From a virus, in IMG/VR virus record IMGVR_UViG_3300034166_001004, positions 1 through 40,340 of that record: a DNA stretch of 40,340 nt. One strand, given 5' to 3'. Of the stretch, positions 1 to 40,340 are shown piece by piece. The stretch's first letter is position 1, and each line of letters opens with the position of its first letter. The notes below the pieces were generated by a model. It saw only the letters and a program-made list of their open reading frames with translations. It made no database searches and was not told where the DNA came from. Made by a program: the position numbers and the translations under genes.

Positions 1-101
1 ACACGTTGCTGCTCCACTTGAGGAAGCCGCGTTCGTGGTTCGTGGCGGAGGTGTAGGTGTTGTAGATGTTGAAGGTTTGGGGGTTGGCCGCATTTCTCTG
101 G
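1..101. repeat. Left copy of 101-bp terminal redundancy
   Basis: Bases 1-101 match 40240-40340 except at position 54 (T here, A at 40293). The same tail-fibre gene reads in frame across the join, so this is best explained as the overlap of a circular or circularly permuted genome of about 40,239 bp. The mismatch changes one fibre residue (Tyr here, Phe at the other end), which suggests a strain variant in the reads or an assembly error. Confidence 0.85.
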
Positions 102-946
102 CCGAGGGTGTTCGCGGCGTCGCGCACAACTACAAGATCCGCTGGATCGAGGTGATTGGTCGCTGGCCCCCACGTTAAAGGCAGCGTGGCTGAAAAACGA
201 ACCGCCGACGAACTAACAGCTAAATTCACCGAGTTAAAACCTGCACTTCCGCCGATCAGTATTGAATCGGTCGTGCTGGTCGGGTGGCGCAGTCCAGTTG
301 CCGCAGTCACGCCAGCGCGACTTACCCAAAATTGCGTGGTGCCGCCCACTTGCAAGTCGGCCAATAATGACGCGGCGGCGCTTGCCGTGTTGGTCACATT
401 GAACCGTAACCCTGTAAAAGTCACCGCCGCATTGTTCCAAGTCTGCGCCAAATCCAGCACAGGCGCGGACGCCGTGATGGTGCCGTTGTTGGCGGCGAGC
501 GTGGTGAAGGTGCCTGCGGCGGGCGTGGTGTTGCCGATGGGCTGGCCTTCGATCTGGATGCGTCCAGAGGCGTCCGGCGCGGTCAGCGTGCGGGTGGTGC
601 CGGTGGTGATGCTGCCGAGGTCGAACTGAAGGTTGCGGGTGCTGTCGCTGTTGTCATACAGCAGAAAGACGTTATCTGCGAACACGTCACCCAGCGTGCC
701 GCCGAAGGTGTAGTCGGCATCGCGGGAGACGCCAGCGGTGGCGCTTCGATAGTAGATGCCTGCCGGTTTGTTGAAGGGCCACACGCCGCTGTTGCCGCGC
801 ACTAGCCATGCGCTGTTGAGAGGGGCCGAGCCGTCTAAAGGCAAATCTGCATAGACAGCCACTTCGCCGTCGATATAGGACGCGCCGCCGCCGCCCGATC
901 CTTTTTGATCGAACGTGCCGCTGAAGGGGTTAAACGTCCAAGGCAT
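1..946 (-). CDS. Tail fibre protein, N-terminal part (continues across the record ends)
   Basis: The minus-strand frame begins with ATG at 946 and stays open to base 1. It continues in frame at 40239 and stops at 39632, giving about 517 aa in all. The N-terminus (MPWTFNPFSGTFDQKG, then a glycine run) is a short virion-attachment-like segment. It is followed by a Ser/Thr/Asn/Gly-rich, beta-rich body with repeated phrases such as AAGTFTTLAANNGTI, typical of trimeric phage fibres. It lies downstream of the portal and a small MHPN protein. It is a probable receptor-binding or side fibre; the receptor is unknown. No enzyme motif is visible. The gene is split only because the record was opened inside it. 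Confidence 0.85.
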   Translation of the reverse strand, partial: MPWTFNPFSGTFDQKGSGGGGASYIDGEVAVYADLPLDGSAPLNSAWLVRGNSGVWPFNKPAGIYYRSATAGVSRDADYTFGGTLGDVFADNVFLLYDNSDSTRNLQFDLGSITTGTTRTLTAPDASGRIQIEGQPIGNTTPAAGTFTTLAANNGTITASAPVLDLAQTWNNAAVTFTGLRFNVTNTASAAASLLADLQVGGTTQFWVSRAGVTAATGLRHPTSTTDSILIGGSAGFNSVNLAVSSSAVRFSATLPLTWGPATNHLDPADLVVVRDAANTLGQRNAANPQTFNIYNTYTSATNHERGFLKWSSNV

Positions 947-967
947 TTGAGATTAGAAATTGGAGAT

Positions 968-1177
968 TTAAGAGCGGGTCACTGTGGCGATCTTGGCGTC
1001 ATCCGAGGACGGCGTGCCGCCGACATAGGTGAAGGTGAGCGTGGCGACTGTCTGGCTGCCTTCTTTGTAGACCACCGTGGAGAGATTGTTTGTCGTGGAG
1101 ACGTAATTCAGCTCAACCGCGTTATGCTGCGGAATGTTGAGACCGGCGATGTTTCTGACGGAGACGTTGGGGTGCAT
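968..1177 (-). CDS. Small virion-associated hypothetical protein (69 aa, MHPN start)
   Basis: A 69-aa protein between portal and fibre, with only a few bases to either neighbour. It starts MHPNVSVRN and is rich in Ser/Thr/Val with beta-strand character. A second small protein at 38288-38542 also starts MHPN and also sits next to tail genes, so the two may be distant paralogues. The role is unknown; the position suggests a minor structural or assembly protein. I recognise no family. Confidence 0.7.
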   Translation of the reverse strand: MHPNVSVRNIAGLNIPQHNAVELNYVSTTNNLSTVVYKEGSQTVATLTFTYVGGTPSSDDAKIATVTRS

Positions 1178-1180
1178 ACG

Positions 1181-3280
1181 TTAGGCGGCTGGTTGGGCGG
1201 TCATGCCGAGTTGCTGGTCTTGCGCCATCTTTTGCAGCGCTGGCTGCGCGCCGGTGCGGCCGATGACGGCGTTTTGCTGCTGCTGCAACTGGAATTGGAA
1301 AGCCTGTGCGCGGGCGTCGATCATCTTGCGGAAGATTTCGTCTTGGGCGTAGCGCTGTTGGACTGCCGGATTGCTCTGAATGATTTGCTGCAAGGTTTGC
1401 AGCCTTACCTGTGCGTTTTGTCCGCCTTCTTTGAGCGGGGGTTCGGTGCCTGCGGCGATTTTGGCGAAGGCGGTTTGTTCGTCTTCTTGCTCCATCTGCG
1501 TCGCGGCGCCGATATCCCTGACGAGGAGGTTGGCGAGGTTTTGGTCAACGCTGCCGAGCATGACCTTGATCAATTGAGCGCGGTCGATAACCCCCATTGA
1601 ATCCAGAGGCACTAGATTTTGGGTCAAGAACGTCATCTTGGCTTCCAAGGCGGCGTTATCGAGGGTTCTCGCGTCGAACTCGGCAGTGATGTCATAGCGA
1701 CCGCGGATGTCGGCGGCGCCTTCAGCTAACGGCGTGGCGTTTCCGGTGACGCGAGAAATTTCCTCTGGCAACATATACTGCTGCGCCAAGGCGAGGATTT
1801 GGATCATCATGACCTTCATATCGAGGAGCCATGAGTCGGCCAGATCCTGCATGTGCAGCATGGCGATGTTGGGATTCACGCTCTCGGTCATTCGTCCGAA
1901 GTAGCGGTCAACGTCGGCGCGGGTTGCCTGCTCGACCTCGATGCTGCCTTGGTCAAACGGCGGCGGTGTCATCCAGTTAATCTCGTTCGGGCGGCGCTCA
2001 GGGATTTGCATCGCGGGTCCGAGGACGAGATCGAGGCGGCCTCTGGAAGCGGGCACTTTGAGCGGAGGAATGATGCTGATACTGGCGCGGTCAACCCTAT
2101 AGTCCCTCTGCACCTTCACCTCTTCCTGCGCCGACTGGACGATCTCAGGGATTCCGCGGCTTTCGAGGAGGGGGCGGGTGTTGCGCTCGCGGGGCAGCTC
2201 GACAAAGGGATACATCTGATGCTCGTAGGGCATCAGCTCATGCAGGGCGACGGAGTCGGTGATGCTGTAGCTGACGACGGTGCGGGTGACCTTAGTCGCT
2301 CCAGTGCGGTCGTCGTGCTCCTTGCGGTAGACGTGCCACACTTCGATCAGGTCGCGCATTTGCTCGTACAAGAACTGGTCCGAGCGGTGGATGTTCATGT
2401 GGATGCGCTTCATCTCGCCGCGATGCTTCACCGCGCGCTCGACCCACTCCTTGTCCCAGCCTTCCAGTGCGGCGCGCTCGCGCAGCTCGAACTCACTGAG
2501 CAGCTCGCGGCGGGCGATGAAGGGCGCCCTTTGCAGGGAGTCCGTCTGTATTGGAAAAATCACGTCCTCCCATGCTTCGAGAGCACGCACCACCGGCTTG
2601 CTGGAGAAAATATAAGGGCTTTCCCACTCGACCTCGCCCTTCTCGCGGAGCTGGCGGACCTTGGACACGCTGCCCAACTCCGGCACCACCTGACCGAGAA
2701 GCTCCGCGGCCAGCTCCTCCTGAGCCGGATCAAGAACGACTTCGAGGAGCGCTTGCAGGTTGGGGTCTTGCGTCTCCTCGATCATCATCATCGCCTCTTC
2801 GAGCGTGAACTTCTTCACCTCGACGCGGGTCTGGCGCTCCCAATCGACAGCCATGACGGCGAGGCCATAGGTCTCTCTAAACTCGGCAGCCAAGCGGATC
2901 TCGCGGCGCATGTCGTCGGCACAGTGGCTGTGCAGGAGCCAGCGAAGCACAGTCTCGGCGGCATTCTTCTTGGGAGCGTCCATCACCTCGACCGGCTGGA
3001 CTTGCAGGCGAGACTTGAAGAATGCGGACGTGAGCGAAATCACCCGCTCCCGAATGATCGATTCGGCCAAACGGACGGCACAGTCACTACTATTCTCCCA
3101 AGGAAAGACCTTCTTGCCGTAGAAGGCTTGGTGCTTGCGGCCGTCGTCGCTCTGTCCGGCCCAGATACAATACCGGACGTTGAAGTTCTTGAGCTTGCGA
3201 TGCAGGTAACCGGAGCCGTCGTGGTCCGCCTGATCGATGTCGCTGATCATGCGCGTGATTTTGTCGCGGTCGAGTTTCAT
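1181..3280 (-). CDS. Portal protein (head-tail connector)
   Basis: A 699-aa protein, in the size range of podovirus-type portals. It begins MKLDRDKITRMISDIDQAD and has the long helical, charged make-up of large portals (for example EVWHVYRKEHDD and an ERRPNEINWMTPPPFDQG segment before the stem and crown region). The C-terminus is Gln-rich and helical (FQFQLQQQQNAVIG), consistent with a barrel or crown. The portal forms the dodecameric ring through which DNA is packaged and ejected. Position supports the call: it follows terL, scaffold, capsid and the decoration-like gene. Its start overlaps the stop of the upstream 111-aa gene by one base (TAATG). The assignment rests on size, composition and context rather than one diagnostic motif. 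Confidence 0.8.
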   Translation of the reverse strand: MKLDRDKITRMISDIDQADHDGSGYLHRKLKNFNVRYCIWAGQSDDGRKHQAFYGKKVFPWENSSDCAVRLAESIIRERVISLTSAFFKSRLQVQPVEVMDAPKKNAAETVLRWLLHSHCADDMRREIRLAAEFRETYGLAVMAVDWERQTRVEVKKFTLEEAMMMIEETQDPNLQALLEVVLDPAQEELAAELLGQVVPELGSVSKVRQLREKGEVEWESPYIFSSKPVVRALEAWEDVIFPIQTDSLQRAPFIARRELLSEFELRERAALEGWDKEWVERAVKHRGEMKRIHMNIHRSDQFLYEQMRDLIEVWHVYRKEHDDRTGATKVTRTVVSYSITDSVALHELMPYEHQMYPFVELPRERNTRPLLESRGIPEIVQSAQEEVKVQRDYRVDRASISIIPPLKVPASRGRLDLVLGPAMQIPERRPNEINWMTPPPFDQGSIEVEQATRADVDRYFGRMTESVNPNIAMLHMQDLADSWLLDMKVMMIQILALAQQYMLPEEISRVTGNATPLAEGAADIRGRYDITAEFDARTLDNAALEAKMTFLTQNLVPLDSMGVIDRAQLIKVMLGSVDQNLANLLVRDIGAATQMEQEDEQTAFAKIAAGTEPPLKEGGQNAQVRLQTLQQIIQSNPAVQQRYAQDEIFRKMIDARAQAFQFQLQQQQNAVIGRTGAQPALQKMAQDQQLGMTAQPAA

Positions 3281-3615
3281 TAGATCAGGACTGTGGCTTT
3301 GCGCGGGGTATACTTAATCGCGCACTCAGGGTTCCGTTTTAGAAACCAGTGGCGGAATGTTTTGTCAGACCAGCAGCCGTCACCTAGATGCTTCTGCCAT
3401 GCAAAATAAGCATCGGCCGGAACGTCCATGACGTGCTGACCGATGCCGTCTACAGTGCAGTGTTCTAACTGGTCGTTGATCTGCTTGGCCTTGCGAGCGT
3501 CGATAGCGGCCATCACCTGCTGTGCGCGCCATCCTGTCTGTAGCTCCTCTTTGACAAGGTGAGCAAGCTCGTCATCCATGTCTCCGACCAGCTCGGAGAA
3601 TATTTGATCTGACAT
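3280..3615 (-). CDS. Hypothetical protein (111 aa) upstream of portal
   Basis: A 111-aa protein, acidic in its first half (SELVGDMDDELAHLVKEEL) and aromatic and basic near the end (HWFLKRNPECAIKY). It ends on the portal start (TAATG), so translation is probably coupled. A strong hairpin (3624-3659) separates it from the capsid-side genes. The family is not recognised. A head-completion or portal-accessory role is possible from position only. Confidence 0.75.
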   Translation of the reverse strand: MSDQIFSELVGDMDDELAHLVKEELQTGWRAQQVMAAIDARKAKQINDQLEHCTVDGIGQHVMDVPADAYFAWQKHLGDGCWSDKTFRHWFLKRNPECAIKYTPRKATVLI

Positions 3616-3623
3616 CCTAACTT

Positions 3624-3659
3624 CTGCCGTCCGACCCGCATACGCAGTGCGGACGGCAG
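3624..3659 (-). terminator. Strong hairpin between decoration-like and portal-side genes
   Basis: Perfect 10-bp arms, CTGCCGTCCG (3624-3633) and CGGACGGCAG (3650-3659), with a 16-nt loop. It lies in the only sizeable gap (57 bp) between the decoration-like gene and the 111-aa/portal pair. There is no T-tract after it on the minus strand, so it may be an attenuator or RNA-processing site rather than a full intrinsic terminator. It could help keep capsid expression higher than portal expression. Confidence 0.5.
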
Positions 3660-3672
3660 TGTGTTAAGACGC

Positions 3673-4119
3673 TTAGAGCGAGGACAGCTTCGTCACGGCG
3701 AGATAGATGTGGATTTCTCCAGCATCAAGATCACTCAGGGACTTGGCGGTCATGCTCTCGACCAAGAGGTCAACCGTGTCGGCCGCCGTGTAGGCGAAGG
3801 GAACGGTGTTGACGTTGGCGGCGTAGAGCACCTCGGTGCCATTGACGTTGACCTGCGTGGCAGCGATGTATTCATCGGTGTCGGTGCCGTCACCGACCTG
3901 CACTTTGGTGTCGTTGAACGCGCCATCCGAAGCATCGGAGAACGCGGTGACGAGCTTGTAGGCGGCCTTCTCGACGACGTCGCCAGCGGCCACGCTCAAG
4001 AGCGCGATGGTCTGGTCGGCGTCAGCCGTGGTCAGGGTGAGGTCAGCGTGCGTGACGATGGCCTTGTGCGTGAAGCCGGTTGCGGCTTTGGTCTCAGCGG
4101 GGAGTTCGAAGATTTCCAT
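3673..4119 (-). CDS. Probable capsid decoration/stabilisation protein (148 aa)
   Basis: A 148-aa protein starting MEIFELPAETKAATGF. It is low in charge and rich in Ala/Val/Thr/Asp, with the alternating pattern of a beta-sandwich. It is immediately downstream of the major capsid gene. Its leader shares the 10-mer ACTAGAAAGA with the capsid leader and has no GGAGG-type site. Proteins of this size and make-up next to the capsid gene are usually head-decoration or stabilising proteins. The function is inferred from context; no motif proves it. Confidence 0.6.
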   Translation of the reverse strand: MEIFELPAETKAATGFTHKAIVTHADLTLTTADADQTIALLSVAAGDVVEKAAYKLVTAFSDASDGAFNDTKVQVGDGTDTDEYIAATQVNVNGTEVLYAANVNTVPFAYTAADTVDLLVESMTAKSLSDLDAGEIHIYLAVTKLSSL

Positions 4120-4129
4120 AATAGTACGA

Positions 4130-4139
4130 TCTTTCTAGT
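4130..4139 (-). promoter_or_regulatory. Shared capsid-gene leader motif, decoration-like gene copy
   Basis: On the minus strand the 10-mer ACTAGAAAGA precedes the 148-aa gene by about 10 nt and is followed by TACTAT just before the start. The same 10-mer and a TACTAT precede the major capsid gene (5184-5193). The GAAAGA core might act as a weak ribosome-binding site. Confidence 0.35.
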
Positions 4140-4150
4140 TAGTTGTTCGA

Positions 4151-5173
4151 TTAGGAAGTCGCGGAGAACTTGCCCATATTTTTCGGTGACATAACCGCGA
4201 GCGACACGATGCAATCCACGAGTCCGCGCGGTCCACCACCGCTGTCTTGCAGCTCTTGGAAGCGCGGCTTGCGGCCGTAGCGAAGCATGACGCTCTCAGG
4301 CGACATGATGTAACCGCGAGCATACTTCTCGGCGTCGGTCGAAGCGTTGGCAGCCAAAAATAGGCTGGTCACGATTTCCACGGTCGAAAAATCTCCTTCG
4401 TAGAACGAGATATTCGACACCAGACGATCCGAGCTGGAAGCCTGCGCGGTCTGGCGCAGATTGAACACGTTCGATGTGCTGTTCACAGTGAAGCGTGTCA
4501 TATTAGTCACAGCCTTTTTAAGGCTCGGTCCCGCCACAAGGACGAGTCGATCCTGACTGCCAGTCTGCTCGTAGATGCTCTGCAAGACGTTCTGCAGGGC
4601 GCTTTCGGTGAGCGACGCGGTCGCGGTCGTGTTGATGCTGGCAGAAGGAGTCGCCTGCGAGGTCGGAACCGGAAGGTCGGTTTGAGAACCGGCCGTTGCG
4701 ATCCACTTGCCGAGTCCGCGAGTTTTGTAGGCCACGCTGCCGGAGCCTTCGACGGATTCGTTGTCCGAGCTGATGGTCGCTTCGACATCGCGTTTGACTT
4801 CCAAGATCGTCTTGGCGATGGCCTTGGAAAATTCCTTGCGACGGCCGATAGCGGCAACGTCAGCAAGGTTCGCCTGCCAATCGGAAACGCGGGCAGTTCT
4901 GCGAATTTTTTGGGCGCGAGCACTGAGCATGACGCGGTTTGCGGCCGCATCGGAGAACTCGGTCACGTCGGCGGAATCAACAACGCCGTCTGTGGACGGA
5001 GCGCTGTAAGAATCGGCCAAATAGCTGTAAACCGAAGGATTAGTGATGTCCGCACCTACGCGAGCAATGCTCGAAGAGATGGGTGTGTTTTTGTTATCGA
5101 CGTAGGTAAGAACATCAAGGATGTCCTCCCTATTTCCAACTGAGGGGAACAATTGTCCCGCGGGAGCTGCCAT
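4151..5173 (-). CDS. Major capsid protein (SU10/DUF5309-like)
   Basis: A 340-aa protein. The N-terminus (REDILDVLTYVDNKNTPISSSI), the central KIRRTARVSDWQ segment and the C-terminal GRKPRFQELQDSGGGPRG resemble SU10-type major capsid proteins, which adopt the HK97 fold. It lies directly after the acidic scaffold gene and before a decoration-like gene, the normal order. It builds the icosahedral head. The start at 5173 (ATGGCAGCTCCC) has an A-rich leader rather than a strong Shine-Dalgarno sequence, although this should be one of the most highly expressed phage genes. Confidence 0.85.
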   Translation of the reverse strand: MAAPAGQLFPSVGNREDILDVLTYVDNKNTPISSSIARVGADITNPSVYSYLADSYSAPSTDGVVDSADVTEFSDAAANRVMLSARAQKIRRTARVSDWQANLADVAAIGRRKEFSKAIAKTILEVKRDVEATISSDNESVEGSGSVAYKTRGLGKWIATAGSQTDLPVPTSQATPSASINTTATASLTESALQNVLQSIYEQTGSQDRLVLVAGPSLKKAVTNMTRFTVNSTSNVFNLRQTAQASSSDRLVSNISFYEGDFSTVEIVTSLFLAANASTDAEKYARGYIMSPESVMLRYGRKPRFQELQDSGGGPRGLVDCIVSLAVMSPKNMGKFSATS

Positions 5174-5183
5174 AGTAAGTTTT

Positions 5184-5193
5184 TCTTTCTAGT
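5184..5193 (-). promoter_or_regulatory. Shared capsid-gene leader motif, capsid gene copy
   Basis: On the minus strand ACTAGAAAGA is followed by an A-rich stretch and TACTATGG, where ATG is the capsid start. It is the same motif as at 4130-4139. No GGAGG-like site is present. Confidence 0.35.
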
Positions 5194-5204
5194 GTGAGGT
5201 TTTG

Positions 5205-6236
5205 TTAACTAAACAGAGCTTCGGAGACGTAATCTGCAAGATCGTCGATCCTGCCGCTCATAACTCTGTCCTTTGCCGCTTTAGAAACGGCGCCTTTGGT
5301 AGAAGTTTTCGGTGAACTGATCGGGTTCGCTGGGGTAGGTGTCTTTGCGATCTTATTAGACGAGACCTTCTTCGACGCGGCGGCTTTAGCGTTAGACGCT
5401 GCCTGCTTGGCCATGAGCTGCTGCTCACCGTAGAGCGCCAAGCCGACCCAGTATTCAACCTGCGGGAGCTTCAATAGCTCCGGCGCTTGTTTTACGGTCG
5501 CTTGGAACGCTTGGTTGAGCGCGCTGCCTTTTGTGAAGAGGTCGGGGAACAGGTTCTTGGCCGCTTCGACTGCTGGCTGCCTTTGGGCAAGCCATTCGCG
5601 TCGAGCGGGAGCATGCACCGTCAAAACGTCGTCTGCACGAATCAGGTAGTTTTTTACCTCATCGGCGTCAACGTAGACCTCGCTGCCGTCCGGTTTACGC
5701 ACGGTGGCACCGTCTGTGTTGCGCAAAGCCCACCGGCGAACTTCCTGAGCGCTTTTGATTTTCGCATCAAGCGCTTCGGCGGTATCGACATCGGCGAGCG
5801 GGTTCTCCGCGCTAGGCTGCAGGATCGGGCGCGAAGCCTCATTGACCTGAGCCTCCAGCTCTTGAAGGCGCTTTTGCGCTTCTTCGTATTGCGATTTGAC
5901 GGTGGCGGCTTCTTCGGCTGCGGCCTTCTTTTGCGCCGTCAGTTTATTTATGCGCTTCTGGACATTGTCCGGTGATGGCGCTTCGCCTTCCTCGTCTTCG
6001 CTGTCCTCGGAATCTTCCGAGTCGCCAGACTCTTCTGTGCTGTCCTCTTCGGAGGTTTCCTCGGTGTTCTCCTCGGTCTCCTCTTCTTTTGTCTCGTCTT
6101 GTAAAAGATCTTCGGCTTCGTCAGCCGATTTCACTTCTTCCAGTTTCTGCTCCGGCATGCCGCCAGACAGCTCCTGAATAGCTAGTGAAACTACATCTAC
6201 ATCAGCGTCGTTCGACGCCACTTTCCCTTCCGCCAT
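5205..6236 (-). CDS. Capsid scaffold protein
   Basis: A 343-aa protein with a very acidic region of Glu/Asp/Ser repeats (roughly residues 40-85, for example EDSEDSEDEEGE). A helical coiled-coil stretch rich in Lys/Ala/Glu/Gln follows (about 95-145), then a basic C-terminal part rich in Ala/Lys/Ser. This composition and the place just before the major capsid gene are typical of phage scaffolds, which shape the procapsid and are then lost. The ATG at 6236 has a good ribosome-binding site (GGGAGGT, about 7 nt upstream). It is the first head gene after a 360-bp non-coding stretch. Confidence 0.85.
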   Translation of the reverse strand: MAEGKVASNDADVDVVSLAIQELSGGMPEQKLEEVKSADEAEDLLQDETKEEETEENTEETSEEDSTEESGDSEDSEDSEDEEGEAPSPDNVQKRINKLTAQKKAAAEEAATVKSQYEEAQKRLQELEAQVNEASRPILQPSAENPLADVDTAEALDAKIKSAQEVRRWALRNTDGATVRKPDGSEVYVDADEVKNYLIRADDVLTVHAPARREWLAQRQPAVEAAKNLFPDLFTKGSALNQAFQATVKQAPELLKLPQVEYWVGLALYGEQQLMAKQAASNAKAAASKKVSSNKIAKTPTPANPISSPKTSTKGAVSKAAKDRVMSGRIDDLADYVSEALFS

Positions 6237-6239
6237 GGT

Positions 6240-6597
6240 CTAAACCTCCCAAGATGGTGCCAGAGAGTTCGTCTCTCAGTCCGATCAACACCCAGCGCCA
6301 TGAAAGCGCACTCCACGTTGATATATCTAGTATTCGGTAATACTGAACGGATGTCCAGTAGTATTTTTACTCAGCTTGGATAGCAAACGCATTACTTGTC
6401 ACAAACTGTATGCACTTTTTGACATTGTCCTACGGTTTGCAACAGTTCCCGAGCGGGTATAAAGCCGTCGATTTTGACCGGATTGCGCCCGATTGGGTAT
6501 AGAGCGGGAACATGGTTTTACATTGCGCGGCGCAGTGTCGCCGGATGCTTACATTGGCGGCTGGGAACCAAATCACGCTTGGACTACGGCGCAAAAG
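6240..6597. promoter_or_regulatory. Non-coding region upstream of the scaffold gene
   Basis: I see no convincing gene in these about 360 bp. The stretch is AT-richer than its surroundings between 6320 and 6470. It holds two small hairpins: GAGAG-TTCGT-CTCTC at 6263-6277 in the scaffold leader, and AGTATT-CGGT-AATACT at 6329-6344. On the minus strand a TTGTGA box followed after 16 nt by TATCCA (about 6378-6405) is a possible promoter. The region probably carries the head-operon promoter, with the 6329-6344 dyad as a possible operator. This is inference. Confidence 0.4.
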
Positions 6598-6888
6598 CTA
6601 CTCCACCCGATGCGAATCCGCGCGGCGTGCTTCGAGCGCGTCCCACAGTTCCTGCAGCGCGCAGAGCTGACCGGCGGCGTGTGCGAGATATCCGCCCTCC
6701 TTCGAGGTCGCCATCGTGCTGCACAGCGTGACGGCGTCGGCGATGCGGTCCTGCAGCTCCGTCATCACAGCCAAGTAGGCATTGGGCGCCTGCTCGCGGC
6801 TGAAGGCGAGAGCGCCTTTTGGGTCGTAGTTGTCGGACACGGCATAGCGGTCCACCGGTATGGTTTTGGTTTTTTGCGTGAATAGCAT
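6598..6888 (-). CDS. Hypothetical protein (96 aa)
   Basis: The 96-aa frame starts MLFTQKTKTIPVDRY at 6888. It is mostly helical and contains SREQAPNAYLAVMTELQDRIADAV and QLCALQELWDALEARRAD. This start is preferred to an upstream one because the extra residues are low-complexity and lie over the neighbouring gene gap. It lies between a small zinc-ribbon gene and the head-operon leader. The family and function are not recognised. Confidence 0.65.
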   Translation of the reverse strand: MLFTQKTKTIPVDRYAVSDNYDPKGALAFSREQAPNAYLAVMTELQDRIADAVTLCSTMATSKEGGYLAHAAGQLCALQELWDALEARRADSHRVE

Positions 6889-6932
6889 AATTTTTAAGCT
6901 GTTTGTGTTCGGGGTTTGCGAATGGCGAATGG

Positions 6933-7139
6933 TTATATCCAGAAGGGATACATGACGTTGTTGGCTACGATGACGTGCGGGCCGCACTCGCGGCAGATGG
7001 GGCCGAGCTGTTCGTCCACTCCATGGATGTCCTCGATACGAAGCCGCTTAGAACACACGCCACAGCGCGGCGGCTCCTTGCTGCGTCCGCGCCATGGCCT
7101 CGCGCGCGGGGGCGGGGGAACTATGCCAGTGGGAGCCAC
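6933..7139 (-). CDS. Small zinc-ribbon protein (68 aa)
   Basis: A 68-aa protein with a GTG start overlapping the terL stop. It has a Pro/Arg-rich N-terminus and then two Cys pairs, C26-x2-C29 and C49-x2-C52, likely to bind one zinc ion. Small zinc-ribbon proteins beside terminase genes are common in phages but their roles are mostly unknown. Overlap with terL suggests coupled translation. Confidence 0.65.
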   Translation of the reverse strand: MAPTGIVPPPPRARPWRGRSKEPPRCGVCSKRLRIEDIHGVDEQLGPICRECGPHVIVANNVMYPFWI

Positions 7140-8770
7140 TAGTAGCTTCCTCCTCCGCGGGACATGAGCGTCTCGCCGTCCACGTTTCCGGCGCCGGAGA
7201 GCGCGATGAATTTCACGCAGTCAACCGGATCTTTCGTCGCGCCTTTCTTGCCGTCCGCTCCGGTATAGGTCGCCAGAGCATAAATCGTGTTCTTGCAGCG
7301 CTCCGAGATATAGAGCTTCGGCTGGTTGAGCGCGTTGACCGGCTGCTCAGGGTTGTAGTGCAGCATGGAGTTGACCATGGCGATGCCCTCGTCAATCGAG
7401 TCGGCCGGTGCGGCGAGGAAGTCCACACCCAGCTCGCCCATCTCATCGATCAGGGTCGTCGGCATCTCGCGCGCGAGCGTCGGCGCGTTGCCGAAGCGAC
7501 TGTCCATGTATCTCTCAAAGATCTTCTCGCCGTTCTCGACGCGCTTGATCTCTTCGACGTATCGCTCAAGGCCAAAGCCGAAGTCGCTCTGCGCCGGTCC
7601 TGCTTTTCCGTCCATCTTCTTTCCGTCCGGCAGCGCCCACTCTCCGGCGTATCCGATAGATGGGATGTAGTCGTCCATACTTGGCCATTCACGATAAATT
7701 ATGCAGCGACCGGCCGAGTCGTGAACGGACCAGAGCTGAAACCAGTTTCTGCCGCTGGCCGGATCGACCCAGTGATACCGCGTGCCCTCCGGCACGTCGC
7801 TGTGCCGGATGACGTGGACCTTCTCGTTGAATAGTGGGAAGCGACCGGAGATGGCCTTGGTCGGCACACCATAGGCGCGACAAAGTATCCGCTCGCGGGT
7901 CTCGTTCTGCAGCTCCTTGCGCATACGAGACCATCCGGCCCATGGATTGGCGCGCGTATGAAAGTAGAGCACCGGCCGGTTGCGCGTGCTCATCTGCAGG
8001 ATCGGGACTTTCTCGTATCCGGTGATGATTTGCTCGCCGTCCTTCTCCGCGCGCTTCGGCAGCAGCTCGGCGTCGGCGTCCTCGACCGTTTTTGCGCCGT
8101 TTAAGTAGGACGCGACGGTCGGACTGTAGCCTTGGACCGGCGTGAACGTGACAGCGAGCTTGCCGTTGCGGTCTACGAGGCGAAAACGAAGCGTTTCGAG
8201 CAGATCCAGACCGACCAGCTCGTCGCACCATGCCATATCTAGCTCGGCGCCTTCTATGACACTCAAATCTTGCGCGTAATTTTTAAAGCAGCAGATACTG
8301 CCGTTCGGACTGCAAAACTTGGCCTCTGAGAAACCATTTTTCAGCGTATATGAAATATTGGTCACCTGACTTTTGCGCGCATTACGCCACTCAGGGGGCA
8401 TAAATTTCCAAAGGCGCGGTTGCTGCGACTCGATGCTGGTCGCGGACGTCTCGGCGAAGCACCAGACGACGGCTCCGGCCTTGCTGTGCATTAATCTAAT
8501 GACCTCCTTCGCCGCCCACTCCGTTTTTCCGCTTCTGTTTCCGCCCATGACGAGCAGCTCTCGGTGTTTATCGAGCAGCTCGCTGGCCTTTTTCCACAGC
8601 GGCGGCACATAACCAAAGCGGAACGGATCGCTCGCCTCGCGCGCGATTAGCTCTTCCCTCGTTTTGAGATATTGCCAGCCTTCCTCCGGCCCCAATTTGC
8701 TCAGAAGATCGGTGTCGATCCGCATCACAGGGTGCTCGGACGGCTGAAACCGTTGTTTCTGTTCGTTCAC
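7139..8770 (-). CDS. terL: Terminase large subunit (packaging ATPase/nuclease)
   Basis: A 543-aa protein. Walker A is GGNRSGKT at about residues 76-83, and the Walker B-like motif MAWCDE is at about 168, the typical layout of the packaging motor. The C-terminal half (from YHWVDPASGRNW) has the acidic pattern of the RNase H-fold nuclease that cuts the concatemer. It docks on the portal and pumps DNA into the head. The frame starts with GTG at 8770; the AGGGGAA just upstream is unusually close, so an internal ATG (M16, MRIDTD) cannot be excluded. It is followed by a zinc-ribbon gene and then the head genes. No small terminase is recognised next to it. Confidence 0.92.
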   Translation of the reverse strand: MNEQKQRFQPSEHPVMRIDTDLLSKLGPEEGWQYLKTREELIAREASDPFRFGYVPPLWKKASELLDKHRELLVMGGNRSGKTEWAAKEVIRLMHSKAGAVVWCFAETSATSIESQQPRLWKFMPPEWRNARKSQVTNISYTLKNGFSEAKFCSPNGSICCFKNYAQDLSVIEGAELDMAWCDELVGLDLLETLRFRLVDRNGKLAVTFTPVQGYSPTVASYLNGAKTVEDADAELLPKRAEKDGEQIITGYEKVPILQMSTRNRPVLYFHTRANPWAGWSRMRKELQNETRERILCRAYGVPTKAISGRFPLFNEKVHVIRHSDVPEGTRYHWVDPASGRNWFQLWSVHDSAGRCIIYREWPSMDDYIPSIGYAGEWALPDGKKMDGKAGPAQSDFGFGLERYVEEIKRVENGEKIFERYMDSRFGNAPTLAREMPTTLIDEMGELGVDFLAAPADSIDEGIAMVNSMLHYNPEQPVNALNQPKLYISERCKNTIYALATYTGADGKKGATKDPVDCVKFIALSGAGNVDGETLMSRGGGSY

Positions 8771-8777
8771 TTCCCCT

Positions 8778-8795
8778 GCGCAGGCTCCGCTGCGC
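8778..8795 (-). promoter_or_regulatory. Hairpin abutting the terL start
   Basis: Perfect 6-bp arms GCGCAG (8778-8783) and CTGCGC (8790-8795), with a 6-nt loop. It ends about 8 bases upstream of the GTG start of terL. It could modulate terL translation. Confidence 0.35.
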
Positions 8796-8815
8796 TCTCC
8801 CCTCTAAAATGTAAT

Positions 8816-8878
8816 GGGCGCTGACTGGTTAGCGCGCGGTCCCTCCCAGAACCGATTTGTTAAGCCGTGTCAGCGCCC
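8816..8878. promoter_or_regulatory. Large structured element upstream of terL
   Basis: Perfect 10-bp outer arms, GGGCGCTGAC (8816-8825) and GTCAGCGCCC (8869-8878), enclose a second stem, CGGTCC (8837-8842) with GAACCG (8849-8854, one G-U pair). The element spans the gap before terL and the last bases of the 71-aa gene. Packaging sites, transcription attenuators and processing sites are all possible. It is not a tRNA: no anticodon arm or TTCGA loop can be fitted. Confidence 0.45.
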
Positions 8879-9075
8879 AAAGTTGCTATGTCTAAAGTCG
8901 GATTCTCGGAAAAATGAAACTGGTCGCTGCGGACGTGCAGCGGTTGGCCGGTGGACTCCGGCACAAAAGTCCAAATGTCGTTCGCCATGCCGCCCTGCGG
9001 CTGGACGTAGAGCAGCCACGCGGTGCCGACACCGGCGACTTCGGCGCGCATTGGGTATGGCGACCAGCTAATCAT
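8860..9075 (-). CDS. Hypothetical protein (71 aa) upstream of terL
   Basis: A 71-aa protein starting MISWSPYPMRAEVAG; its start overlaps the stop of the 138-aa gene (ATGA). Sequence such as GTAWLLYVQPQGGMANDIWTFVPESTGQPLHVRSDQF suggests a small beta-rich fold. The final codons fall within the large hairpin. The family is not recognised. It is in the position where a small terminase is often found, but it has no helix-turn-helix, so that call is not supported. Confidence 0.65.
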   Translation of the reverse strand: MISWSPYPMRAEVAGVGTAWLLYVQPQGGMANDIWTFVPESTGQPLHVRSDQFHFSENPTLDIATLGADTA

Positions 9076-9488
9076 TGTCGCTCGATGACCGCCTTAAAGT
9101 CCGACACCGGTATGTCTACACACGGCTCATTGTCCGCGGCGCAACGGCCGTTCGGGCGCCTCATATAAATAACAGGATACGCTTTGCGCGTGATATCGAG
9201 CGCGTAGATGCCCTCGGTCCATTCGACAATGAGCGTGGTCGGCAGGATCTGGCTGTATTGGGAAAGGCTGACGTATTTCTGCAGGCTCCACCAAAGCGTC
9301 GGGTATGCGTCCTTCGAGTTGTAGCGGCGCCGCGCTTCGACCAGACGCTTGGCCACGCCGTTGCGCATGAAGACGGCGTCCACCGGATACGCCTTGCTGC
9401 AGCGCTCGATCGTGTAGCCGTATTTGTCGGCGACCTCCTGCAGCATGCGCGCCTCGACTTCGCGGTGTTGTTCGGTTTCAAAATACAT
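9072..9488 (-). CDS. Possible PD-(D/E)XK-type nuclease-like protein (138 aa)
   Basis: A 138-aa protein with a good ribosome-binding site (AGGAG, about 7-8 nt upstream of ATG). The first third reads YTIERCSKAYPVDAVFMRNGVAKRLVEARRRY. The order D, then E-A-R on a following strand, after an N-terminal helix, resembles the D...ExK core of restriction-like nucleases, although the expected Lys is replaced. The second half is beta-rich (LPTTLIVEWTEGIYALDI). It overlaps the 71-aa gene by 4 bases. The nuclease assignment is tentative; it could be an inactive or unrelated fold. Confidence 0.5.
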   Translation of the reverse strand: MYFETEQHREVEARMLQEVADKYGYTIERCSKAYPVDAVFMRNGVAKRLVEARRRYNSKDAYPTLWWSLQKYVSLSQYSQILPTTLIVEWTEGIYALDITRKAYPVIYMRRPNGRCAADNEPCVDIPVSDFKAVIERQ

Positions 9489-9503
9489 AGAGCGGCTCCT
9501 GTT

Positions 9504-9689
9504 TTATGCGGTTACAGGGGCAGGGGTATGAAATGACCAGACCACAACGTCCGCCGCATTCCCTGACGCTCTAAAGTTTGATGGCGCCCCACTAGTCGTG
9601 CTCTGTGGGGCTGGGCATACCGGCTTGCTCCGAGGTGCGCACCACCATGCGCGCCTGCACGAACCCGCTTTTGCCATCAGAAAATTCAT
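9504..9689 (-). CDS. Doubtful small ORF (61 aa)
   Basis: A frame of 61 codons whose ATG overlaps the stop of the 51-aa coiled-coil gene (ATGA). The composition (Trp/Cys/Pro/Ser-rich, MNFLMAKAGSCRRAWWC) does not look like its neighbours. Another frame here reads as a more protein-like stretch (residues ARMVVRTSEQAGMPSPTEHD, then stop) but has no clear start. The hairpin at 9586-9611 lies inside. The 200 bp between 9489 and 9689 may be partly non-coding or hold a decayed gene. Confidence 0.25.
   Translation of the reverse strand: MNFLMAKAGSCRRAWWCAPRSKPVCPAPQSTTSGAPSNFRASGNAADVVVWSFHTPAPVTA
9586..9611. promoter_or_regulatory. Inverted repeat in the 9.5-9.7 kb interval
   Basis: Perfect 7-bp arms GCCCCAC (9586-9592) and GTGGGGC (9605-9611), with a 12-nt loop. 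It lies in the weakly coding gap before the 138-aa gene. There is no T-tract, so a terminator role is uncertain. Confidence 0.3.
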
Positions 9690-9841
9690 TTGGATTGCTT
9701 GCGCTTGCGCATCTCCGCGCACAACGCATCCGCTTTCTTCTTTGCCGCCGCGGCGACAAGTTTGGTGCGCTGCGTTTTCAGCAGGGCGATGGTCTTGTCG
9801 ATTTCGGCAATTTCGTCTGTCATAATGCTGTATTTACTCAT
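9686..9841 (-). CDS. Small coiled-coil basic protein (51 aa)
   Basis: A 51-aa frame from ATG at 9841. It reads MSKYSIMTDEIAEIDKTIALL, then TQRTKLVAAAAKKKADALCA and a Lys/Arg-rich tail. It is a single amphipathic helix with a basic end, short and highly charged. It lies 3 bases downstream of the small membrane-protein gene stop. The function is unknown. Confidence 0.55.
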   Translation of the reverse strand: MSKYSIMTDEIAEIDKTIALLKTQRTKLVAAAAKKKADALCAEMRKRKQSK

Positions 9842-9844
9842 GAA

Positions 9845-10000
9845 TCATGGCCGGATAGTCATGTGCCAAAGACCGATCTGGCTAACGCTGTAGCCAAACC
9901 AGACGACACCGGCCCAAAAGTTGTGCTGTATGCAGAATTGATCGATGGCCACGGCGAAATAGAGCAGGCCGACCAAGGCGATGAGGATTGCGGACGTCAT
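9845..10000 (-). CDS. Small membrane protein (51 aa)
   Basis: A 51-aa frame from ATG at 10000, overlapping the stop of the HELLH gene (ATGA). It has one clear hydrophobic segment (AILIALVGLLYFAVAI) and a second, weaker one (FWAGVVWFGYSVSQIGLW), so one or two membrane spans. No lysis motif is visible and it is far from the lysin gene. The function is unknown. Confidence 0.6.
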   Translation of the reverse strand: MTSAILIALVGLLYFAVAIDQFCIQHNFWAGVVWFGYSVSQIGLWHMTIRP

Positions 10001-10245
10001 TCCATGACCCTCCTCCATTTGTCGCGCCACATGCTGCGCGCCATGACTCCGGCGGCATCGGCGACGGCTTCTTCGCTCAGGTGGGGGAAACAGTCGTGCA
10101 GCAACTCGTGGACGATGGTGTCCAGCTCGTTGATGCCGCTTTGCCGCGGATCAATGAACACACGGCCATCACCCATAGTGAGTCCGTCCGCCTTTTCGCG
10201 GCCGAGCTTCCTACGGATGATGGCGATGTATTTGCGGCGAGGCAT
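9997..10245 (-). CDS. HELLH-motif small metallopeptidase-like protein (82 aa)
   Basis: An 82-aa protein starting MPRRKYIAIIRRKLGREKADG. The H46-E-L-L-H50 motif, preceded by NELDTIV, is the zinc-binding helix of metallopeptidases. It is followed by HLSEEAVADAAGVMARSMW, which could supply a third ligand (Glu). Short proteins of this type occur in phage replication regions; no substrate is known. The start overlaps the exonuclease stop by one base (TGATG). Confidence 0.7.
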   Translation of the reverse strand: MPRRKYIAIIRRKLGREKADGLTMGDGRVFIDPRQSGINELDTIVHELLHDCFPHLSEEAVADAAGVMARSMWRDKWRRVME

Positions 10246-11009
10246 CAGGCGGCTTTCTTGTAGCGAAGATTCGCGTAGTGCAGATCGAGGCGGGCTTTGA
10301 ACAGCTCCCACTCGTTGTCGCTGCTGAACATCCACTCGATGCTGTGATCGTTGGCTTTCTCCTTGCCGATGCGAACGACCGCGCGGCGCTGAACACGTTG
10401 CTCCGGCCGGTTCTCGTTCCATAAGCGCTCATAGGCTGCGAGCTGCAGCTTTTGCGACAGGTAGATGCCGCTCGATGTCTTCCAGTCGAGCAACACGATG
10501 CGCCCCTCCTTGTCGATAGACGGCGCGTCAATCGTGCCGCCAAACAAGTGTTGCTCGCTAACGAGCTGCACTTCCGGCTCCAGCACCGTGAGACCCTGCT
10601 CGTTCCAGAACGACAGGAAGTTATTGAACGCGACGCCCGCCTTCTCGACGTCGGCCGGTGCGAACTCGGAGAGATCAGCCACCCAACCGTGGAAGAAGCA
10701 TTCGATTAAGAAGTGCGTAATCGTCCCGATGTCGGCAGCGCGGTCGCGCACCTTCCGGTAGTCTTGGTTCTTGTTGCCAAGACCCCATGCCCAGTGGATC
10801 AGGTTGCTTTGGTCATCGCCGATCTTGGAGATGGTCGAGGCACCTACCACTTGCGCGCCGTCCTTGAGGATATACTTCTGGTGCGCTTTCAGCTTTTCCA
10901 AGCGTACAAGTTTGCGACCGTCTGCAGCGAAGCGCTCCGGCGCAGGCTCGGCGGGCTTGGCCGAAGGGGAGCGGCGTTTTGCCGCCCCCCTTTTTGCAGT
11001 GGTTGCCAT
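10245..11009 (-). CDS. RecB/Cas4-like PD-(D/E)XK exonuclease
   Basis: About 254 aa from ATG at 11009; an in-frame GTG at 11018 would add 3 residues. The nuclease core is visible at about residues 155-176: GGTIDAPSIDKEGRIVLLDWKTSSG, with the D...DWK signature, then QLAAYERLW as the QxxxY helix of the RecB/Cas4 family. An upstream ITHFLIECFF helix may carry the motif I ligand. Such enzymes resect DNA ends for recombination. The ssDNA-binding protein gene ends 2 bases upstream, so the two probably act together in annealing recombination. The N-terminus is a basic Ala/Lys/Arg tail. Confidence 0.8.
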   Translation of the reverse strand: MATTAKRGAAKRRSPSAKPAEPAPERFAADGRKLVRLEKLKAHQKYILKDGAQVVGASTISKIGDDQSNLIHWAWGLGNKNQDYRKVRDRAADIGTITHFLIECFFHGWVADLSEFAPADVEKAGVAFNNFLSFWNEQGLTVLEPEVQLVSEQHLFGGTIDAPSIDKEGRIVLLDWKTSSGIYLSQKLQLAAYERLWNENRPEQRVQRRAVVRIGKEKANDHSIEWMFSSDNEWELFKARLDLHYANLRYKKAA

Positions 11010-11011
11010 GG

Positions 11012-11611
11012 CTACCACTCGACTTCTTCGCCGTTGGTTCCGGTTTTGACCGATGCGCGGGGCGCCTCAGTAACCTCGAAGCCGTAAGCCTCGGCCGTTC
11101 CGCCACTGCTCCATGTGACCAAGTCCAAAATCTGGACCGCCTTGGGCTGCAGCGTGATTCCGGCGCCGAGCGACGCGGTGTACCAAAAGTATGGAACCAC
11201 AGCGACCTTGAGCTTGCTGCCGCCGCCGATGTTTTCGTTGGTAATCTGGCCGGACGCATCAAACAGCTTCGGTTGGCGCGTGTAGGTCTCGCCGTCCTTG
11301 CCCTTGCCGGTTGCTTTGACCTTCAGTTTGAGCTGCACCATGCCGTCGTTCTCCGTCCAAGGCGCTGCGTGCTGCTTTAGTTTCGCCTTTTTGGGCAACC
11401 CCTCCATGACGAGCTTGTTGTTAATCTCGGCAAGTTTGGCCGAAAGGAATTCAGTGAACATGGCCTCGATCTGTTTGAGAAACGGCTCCGCGTCTTCGGC
11501 GGACATTTCGAGGTCTACTTTGTATTGGCCCTCCTCGGAGAACTTAGTGTCCGGCGAGTTGAGTCTGGGATAGCGAGCGATGCCCGCAGGTGTGGTCAGG
11601 GTTTTATTCAT
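11012..11611 (-). CDS. DUF2815-type single-stranded DNA-binding protein
   Basis: A 199-aa protein starting MNKTLTTPAGIARYPRLNSPDTKFSEEGQY. The pattern of an N-terminal beta-sheet with YPRLNxPDTKF, a helical insert (PFLKQIEAMFTEFLSAKLAEINN), a KLFDASGQ segment and VPYFWYTASLGAGITLQPKAVQILDLVTWS fits the ssDNA-binding OB-fold family DUF2815 found in phages with RecB-like exonucleases. It coats single-stranded DNA during replication and recombination. It overlaps the upstream nuclease gene by 8 bases. The acidic C-terminus (EEVEW) is also typical. Confidence 0.8.
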   Translation of the reverse strand: MNKTLTTPAGIARYPRLNSPDTKFSEEGQYKVDLEMSAEDAEPFLKQIEAMFTEFLSAKLAEINNKLVMEGLPKKAKLKQHAAPWTENDGMVQLKLKVKATGKGKDGETYTRQPKLFDASGQITNENIGGGSKLKVAVVPYFWYTASLGAGITLQPKAVQILDLVTWSSGGTAEAYGFEVTEAPRASVKTGTNGEEVEW

Positions 11612-11981
11612 TTTGTGTATGTGGGTTTGGTGTTTTTGGTTGGATGGGAAAGTCGCTGTGGCGCATGAGTTCGCAGAAGTCCTCGAATGTGAGAGTGACC
11701 AGCATGCGGCAGTGATCCTTGCGATGGATCACGGCACAGTTTTTGCGCTCGGCGTCGCGGTAGGCTTGAGCGATAGCCGCATCGAGATCGAAGCGTGCGC
11801 GGCCGTGGCGCTTGCACTCGAAGTGCCAAGTCGGCAGGCAGGGCACAACAACGTCAGGTGCGGAGATCCCCCAAGATCCCTGCGAGACCTGTGCGCCCCG
11901 CCGTGCCGGAAAACCTTCGGCGGTCAGAGCCTTGGCAACCTCGCGCTCGAACGAGGCGCCCTTCTGGCGGGAGTTGATCAT
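11604..11981 (-). CDS. Small PD-(D/E)XK nuclease (resolvase-like)
   Basis: A 125-aa protein, MINSRQKGASFEREVAKAL, with the ordered signature FEREVAKxL helix, S-A-P-D (about residues 41-44) and FECK (about 54-57), followed by a helix with AIAQAYRDAERKN. This is the E...D...ExK core of small phage nucleases and Holliday-junction-resolvase-like proteins. It may cut branched recombination or replication intermediates. Start and stop overlap its neighbours (ATGA with the helicase), so it is translationally coupled. Confidence 0.75.
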   Translation of the reverse strand: MINSRQKGASFEREVAKALTAEGFPARRGAQVSQGSWGISAPDVVVPCLPTWHFECKRHGRARFDLDAAIAQAYRDAERKNCAVIHRKDHCRMLVTLTFEDFCELMRHSDFPIQPKTPNPHTQNE

Positions 11982-13381
11982 TCGTTGATGGCCTCCCAGA
12001 GCTGTTTGTCCGGTGCGTAGACGCTGTTGCCCTCGTCAGTCAGGCGTGGCGCGGAGACGATGTTGCTGACCGGAGCCTTCGCATCAAATCGCGTCAGGCT
12101 CGGACGCCACGTCATATTCAAGGTGCCGGTGCGTCCGGCCCTGTGCTTGGCGATGATTAACTCCGCGTCCTGTGGCTCCGGCTCTTCGTCTTGCACCGCG
12201 TAGTAGGCTGGCCGGTGAACGAGAGCGACCAAATCGGCGTCCTGTTCAATGCTGCCGCTCTCGCGCAGGTCGGAGAGCTTCGGCCGGTTGTCAGGACGGT
12301 TCTCTGCCTGCCTGTTTAACTGCGCGGCGGCGACCACTGGAATGCCCAGTTCCATCGCCATCGCTTTTAGTCCGCGCGAAACAAAGCCGACCTCATTCTC
12401 ACGGCTCTTGGCGGCGCCGTGGCTTACCAATTGAAGGTAATCGACAAAGATGATCTTCACGCCCCAGCGCCTCACGGCCAACCTTGCACGTCCGCGGATG
12501 TCCAACAAAGACATGCCACAGCGGTCATCTATGTACAGCGGCTCGCCGGAAAAATCCAAAGCGGCGGAACCGATGCGGCGCTTTCCGGCGTGATCAACGA
12601 ATCCATTGCGGACCAGCTCGGTGTTGGTGTTGGCGCGCGACAACACTACGCGAGCGGCCAATTCGTTTGCTGGCATCTCCAGCGAGAAGTAGAGCACCGA
12701 CACCTTGCGACGCATCAGGTTGTCCGCGATGTTCATCATCAGCGCGCTCTTACCCATGGCCGGACGTCCGGCAATGACGCTCAGGGTTCCGCCGCGCAGA
12801 CCGCCGGTTACCTGATCCAGATCGGCAAAGCCGGTGCGCAGACCGAGGGTCTGCTTGTTGTCCATCAGCGCCTCCAGCTCTTCGAGGAGCGAGGGCACGA
12901 TGTCGGCCGCGCTGCGCATCGAGTCGGTCGGGGCGCCGAGACTTAGCGACAGGACACTCTCTCCGGCGGACTGCAGCACTTCGTCGGCGTTCGCGGCCAT
13001 GTCGTTAGCCGCTGCCTGCATGGAGACTGCCGCGGAGATAATCGAGCGACGGCCGTGCAGATCGCGCAGGGTTTGCGTATGGTATTCGAGCGCGGCCAGA
13101 CCACCGCACGCTTGCATGAGAAACTCGGTGATGGCTCCGGCGCCGCCGACAAAGGTCAGCTTCTTCTGCGCGTCGAGCCTCTGCGTGACGGCAATGATGT
13201 TGGGCACGCCGCCGTCTGCGCGGATCTCATTGATCGCATCGAAAATCGCGCGGTGGGCAGGAGTGTAGAAAAGATCGCCATGCAATCCGGCAACCTCATC
13301 AGCGAGCTTCGGCTCGGCCATGAGTGTGCCGAGCACTGCCTTCTCGGTGTTTGGGCTTTGTGGGGTGGTGGTGGTTTTCAT
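11978..13381 (-). CDS. dnaB: Replicative DNA helicase (DnaB-type)
   Basis: A 467-aa protein, the usual length for DnaB. The N-terminal helical domain begins PQSPNTEKAVLGTLMAEPKL. The RecA-like domain has Walker A GRPAMGKS at about residue 203, FSLEMPANELAARVV, and Walker B IIFVDYLQLV at about 317, then LSDLRESGSIEQDADLVALVHR with the arginine-finger helix, and AKHRAGRTGTLNMTW near the end. It unwinds the replication fork and recruits primase. A phage-encoded helicase beside an initiator with its own iterons fits initiation like lambda O/P, though here the phage supplies the helicase itself. It lies immediately downstream of a 32-aa membrane gene (ATGA overlap). Confidence 0.95.
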   Translation of the reverse strand: MKTTTTPQSPNTEKAVLGTLMAEPKLADEVAGLHGDLFYTPAHRAIFDAINEIRADGGVPNIIAVTQRLDAQKKLTFVGGAGAITEFLMQACGGLAALEYHTQTLRDLHGRRSIISAAVSMQAAANDMAANADEVLQSAGESVLSLSLGAPTDSMRSAADIVPSLLEELEALMDNKQTLGLRTGFADLDQVTGGLRGGTLSVIAGRPAMGKSALMMNIADNLMRRKVSVLYFSLEMPANELAARVVLSRANTNTELVRNGFVDHAGKRRIGSAALDFSGEPLYIDDRCGMSLLDIRGRARLAVRRWGVKIIFVDYLQLVSHGAAKSRENEVGFVSRGLKAMAMELGIPVVAAAQLNRQAENRPDNRPKLSDLRESGSIEQDADLVALVHRPAYYAVQDEEPEPQDAELIIAKHRAGRTGTLNMTWRPSLTRFDAKAPVSNIVSAPRLTDEGNSVYAPDKQLWEAINE

Positions 13382-13476
13382 ACAAAGTTGTCGTCGTCGT
13401 CATCACTCGCTGCCAGCACGGCGAGAACCAGCAGGGCGAGGAAAGCTAGGTAGATGAAAGTCTGCACCGGACTCAT
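13378..13476 (-). CDS. Very small membrane protein (32 aa)
   Basis: A 32-aa frame, MSPVQTFIYLAFLALLVLAVL, then an acidic tail (SDDDDDNFV). It is a single hydrophobic span with a charged C-terminus. Its stop overlaps the helicase start (ATGA), like the other junctions in this operon, which supports it. It also overlaps the 68-aa frame at 13403-13609, so one of the two may be spurious. The function is unknown. Confidence 0.5.
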   Translation of the reverse strand: MSPVQTFIYLAFLALLVLAVLAASDDDDDNFV

Positions 13477-13609
13477 TGCGCTCCCTCCGTCGTTGGCGCA
13501 TTTCGTAGCGACGCTTGAGCCAGCGGTCGCACGCTTCGTCCACCGCTATGACATCGTCTGCAATGTGTGGCCATACGCTGCGCAGTGTTTGTTTAAGTTC
13601 GGGTCTCAT
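13403..13609 (-). CDS. Hypothetical basic protein (68 aa)
   Basis: A 68-aa frame, MRPELKQTLRSVWPHIADDVIAVDEACDRWLKRRYEMRQRRRER, then a low-complexity Pro/Ser/Arg tail. The first 45 residues are a plausible helical protein; the tail lies over the 32-aa membrane frame and may be junk. It overlaps the previous gene by 17 bases. No family is recognised. Confidence 0.5.
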   Translation of the reverse strand: MRPELKQTLRSVWPHIADDVIAVDEACDRWLKRRYEMRQRRRERNESGADFHLPSFPRPAGSRRAGSE

Positions 13610-13793
13610 GGGCTGCCGTTTCTACGTCGTTCGGCGTGGTGGCAGCCGGTGGGTCTTGATGCGTGCAAGTGTGGACAAATGCGGACATAGGGGCAACAAC
13701 TTTTAGGCGTTTTCTGCAAAAAAGTTCATCCCAGTTTTCGCGGTATTTTTGGCCGTCTACCGGCCGCGGCGCGTCGCCCTTTCCGGCGCTCAC
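13593..13793 (-). CDS. Small phage protein with KGDxPRPVD motif (66 aa)
   Basis: A GTG start at 13793 overlaps the upstream stop (GTGA). The protein begins VSAGKGDAPRPVDGQKYRENWDELF. This N-terminal KGDxPRPVDxxxYRxNWDxxF pattern recurs in small hypothetical phage proteins, which supports the GTG over longer starts that add only low-complexity Arg/Ala residues. The role is unknown. Confidence 0.6.
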   Translation of the reverse strand: MSAGKGDAPRPVDGQKYRENWDELFCRKRLKVVAPMSAFVHTCTHQDPPAATTPNDVETAAHETRT

Positions 13794-14038
13794 AGCGGCT
13801 CCTCCACGGCGAGCAGCGCTTCGTGTTTCTCGTCGCTCACGTCGGGAGAGAGCGCCGCGCACCGCTTCAAGACGAGCTTGAGCCGATTGACGCGCTTAAT
13901 CAGCTCACGCTTCTCCGCTTCGAGGTTAGCCATTTCGGCCGAGTTGCGCTTGTCCTCGGCGCGGTAGAACTCCAGCTCCGCGGAGGAGCCGAAGTTCGCG
14001 CCGAAGCCGACCTCGCCGACCACTAGGTCAGGGTTCAT
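13790..14038 (-). CDS. Hypothetical coiled-coil protein (82 aa)
   Basis: An 82-aa protein starting MNPDLVVGEVGFGANFGSSAELEFY. The middle (RAEDKRNSAEMANLEAEKRELIKRVNRLKLVLKR) is a heptad-like coiled coil. The C-terminus is acidic. It overlaps both neighbours by 4 bases. The function is not recognised. Confidence 0.65.
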   Translation of the reverse strand: MNPDLVVGEVGFGANFGSSAELEFYRAEDKRNSAEMANLEAEKRELIKRVNRLKLVLKRCAALSPDVSDEKHEALLAVEEPL

Positions 14039-14214
14039 TTCTTGGCCCTCCCTTGCTCTTCGGCGAGCCGCTCGATGACCGCGTTGAGCAGCAGGTAGAG
14101 CGCGTCGAGCGTGGCCTTGGCGTCGTCCACTGACGCGGTGATCGTTTCCATGTTGATGGTGTACTCAGCCAACTTGGGCTGAACCGACTTGGTTTTAGCT
14201 GTGCGCTTTTTCAT
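14035..14214 (-). CDS. Hypothetical protein (59 aa)
   Basis: A 59-aa frame, MKKRTAKTKSVQPKLAEYTI, then a helical stretch with DDAKATLDALYLLLNAVIERLAEEQG. It has a basic N-terminus and one amphipathic helix. It is the first gene after the 90-bp gap that holds the G12 tract, and its stop overlaps the next start (ATGA). Confidence 0.6.
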   Translation of the reverse strand: MKKRTAKTKSVQPKLAEYTINMETITASVDDAKATLDALYLLLNAVIERLAEEQGRAKK

Positions 14215-14242
14215 GTGTGTGGGAAATGATGAAGAGGGGGGT

Positions 14243-14257
14243 AGGACAAATGCTGTC
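14243..14257. promoter_or_regulatory. Small dyad upstream of the 59-aa gene
   Basis: GGACA-AATGC-TGTCC, 5-bp arms, in the gap between the nuclease gene (stop at 14304) and the 59-aa gene (start at 14214). This gap is one of the few breaks in the early operon. It may be an operator-like site; no function is shown. Confidence 0.25.
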
Positions 14258-14288
14258 CGAGGGGTTAATATGAAATTGATATTTTAGT

Positions 14289-14300
14289 GGGGGGGGGGGG
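14289..14300. repeat. G12 homopolymer tract
   Basis: Twelve consecutive G on the plus strand (C on the coding strand), 3 bp after the PD-(D/E)XK nuclease stop and 75 bp before the next start. On the minus strand it precedes an AT-rich stretch containing TAAAAT. Long mononucleotide tracts slip during replication and can vary in length. Confidence 0.8.
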
Positions 14301-14303
14301 CAA

Positions 14304-14750
14304 TCAGTTATTGGGACGCGCGAGGGATTTTGCGACATCGTCTAGCAGCTCCCAGTTACTGGGTTTCCGGTGTCGTTCGGGGGAGTAGTCTATTTTCTGA
14401 CGGCCGCTGATGTCATCGAACGCCCAGATCACGAATTGGTTCAAGTCCGGCAAATAACCGGCCAACACGTCAAAATCGCCGGAGCCGTACATTTGCTTCT
14501 TTCCGGTGCCGTTTTGCTTCATGAGCGGAATGCGGTAGCGGTTGCGCGACTCGTCATACCATGCCGTCTTGACCTGCACCTTTATGGAACGCGTCCAAGG
14601 CTTGGAGATGCAAACGTCCGTCGCATGTGCGTGCCCAAGCGGGACAAAAATGTCCCAATCGTGAACCATGGCTCCGGCCATAAAGAGCGTCTCGGCGATC
14701 TCGCCCTTGCGCCAAGACGGATGGTTTTTTCGTATCATTTGATCAATCAC
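14304..14750 (-). CDS. PD-(D/E)XK endonuclease-like protein (148 aa)
   Basis: A 148-aa protein with RKGEIAETLFMAGAMVHDWDIFVPLGHAHATDVCI and then SIKVQVKTAWYD. The order E (helix), D (HATDV) and Q-V-K (KVQVK, a Q variant of ExK) matches the PDDEXK group I intron endonuclease/resolvase-like family. It probably cuts or processes DNA. The start overlaps the initiator stop by 4 bases. It could be a homing-type or recombination nuclease; the target is unknown. Confidence 0.7.
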   Translation of the reverse strand: MIDQMIRKNHPSWRKGEIAETLFMAGAMVHDWDIFVPLGHAHATDVCISKPWTRSIKVQVKTAWYDESRNRYRIPLMKQNGTGKKQMYGSGDFDVLAGYLPDLNQFVIWAFDDISGRQKIDYSPERHRKPSNWELLDDVAKSLARPNN

Positions 14751-15547
14751 GCCGCGGCCTCCGCGTTAAATTTCCGGCGCTGCTCGGCTAGGCTTCGAGC
14801 CAGCGCGCTGTCAGCGGGTTGCCCCTGCGCAGGCATCGGAACAACTTTGGGCCGGTCGGCCGGAGCGTCGATAAAGACTCCGCGCCAACCGTGCTTGATC
14901 GACTTGCGCAAAGCCTCGACAGCCTGCTGCTCGTTGACTGACGCAAGATCGGCCACAATGCTCTTGGCGGCGAGGGGAGTCAGGGGCGTGCGAATCTCGC
15001 GCCGGTGCTGTGCAAAGTCGGCCCACGCATGCGCCAACCCAAGCCCATGCGGGAGAGCGATGGTCGATGGGTCAAACTTGGCGGCGGGAGCGCGCTTTGG
15101 CTTGGGTGCCGTTTTTTCCGAGGAAGAAGGAGCGAGCGCGTCAGCGCTTATTTCGGTTTTCTTTTGGTTCTTTTGGTTGGGGTGACGCTGCGTCATCATC
15201 GTTGGTGACGTGGCGTCATCATCATTGGTGACGCTGCGTCCTTGATGACGTGGCGTCATCGATGACACGGCGTCATCAATAGCGCTGGTCATGAGGAGCC
15301 AGTCGCACGCCATCCGCTTGCCGTTTTCGACGCGAGAGGAGGCGACCAGCTTGATGATTCCGGCAGCTTGCAGGCGCCCAAGCACGTCGCCCACGCGGCG
15401 CACGCTGATGCCGGTCATCTCGGACAGCTTGCCCTTCGATGCATAGCAATCGAATGGGTCGGCAAGGTCGGCCAGCGCCAACAGCACCAGCTTGTCCATG
15501 GGCGCCAGCTTCTGCGGCCATGCCCATTTGCGCGCCTCTGTGCTCAT
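14747..15547 (-). CDS. Replication initiation protein with winged-helix N-terminus
   Basis: A 266-aa protein. The N-terminus (MDKLVLLALADLADPFDCYASKGKLSEMTGISVRRVGDVLGRLQAAGIIKLV, about residues 17-70) is a winged helix-turn-helix like those of phage replication initiators. The middle (about 90-125), rich in Asp/Thr/Pro/His, is encoded by five tandem repeats that look like iterons, followed by a Gln/Asn/Lys-rich stretch encoded by AT-rich DNA. A Lys/Pro/Ala linker and a helical C-terminal domain follow (LAHAWADFAQHRREIRTPLTP... VEALRKSIKHGWRGVFID), as in DnaT/O-type partners. By analogy with lambda O it would bind the repeats inside its own gene and load the helicase. The helicase gene lies downstream in the same operon. 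Confidence 0.8.
   Translation of the reverse strand: MSTEARKWAWPQKLAPMDKLVLLALADLADPFDCYASKGKLSEMTGISVRRVGDVLGRLQAAGIIKLVASSRVENGKRMACDWLLMTSAIDDAVSSMTPRHQGRSVTNDDDATSPTMMTQRHPNQKNQKKTEISADALAPSSSEKTAPKPKRAPAAKFDPSTIALPHGLGLAHAWADFAQHRREIRTPLTPLAAKSIVADLASVNEQQAVEALRKSIKHGWRGVFIDAPADRPKVVPMPAQGQPADSALARSLAEQRRKFNAEAAA
15148..15277. other. Candidate replication origin: five iterons plus AT-rich tract
   Basis: Five 15-bp repeats start at 15183, 15206, 15229, 15246 and 15263; the spacing is 23, 23, 17 and 17 bp. Their consensus is TGACGYKGCGTCATC, with dyad symmetry (for example GATGACG-TGG-CGTCATC at 15244-15260). Next to them, 15148-15180 is AT-rich on an otherwise GC-rich background and carries two copies of ACCAAAAGA on the minus strand, like a duplex-unwinding element. 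Everything lies inside the initiator coding sequence, as in the lambda origin within gene O. Confidence 0.7.
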
Positions 15548-16032
15548 TGTGCCCTCCTGAGACGGTTGCGCTTCGAGATGTCGCTCGACTCAAACTGCAA
15601 GACACCCTCGGTAGTGGCCATGCCGGTGTATTTGCACCGGAGCGTGTCAAAGGGCGGGCACACCGGCTTCCAAGACTCCGCGTCCTTCACCCAGCAGATC
15701 GCGCGCTCGGACCAGTTGGGGATGCCCTCGATGTAGAGCATGCGCGCATTGCGCGGGGTCTGCGCCTTGCAGAGCTTTACGTTTGCAAACTCGTCGCCCT
15801 GTTCGATGCCGACCTGCCGCGCGGTCTCCTCGGCCAGCTCCTTGGCGGACTTGGGGGCGGCGACCAGCTTGGTCTCCGGCTTAGGCTCCGCGGCCGTCAC
15901 CGGCTCAACCGGCGGGGCGGCTACCGGTTCAGACACCGGATTAGGACCGGATACCGGCTTGAGGGCGGGCGCGGACTCGCTAATGGGCTGACTGATTGCT
16001 GACTTTGCTTTGGTTAGGATTGTTTTGATCAT
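15544..16032 (-). CDS. Hypothetical protein with Pro/Ala/Val linker (162 aa)
   Basis: A 162-aa protein. Residues 15-65 are a Pro/Val/Ala/Glu-rich low-complexity stretch with repeats of the PVSEPVAAPPVEPV kind. The C-terminal half is a folded domain of unknown type (ARMLYIEGIPNWSERAICWVKDAESWKPVCPPFDTLRCKYTG). It overlaps both neighbours (ATGA at each end). Linker plus domain suggests a partner-binding protein in the replication block, but this is a guess. Confidence 0.65.
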   Translation of the reverse strand: MIKTILTKAKSAISQPISESAPALKPVSGPNPVSEPVAAPPVEPVTAAEPKPETKLVAAPKSAKELAEETARQVGIEQGDEFANVKLCKAQTPRNARMLYIEGIPNWSERAICWVKDAESWKPVCPPFDTLRCKYTGMATTEGVLQFESSDISKRNRLRRAQ

Positions 16033-17066
16033 GCTGCTTGTGTGTTGAATGTTTCGCTGTGAACGGAAAGCGGCAGCGGCTGCTGCCCATTTAAAATCTT
16101 GGCGCCCTTGCGCATGTTTTCGCTCGGAGGCAGCGGACGCATGTTCTGCCAGTTACAGGCAACCTTGAGCTGCATTTGGTCCGTAAGATCAAACGCAGCA
16201 AGGGGAATGATGTGATCGATGTGAAAGCTGCCAGCGTTGCCCCACGACATGCCGCCCTTAAACTGGCGCTCAATGTGCTGGCGCAAAAAATCAAACGAGC
16301 AGCCGATTAGCTCCTCGGTGCGGCCAGTTTTGGAGACACCGCCCTTCTTTGCCGCTTGGTAAACGCGAGCGCGGACTCTGCAGGCTAAGGCGAACTGTGG
16401 GTCTTCGGCGTAGCGAGTTTTGACATACTGGTTGGCTCTCTGGGGATTGCGCTCACGCCACTTGCGCTGCAGCTCCTTGGACTTTTCCTTGTTTTTTTCC
16501 TGCCATTTACGCGCCCTTTCGCGCGCCTTCGCCACCCATTCCTGACTTTGCTTTAAGCGGTAATACCGATCCAGCGCTGCAACCCTGTTGCGCTCTTTGA
16601 CCTGTGGCCTCTGGGTGTACTCTTTGGAGTAAGCTCGCTGCCTTTCTCTGTTCTCCGGCTTCTGGCGCGAGAGTTTTGCGCTCTCTTGCCCGCGCTCAGA
16701 TTGCTTCCATCTCTTTGATGTTTGCGCCCGCTTGGCGGCCCTTGCTTTGTATGCTTGGCTCTTAGTGTGTGCCGCATCGCTTTTGCGCTTGCGCTCAACA
16801 AGGTCGGCATACCTATCTGGAGTAACCCAGCGCTCTCTGACGTTCTTGCTGCCATCAACCCGCGCTTCTCTTTCGTAGCACCAAAAGATTCTTCCGTCAG
16901 AGGCGTTTACATGGCCCCTGCAAAATCGTTTTTGTATAAAAAGTTCCGCCGCCTTACCGGTCGGGGGGTTTGACGAGAATGACAACACTTGACCCCCTCC
17001 CCCCCCTCTGTACAGAGGAATGTGCGAGGGGTTAATCGCTGCGGCTCCATTATACATTCTGGACAT
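16029..17066 (-). CDS. HNH endonuclease with long basic coiled-coil domain
   Basis: A 345-aa protein. After an N-terminal GRIFWCYEREARVDGSK/WVTPDRYADL segment, residues about 95-225 are an extremely basic, Lys/Arg/Gln/Glu-rich helix (QSERGQESAKLSRQKPENRER and similar). The HNH core is near residues 275-325: GNAGSFHIDHIIPLAAF, then NWQNMRPLPPSENMRKG, with the expected H-D-H...N...N ligands. Such enzymes nick or cut DNA, either as free-standing homing nucleases or as packaging or recombination helpers. The gene carries a G8 tract near its 5' end (codons for Gly21-25), where slippage would break the frame. No good ribosome-binding site precedes the ATG. Confidence 0.8.
   Translation of the reverse strand: MSRMYNGAAAINPSHIPLYRGGGGGQVLSFSSNPPTGKAAELFIQKRFCRGHVNASDGRIFWCYEREARVDGSKNVRERWVTPDRYADLVERKRKSDAAHTKSQAYKARAAKRAQTSKRWKQSERGQESAKLSRQKPENRERQRAYSKEYTQRPQVKERNRVAALDRYYRLKQSQEWVAKARERARKWQEKNKEKSKELQRKWRERNPQRANQYVKTRYAEDPQFALACRVRARVYQAAKKGGVSKTGRTEELIGCSFDFLRQHIERQFKGGMSWGNAGSFHIDHIIPLAAFDLTDQMQLKVACNWQNMRPLPPSENMRKGAKILNGQQPLPLSVHSETFNTQAA
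16996..17009. repeat. G/C mononucleotide tract inside the HNH gene
   Basis: On the coding strand, G8-A-G5 encodes the pentaglycine near residue 22 of the HNH endonuclease. A one-base change would shift the frame. Together with the G12 tract at 14289-14300 it is the second long mononucleotide run in the early operon. Confidence 0.6.
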
Positions 17067-17075
17067 AGTATTCGG

Positions 17076-17693
17076 TTATAGCGTAAGTCGTTGAACATCA
17101 GCATCGATGCTCTCCGGTTTCGGGGTGGAGTTGACCGGCGGGAGGGCGGAAGCGGTCTTTTGGGGCGTGTCTCCGCTCACCTCGACCGGTTCAAACGCCA
17201 CATCCACCACATCGCCACGCGCCTTGAGTCCGGCCACGAACGTATCCCAAGCCTCTGCGGCCGGTGCCGTGACGTGCTCGACGCGCTGCGTGGCGCCGCC
17301 TGAGAGCAGCTCGGCCTTCTCGGTCGCCACTGCCGACATAATGACCAAGCCGTGGTCTTTCATATCGGGAACGCGATCAAGCAGTTCCGCCGTGCCAACG
17401 GCTGCGAGCGTCTTCCAGTTGTTGGCTGCCGTCTGGCGAGCCTTCTCCAGCGCTTCCGGCCGGTTGCGGATCAGGGCAATGATGGTGTGGTAGCTGGTGT
17501 TGAAAGCGCGTGCGATGCGTGTGGCGGGCATACCGGCGACGTGAGCGGCGAGGATCTCCGCGGCCTTGGCCGGTGGGACGTCTTCTCCGGTGTGGCCTTG
17601 GACGCTCACGATGGTGCGTCCGTCTTCCGCCTCGATGAGCTTCGTGCTCTTCGCTGTGCCCTTCGGCTTGCTGCGTGTCTTAGGTCTTCCCAT
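17076..17693 (-). CDS. HTH DNA-binding protein, possible small terminase (205 aa)
   Basis: A 205-aa protein with a basic N-terminus (MGRPKTRSKPKGTAKSTK). The helix-turn-helix is at about residues 43-75 (KAAEILAAHVAGMPATRIARAFNTSYHTIIALIRN), followed by a helical region (EKARQTAANNWKTLAAVGTAELLDRVP). HTH plus helical oligomerisation region plus acidic tail matches small terminases in general layout, and none is recognised near terL. It could equally be a transcription regulator. The product ends in a Pro/Ser/Thr-rich tail. Confidence 0.6.
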   Translation of the reverse strand: MGRPKTRSKPKGTAKSTKLIEAEDGRTIVSVQGHTGEDVPPAKAAEILAAHVAGMPATRIARAFNTSYHTIIALIRNRPEALEKARQTAANNWKTLAAVGTAELLDRVPDMKDHGLVIMSAVATEKAELLSGGATQRVEHVTAPAAEAWDTFVAGLKARGDVVDVAFEPVEVSGDTPQKTASALPPVNSTPKPESIDADVQRLTL

Positions 17694-17697
17694 ATAG

Positions 17698-18078
17698 CTA
17701 TTCCTTCGCGTCCCCTCTCAGCACGGCCGGACGCACCCAATTCGGGTCATTCTCGCCACCTTCACGCCCAGTCAAACAAAGTGGCTCCTGCGCGATTTTA
17801 ACGCCCTTGCTATGGGCTGAGATCTCGTTAAGCGCGCGGGTCAGACTCCGCACTACGCTTCTGGCCTTGGTCGCTGTGCAATCCATTGCCAAGGCAGTCA
17901 AATGTCCGCCTTGCCACGACCGGAGGTAGGGCCGCGCGCCCTTGAGCGCACGCAGCAGTGCGGTGAGCTTCGGCTCTCGGCTTTGGAAGATCCATTGCTT
18001 GCCCATCGTCCGCCAATAGCACAGCGCCGCAGGATAGAGCGGGAGGCCGGTCTCAGGATTGACGCTGTTGGTCTTCAC
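17698..18078 (-). CDS. Hypothetical protein (126 aa)
   Basis: A GTG start at 18078 overlaps the previous stop (GTGA). It reads VKTNSVNPETGLPLYPAALC, then a helical middle with LRALKGARPYLRSW and ATKARSVVRSLTRALNEI, ending in a Gly/Asn/Arg-rich tail. The start is chosen for its overlap with the upstream gene. The family is not recognised. Confidence 0.6.
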   Translation of the reverse strand: MKTNSVNPETGLPLYPAALCYWRTMGKQWIFQSREPKLTALLRALKGARPYLRSWQGGHLTALAMDCTATKARSVVRSLTRALNEISAHSKGVKIAQEPLCLTGREGGENDPNWVRPAVLRGDAKE

Positions 18079-18254
18079 GCTGCGAACCTCCGCATGAGGA
18101 TGTGCTTGGCCCACGCATCGAGCTGCTTGGTCAGGTGGTAGTGCTTGCAGTAGGGGCACTGGTAGACGGTCATCTGGGGTTGGCAGCGCCGTGCTTGCGC
18201 TACGGTGAAGAACCGGCGCTTGCGCCCGCATGCACGCCACTGCTTGAACGTCAT
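18075..18254 (-). CDS. Small putative zinc-binding protein (59 aa)
   Basis: A 59-aa frame from ATG at 18254; a GTG at 18266 that overlaps the previous stop could add 4 residues. It has C9, C24, then C33-x2-C36 with H38 and H40 (YQCPYCKHYHL), a zinc-knuckle arrangement, on a strongly basic background. It is probably a small nucleic-acid-binding protein. Confidence 0.6.
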   Translation of the reverse strand: MTFKQWRACGRKRRFFTVAQARRCQPQMTVYQCPYCKHYHLTKQLDAWAKHILMRRFAA

Positions 18255-18262
18255 GACGAAGA

Positions 18263-18385
18263 TCACTCCGCGTCCTCCTCGCGTCCGCACTTGATCGCCC
18301 ACAGGAACATGAACCCATAGGCAGCGAGCGCGCCGACCGGCATACCCGCGGCGAAACCGATGAAGATGAAGCCGAGGTCAGCCAC
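18263..18385 (-). CDS. Small membrane protein (40 aa)
   Basis: A GTG start at 18385 in the overlap with the upstream frame (GTGGCTGA). The protein has a single hydrophobic segment (LGFIFIGFAAGMPVGALAAY), a second short hydrophobic run (GFMFLWAI) and a charged end (KCGREEDAE). The compact overlaps support it as a gene. The function is unknown. Confidence 0.5.
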   Translation of the reverse strand: MADLGFIFIGFAAGMPVGALAAYGFMFLWAIKCGREEDAE

Positions 18386-18488
18386 GGCGACGCTTCCTCC
18401 AGATGCGCTGCGCGATGACTAGCATGATGTGCGCAGGCACCGTTGGGGCGGCACCTCGGTAGGTCTTAGTTCTCTTTCCGGTATTCAT
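18378..18488 (-). CDS. Tiny basic protein (36 aa)
   Basis: A 36-aa frame, MNTGKRTKTYRGAAPTVPAH, then a hydrophobic stretch and a basic end (RIWRKRRRG). It overlaps the 105-aa gene by 23 bases and the 40-aa membrane frame by 8. Support is only the overlap pattern and an ATG. Confidence 0.4.
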   Translation of the reverse strand: MNTGKRTKTYRGAAPTVPAHIMLVIAQRIWRKRRRG

Positions 18489-18783
18489 GTGGGGTTAGGC
18501 TTGGGCGTTGGTATCTCAGGGCAAATCGGTAGCCGCTCATGAAGGCATCGCGGCGACCGGATGCGTGCGCCGCGAAGTAGGCTTCTTTGCGGGTGAGGTG
18601 AGCGGACGCGCGTCCTTTGCGGAAGGCGCGCGAGCTGTGGTCTATGAGGTCGGCAAGGATCTCAGTGCCGTCGCTCACACGGTCCATTGCCATGGCCGCA
18701 TTCGAGCGCCAGCGCGAGCTGCTCTCGTAGGTCTCAAGGCTGAACGCCTTGGCGCGGTGGGTGAGACGGTGCGCGGTCGTCAT
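18466..18783 (-). CDS. Hypothetical protein (105 aa)
   Basis: 105 aa from ATG at 18783 (ATGA overlap with the upstream stop). It reads MTTAHRLTHRAKAFSLETYE, then SRWRSNAAMAMDRVSDGTEILADLIDHSS and a C-terminal FMSGYRFALRYQRPSLTPHEY. It is rich in Ala/Arg/Ser/His. It is not recognised; one of a series of small early genes. Confidence 0.6.
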   Translation of the reverse strand: MTTAHRLTHRAKAFSLETYESSSRWRSNAAMAMDRVSDGTEILADLIDHSSRAFRKGRASAHLTRKEAYFAAHASGRRDAFMSGYRFALRYQRPSLTPHEYRKEN

Positions 18784-19106
18784 GCCGCGACCTCCATGCG
18801 TTGCAGCCGGTTGATCTCGCCACATGCGGCGCGAACAAGCTGCGCTCTGAGGTTGCGGCTCTCGCTGCGGGCTTCTCGCATCATCGCGTCGCACTTCATG
18901 TTGTCGTCGCGCAGTCCGTCGTTCTGTTGCTCAAGGTCGGCGATGCGGTCCTTGAGCTGGATGGTCTCGTTCCGGTAGCTGTCGCGTGATGCGCGCAGGC
19001 AGCGGATCAGATCATCCTTGTCGATTTTGTCCTTGTAGGTGGTGAGCTGCTCTTCGGTGTTGCGCAGCTTCGCTTCGAGCTGTTTAATCCGGTCGGCGTC
19101 GCTCAC
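18780..19106 (-). CDS. Coiled-coil protein (108 aa)
   Basis: A 108-aa protein built almost entirely of a heptad coiled coil from residue 5 to 95: DRIKQLEAKLRNTEEQL, then IQLKDRIADLEQQNDGLRDDNM. Start and stop overlap the neighbours (ATGA). Likely a small dimeric or oligomeric adaptor or inhibitor; no family or function is recognised. Confidence 0.65.
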   Translation of the reverse strand: MSDADRIKQLEAKLRNTEEQLTTYKDKIDKDDLIRCLRASRDSYRNETIQLKDRIADLEQQNDGLRDDNMKCDAMMREARSESRNLRAQLVRAACGEINRLQRMEVAA

Positions 19107-19411
19107 TTCGCGCCCTCCGGTTCATAGCTGTGCTTGTCCCACCCGCGCTGCGCCTTGCAGACGTCGGTGAAGGCTTTCTCCATGGCCACGCTCTGCGCGA
19201 GCATGCCGATGCTCATGGCGTTGACCATGGCGACGGCGAGGCGGCGCGCTTCGTTGCGCTCCTTGATCAACTTGAGCAGGGGGCTTTCGAGCTGTGGCAG
19301 CGACTCGACTAAGTCAGCGACAACAGCCTCGACCACATCGGCGGCGCCAAGACACTCAGGGTTGCCGCACTCGCAGGTGTCGGCTTCGGGGGTGCGAATG
19401 AGGTCGATCAT
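19103..19411 (-). CDS. Hypothetical protein (102 aa)
   Basis: 102 aa from ATG at 19411, which overlaps the stop of the small membrane gene. It begins MIDLIRTPEADTCECGNPEC, with cysteines at 13, 15 and 20 that could bind metal. It continues with a helical region (LLKLIKERNEARRLAVAMVNAMS) and ends EPEGAK. It is not recognised. Confidence 0.65.
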   Translation of the reverse strand: MIDLIRTPEADTCECGNPECLGAADVVEAVVADLVESLPQLESPLLKLIKERNEARRLAVAMVNAMSIGMLAQSVAMEKAFTDVCKAQRGWDKHSYEPEGAK

Positions 19412-19539
19412 GACCGGCCTCCGATCTTGCTGATGACTTCGAGGGCGATGAACACGCTGAACGTCAGCGCGACGACGGACACAAACGTCGTGTCGGTGAG
19501 GTAGCTCAGGGCTTCGAGCATGGTGGGTGTGTTTGTCAT
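19408..19539 (-). CDS. Small membrane protein (43 aa)
   Basis: A 43-aa frame from ATG at 19539, reading MTNTPTMLEALSYLTDTTFV, then a hydrophobic helix (SVVALTFSVFIALEVI) and a short basic tail. Its stop overlaps the next start (ATGA). It lies just after the excisionase-like gene. The function is unknown. Confidence 0.55.
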   Translation of the reverse strand: MTNTPTMLEALSYLTDTTFVSVVALTFSVFIALEVISKIGGRS

Positions 19540-19544
19540 AAAGG

Positions 19545-19736
19545 TTACTTGCTGGTGCGCAGTGCGCGCTTCTGCATGAAGGCTTCGAGCGCACGGTGGG
19601 AGATGCGCGTCCCTCGTTGTCCGCCCACCGAGAACGCGGTGAGTTCGCCGGAGCGAATGAAGTTTTCGAGGACGGTGCGGCGGCAGCGGACGGCTTTAGC
19701 CGCTTCGGTGACAGTTAGTACAAGAGGTGTGGTCAT
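19545..19736 (-). CDS. Excisionase-like helix-turn-helix protein (63 aa)
   Basis: 63 aa from ATG at 19736. It has the excisionase/MerR-type winged-helix motif: LTVTEAAKAVRCRRTVLENFIRSGELTAFSVGGQRGTRISHRALEAFMQ. It is the first gene of the minus-strand early operon and faces the plus-strand ribbon-helix-helix gene across 149 bp. In temperate phages such a protein either directs prophage excision or acts as a Cro-like regulator. Longer frames upstream run through the promoter region and are not credible. The length and context support a small DNA-binding protein; excision activity is inferred. Confidence 0.75.
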   Translation of the reverse strand: MTTPLVLTVTEAAKAVRCRRTVLENFIRSGELTAFSVGGQRGTRISHRALEAFMQKRALRTSK

Positions 19737-19885
19737 AAAAGTAATGGCGTATGCAAAGGTGCACACAATGCGGACCGGCGTGCAAATCTTTTTTTGGGGG
19801 GCGTGCGTCATGGGGTGAAGACCCCATGTCCGGCGCATGGGCCGGTGTTGACATCGTGAGGACTTGGGCGGACGTTTGCGGACGT
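19737..19885. promoter_or_regulatory. Divergent control region between early and lysogenic operons
   Basis: It sits between the excisionase-like gene (minus) and the RHH gene (plus). It holds a perfect 7-bp hairpin CATGGGG/CCCCATG at 19809-19828, a second one CCGGC/GCCGG at about 19830-19845, and TTGACA at about 19848 with only a weak -10. Directly before the RHH start is a tandem 10-bp repeat, GCGGACGTTT and GCGGACGTAT (19868-19887). A third partial GCGGAC lies at about 19770. These are candidate operators for the two regulators. Confidence 0.6.
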
Positions 19886-20146
19886 ATGAAAACCAAAACA
19901 AGGGCAGCACGTCCCGACAGCAAGCGCGTCACGGTTTCGCTTCTGCCCACGCTACACGCCAGAATCATGCGAGCTGCGCCCGCGCACCGCGTGAGCAACA
20001 ACCGGTATGCGCAGATGGCGCTCGAATTCTTCCTCGACTGCGAGGAGGCATTTGGAGGGCCGCTCACGGACCAGTTCCGAGGCATGACGGTGCGGCACCT
20101 CAAGCAAACGCAGGAAAAACTGCAGCAGTTTCTCGCCGAGCAGTAA
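19886..20146 (+). CDS. Ribbon-helix-helix regulator (86 aa)
   Basis: 86 aa from ATG at 19886; a longer frame to 19751 would extend through the control region. It begins MKTKTRAARPDSKRVTVSLL, with the SKRVTVSLLPTLHARIMRAA pattern of an Arc/MetJ-type beta-strand and first helix. The VSNNRYAQMALEFFL helix follows and then a coiled C-terminal helix (LKQTQEKLQQFLAEQ). RHH dimers bind short tandem half-sites, and a tandem 10-bp repeat lies immediately upstream, so it may autoregulate. It is the first gene of the plus-strand block and the candidate lysogeny repressor or regulator. Confidence 0.75.
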   Translation: MKTKTRAARPDSKRVTVSLLPTLHARIMRAAPAHRVSNNRYAQMALEFFLDCEEAFGGPLTDQFRGMTVRHLKQTQEKLQQFLAEQ

Positions 20147-20220
20147 TTTTTTTTCTGCCTGTAAGTCGCTGATTTACAGAGAAAAACGCATTTCGCCACC
20201 TTGCCACCAAAAATATTTAC

Positions 20221-20249
20221 TTGTGCTGTCCACAGTCGTCCCCTAAAGT
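20221..20249 (+). promoter_or_regulatory. Candidate promoter of the 88-aa gene
   Basis: TTGTGC (20221-20226), a 17-nt spacer, and TAAAGT (20244-20249), about 10 nt before the ATG at 20260. The short distance would give an almost leaderless mRNA, and no clear ribosome-binding site precedes the ATG. Other alignments are possible. The 20147-20220 gap before it contains an 8-T run and a CTGTAA/TTACAG dyad. Confidence 0.35.
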
Positions 20250-20259
20250 CCTCATTGTT

Positions 20260-20526
20260 ATGCGAAACACATACACTAACACGATGGCCGCAGGGACTCC
20301 CGCTGTGGACAACTACTACGCAACCGGAGAGACGGACGTGAAAACGATCCGCGAACTTCCGCGCGGCGAATACTTCAAACTCAGCGACAGGCGCACCGCA
20401 AAAGTCTGGAAGCTCGGCGCGTATGATTACTCCGCTCGCGCTTATTGGGCGGATGATTGCTCCGACATTTCCAACGGCAAGCTAGTCAAAGCCGACCGCT
20501 ACGTTTTCGTCGGATTCACCTACTAA
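20260..20526 (+). CDS. Conserved small phage protein (88 aa)
   Basis: 88 aa from ATG at 20260. The C-terminal half reads TIRELPRGEYFKLSDRRTAKVWKLGAYDYSARAYWADDCSDI...ADRYVFVGFTY. The pattern LPRGEYFxxxxRRTAKVWxxGxYD...VFVGFTY recurs in small mobile-element proteins of unknown role. It is a compact beta-rich fold. It follows the RHH gene and precedes further small plus-strand genes. Confidence 0.65.
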   Translation: MRNTYTNTMAAGTPAVDNYYATGETDVKTIRELPRGEYFKLSDRRTAKVWKLGAYDYSARAYWADDCSDISNGKLVKADRYVFVGFTY

Positions 20527-20548
20527 CCACCAACCGGAGATCACCACC

Positions 20549-20803
20549 ATGACCACCACACACCTCCGCTGGAATTTCAACCAGCAACTCACCCGCCTCC
20601 GCACCGGCGACGTCGTCCGCTACGACGGCCAGCCGGTGCGCGTCGAGCGCGTCACGCCCACGGCAGCCTACATCGCGCTGCCGGTCGAACCCCGCACGTT
20701 CACCACCCTCATGGGCCAGACGGTGACCGTGAAGGCCAAGCCGAAGTGCGTTGCCATCAGTGCCAACTCGGAGATACCTGTGCTTAATCGGAGGGCTGCT
20801 TAA
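20549..20803 (+). CDS. Hypothetical protein (84 aa)
   Basis: An 84-aa protein starting MTTTHLRWNFNQQLTRLRTGDVVRYD. It is Thr/Val/Arg-rich and beta-strand-like (QPVRVERVTPTAAYIALPVEPRTF). An upstream purine stretch (ACCGGAGATC) about 10-13 nt before the ATG may serve as ribosome-binding site. The family is not recognised; the short beta barrel resembles RNA- or protein-binding SH3-like folds only in general terms. Confidence 0.55.
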   Translation: MTTTHLRWNFNQQLTRLRTGDVVRYDGQPVRVERVTPTAAYIALPVEPRTFTTLMGQTVTVKAKPKCVAISANSEIPVLNRRAA

Positions 20804-20823
20804 CACCCCAGCGTCTACACGAT

Positions 20824-21243
20824 ATGAAAAACACCACAGCACCTAAGCACAGCAAACAAACCGCGGCGGCGCGCAAATATGAGGCCGAGTGTGAGGCCAA
20901 GCGCCTGCGGGTCCGCAAATACGTCAACCGGCTGACCGCTTACGCTCCGAGCGAGTGGGGCGAGTCCTGCAGCTCGACCGGCGCGCGCCTGACGTTCCGC
21001 GCCACCATGATCCTGCACCGCATCGATGACGCCATGATCGGCACGCCGGACTACATGGGCTTGGCCTACTGGTGGGCCGAGGAATACAAGCACCACCTGC
21101 GCGCCGCCACACCGGCCGAGTGCAAGCGTGCCCATGACAAGCTGATCGCCGAGGGGCTTGCTCTCGATGGCGTCAGCGACCGCCACAAGGAAATCATTTA
21201 CAAGATAACCGAGCGCAGCGTGCGCAAGGCATTTGGAAAATGA
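20824..21243 (+). CDS. Hypothetical basic protein (139 aa)
   Basis: A 139-aa protein starting MKNTTAPKHSKQTAAARKYE. It is basic and helical, rich in Lys/Arg/Ala, with an LTAYAPSEWGESCSSTGARLTFRATMILHRID segment and later WWAEEYKHHLRAATPAEC. It overlaps the next gene by 4 bases (ATGA). Its function is unknown. Confidence 0.6.
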   Translation: MKNTTAPKHSKQTAAARKYEAECEAKRLRVRKYVNRLTAYAPSEWGESCSSTGARLTFRATMILHRIDDAMIGTPDYMGLAYWWAEEYKHHLRAATPAECKRAHDKLIAEGLALDGVSDRHKEIIYKITERSVRKAFGK

Positions 21244-21461
21244 CCACCGCACGCATCAACAAAGCCATCCGCCACCTCAATCTGGAGGTGGTCGGGAACG
21301 GCGACGGATACTTCTACTTCGTAGACACCGTCACCGAATACCAGCGCGGTGAGTCCGTCATGGTGCCCTACCTCAACAGGCTGTCGCTGCAGCAATGGAT
21401 CGAAGAAGCCAAGCGGGCCCGCGAGAGCAATATCTTCGAGGGCGTGAAGGAGGGCGCATGA
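21240..21461 (+). CDS. Hypothetical protein (73 aa)
   Basis: A 73-aa protein starting MTTARINKAIRHLNLEVVGNGDGYFYFVD. The start overlaps the previous stop (ATGA). It is small and beta-alpha-like, ending in a charged helix (LQQWIEEAKRARESNIFEG). It is not recognised. Confidence 0.6.
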   Translation: MTTARINKAIRHLNLEVVGNGDGYFYFVDTVTEYQRGESVMVPYLNRLSLQQWIEEAKRARESNIFEGVKEGA

Positions 21462-21643
21462 CCACCCTCAACACCCACGCCATCGCGCAGTCCGCGGCCA
21501 CGTTCAACGCGGACCATGACTACGACCTGCAGGCGGCGCTCAAGTTGACCGAGCTGGTCATCAGCCACGCGCACATAGTGCAGCTCGCCCGCAAGGAAGC
21601 CGCGGACCCGCAACTGATGTTGCCCATCGAGGAGGTCGCATGA
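21458..21643 (+). CDS. Hypothetical protein (61 aa)
   Basis: 61 aa from ATG at 21458 (ATGA overlap). It reads MTTLNTHAIAQSAATFNADHDYD, then a helical LTELVISHAHIVQLARKEAADP and a short acidic end. Its stop overlaps the lipoprotein start. The function is unknown. Confidence 0.55.
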   Translation: MTTLNTHAIAQSAATFNADHDYDLQAALKLTELVISHAHIVQLARKEAADPQLMLPIEEVA

Positions 21644-22023
21644 GACCGCTCGCCATCCTCGCGCTGGCCTTGGCTGGCTGCGCCGCCACACCCAACGACT
21701 ACAACACCGAGCAGGCGCTGCCGGTGCTCACGATCGACATTCGGAGCATTCCGACCGGCGCCGTCATCTACATGAACGCCGAGTATGTCGGCACCACACC
21801 GCTGCAGCTCAAGGTCGTCGCCGACAAGTTTGGCAACTGGGAGCGGCCGACACGCATCCAAGCCTATGTCCCGCACGATACGCAGAACTTCGAGGAGGCG
21901 CTGTATCCCTCCGGCTCCCGCGTGCCGTCTCGCCTGCTGCTGCGCGTGCCGCGCTACACGCACTGGTACTCGGCGACGCAACCCAAGGCGCCACAGACCG
22001 CGCAAACTTTGCAAGTGCGATGA
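21640..22023 (+). CDS. PEGA-domain lipoprotein (127 aa)
   Basis: 127 aa starting MRPLAILALALAGCAATPND. Residues 1-14 are a lipoprotein signal peptide with the lipobox ALAGC (Cys14). A PEGA-like beta domain follows (about residues 30-60: LTIDIRSIPTGAVIYMNAEYVGTTPLQLKV), and the rest is beta-rich and basic. It would be secreted, lipid-modified and anchored in the cell envelope. In a lysogenic operon such a protein could block superinfection or change the surface; that is inference. It overlaps both neighbours (ATGA). Confidence 0.75.
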   Translation: MRPLAILALALAGCAATPNDYNTEQALPVLTIDIRSIPTGAVIYMNAEYVGTTPLQLKVVADKFGNWERPTRIQAYVPHDTQNFEEALYPSGSRVPSRLLLRVPRYTHWYSATQPKAPQTAQTLQVR

Positions 22024-22244
22024 TGCGTCACGATTACTTCGCCACCGGCACCTTCCCATGGTCCGGCCTGCGCCTTGCCGGTCGCGTCTTCGACTCGCCG
22101 GAGCTGTTCTCGATGATGCGCCGCCAGTGCCTGAGCGACGGCTGCGTGCGCAACGCCTGCCTCGACCTCGATGTCCTACCATACGCCGAAGAAGTTGCGG
22201 AGATTGAGGCGCATATTCTCCGCACCGAGGCGGCTTACTGCTAA
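22020..22244 (+). CDS. Hypothetical Cys-containing protein (74 aa)
   Basis: 74 aa from ATG at 22020, which overlaps the lipoprotein stop. It begins MMRHDYFATGTFPWSGLRLAG and contains a Cys cluster (MRRQCLSDGCVRNACLDLD) that could bind metal. It is the last gene of the plus-strand block, followed by the hairpin at 22252. It is not recognised. Confidence 0.6.
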   Translation: MMRHDYFATGTFPWSGLRLAGRVFDSPELFSMMRRQCLSDGCVRNACLDLDVLPYAEEVAEIEAHILRTEAAYC

Positions 22245-22251
22245 CGCAAAA

Positions 22252-22279
22252 CGGCCGCGGGCATCTCTGCCAGCGGCCG
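22252..22279. terminator. Hairpin terminator between convergent gene groups
   Basis: Outer 7-bp stem CGGCCGC/GCGGCCG, a G/A mismatch, a 4-bp stem GGCA/TGCC, and a TCTC loop. On the minus strand it is followed by TTTTGCG, so it ends transcripts coming from int and the 43-aa gene. It can also stop the plus-strand block from 22244. Confidence 0.75.
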
Positions 22280-22285
22280 CTAGGA

Positions 22286-22417
22286 CTACACCGGCTTCAA
22301 GCCGAGCCACTCGAACAGGACCGTGATCCAGCTCAAGTTGCTCCGCTCGCCGACATATCCTGTCGCGCCATAGGGACCGTAGACGATCCCAAGGGGCGAG
22401 GACGTTTCGTAACGCAT
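22286..22417 (-). CDS. Small hypothetical protein (43 aa) downstream of int
   Basis: A 43-aa frame starting MRYETSSPLGIVYGPYGATG at 22417. It has a perfect ribosome-binding site (AAGGAGGT, about 6 nt before the ATG), the strongest in this part of the genome, and ends just before the hairpin terminator. The protein is Gly/Tyr/Ser-rich with a Trp-containing C-terminus (WITVLFEWLGLKPV) that is mildly hydrophobic. The family is unknown. It lies after a cluster of inverted repeats that could regulate it. Confidence 0.65.
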   Translation of the reverse strand: MRYETSSPLGIVYGPYGATGYVGERSNLSWITVLFEWLGLKPV

Positions 22418-22456
22418 CTGCGCACCTCCTTTCCGCCATCTATTCTACCCGCTTTT

Positions 22457-22547
22457 CGTGTCGAAGCGGAGTTACGTTTTCGACACGTCGCGCAGGACGT
22501 GTCTAAATTTCGGCGTTTCTTCGACACATCGCACCGGACATGTCTAA
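22457..22547. repeat. Repeat cluster after the integrase gene
   Basis: Two 28-bp repeats (22479-22506 and 22520-22547) match at 24 of 28 bases and are 41 bp apart. The first contains the perfect 8-bp dyad GACACGTC (22482-22489)/GACGTGTC (22496-22503); the second contains GACACATC and GACATGTC. Upstream, CGTGTCGAA (22457-22465) is a perfect inverse of TTCGACACG (22479-22487). In all, five related half-sites occur in about 90 bp. They lie between the int stop and the 43-aa gene. Possible roles are an operator for that gene or extra binding sites for a recombination protein. Confidence 0.7.
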
Positions 22548-23665
22548 TTGGTGGACTTATCCCAGACTGACGCGACATCAACCTCGCGGTCGTACACCGC
22601 GTAGAACCTCGCGGTCGTCTGCGGACTCGTATGGCCAAGCATGTGCTGCACCAACGATATCTTGCCGGTCGCATTCAGCATGTCGGAACCGGCCTGACGT
22701 CGCAGCTCGTAGGCAGCCGAGCGCCTGTCTGGGATGAACTCGCGGACCCATGCGTTAAACATCCGCTCCATGAATCTCTTCCGCGCCTCGAAGGTCTTGC
22801 CGGTGATGAGGTAGTCGCTTTCGACCGCGAGCAGCTCCGCGGACATCCACTCCGGCAGGCTCATGACCCTGCCGCGATTGTGGCCGGTCTTGAGCGTGAC
22901 GCCTTCTTCCGGCCGCTCGATGATCACGATGACCTTCCGGTCCTCGCGGTCCTCGATCCAGCTCTTGCGGGCGGCGCCGCACTCCGAGGGGGTCATACCG
23001 AGGTATCGAGTTAGTAAATACGCGCGGCGCGTGGAACCGCCCATGCCCTTGCTCGATGCTTCCATCTTATCGAGGATCTCCGGCGCGATGCGGACGAACG
23101 TGGCGACCGGCGCCTTCATGCCGGTCGTGGCCTTGCAGAACGTGGCGATGTTGTCCGGTAGCTCGAAGCCCTCCCATTCGAGGCTGTGTGCGAAGATCGA
23201 GCGCGTCGAGGCGAGGTTGGTACGGACGGAGTACGGACTGCCCTTGTAGTTGCGCTGGTACTTCGAGATGAGCGCGGGCGTCAGGATCGAGAGCGGCTTG
23301 CTCTTGATGGCCTCGACGTCTTCGGTGCCGAGCGCTACGCGCAGGAACCGGAGCATGCAATTGACATTCTCGTGGCGGCTATTGATCTTGCTGACCATCT
23401 CGTAATGACGGATCGCCGCACCAATTGTCTCGGAGGTATCGCGCCGCGCATGCTCGCGCAGGGCGGTGATGCCCTTGTCCGCGGTGTCATCGAGGATGAT
23501 CTTGGCTTTGACCTTGGCCAGCGCGAGGTCTTCGGTGCCGAGGCTGACCCGCTTCCGCTTCCGGTCGCTAGGGTGGTAGAACTTGAACTGCCAGAATGGG
23601 GAGTCGCCGACTCGGTAGATGGTTCCGGCGATGGCGCTGCTTTTGATCGTGTGTGTGGTTTCCAT
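22544..23665 (-). CDS. int: Tyrosine-type integrase
   Basis: About 373 aa from ATG at 23665. The N-terminal arm-binding-like part (SPFWQFKFYHPSDRKRKRVSLGTED) and an SAM-like core domain precede the catalytic domain. Visible there: beta-hairpin Lys (VTLKTGHNRGRVMSLP), Y-E-L-R-R in place of HxLR, LGHTSPQTTARFYA with His and the nucleophilic Tyr. The first catalytic Arg, normally in a GLRxxE context, appears as Thr in LGMTPSECGAARKSWI. It would integrate the phage at the adjacent attP. The missing Arg could mean reduced or altered activity, or another residue may fill the role. Confidence 0.85.
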   Translation of the reverse strand: METTHTIKSSAIAGTIYRVGDSPFWQFKFYHPSDRKRKRVSLGTEDLALAKVKAKIILDDTADKGITALREHARRDTSETIGAAIRHYEMVSKINSRHENVNCMLRFLRVALGTEDVEAIKSKPLSILTPALISKYQRNYKGSPYSVRTNLASTRSIFAHSLEWEGFELPDNIATFCKATTGMKAPVATFVRIAPEILDKMEASSKGMGGSTRRAYLLTRYLGMTPSECGAARKSWIEDREDRKVIVIIERPEEGVTLKTGHNRGRVMSLPEWMSAELLAVESDYLITGKTFEARKRFMERMFNAWVREFIPDRRSAAYELRRQAGSDMLNATGKISLVQHMLGHTSPQTTARFYAVYDREVDVASVWDKSTN

Positions 23666-23823
23666 GCCGCACTCATGACATGGCAAAATTCACAGTGCAA
23701 GCATGCACTGCCAGACTGCCCAAAAGTCTGGCAGCACTTTGGCGGATCGTCTGGCAGCAAGGGTGCCTCCGCGGGACAATTTTGGACGATGACGGACGCT
23801 TATCTACAGAGGAATTTGGTAAT

Positions 23824-23864
23824 GCCGGTATAGCTCAGCTGGTAGAGCACCTGATTTGTAATCA
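23824..23864 (+). other. tRNA-Thr(TGT) 5' fragment, probable attP core
   Basis: Bases 23824-23864 match the 5' half of a tRNA-Thr: acceptor 5' strand (GCCGGTA), complete D arm (GCTC...GAGC), anticodon stem 5' strand and loop with TGT anticodon at 23857-23859. Identity ends after ATCA, and the anticodon stem, T arm and 3' acceptor strand are not formed. So this is not a functional tRNA but looks like the host identity segment of attP. Confidence 0.75.
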
Positions 23865-23871
23865 TCTGCGG

Positions 23872-23890
23872 ACCCAGCATTCATGCGGGT
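23872..23890. promoter_or_regulatory. Bulged hairpin next to the attP core
   Basis: ACCC-(A)-GCA-TTCA-TGC-GGGT forms a 7-bp stem with one bulge. It lies immediately beyond the tRNA fragment, in the position where the tRNA variable and T-arm would be. A role as a recombination-protein site is possible; so is chance. Confidence 0.3.
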
Positions 23891-23932
23891 TGGCGGGCAC
23901 TCTGGCACCTTATCTGGCAGTGCCGTTTTTGA

Positions 23933-24001
23933 CGGTTTTACAACCGGCGGCGGTCGGAGCGCTACCGATTGCCGTCTGTTTGTGACGCGGCCAAGTGGCC
24001 G
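23933..24001. terminator. Possible terminator hairpins after the late operon
   Basis: Two short perfect hairpins, CGGTT-TTAC-AACCG (23933-23946) and CGGCC-AAGT-GGCCG (23988-24001), lie beyond the 74-aa gene that ends the minus-strand late operon. Neither has a T-tract. They could slow or stop late transcription before int. The rest of 23866-24019 shows no gene. Confidence 0.35.
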
Positions 24002-24019
24002 AGGGCAGTGCCGTAGCAG

Positions 24020-24244
24020 CTAGGACTTGTCGTCCAGAATGGAGCTGAGGATTTCCTCGACCATCTCTGGGTCGCCCTGCGCGGCGCCGCTGACAATGCC
24101 GTGAACCTCTTCGGGGGCATCGGAGTCAACGGCGTAATAAGTGATGCCGTCCGGCTTCGTGTAGATAGTGTATCCGTCCTCTTCAAAGCCCCGAATATCG
24201 GAGCCTTTATCGAGAATCAGGACATGCTCTGCGAGCGCTTTCAT
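24020..24244 (-). CDS. Hypothetical acidic protein (74 aa)
   Basis: A 74-aa protein starting MKALAEHVLILDKGSDIRGFEEDGYTIYT. It is acidic throughout, ending PEMVEEILSSILDDKS. It is the last gene of the late operon, 15 bp after the giant protein stop. A small acidic partner or assembly protein is possible; the family is not recognised. Confidence 0.6.
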   Translation of the reverse strand: MKALAEHVLILDKGSDIRGFEEDGYTIYTKPDGITYYAVDSDAPEEVHGIVSGAAQGDPEMVEEILSSILDDKS

Positions 24245-24259
24245 AGGTAAAATATCGCC

Positions 24260-27200
24260 CTACTTTGCGGGCATTACAAGGGGAAATAGGGTTTGGTCTC
24301 TCATCGTGTTGACGAGGCTTGTGTCGCTCGCGGTCAGGATGTTGTCGCGCTTGACCGGATCAGCCTTGGTGTCTGCGAAGCGCTGACGAAACCATGGGAA
24401 ATAGTCCTCGTTGGTTTTCGGGCTGCTGTTGAGGAAATGGTTGCCGTCCTTCGGACCAAGCATGACCCATGAGTAGGCTTCGTGGACGACATACTTGTTG
24501 GAAGCCTTGATTTTTTTGGCCGCGTCAGCCTCAAGTGGCGTCATGAACTTCGCCTGCTGCGGGTCGTCGCCTAGATACACCGCGCCCAGATCGGGGTTGG
24601 TGGAAAGCTCCACGCTGCTGACGATGTGATTGATGCGCCCGCCTTGGAAGTCCGCGGTCTCTGGCAGAACGTGATCGACGTTGAATCCCTTAATGTTCAG
24701 TCCCAGCAGCGCCTCAACAGCGGCCTTTCTTCCGTCAAACGTGTTGTCCAACTTGATCAGGTGCTTGCCGTGAATGCTAGACTCTAGCTTTTTGAAAGCG
24801 CCGGACGGTTTGTATTTGTAAACCTCGCGCGTTTTTCCGTTGGGCTGCTTCTCTTCTACCTTGACCCGCTTGAATCCGTCCAAGTATTTGAAGAACTCTT
24901 CCTCGCGCATCTGAAAGGCTTCGAGAGTGCCTGTTCCGTTTCTGTAGCGAGTTCCGGCATTCCTATAGGTTGTGACGACAGCAGCAAATTCCTCCTCTTC
25001 GGGGGAAATCTTGTATTTTGGCAGCTTGGCCCTCGCGTCATCTATGCTTCTTGTCACGCGCGAAAGCTGCTTGTTGATCGACACCTTGTCCTTGCTGTCG
25101 GAAGACTTTAGCCGCTCCTTCAGCTTGTCGGCCTTGATTGTCGCCGACTTAATTGCCGCCTGATACTCGCGCGAGCGAGCCTGCTTTACTCCCTTGTTGG
25201 CAATGATAAGGAACACGTCCTTTTCTTTCGCTGCGAGCGGCGCGTTGTCGATCTCGTTCGAGATTCGGCGGACGGTGCGTAGGTTTGAGCCGTGCGCCGT
25301 TTCACCCATCAGGTAAACGAGCAAATCTTTGGCGCCGCGAGCGGCCTTGCCTTTCATTGCCTTGGCGGGCTTCCACTCGTTGTTGGCCCAGACAGGAATT
25401 AGCTCACGTCCTGTCAGCGGATCTTGAATCGGAACCTCGCGCAGTGATTTCAAATAAGTGTGCATGACGCCACCCATGTCTCCACCAACGGCTTGCTGCC
25501 TGTCGGCCATGGCAAGTTGAATTGGTTTGCCTGCGTGCTCGGTGGCAATGTCCTTGAACTGTGGACGAACGAGGACATCTGGATCCCACTTAAACGCAAC
25601 AGGCTGTCCTTGGTTCGTGTAAAACTCGACTAGAGCAGGGCGGTCAAAGGTAAAGCTGTCCTTGCTGGCACGCTCTGTGATTTGAGGAACTTGCGATAGC
25701 AGCGGCAGCGCTTCGTTCGGCTTTATTGGCCTCGTCAGTTTTACCATGCCGCCTGAGCCTTGAGCCAGTGCCTGCTTGAGATAGGTGTTGTCGTAGCCGG
25801 TCTGCTGCGAGCCGTCTGTGTCCGGCAGCGCCTGTCCGCGCGTCCTTGCCCCACCTTCGGGCCGACCAGAGCTTGTGTCTTCAAAAAATTTGATGCCGTC
25901 CTCGTTGTTTGTAAACCACCTCTTCCCGCTGTTGTAAGCGTCTATTCGCGCCCTCCGCTCCATGACTGCTTCTGGTGATGCAAAGTAACTTCTTAAATTA
26001 GAATTGAACTCAAACCTGCCAGTCCCTCGATTAAAAATCTCGACGCCAGACAATGTTGGATAAATCGCAAGATGATCTGGACTAGGCTGAACCGTCCAAA
26101 CGTATGGAGCGATCTCTCTTTTGCCTGTCTTGAGCCTGCGCACAGCTTGTCCTTTGGGAGTATCTGTGTTGGCAATAAATTTTCCTCCCTCATACCACTC
26201 ACCATTCTCGCCATACTCTCCTCCAGCTTTTGCGCGGCGTTGCCCCAAATTGGCGCCTTCGTTGTCAGGCAGCGCCTGACCTCTCGCGCCCTGTCCGCTA
26301 GGCGCGCGCGATTGAACACGGACGCTGTCGTACACCGGATGCTCTTTTCCGCGAATACTTATGCGGCCAACTTCTTGACCGAGCACTAGGTCGCCTTTCG
26401 CTGTGGGTCGCAGGCGCGGCTCGCTTGCCTTGTCTGAATACCTTGCAAGCGCGACGCCGCCGCCAAAATCAGAGCGCAGCGAATAAACGTGTCGGCCGCC
26501 GCCCTCAACGGAAACTATGGTAGAAGTCTCTGGCGCATTGTCGGATATCCACTTCCATCCCGCTCTTTGCTTGAACAGGTTCGTTCTATAGGTGTTGCCA
26601 ATACCTATGTCGGAAGACGGACTGTCTACAAACAATCTCGGCTTGCCTGTTGATACATCAATGAATCCAGACGAGAATGTTTTTCCTGTCAAATCGTCGC
26701 CTGTGCTTGCGTCGAAAAATTTACCCCCGCGCTCGTATGACTCGATTGCGAATCTATTGAAAAAAGCAGGGGGAGGAACAAAGCGAGAGCGCCGACCAGC
26801 CTCATCGCCAGAGCCAGTAAACCTTTCGGGAACAACGGCGACATCCGGCATCGCGCTTCCACGCTGCGCCGCGCCACCCGCCGGAAACTGCTGCCGATAC
26901 TGCCCATCCGCCGCTTGGAATCCCTGCGCGTCGGCGTTCTGCCAATTGGTCGCGTTGCTAAAGCCGCGCTTCACTGCCTCCTTGTTCATCCAAGCCGCCT
27001 TGCGGTCGGCATCGAACTGTCCGTATTGATCCAGCGACATGCGACCGGCGTCGTCCGGCAGCGCGTTGATGTTGATCTTGTTGTAGTGCGGGAAGTAGCC
27101 GGTGCCGTGCGGGTCGGCATAGTTGAGCCGGTCGAAGCGGAACGTGCGGACGCTGCCTTGGTTGTTCAGCGTGTGCCACACAGGGTTGCTCGCCTTCTGA

Positions 27201-30200
27201 ACGACGGTGCCAGTGCCGAGCAGTCCGTTGAGGATGTTCTTGCGCGTCACGCCGAGTCCGGTCTCGCCCGCAACGCCGTTTTCGTAGTTGCTGAGAAGTT
27301 GCTTTAAGCCGGTCTCCACGGCGCGGAGGTCGTTGCCAAACTCGCCGAGCTGCTCGTTGTCGATAGCGCGGATCGCCGCGGCGCGAAACGAGTTGAGATC
27401 GATGACCTTGGCCAGCAGGTGGTTCTTGGTGGAGACCGCCCAGCCAAACGGCACCATCTCGCCGGTCTTGGCCTCGACGTTGCCGAGGTTCTTGATCTTG
27501 TAGCTTCCGGCCTCGCCGGTGCCGATGGCGTTGTAGCTGTAGAGGTAGCTGCGGCCTTCGGTGCGACCGGCCTCGAACTCGCGGGCCTTGCTGCGCAGCC
27601 ACTCCGGCACTTGGACAAAGTGGTCGAACTGCAGCGGAAGGGTAGGACCACCAACCTCGACGCGGCCGTTGCTCAATTTCCGCGCGCCCCATTCGTCGCT
27701 GTTCTCGTTGACGAACTTGGTGCGGTCGTTGATGGACTTGATGGTCGCCGCCCTGACCTTCTCTTGAGTGTCGAGCTGCTGCTGCGACTTCGGAACCCGC
27801 GTGCCGTCCGGCCGCTCGATGAACAGGTCGCTCTCGATAACTGTGCCGTTGCGGTTGCTGTAGGTGCGCGTGTGTGGGCTGCGCGCTGCATCCTGAGCCT
27901 TGCCGGTCGGCGTAATCGGCGTGCCGCGCTGTTTGACGGCGCCTTCCTTTTCCAGACCGACCAGATACCGGTCGAAGGTCTTGACGTAGTTGTTGACCGC
28001 CTTGCGCATCTCCGGTGTGTTGAAGAGCGGGTTCTCCACGAAGAGCCGGTTGGGTGTCTCCAGCCGTCCGTTGCCGCGCATCCGAGCGCCCATCGCCTCG
28101 AAGCCTGCGGAGGCGGCGCCAACCGCGCGACTCAGCGGGCCACTGGCACGAATGCCGGAAAGGTTGAGACCCTTGCCAAGCCCGCTGAATGTCTCCGCGG
28201 CAATCTCATCGCGCGCCCAGTCCCAAGAGATCTCGCCCTGCGCCAAGCGCTCTTGGTTCAGCATGTCGGCGCGCTCCTCGATGGCCTGCTTGCGCCAGTC
28301 GGTGTCGTTGGCCCAGCGTTCGCGGATAAACTCCTGCTTCAGCGCCTGCTCGGCCGCTTCGTCGCCACCGGCCGCGGCAATGCGCGTCACCTCATCGGGG
28401 CGCAACACGTTCAATTGGATGCCGGTCGTGCCGTCGCGCACCTCCTGCGTGAGATTCGCTGTGACGTATTCGCGTCCGCGGGCAGCGACTCCATCGGCGC
28501 CATACTGCTGGTCAACCATGGCGCGCATGCCGCGCTTCACCTCACCGCCGAGGATGTCGCTCTTGAGGATGGCGTGGCCGATCTCATGGCCAGCCACGTC
28601 GCCGGTCGCCATCTTGTCTAGGTTAACAAAGATACGCGGGCGCTGGCCCTTCTTGGCGTCAACATAGATGCCGCGCGTGCCGAGACCCATGGCTTCCTTG
28701 ACCGTGGTGTTGATCTCGTAGTCCGTAGCGCGCAGGGGAATAAAGTCCGCCTTGGGCGAGATGACCGACTGCATGCGAGCCATGTTGACCAGTTTGTCGT
28801 GCGGCATCATGTTGGCCATCGATGTGGCGTCGCCGCCGGAGATCTCTGCGTCGGCCAGCATCTTGGCTACCAATGCGTCGTCGAACTCCGACATGCGGCG
28901 CATCTTGCCGCCGATCACACCGGCACCGGCGCCGACAGTCATGATCGCGCCAAGGATCTCCGGCTGGCGCTCTTCGGGCGCAATGGCTGCCAGCGGCACA
29001 GCGATAGGCGCCGTCGCCACCGCTCCGCTCACTGCGTCGTCGGCCGCGCGGAAGACCTGCGTGGCGCCCAGCTTGTCGAGCGTTGCGGCCGACCGGCGGG
29101 CGATGGGCGAAAGTCCCTGCGTCTCGCTGACGCGGCGCAGCGTGCTGTCCGCGGAGGTGAAAAAGCCGTCGTAGGCGCGGCGGTAGCGCTCAGGGATAGG
29201 AGCGCTGCGCAGCTTGCTTGCGGCTTCAACGCGCGATGCGCCGACACCTCCGATGCCGATTTCGCGGGCGAGGATGCTGCCGGTTTCAAGCCCTCGCTCC
29301 GCGCGTCGCAACAGCTTGCCACTGCCTTTAAGCGTGGCCATGGCTGCTGCCGCTTTCCACGATACAGCGCTGAGTGCCGCGGCCTGTCCGGCTTCTCCGA
29401 TGCCGGTTGCGCCCTCGACGCGGTCCACGATGCCGGAGTAAAGGTTCTCCGCTTTCTGTGCAGCTCCACCGGCAACCTTGCCTCCAAGTTTAAGCGGCTT
29501 GCCTGCCAAGCTGCTAACGCGGCGTAAAACCTTCAGTTTGTTTATAGCGCCAAGACCGGCCGGAATAAATGGATTGAGCGGATCGAAAACAATCGCGCTG
29601 CCAAGCACTAGACCCTCGTTGAGCTTCGACTCATCGATGCCCATCTCCGCGCGGCCGTCCGGCAGCGTGCCGATGTTGGTCTCAGTGACGTTCGCCGCCT
29701 GTTGCTGGAACGAGCGGTCGCGGATGAAGCGCTGGTATTGCGTGTCCTCGTCTTCGTTGAGATCCTGCGGTGTCTTCTCGTAAAGTCCCTGAGCCTTGGC
29801 CTGATTGATAGACTCTTCGAGAATGGCCTCATCCTGCTGCGGGTTGCCGGTGAAGCGGTTCTCCGCGGCCAGACGTTGGCGCACCTGATCGTTCATCGCG
29901 CGATTGCGCTGCAGCTCGCGCTGGTTGTCGTCGTAGACATCGTTAGCCCAAGACCACAGCTCGGCGGTGCTGATGCTGGCTTGGCGCATGCCCTCCGCGG
30001 AAGAATTGACCCACTCGTCGTAGGCTTTTGTGCCGCGGGTTACAAAGTCAAAGGGCGCATAGGCGGTCGCCGCCGCCGCTTGAACAAGACCACCGGCAAT
30101 AGCCTGACCGGCCTCGAAGAACTTGCCGACCTTGTCGTCGCGCCGCTGACGCAGCTCGCTGTAGCGCTTCCACTCGTCCTTGGTGGGAATGTAGGAGATG

Positions 30201-30529
30201 TCGCCGACCCGCTCGTAGTCCGCTTGGTCTACCTCCGCGGCGGAAAGCACCTTCTTGGGAGCAGGAACTTGAGGGCCGACCGAGCGGTCAGGGCGAGCGC
30301 CCATAGCGCGGCCAAAAGACGTCTCAGCCGCCACACTGTTCTGCGCCTCTGCAGCGTCAGTCTGCTCGGCTGTCAGCATGGCGGGAGCATCCTGACGCGC
30401 CGCCTCGCGGTTAACGCGGTAGGTGAGGACGTCTTCTTTTTGCGGAATTACGGCGCTCCAATTGACCGGCTTCTGCTGCTGCCGATCAATCTCAGCGACC
30501 TGTTCCGCCGTAAGTGTTTTTGGCGGCAT
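24260..30529 (-). CDS. Giant internal virion / polyvalent protein (2089 aa)
   Basis: 2089 aa, the largest gene. The N-terminus starts MPPKTLTAEQVAEIDRQQQK and is helical and Gln/Ala-rich. An HExxH metalloprotease motif (HEIGHAIL, about residues 641-648) has a possible third ligand further on (WARDEIAAETF). Linkers of the RGQALPD/RGSAMPD type occur at about residues 1221, 1414 and 1563, separating cassettes. The C-terminal half is basic in the middle (KSATIKADKLKERLKSSDSKDKVS) and ends with a folded segment (IKGFNVDHVLPETADF...). Such proteins are packed in the capsid and ejected with the DNA in short-tailed phages; toxic or processing domains are common. Function of the parts is inferred. GC content is lower in the inserted cassettes. 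Confidence 0.85.
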   Translation of the reverse strand: MPPKTLTAEQVAEIDRQQQKPVNWSAVIPQKEDVLTYRVNREAARQDAPAMLTAEQTDAAEAQNSVAAETSFGRAMGARPDRSVGPQVPAPKKVLSAAEVDQADYERVGDISYIPTKDEWKRYSELRQRRDDKVGKFFEAGQAIAGGLVQAAAATAYAPFDFVTRGTKAYDEWVNSSAEGMRQASISTAELWSWANDVYDDNQRELQRNRAMNDQVRQRLAAENRFTGNPQQDEAILEESINQAKAQGLYEKTPQDLNEDEDTQYQRFIRDRSFQQQAANVTETNIGTLPDGRAEMGIDESKLNEGLVLGSAIVFDPLNPFIPAGLGAINKLKVLRRVSSLAGKPLKLGGKVAGGAAQKAENLYSGIVDRVEGATGIGEAGQAAALSAVSWKAAAAMATLKGSGKLLRRAERGLETGSILAREIGIGGVGASRVEAASKLRSAPIPERYRRAYDGFFTSADSTLRRVSETQGLSPIARRSAATLDKLGATQVFRAADDAVSGAVATAPIAVPLAAIAPEERQPEILGAIMTVGAGAGVIGGKMRRMSEFDDALVAKMLADAEISGGDATSMANMMPHDKLVNMARMQSVISPKADFIPLRATDYEINTTVKEAMGLGTRGIYVDAKKGQRPRIFVNLDKMATGDVAGHEIGHAILKSDILGGEVKRGMRAMVDQQYGADGVAARGREYVTANLTQEVRDGTTGIQLNVLRPDEVTRIAAAGGDEAAEQALKQEFIRERWANDTDWRKQAIEERADMLNQERLAQGEISWDWARDEIAAETFSGLGKGLNLSGIRASGPLSRAVGAASAGFEAMGARMRGNGRLETPNRLFVENPLFNTPEMRKAVNNYVKTFDRYLVGLEKEGAVKQRGTPITPTGKAQDAARSPHTRTYSNRNGTVIESDLFIERPDGTRVPKSQQQLDTQEKVRAATIKSINDRTKFVNENSDEWGARKLSNGRVEVGGPTLPLQFDHFVQVPEWLRSKAREFEAGRTEGRSYLYSYNAIGTGEAGSYKIKNLGNVEAKTGEMVPFGWAVSTKNHLLAKVIDLNSFRAAAIRAIDNEQLGEFGNDLRAVETGLKQLLSNYENGVAGETGLGVTRKNILNGLLGTGTVVQKASNPVWHTLNNQGSVRTFRFDRLNYADPHGTGYFPHYNKININALPDDAGRMSLDQYGQFDADRKAAWMNKEAVKRGFSNATNWQNADAQGFQAADGQYRQQFPAGGAAQRGSAMPDVAVVPERFTGSGDEAGRRSRFVPPPAFFNRFAIESYERGGKFFDASTGDDLTGKTFSSGFIDVSTGKPRLFVDSPSSDIGIGNTYRTNLFKQRAGWKWISDNAPETSTIVSVEGGGRHVYSLRSDFGGGVALARYSDKASEPRLRPTAKGDLVLGQEVGRISIRGKEHPVYDSVRVQSRAPSGQGARGQALPDNEGANLGQRRAKAGGEYGENGEWYEGGKFIANTDTPKGQAVRRLKTGKREIAPYVWTVQPSPDHLAIYPTLSGVEIFNRGTGRFEFNSNLRSYFASPEAVMERRARIDAYNSGKRWFTNNEDGIKFFEDTSSGRPEGGARTRGQALPDTDGSQQTGYDNTYLKQALAQGSGGMVKLTRPIKPNEALPLLSQVPQITERASKDSFTFDRPALVEFYTNQGQPVAFKWDPDVLVRPQFKDIATEHAGKPIQLAMADRQQAVGGDMGGVMHTYLKSLREVPIQDPLTGRELIPVWANNEWKPAKAMKGKAARGAKDLLVYLMGETAHGSNLRTVRRISNEIDNAPLAAKEKDVFLIIANKGVKQARSREYQAAIKSATIKADKLKERLKSSDSKDKVSINKQLSRVTRSIDDARAKLPKYKISPEEEEFAAVVTTYRNAGTRYRNGTGTLEAFQMREEEFFKYLDGFKRVKVEEKQPNGKTREVYKYKPSGAFKKLESSIHGKHLIKLDNTFDGRKAAVEALLGLNIKGFNVDHVLPETADFQGGRINHIVSSVELSTNPDLGAVYLGDDPQQAKFMTPLEADAAKKIKASNKYVVHEAYSWVMLGPKDGNHFLNSSPKTNEDYFPWFRQRFADTKADPVKRDNILTASDTSLVNTMRDQTLFPLVMPAK

Positions 30530-30535
30530 GTCGTA

Positions 30536-31486
30536 CTATTCGATAAGTCGGGCGGTTCCGTCCGGCAGGCGCTCGTAGGTTGCGCCGTCGTAGACGAATG
30601 TGTTGCGAGCTGGCGCTGCGGCGGTTTTTGCACCGCCCTGAGCCTGATCGCCGCTCGGCAGCTCAAAGTTACCCTCAGCAATCGGCCTAAACTTTTCCCG
30701 AAGCTGCTTTGAGTAATCTTTCCACACGCCGGTCGGCTCTTTGATTTCGGGGAACATCTCGGTAAAGAACCGGCGGTCGGAATCACTAAGCGGTCCCTTG
30801 AATGCGGGCAAAACGTCAATGACGCTGCGCTTGGTTTGCACCTCAAGTGCCTTGCGCTCGGCAAATTGGTCGGGGTCGCTAAACGGCATTCCACTGCCAT
30901 CAAACCTCTGCTCAACGTCTTTCCACGGTCCCACCAACCCTTCGGCAACAGCTTTGTCGATACGGTCGGCTGCATCAAGCATGATCTGAGCCGTTCGCAT
31001 CGTGTCGCGCCGCTCGTTGAGCTTGGCCGTCTGTTTTTCACTAAGCTCCTGCTCGGCGAGCCTGTTTTGCGGCATGCTCAACTTGTCCTGCATCTGGTAA
31101 TACTGCTGCGCCGTCTCCGCTGCCCACTTCGGGCTAATTTGCATGCCGTAGCTACGGTCGTACACATGCTTCAGCGCGGGATCGAGTGCGTCGTACATGG
31201 CGTTGAACTCCTCATCCGATGCGGCGTTGTTGAGCTGCTGGATAAATCCGAGATCCATGAACGCGCCGGTAGGCCGGAGGTTCGGCTCCGCGCGGCGCAC
31301 TTCTGGTTCAGCGGCGACGTCGTTGACCACATCCTGCGGCGCCATGCCGGATGCCATTGCATCCTCCTCGGTCATGTTGACACCGTTCATGGCGTTGAGC
31401 TGATCCAACGTCATACCGTTGTCCATGGCCGGAAGCGGCTCTTCGTCCGGCGTGTAGGGTGGTTGGGTGTTGCGGCGCGGAGGCAT
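30536..31486 (-). CDS. Internal virion / ejection protein (316 aa)
   Basis: About 316 aa from ATG at 31486 (MPPRRNTQPPYTPDEEPLPA), 4 bp after the upstream stop; a longer start at 31534 would overlap that gene. It has an N-terminal Pro-rich segment. Large helical charged stretches follow (EQELSEKQTAKLNERRDTMRTAQIM and EVQTKRSVIDVLPAFKGPLSDSDRRFFTEMF), and it ends TYERLPDGTARLIE. It lies between two other internal-type proteins and just upstream of the giant gene, as ejection proteins do. No enzyme motif is seen. Confidence 0.65.
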   Translation of the reverse strand: MPPRRNTQPPYTPDEEPLPAMDNGMTLDQLNAMNGVNMTEEDAMASGMAPQDVVNDVAAEPEVRRAEPNLRPTGAFMDLGFIQQLNNAASDEEFNAMYDALDPALKHVYDRSYGMQISPKWAAETAQQYYQMQDKLSMPQNRLAEQELSEKQTAKLNERRDTMRTAQIMLDAADRIDKAVAEGLVGPWKDVEQRFDGSGMPFSDPDQFAERKALEVQTKRSVIDVLPAFKGPLSDSDRRFFTEMFPEIKEPTGVWKDYSKQLREKFRPIAEGNFELPSGDQAQGGAKTAAAPARNTFVYDGATYERLPDGTARLIE

Positions 31487-31490
31487 ATTG

Positions 31491-32117
31491 TTAGCGGGTG
31501 CGGCGACGAGTTGCGCCGCCGATGCTGCTTCCACCTTCGTTAATCACGTCCTGCTGGTTGCCAACCAAGGCGCGAACTTGAGGAGAGTTCGCCGCCTGCG
31601 CATTCTCCCGAATCCCAGCACTCCGATTGGCCATATACATATTACTAATCTGCCCAAGCGAAGAAAACAGCGTGCTACCGAATCGCGCCTTGTCGCGGTC
31701 AGACTCAAGGCTTTTCCACTGTTCCATTATGGCGTCGCCGTCCTCGCCAAAGGCCGGTGCCACCACCTTCATCAAGTTGCCGTAGATCTTGGAATCGCTC
31801 TTGTCCTGCTCCTTTTGCGCGTAGGCGCCAATGATGGTGTCAAGGATTCCACCGCCACCACCACCACCACCGCCACCCATGCCGCCCGCCATCGCAGCAC
31901 CCGCAGGCCCGCCCATGGCGAAGCCCACCGCCGTCTTGGCGACATCGCCGACCAAACCGGCGCCATCGAGGATCGCTTGATGCCTGCGTTGCGCCCTGAT
32001 GAGGTCCGCCTCGGCCTGTGCCATGATGCCTTGAGCGTCATAGCCAGCCGACCGCTGCATGTTGTCGCTGTAGATTTGCCCAGCGGTGTTTCGTGTTGGA
32101 GGATTGTATGCTAACAT
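31491..32117 (-). CDS. Internal virion protein with G10 tract (208 aa)
   Basis: 208 aa from ATG at 32117 (MLAYNPPTRNTAGQIYSDNM). The Ala/Gly-rich hydrophobic stretch GLVGDVAKTAVGFAMGGPAGAAMAGGM is followed by a run of ten glycines encoded by a CCACC-type microsatellite, then an acidic and helical region. The layout suggests a membrane-interacting ejection protein. No family name is certain. Confidence 0.65.
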   Translation of the reverse strand: MLAYNPPTRNTAGQIYSDNMQRSAGYDAQGIMAQAEADLIRAQRRHQAILDGAGLVGDVAKTAVGFAMGGPAGAAMAGGMGGGGGGGGGGILDTIIGAYAQKEQDKSDSKIYGNLMKVVAPAFGEDGDAIMEQWKSLESDRDKARFGSTLFSSLGQISNMYMANRSAGIRENAQAANSPQVRALVGNQQDVINEGGSSIGGATRRRTR

Positions 32118-32136
32118 AGTTTTGTTTTTTTGTGTG

Positions 32137-33657
32137 TTAAGCTGCCTGTGCATTGGCCGCCAGTTCTTCCGCCAGAGCCGCGCCGATGACCTTGGGATTG
32201 ATCGCCAGCCGCTTCTTGCCGTTGTGGCTAAACTCTTTCACCGCCTCCGGCAGCACCTTCTGCACGTCTTGGGCCATAAAGCCCTTACGCTTCTTCTTGT
32301 CGCCCTTGTAGCGGAACTCGTAAGCCGTCAGACCCAGCACGCTACCGGCTTTTCCCAGCGGCTTGATGTCGGTCTTTAGGCGCTTGTCGCTCCATTTAAA
32401 TGGGTTCATATTAAAGCCGCCAAAGATATTTCCAACTGCGCCCAGAGCCGTCTCATACCACTTCGGCTGCGCCGACCTCGCCGCCGCCGCCGAGATGTTG
32501 GCGGCGTCACGCTGCGAATTAGCTGCCTGTGCGCCCGTCTGCGCGGCCGTGGCGTTATTGATCCATGAATTGTAAAGATCCATATTCATGTTGGTGTTGA
32601 ATCCGTAGGTGTTCGCGCCCAAGTCAAGCATGTTGGCGAAGTTTTGACCGACTGCATCCGTGGCTGTCCCTGCGGCAAATTGCCCCATATTGAGTCCCGC
32701 CTGAACGGAGCGGGCAAATGGATCAATGTCCATCATGCGACCGGCTCCCGCGAAGTTCATTTCGCCAGCCTGTCCTCGCAGTGCTCCGGCGTTTTGTAGG
32801 AACGTCCCTCCAAGTCCGAGCAGGTTGCCCGCTTGGCCCATGCGGTTGAGCTGATTGGTGTTAAACGCATTGGCCGCGTCCGTCATAAACCCGCGATTCT
32901 GCGCGAGCTGCTGCTGATTGGCCGCTTGGTTGGCTATTCCGGCACGCAAACGCGAATCTTGGTTGTTGAACTGGCGCGTCAGGTCTTGCGCCTGCACGCC
33001 GCTGGCAAATGCGTTGTCCTCTGCTTGGCGGGCGCGCGTGAAGCGGTCGCGGTTAAGTAACTCAGCGGCCACACCGGCGCTGCCGGTGGCCATTCCTCGC
33101 GCTGCCATGCCAGATCGAGCCGCTTGCGTGGCATCCCGCGACTCTTCTGCCGACAGTCGGCCGCCACTTTGGGATCGTTGTAGCGCTTGCTGCATGAGCG
33201 ACCCGCCGAGCTGGCCCGCGCCGACACCCTGCACGCCCACTTGATCCGCTCTTGCGCCCATGGCGCCTTGGCCCGCTGCAAATATCTGGTTTTCCAGCGC
33301 ATTTGGCCCTGACGTGTAATCTTGCCATGCGCGGTCGGTCATTAACCCTGACATCCCGCCGAACCTGTCGGCGAGTCCCGATGTCAAAATGGCTTGGCCT
33401 AGCCCGCGAGCCGTAGCTCCTTCCGCCTCTCGCGTGTAGGCGTTATTCGCTCCAGAAAAGCCGCCTTGGATTTGACCGATGCCGTCAAGCTGCTGACCTC
33501 GCAGCCCTCCGGCCATCCACGCAGCGTCTCCCGCCAACTCCCCTGTTACGCGCCGAGAATCCGCAATGCCATAATTAGCCAACGCATCTGCGCCAAGCTG
33601 TGTCGGAGCTGTCGGTCTTGCTCCTAAGTAGTCTCTGATAAATTGTGCTGCGTCCAT
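32137..33657 (-). CDS. Virion protein with C-terminal S74 chaperone domain (506 aa)
   Basis: A 506-aa protein starting MDAAQFIRDYLGARPTAPTQ. The first about 400 residues are Ala/Gln/Asn/Gly-rich and helical, like internal or injection proteins (for example MQQALQRSQSGGRLSAEESRDATQAARSG). Residues about 422-495 match the S74 intramolecular chaperone fold: SDKRLKTDIKPLGKAGSVLGLTAYEFRYKG, KGFMAQDVQKVLPEAV and later helices. S74 domains normally trimerise and cut themselves from fibres, and the QDV/AQEL helix is visible. The combination on an internal-type protein is unusual and could mean a trimeric needle or adsorption apparatus part. Confidence 0.7.
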   Translation of the reverse strand: MDAAQFIRDYLGARPTAPTQLGADALANYGIADSRRVTGELAGDAAWMAGGLRGQQLDGIGQIQGGFSGANNAYTREAEGATARGLGQAILTSGLADRFGGMSGLMTDRAWQDYTSGPNALENQIFAAGQGAMGARADQVGVQGVGAGQLGGSLMQQALQRSQSGGRLSAEESRDATQAARSGMAARGMATGSAGVAAELLNRDRFTRARQAEDNAFASGVQAQDLTRQFNNQDSRLRAGIANQAANQQQLAQNRGFMTDAANAFNTNQLNRMGQAGNLLGLGGTFLQNAGALRGQAGEMNFAGAGRMMDIDPFARSVQAGLNMGQFAAGTATDAVGQNFANMLDLGANTYGFNTNMNMDLYNSWINNATAAQTGAQAANSQRDAANISAAAARSAQPKWYETALGAVGNIFGGFNMNPFKWSDKRLKTDIKPLGKAGSVLGLTAYEFRYKGDKKKRKGFMAQDVQKVLPEAVKEFSHNGKKRLAINPKVIGAALAEELAANAQAA

Positions 33658-33659
33658 AA

Positions 33660-33824
33660 TTATTGTCCTTCCTTTGTTTGTTCCAAAATCTCCTTCGGCA
33701 CGGCAACTTCAATAGCCGCCATGAGGTCGTTAAGTTTCCCTGCGGCAAATTCCATGAGCATCCGGTTCCCGCTCACGCGAGCGGAAGCGTAGGCTTCGAT
33801 GAGTTCGGCAAGTTGTTGTTTCAT
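33660..33824 (-). CDS. Small hypothetical protein (54 aa)
   Basis: 54 aa starting MKQQLAELIEAYASARVSGN. It is a helical protein with a C-terminal KEILEQTKEGQ. It lies between the S74 fibre and the next S74-bearing protein, 2 bases from each, which is the spacing of coupled structural genes. It may be a chaperone or accessory; there is no family. Confidence 0.55.
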   Translation of the reverse strand: MKQQLAELIEAYASARVSGNRMLMEFAAGKLNDLMAAIEVAVPKEILEQTKEGQ

Positions 33825-33825
33825 G

Positions 33826-35010
33826 TTAGGCGGCTTCTAAGGTTTCCACTTTGGCGGCGAGTTCCTGCACTGCCTTAACGAGTATGGGCACCAGCACGCT
33901 GTATTTGATCGACTTCAGACCGTCTTGGTCCTCGGAAATGAGCTTCGGCCAAACCGCTTCCAGCTCTTGTGCGACCATGCCAATTTGTTTGTTATCGGGG
34001 TCGCCGATGCGATTGAAGTTGACGACGCGGACCTGCTTCAGCGCTGCGAGCTTCGGCGTAGCGTCTTCGATGTTTTCTTTGATTGAGACATCGGACAGCG
34101 CACCGTAGCTGTTGTTGAAATTGAGGGCATTGCCATCCGCCTGCACTCGGAACACGTTGCGGTTGGTTGCGACCCAGTCGGAATGGTAGTCAATAATGCC
34201 GCTCGCGGCCAATGTGGCGTTGCTATAAAACACATGGTATCCGGTGCTCGTCCACGATGCGCCGCCAACCGTTGTGCTGGTGCTGACTCCGGTTGAGTTA
34301 AATGACACGTCGCCGGTAGAGTTGACGCGAAGGCGCTCGTTTCCAGAGGTTTCTATGGTCACCGTATCCGCCGCAGGAAACCGAACAGCCGTATTCGTGT
34401 CGCCGCTGTGAATGATTTTGTCGGCTATCGTAACGTCTCCGGTAAGACTAATGCCGCCAGATGAACCATCCATGACGATTGCATCGAAGACAGCTCCGAC
34501 AGTGCTTGATGGCAGCAACGCCAAATCGGTGGAGCCATCTGACTGCTTGCGCGCTTGGATCGCTGCGGCCGTGGTGTCAGCACCAAGACCGAAATCAATA
34601 AAGCATCCGGCGCTGGTGCCGGTGTTGTCGTTGTGGATTCTTAGTCCGGCGCCGTAGCTGCTTGAGTCTCCAAGAACAAGCGGCATGGTGAACCCAGTGC
34701 CGTCTCCAATTTGCAAAAGCTGACTTGGGCTGGTTGATCCGATTCCTAAATTGCCGCCAGCGGCGATTCGCATGCGCTCAATGTTGTTTGTCCCAAAAGA
34801 CAGCGCAAAGTTGCCGGTGTTGGTGATCGAGCGGTTGGCCGTGGTGACGGTGATGTCTTGCGCGCCGAAGGCTGGAGCAACCTTGGTTCCAGCAATGGCC
34901 GCCGTGGCGCTGACATCGGCGTTGACGATCTCGCTGACGGTGCGGGCGGAATTCAACTTAGTCGGGGTCACGGTATCCCCAGAGGCGAATGTGTAATTAT
35001 AGGAGGCCAT
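33826..35010 (-). CDS. Tail spike/fibre with S74 chaperone domain (394 aa)
   Basis: A 394-aa protein starting MASYNYTFASGDTVTPTKLN. The body is beta-rich and Asn/Thr/Gly-rich with repeats of the GNLGIGSTSPSQLLQIGDGTGF and GDVSFNSTGVSTST kind. The C-terminus (about 303-394) is an S74 intramolecular chaperone: LSDVSIKENIEDATPKLAAL, IGMVAQELEAVWPKLISED and SIKYSVLVPILVKAVQELAAKV. This domain folds the trimer and is cleaved off in known cases. Likely a receptor-binding fibre or spike, separate from the 517-aa one. Confidence 0.8.
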   Translation of the reverse strand: MASYNYTFASGDTVTPTKLNSARTVSEIVNADVSATAAIAGTKVAPAFGAQDITVTTANRSITNTGNFALSFGTNNIERMRIAAGGNLGIGSTSPSQLLQIGDGTGFTMPLVLGDSSSYGAGLRIHNDNTGTSAGCFIDFGLGADTTAAAIQARKQSDGSTDLALLPSSTVGAVFDAIVMDGSSGGISLTGDVTIADKIIHSGDTNTAVRFPAADTVTIETSGNERLRVNSTGDVSFNSTGVSTSTTVGGASWTSTGYHVFYSNATLAASGIIDYHSDWVATNRNVFRVQADGNALNFNNSYGALSDVSIKENIEDATPKLAALKQVRVVNFNRIGDPDNKQIGMVAQELEAVWPKLISEDQDGLKSIKYSVLVPILVKAVQELAAKVETLEAA

Positions 35011-35015
35011 AGTGG

Positions 35016-37136
35016 TTATGCTGCTGATCGGGTTTCGGTCGGAGGCAAGGACTTGGGCGATGCCTCGATGCTGGCGGATCTGATTTCCGGCCGCCCACCG
35101 GAGGTTTCGTAAATGACTTCGGCGCTGTGCGCTTTGTAGCGCACCGGCGTCTTCATATTGTAGTCCTCCGGTCCAGCGGCGGCGTTGGTCAGCGTGCCGA
35201 CGGTGGTTTCGGTGTCGGGATTGATCGTGCTGATCTTGGTCGTGACGCTGGCGCCTGCTGGAATGACGACATCGGCGATGGTGCGGAGGAACCGCTTGGA
35301 GTGCATGTCGCCGAAATCGTAGCGGCGGGTCCGGATGCTGCCGGTGATGGGGCTGGTGCCCGCATTGACTGCGTTGTCGTCCAGCGCGGTGTCTTCCTGT
35401 TCAAGCAGATACAGGTTGCCGGAGCGCGGCACCGAGAAGACGCGGCGTTGGCTATCGTAGGTGCCGACAAGGATTTGGTTGACCGATGCGCTGCTGGGAT
35501 AGGTGTCGCGGTATTCCCAGCTATTGTTGAGCGCGTTCCATGCGAGGACGAGCTGATTGCCGTCGAGCGGGTCGGTGCTGGTTGGCAGCGCGATCAGGTA
35601 TCGGTTTGCGTGCCAGATTCCAAAGGCGGACTTGTCTACGCGAGACTGGACGACTTGGCTGAACAAGTCGGCGATAGGTTCGCTGAGAGGCTTGGTGTCG
35701 CCGCGCACCTTGAGGTCGAGGGCGCGGTCTAAGCGGTAGATACCGGCGTCTGACAGGAAGAAGACAAAGTTACCGGCGGTGACGATGGTGTTCCTTGCGC
35801 TGCATCCGATTTCGTTGGTGAGGAGCGTGAGCTGTGACACCGGAGTGTCTACGCTGAAGTCGCTGCCATCGGTTGAGGCGAATTGATTGAGCGTGGCGAG
35901 CCAGATGGATTTCCTGCAGAAAACGAGGGCTTGGCCTTCGACCCATGGGTGGACGGCGACAATGCGGTCATCGCCACCAGCTCCGGCGCGGAAGCTGTTG
36001 AAGAACGGGTCGTATAAATCTGGGTCTAGCACATCCGAGATCGCCACGGTGTCGCGGTTTTTGGCGAACCAAAGCCGGTTATTATGGTAGCTCGCCCAGC
36101 CGGTGCTCGGCATGGTCGTGTAGGTCACGCCTGCGGCGGGCACGCCTGCGGTGGCGCGGACGAAGTTGCCGCTACCGCCGTCCCAATAGATCGGCGGCTT
36201 TGTTCTCCGCACCTTGATCGTGGCGGCGGCGTGCGTGGCGGTGCCGGATGGAACGGTGATGGTAAAGCTGTTGGTCGAGCTGCTGACGATGTCGTATTCG
36301 TGGCCGTCGAAGGCGGGTGTCGTGCTGCCTTCGATGCGGACGCGGGCGCCAGCCGGATAGCCATGGGCCGTGACGTTGACCGTAGCCGTGGTCGAGGAAA
36401 CCGTGATGCCTGAAGCCGTTGTGAGCTTTTGCTCCCAGCCGGTGACGGTGCGATCAGCTTCGCGCAAGACATACAAGCGATTGAACGCCTGCACCACCGA
36501 GACGGTGTCTGTGCCTTCGATCTTCTCGGCGGGGCTGGTCGGGTAGGTCTTCACGACCGGCGATTGTCCCTGCCGGTAAAGCGTGGCGCTGTCTGATCCG
36601 GCAAGGACGATGTATTCCGCCGCGTTGTCGTAGTTCTGGCTGGCGAAGACTCCGGCCGCATAGAGTCCGCCGTCGTAGCTGTCGCGCACTTCGGGGCCGT
36701 TGTTAGCGATGATGGTGCCGGTGGCCGGTGTCGCGGGAGATCCGCTCACGGTGTAGGTGAAAGTATTGGCGTCCGTGACGGTGACAATGAAGTCGCCGTT
36801 GTAGTCGGTCTGCACGGCGCCTCGGATGTTCACTTGGTCGCCGCTGGTGAATCCGTGGGCGGTCGCGGTGACGGTGGCCGTGGTTGAGCTGCGAGTGATC
36901 GAAGTGACGGTCTTGTCGGTGCCCAAGGTAAAGTCGAGTGTCAGTGGGGCGCCGGTAGTGCCGATCGTGTCGGTGAGGCGCTTGCTGCCTTTGCGGGTCT
37001 GCGCGACTCCGCGATCCAAGCGCATGTTCACGCTGTCTTGCAGCATGCCTGCCGGTAGCGTGAGCGGGTTCAAGCGGCTGGCGAAGCCGATGAATCCGGC
37101 ATCGCCTGCGCGTTGGACTGGACTTTCTAATGCCAT
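35016..37136 (-). CDS. Tail tube/hub-type protein with two repeat modules (706 aa)
   Basis: 706 aa starting MALESPVQRAGDAGFIGFAS. Two beta modules of about 67 residues share the pattern SSTTATVxVTAHGxxxGxxVxIxG (residues about 77-143 and 241-309). The remainder is beta-propeller-like, with NSWEYRDTYPSSASVNQILVGTYDSQ and several W/Y-rich stretches. Size and place (between the fibre and the lysis genes, downstream of an adaptor) resemble the tail-stabilising/tubular proteins of short-tailed phages. Assignment by context and composition, not motif. Its start overlaps the amidase stop (TAATG). Confidence 0.65.
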   Translation of the reverse strand: MALESPVQRAGDAGFIGFASRLNPLTLPAGMLQDSVNMRLDRGVAQTRKGSKRLTDTIGTTGAPLTLDFTLGTDKTVTSITRSSTTATVTATAHGFTSGDQVNIRGAVQTDYNGDFIVTVTDANTFTYTVSGSPATPATGTIIANNGPEVRDSYDGGLYAAGVFASQNYDNAAEYIVLAGSDSATLYRQGQSPVVKTYPTSPAEKIEGTDTVSVVQAFNRLYVLREADRTVTGWEQKLTTASGITVSSTTATVNVTAHGYPAGARVRIEGSTTPAFDGHEYDIVSSSTNSFTITVPSGTATHAAATIKVRRTKPPIYWDGGSGNFVRATAGVPAAGVTYTTMPSTGWASYHNNRLWFAKNRDTVAISDVLDPDLYDPFFNSFRAGAGGDDRIVAVHPWVEGQALVFCRKSIWLATLNQFASTDGSDFSVDTPVSQLTLLTNEIGCSARNTIVTAGNFVFFLSDAGIYRLDRALDLKVRGDTKPLSEPIADLFSQVVQSRVDKSAFGIWHANRYLIALPTSTDPLDGNQLVLAWNALNNSWEYRDTYPSSASVNQILVGTYDSQRRVFSVPRSGNLYLLEQEDTALDDNAVNAGTSPITGSIRTRRYDFGDMHSKRFLRTIADVVIPAGASVTTKISTINPDTETTVGTLTNAAAGPEDYNMKTPVRYKAHSAEVIYETSGGRPEIRSASIEASPKSLPPTETRSAA

Positions 37137-37720
37137 TAGTTAAGTGCTGCCTTAAGCCTGCTTTTGAACCGCGCCGCGTCGGCGGGAGAAATGTCGTTTT
37201 TGCGATTGGGTGCGATTTGCTGGTGAGTCACGATGCGGCTCATCGGGATGTGCCACTTCTTCATGCGGGGCACGATGTATTGGATGGCGCTGTCCATAGC
37301 GTCCTCACCGAGCGGGTCTTCGTAGGTGTTGCCGTCCCATGCCACGCCGAGGGAATAGCTGTTGCAGTCTGGAACGCCTTGCCAGCTCGACAGACCTGCA
37401 TGCCAGCAGCGGGCCGTGTCGTCGGCTAGGACGGTGCGGTTGCCGTTGCGGGCGATGATGACGTGGTAGGACACTTTGCTTTCTGGGTTCATGCACCAGC
37501 TCACGGAGCCGTTGTAGCTACCGGATGTGTGATGCAAGACGATCATGGTCGGCGTGATGGGTCTGGCGCTTTTGTTCGGGGTGTTCAGCCTGCGCTCGTC
37601 GTAGACTTTGCTCGCGGCGGGTGTGGAGACGGTTGTGGATTCTAATGGCAAGCTCGGCGAGGCTGGCGCTGGGCCAGTCGCGGACTTCTTGCCAAACAGA
37701 TTCCTGATCCACTTCCACAT
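37136..37720 (-). CDS. N-acetylmuramoyl-L-alanine amidase (endolysin)
   Basis: 194 aa. A short N-terminal region (MWKWIRNLFGKKSATGPAPA, Pro/Ser linker) precedes an Amidase_2 domain: MIVLHHTSGSYNG (His63, His64), SYHVIIARNG, ARCWHAGLSSWQGVPDCNSYSLGVAWDG, and THQQIAPNRKNDISPADAARF with the second His and the Asp. It cuts the amide between muramic acid and the peptide to lyse the cell. The N-terminal tryptophans and basic residues may be a membrane anchor. It lies upstream of the tail gene and downstream of the lipoprotein and holin-like genes. Confidence 0.9.
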   Translation of the reverse strand: MWKWIRNLFGKKSATGPAPASPSLPLESTTVSTPAASKVYDERRLNTPNKSARPITPTMIVLHHTSGSYNGSVSWCMNPESKVSYHVIIARNGNRTVLADDTARCWHAGLSSWQGVPDCNSYSLGVAWDGNTYEDPLGEDAMDSAIQYIVPRMKKWHIPMSRIVTHQQIAPNRKNDISPADAARFKSRLKAALN

Positions 37721-37722
37721 GG

Positions 37723-37878
37723 TTACTTCGCGTGACCTTTGGGCGGCGGGTTGACGGTGACGGTTGCCTGTTGCTTAATGAAATCGTAGCCCACCGTTAC
37801 GCAGCCAGCCGCAAGAGCAGCCCAACTCGCGGCGAGGATCGCAACTGCAATGAGTTTTGTGACGCGGGCGTGGCCCAT
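37723..37878 (-). CDS. Small lipoprotein, candidate outer-membrane spanin (51 aa)
   Basis: 51 aa from ATG at 37878. MGHARVTKLIAVAILAASWA is a signal peptide ending in the lipobox LAAGC (Cys26). The mature part is about 26 residues, with Pro-rich end (VTVNPPPKGHAK), like small Rz1-type o-spanins. It lies between the holin-like and lysin genes. No matching inner-membrane spanin is seen, so the call is tentative. Confidence 0.5.
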   Translation of the reverse strand: MGHARVTKLIAVAILAASWAALAAGCVTVGYDFIKQQATVTVNPPPKGHAK

Positions 37879-37882
37879 GGAG

Positions 37883-38056
37883 TCAGAGGCGGGCGTTGTT
37901 GTCTTTGGCGACGATCAAGCCCCAACCGGCGAGCAGGCTCGCGGCGATGAGGCCGAGGTCGGGGATGCTGCCGTTGGCCAAGAACTCGCGGCCAGCGGTC
38001 GAGAGCGAGGCGATGATTGTGAGGATGCCGAGCAGGGTTGTTTTGTAGTTACGCAT
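37883..38056 (-). CDS. Holin-like small membrane protein (57 aa)
   Basis: 57 aa starting MRNYKTTLLGILTIIASLST. Two hydrophobic segments (KTTLLGILTIIASLS and LGLIAASLLAGWGLIV) flank a short polar loop, and the protein ends KDNNARL. This is the shape of small phage holins. It lies in the lysis block, next to the lipoprotein and amidase. The hole-forming role is inferred. Confidence 0.6.
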   Translation of the reverse strand: MRNYKTTLLGILTIIASLSTAGREFLANGSIPDLGLIAASLLAGWGLIVAKDNNARL

Positions 38057-38057
38057 A

Positions 38058-38267
38058 TTATTTTTGCTTCTGTTTCTTTCTCAGGTCGTGAAGGACCGAA
38101 ATTAAGGTGACGATGCCCACGGCCAGACCGACACAAAGACCGGCGACCCTGAGAGTCGTCTCTAAATGGGGGAGCATAGAAAACACTGAGGAGCCGATAG
38201 ACGTGGCCGTGCCGATGACGCCTTTTTCCGTCGTGCTGAAGTTGTGATGAAAATACTGCAAGCTCAT
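38058..38267 (-). CDS. Small membrane protein, possible second holin or anti-holin (69 aa)
   Basis: 69 aa from ATG at 38267, which has a good ribosome-binding site (GAGGAG, about 8 nt upstream), favoured over an ATG at 38282. It reads MSLQYFHHNFSTTEKGVIGT, then a clear hydrophobic helix (TLRVAGLCVGLAVGIVTLISVL) and a basic tail (HDLRKKQKQK). One transmembrane span with a charged tail, adjacent to the holin-like gene, fits a holin, anti-holin or spanin partner; it could also be an inner-membrane spanin-like protein, but the periplasmic part is short. Confidence 0.6.
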   Translation of the reverse strand: MSLQYFHHNFSTTEKGVIGTATSIGSSVFSMLPHLETTLRVAGLCVGLAVGIVTLISVLHDLRKKQKQK

Positions 38268-38287
38268 CGCGCGGCTCCTCAATGGGT

Positions 38288-38542
38288 TTACTTGCGGTAA
38301 GCGATGACCGTGCCGCTGTGCAGCTTGATGGCGCTGAAGAAGCCGTCGAGGGTCGTGCCCGCCTTGATGAGCGCGGCGCTGGCCTCGGTGGCGTTCGCGG
38401 CGCCGGTCAGGTTGCCGGTGAGCGTGTGGAACTTGGTGTCGGTCATCACGTCGATGGAGACGATGTCAGCGGTGACGGTGCTTGTGTCGCCGATGAATTG
38501 GCTGCCGGACGTGCGGTTGGTGATGCGGGTGTTCGGGTGCAT
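38288..38542 (-). CDS. Small virion-associated hypothetical protein (84 aa, MHPN start)
   Basis: 84 aa starting MHPNTRITNRTSGSQFIGDT. It is Thr/Ser/Gly-rich and beta-like, ending FFSAIKLHSGTVIAYRK. Short proteins of this composition, with GTV-type ends, lie among structural genes in many phages. It shares MHPN at the start with the 69-aa protein at 968-1177. Function unknown; a minor tail or fibre-attachment role is possible. Confidence 0.6.
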   Translation of the reverse strand: MHPNTRITNRTSGSQFIGDTSTVTADIVSIDVMTDTKFHTLTGNLTGAANATEASAALIKAGTTLDGFFSAIKLHSGTVIAYRK

Positions 38543-38545
38543 AAT

Positions 38546-39163
38546 TTAGTATTGGTTGACGCGGGCGGTCCACATGGAGGGTTGCCCTTGCTGAAAATAG
38601 TATTTGTCGCGCTGGCTGATCAGCTCGGATTCGGCCATCTGTTCCATGGCGAGTGCTTTGTCGGTCTGTCCGTCCTCTTGGAGCAAATCTGCACTCAGCA
38701 TCAGACCGACTGCCTTTGCGATGACGGCGGGCACTGTCGCGGAGAGGTTGCTGGCGCTGTATTCGGTCGGACGCACGCGGTAGTTGACCCAGACGCTAGT
38801 TGGCAGGTCGGTGTCTTCGGGGAAGCGAATGGCATCTCCGAGGAGCGTATAGCCAATGGCGCGGGGCGCGGCGTGGGTTGCAGGGTTGTCTCTTAGGACG
38901 CCAAAGACCTCTCCCATGGCGGTCTGGCCGCTCTGCTCGTAGTCGATGTAATAGCCGTTCGTAGCATCGCCCTGCACGGTGCGGCTTTCGACGCGCATAA
39001 GCTCAGGCCAATCGGCCCACTCCCAGCAGTCGGCGATGCGTTCGTTGGCGGCGGCGACCATCATGGTTCTTGCGCCGGATGGGATGGCGTCGATGGTGCT
39101 GGCGTCGTTGCCGACACGTTGCCATGCGCGGAGGAGGATAGACTGTAAGGTGACAGTCCTCAT
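38546..39163 (-). CDS. Head-tail adaptor / tail-tubular-A-like protein (205 aa)
   Basis: 205 aa starting MRTVTLQSILLRAWQRVGND. It is helical at the N-terminus, with SGARTMMVAAANERIADCWEWADWPELMRVE, then a beta region (YYIDYEQSGQTAMGEVFGVLRDNP), and ends in a helix. Similar proteins connect portal and tail in short-tailed phages. It overlaps the upstream 53-aa gene by one base (TAATG). Function inferred. Confidence 0.65.
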   Translation of the reverse strand: MRTVTLQSILLRAWQRVGNDASTIDAIPSGARTMMVAAANERIADCWEWADWPELMRVESRTVQGDATNGYYIDYEQSGQTAMGEVFGVLRDNPATHAAPRAIGYTLLGDAIRFPEDTDLPTSVWVNYRVRPTEYSASNLSATVPAVIAKAVGLMLSADLLQEDGQTDKALAMEQMAESELISQRDKYYFQQGQPSMWTARVNQY

Positions 39164-39324
39164 TATTCAGTAGCGGGTGCTTCCTCCGTGAGTTGCTTCT
39201 CGATGCTGGTAGCCAGCGGCAGGATCTGCGCGGCGGCATTCAGCCCGCCGGTTTTGACGGCGAGGTTGAGGCACTGCATCACGATCTTCGCCTCGGCTTC
39301 GGTGAGTGTGATTTGCTTATTCAT
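39163..39324 (-). CDS. Small hypothetical protein (53 aa)
   Basis: 53 aa from ATG at 39324: MNKQITLTEAEAKIVMQCLN, then a helical AVKTGGLNAAAQILPLATSIEKQL and an acidic end. It overlaps the upstream 102-aa gene by 8 bases and the adaptor by one. Such short helical proteins are often assembly factors. It is not recognised. Confidence 0.6.
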   Translation of the reverse strand: MNKQITLTEAEAKIVMQCLNLAVKTGGLNAAAQILPLATSIEKQLTEEAPATE

Positions 39325-39625
39325 TGGGCTGCTCCTGCTGGCTGGCCAAGTAGGCTTGGGTCGCGGGAATCGCGGCGAGGACTGCGGCGAAAGCGGCGGC
39401 GAGTTCGGGAACCGCCTGCATGATTTCGGGCGTCAACGGTGCGGTCATCTTTTGGACGAGGCTTCCGTTGGCGAGTTCGCCGTCTGCGGTTGCGGGAAGA
39501 AGCTCCACGGTGATGCTGCCGGAATCCGCGGTCGGCTGGATGGCGGACAGACTGTAAACGTGGAGCCTGTCGTAGACCTTGGCGGCTACGGCGGGCGTTT
39601 CGATGGGTGTTGGATTCGTTAGCAT
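39317..39625 (-). CDS. Hypothetical protein (102 aa) downstream of fibre
   Basis: 102 aa starting MLTNPTPIETPAVAAKVYDRLHVYSLSAIQP. It is Ala/Pro/Thr-rich with a helical, Ala-rich middle (MQAVPELAAAFAAVLAAIPATQ). It follows the tail fibre by 6 bp and overlaps the next gene. It may be a fibre-assembly or chaperone protein (position only). Confidence 0.55.
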   Translation of the reverse strand: MLTNPTPIETPAVAAKVYDRLHVYSLSAIQPTADSGSITVELLPATADGELANGSLVQKMTAPLTPEIMQAVPELAAAFAAVLAAIPATQAYLASQQEQPNE

Positions 39626-39631
39626 AAAGCG

Positions 39632-40340
39632 TTAGGCGATGAGGCCGAGTTCTTGGAGGCGGTCGATGATGGCGTTGACTGCGGTGCGGGCTTCGGCGTC
39701 GATTGTGCCGCCGCCTGTGGGATCGGTGACCGTGGCAGGACGATCCACTGGCGTTGCTCCGTAAAAGCCAAGCAGCGAGGAAGTCGCGCTGCCGATCTTG
39801 ATTCCGCGCAGGGTTCCTGTGCCGCCAGCTTCGGCGTCGATAATGAACTCGTTAGACGCCCAGCGGAAATTGACGCGGTCGAAGTTGACGTTTCCTGTGC
39901 CGCTGACGGTGTTATAGAGGCGAAACGCTTGGGCGTTTGTGCTTCGGCGCATTGCAAGTATATTTGCGGCGTCACGCGCCAAAGTCGTGTCTATATTTGC
40001 GCCAAGCCCACTACCAAATTCTATTGTATTAGCAACTTGCAAACCACTTGCGTTGACTTCCACATTGGCAGTTACAAAGGTAACTGCATTGCTTGTTCTT
40101 TGATAGAATCCGTTGGCTGTTCCTGTTCCAATTAAGATGTTGCCATTAGTGGCAACCGACATTCGCGTAGTGCCATCCGTCTGAAACTCCAGCGCCCTCG
40201 CCGTCCCGCCGCCAGACCCCTTCTCCGTGCCGATTTGAAACACGTTGCTGCTCCACTTGAGGAAGCCGCGTTCGTGGTTCGTGGCGGAGGTGAAGGTGTT
40301 GTAGATGTTGAAGGTTTGGGGGTTGGCCGCATTTCTCTGG
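39632..40340 (-). CDS. Tail fibre protein, C-terminal part (start is at 946)
   Basis: Stop at 39632; open to the right end and in frame with the fragment starting at 946. It contains fibre repeats such as TARALEFQTDGTTRMSVATN and ANTIEFGSGLGANIDTTLAR, and ends with the short helical tail TIDAEARTAVNAIIDRLQELG, often seen at fibre ends. The last 101 bp on this side duplicate the first 101 bp. See the 1-946 entry for function. Confidence 0.85.
   Translation of the reverse strand, partial: QRNAANPQTFNIYNTFTSATNHERGFLKWSSNVFQIGTEKGSGGGTARALEFQTDGTTRMSVATNGNILIGTGTANGFYQRTSNAVTFVTANVEVNASGLQVANTIEFGSGLGANIDTTLARDAANILAMRRSTNAQAFRLYNTVSGTGNVNFDRVNFRWASNEFIIDAEAGGTGTLRGIKIGSATSSLLGFYGATPVDRPATVTDPTGGGTIDAEARTAVNAIIDRLQELGLIA
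40240..40340. repeat. Right copy of 101-bp terminal redundancy
   Basis: It matches 1-101 except at 40293 (A; T at 54). The overlap and the fibre frame show the two ends join. Confidence 0.85.

Follow-up and report, generated by a model that had tools for sequence, protein, structure and literature searches.

A phage-borne 5' half of a tRNA-Thr(TGT) gene lies just upstream of a tyrosine integrase gene, between two sets of repeated motifs, in the 40,340-bp stretch of viral DNA analysed here (the window, an IMG/VR virus record). In our estimation (a probability of about 0.87), this region is the working attP of a temperate phage, whose integrase recombines with the host tRNA-Thr(TGT) gene, the crossover falling in the anticodon loop, so that the lysogen uses a chimeric tRNA with the 5' half and the upstream region supplied by the phage. 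The anatomy of this attP is conserved throughout a family of related phages. The window itself is a circular assembly and a complete genome, as indicated by its ends (positions 1-101 and 40240-40340), which form a 101-bp terminal direct repeat of 99% identity.

Anatomy of the attP region

The attP region abuts the integrase start codon, on the 5' (upstream) side of int. Relatives were collected as about 45 IMG/VR contigs with an integrase homologue, in which the DNA upstream of int was read. This gave a first set of 29 distinct attPs and, in all, 37 distinct att regions, the window being included in both. Arm positions were measured from the tRNA start, at -99 to -97, -76 to -74, +76 to +78 and +88 to +90. 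The features are as follows, with the number of attPs that keep each arm position given for the first set and then for all.

19545-19736, minus strand: 63-aa HTH_17 (winged-helix) protein, probable excisionase/directionality factor (PF12728, E = 1.1e-9; PHROG excisionase families)
22544-23665, minus strand: tyrosine integrase, 373 aa (PF00589, E = 4e-9, above the gathering cut-off; phrog_1 integrase)
23705-23715, minus strand: far-left inverted arm motif GCACTGCCAGA, in near relatives only
23726-23736, plus strand: P-arm site GTCTGGCAGCA at -97 (29/29; 33/37)
23749-23759, plus strand: P-arm site GTCTGGCAGCA at -74 (28/29; 29/37)
23774-23797, plus strand: three GGAC repeats with an exact 10-bp spacing (23774, 23784, 23794), probable excisionase binding sites
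23807-23819, minus strand: degenerate IHF-like element immediately ahead of the tRNA half, with 3 mismatches in the window and perfect in L045-L049
23824-23864, plus strand: tRNA-Thr(TGT) 5' half, the shared attP core, made of nt 1-38 (to 23861) and the stem bases TCA; position and stop point kept in 37 attPs
23855-23861, plus strand: anticodon loop TTTGTAA, probable 7-bp overlap for strand exchange, with a partial dyad around it; tRNA identity stops here in nearly all relatives
23862-23869, plus strand: probable C' core-type integrase site TCATCTGC, an imperfect inverse of the anticodon stem side (a perfect one in L045-L048)
23901-23907, plus strand: P'-arm site TCTGGCA at +77 (20/29; 31/37)
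23913-23923, plus strand: P'-arm site TCTGGCAGTGC at +89, which starts with TCTGGCA (24/29; 24/37)
23946-23976, plus strand: weak terminator-like hairpin beyond the P' arm (1 found, 0.6 expected)

The original prediction had placed at 23824-23864 a tRNA-Thr(TGT) 5' half that stops at the anticodon loop, in an attP beside int and between TCTGGCA arm-like motifs. All of this was borne out: the coordinates and every motif check, the region lies immediately upstream of the tyrosine integrase gene, an equivalent half occurs in 37 distinct attPs, and the motifs are present in related attPs at fixed positions. It had also described the outermost arm copies as perfect inverses over 11 bp. They are complementary at 11 of 11 positions in the window, but the far-left copy exists only in the nearest relatives.

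The tRNA half is about 93-95% identical to known tRNA-Thr genes, and its best match in the plasmid collection is 95%. The window sequence departs from tRNA-Thr after nt 1-38 and the bases TCA (nt 1-41). ARAGORN found no complete tRNA in the window, hence none of the disrupted isotype, and tRNA-dependent lysogeny was rejected for this phage. A split tRNA gene was likewise rejected, since the matching 3' half (T-arm and acceptor) was looked for across the window and none was present. In the phage sequence the anticodon loop is flanked by a partial dyad with the anticodon stem, an arrangement consistent with core-type integrase sites and perfect in L045-L048. The core of these same relatives carries TTTGTTC in place of TTTGTAA: the outer dyad is perfect, and nt 37-38, within the expected overlap, are unlike those of any normal tRNA-Thr.

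The motif TCTGGCA is present in 11 copies in the 40 kb (both strands), five of them inside the 220-bp attP region, where the two GTCTGGCAGCA copies lie 23 bp apart. Only one other 7-mer of the window, belonging to the replication iterons, reaches at least five non-overlapping copies within 220 bp, and such clusters, self-overlap excluded, were found in 0 of 60 random windows. Among the 29 attPs, the median arm motif count at other offsets is 1. The letters of the arms drift among TCTGGCA, TCCGGCA and TTTGGCA while the positions stay fixed. These motifs, on both sides of the core, are candidate arm-type sites.

The GGAC repeats are probably the binding sites of the HTH_17 excisionase-like protein encoded by the linked gene, because they track the type of that gene, which has counterparts near int in the relatives. 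Neither the repeats nor this gene figured in the original prediction. They are present in 13 of 13 attPs that go with the window-type HTH_17 gene and in 0 of 13 that go with the other type, counts drawn from attPs that are phylogenetically non-independent. The 13 attPs linked to the second type carry other repeats instead (CCAGAT every 10 bp in L124, for example). Neighbouring integrase groups that share a tRNA target (L014-L017 versus L019/L045-L049) differ in repeats and HTH_17 type together, so that it is the excisionase, rather than the integrase, with which the repeats go. For comparison, binding of the winged-helix factor RdfS takes up 10 bp per molecule (PMC11963761). At the level of sequence, therefore, the region has the excisionase-like gene and the putative P-arm sites for its product that a lambda-type module includes. 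The covariation between repeats and excisionase type offers a sequence-only route for assigning the sites of directionality factors.

Relatives and their tRNA targets

Integrase relatives were absent from INPHARED at E<1e-5 and from 84,980 GTDB genomes searched with a peptide pattern, and the plasmids of PLSDB gave one weak match and no close relative. Among the attPs from IMG/VR, all 37 have a tRNA 5' half running from nt 1 to the anticodon loop, at the same place. The tRNA match extends to nt 38 in all of them except L045-L048, where it reaches only nt 36. Five tRNA identities are represented, and they differ by integrase clade:

Thr-TGT: window clade, L014, L016, L017, L019, L020, L026, L045-L049
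Lys-CTT: L013/L015
Thr-CGT: L021-L024
Elongator Met-CAT: L055-L058, L108
Phe-GAA: L110-L114, L117, L124, L125

On the maximum-likelihood tree of the integrases the tRNA labels need 4 changes, which is the minimum, with the Lys target nested, on strong support, next to the Thr clade of the window. By this comparison, what stays constant is which part of the tRNA is used; the tRNA itself is switched.

Within the window clade (the window, L003-L011 and L018), the D-loop of the Thr half comes in two alleles, AGCTGG and AGTGG, which are combined with the leader sequences as a mosaic among near-identical phages. A pattern scan of the GTDB representatives for the short-D-loop tRNA-Thr allele of the close relatives gave zero matches. 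A complete tRNA-Thr similar to this one is present on two viral contigs, L068 and L069; these were set aside, being an unrelated prophage region in which no relative of the window integrase was seen. No lysogen, attL or attR was found; the contigs that contain the window core together with the P' arm are all already-known attP contigs.

Proposed integration and alternative readings

The position of the crossover, the protein binding, the transcription and the function of the tRNA in the lysogen are what we infer from this layout. The tyrosine integrase would recombine attP with the host tRNA-Thr(TGT) gene within the anticodon loop, the shared core running from the crossover toward the 5' end of the tRNA. 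The integrase arm domains would bind the TCTGGCA motifs on both sides, its core domain would bind the anticodon-stem dyad, and the small winged-helix excisionase would bind the 10-bp GGAC repeats. After integration, the order would be the host upstream region and promoter, the displaced host 5' half, the phage genome, int, the P arm, and the phage 5' half joined to the host 3' half. The working tRNA of the lysogen would then be a chimera, transcribed from sequence brought by the phage and divergently from int. The sequence itself gives this junction geometry; the promoter is presumed, as no sigma-70-like promoter was recognised.

Several observations weigh against this reading. No integrated copy or junction was found, the best plasmid match of the tRNA half stops at 95%, and L045-L048 are mismatched at nt 37-38. 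In addition, there is no recognisable promoter, the integrases do not have Arg at the Arg I position, and the short-D-loop allele is missing from the GTDB representatives.

The D-arm is contained entirely in the half that the phage carries, which allows a test of its pairing whatever the host may be. In 13 distinct halves, 52 of 52 D-stem cells are paired. Two-sided changes affect six cells (in pairs 11-24 and 12-23), where shuffles give a mean of 2.0, and none of 500 shuffles reached the observed two-sided change count, percentage paired or covariation score. The 3' strand of the anticodon stem, unlike the paired D-stem, varies in the phage sequences. Such a pattern is expected if a working tRNA takes nt 1-38 from the phage and everything else from the host.

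Where the D-arm variants came from can be read in two ways. The half could be a copied host allele, a passive core under no selection of its own, with D-arm variants that mirror different hosts; this reading bears on the origin of the variants and leaves the function of the attP untouched. The variants in question do occur in bacteria, in genes for other tRNAs, and each phage half is close to known tRNA genes, so that this is a serious possibility, if somewhat short of an even chance. It accounts less easily for two Met attPs (L108 and L055), whose integrases are both about 93-94% identical to that of L058 and which differ by a swapped 12-23 pair. Furthermore, the exact short-D-loop Thr alleles occur in no GTDB representative, a mild argument against simple copying from a host. 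The other way is to see the phage half as an evolving half-gene of the phage rather than a copy of a host allele, its function being maintained by compensatory change. Lysogens would live on the chimeric tRNA under phage-supplied transcription, and the family would have switched among five tRNA genes by exchanging the half, by means of a tyrosine recombinase whose active site is without the canonical Arg I. We put this forward tentatively, as a conjecture that could well prove wrong.

The original prediction held that both the 5' half of the hybrid tRNA and its promoter come from the phage. The geometry and the 37 attPs support the first part; the plus-strand promoter scan upstream of 23824 was negative, so that the promoter follows from the geometry alone. 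Since neither the window nor its relatives have a sigma-70-like promoter upstream of the half, it might be thought that the attP works but comes without a promoter, the chimeric tRNA being silent and the lysogen depending on a different tRNA for these codons. The conserved leader may then be an IHF site instead. Indeed, L045-L049 have a perfect IHF consensus within the leader, which may therefore have an architectural role in place of, or besides, one in transcription, and the IHF-like element may overlap an unrecognised promoter. However, a silent copy has no need of a compensated D-stem or of an exact start at nt 1, and the promoters of the host need not match the consensus. We regard silence of the chimera as improbable.

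The position expected for Arg I is occupied by Thr in 30 of 30 family members compared (residues 219-228: GMTPSE, GMTPKE or GLTPKE). Gly-x-Arg stands there in lambda Int, L065 and the prophiGD36-2 integrase, its Arg being the catalytic Arg I of known tyrosine recombinases. This substitution, together with the failure to find integrated copies, could mean that the module is dead and the attP a relic. Yet the integrase is intact, the family is conserved down to 56% identity, and the Lys, Arg II (Y-E-L-R), LGH His and Tyr motifs are retained. Moreover, attP, xis and arms change together and the tRNA targets switch cleanly, all of which makes a dead module very hard to believe in. An invariant Arg (R220) lies five residues upstream of the Thr. 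In the AlphaFold model the N-terminal arm domain is acceptable and the catalytic domain, with a pLDDT of about 40, is too poor to judge R220 as a stand-in for Arg I; a PDB sequence search gave no match.

A role for the half-tRNA at the RNA level (decoy, regulator or split tRNA), apart from integration, is highly unlikely: the sequence and pairing of the half are conserved and a terminator-like hairpin lies downstream, but the genome has no 3' half, five different tRNAs are used, and the flanking arm sites, int and the xis-like gene indicate recombination. The hairpin could stop transcripts that run through the half-tRNA in the free phage.

Known systems and other features of the genome

Elements that carry a 5' tRNA fragment are a known, but rare, class. 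Of 3,919 islands in Islander, 159 have a 5' tDNA fragment and 3,760 a 3' fragment (PMC4383910), which agrees with the original prediction that 5' targeting is less common than 3'-end targeting. As in the Islander 5' tDNA islands, the element analysed here carries the 5' part of the tRNA it targets, and the host 5' fragment would be displaced. Crossovers centred on the anticodon, such as the probable one in the window attP, are common in that collection (PMC4383910). Unlike these islands, the window family is seen only as free phage genomes, is absent from GTDB and has five tRNA targets, with no integrated copy mapped.

According to a review, pTN3-like archaeal integrases use tRNA 5' halves, a situation seldom met in bacteria (PMC8371274). 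There attB is a tRNA 5' half and the recombinant tRNA loses its own promoter, as would be the case here too. In the archaeal elements, int is split on integration and the integrase promoter is said to drive expression of the tRNA (PMC8371274), whereas in the window int is not split and the tRNA half is divergent from it.

The window shares with lambda (NC_001416) a tyrosine integrase, arm-type sites, here putative, on both sides of the core, and a small, here probable, excisionase. It differs in the sequence and number of the arms, in a core that is a tRNA half, and in having no clear IHF site. The lambda-type layout originally proposed therefore stands as regards the arms but not as regards the side of int: the window attP is at the 5' end of the gene and that of lambda at the 3' end. 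The layout also resembles that of IntS/RdfS of ICEMlSymR7A (PMC11963761), with attP upstream of int, five arm-type motifs, here putative, and a winged-helix directionality factor, here probable, at about one molecule per 10 bp; that element is an ICE and the window a phage. Finally, in mycobacteriophages with tRNA-dependent lysogeny (PMC10865867), the phage makes a tRNA contribution on which the lysogen depends, as it would here. Those phages provide a whole tRNA and have a core of about 10 bp, against a 5' half only and a core of about 38-41 bp in the window.

With dozens of comparable attPs and five tRNA targets, the family makes testable some questions usually put to single elements: by what route an integrase moves from one tRNA to another, why the crossover is tied to the anticodon loop, and whether an essential tRNA can have its 5' half and its promoter provided by a phage.

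The gene products of the window include terminase, major head protein, DnaB, an O-like initiator, amidase and S74 tail proteins. Relatives of the capsid or terminase, sought as a guide to the host, were just distant phages of mixed hosts. The nearest phage by TerL and major head protein is C75C1, which has no annotated integrase. Within the O-like initiator gene, positions 15199-15277 hold four 22-nt imperfect direct repeats of the TCGTTGGTGACGTGGCGTCATC type, which look like lambda-style origin iterons. A small predicted lipoprotein with a PEGA domain (21640-22023, plus strand) is encoded in the early plus-strand gene block. On the minus strand, a 2,089-aa ORF (24260-30529) that matches neither Pfam nor PHROG has a HEIGH metalloprotease-like motif and a DHVLPE stretch; its product is possibly a large virion protein.
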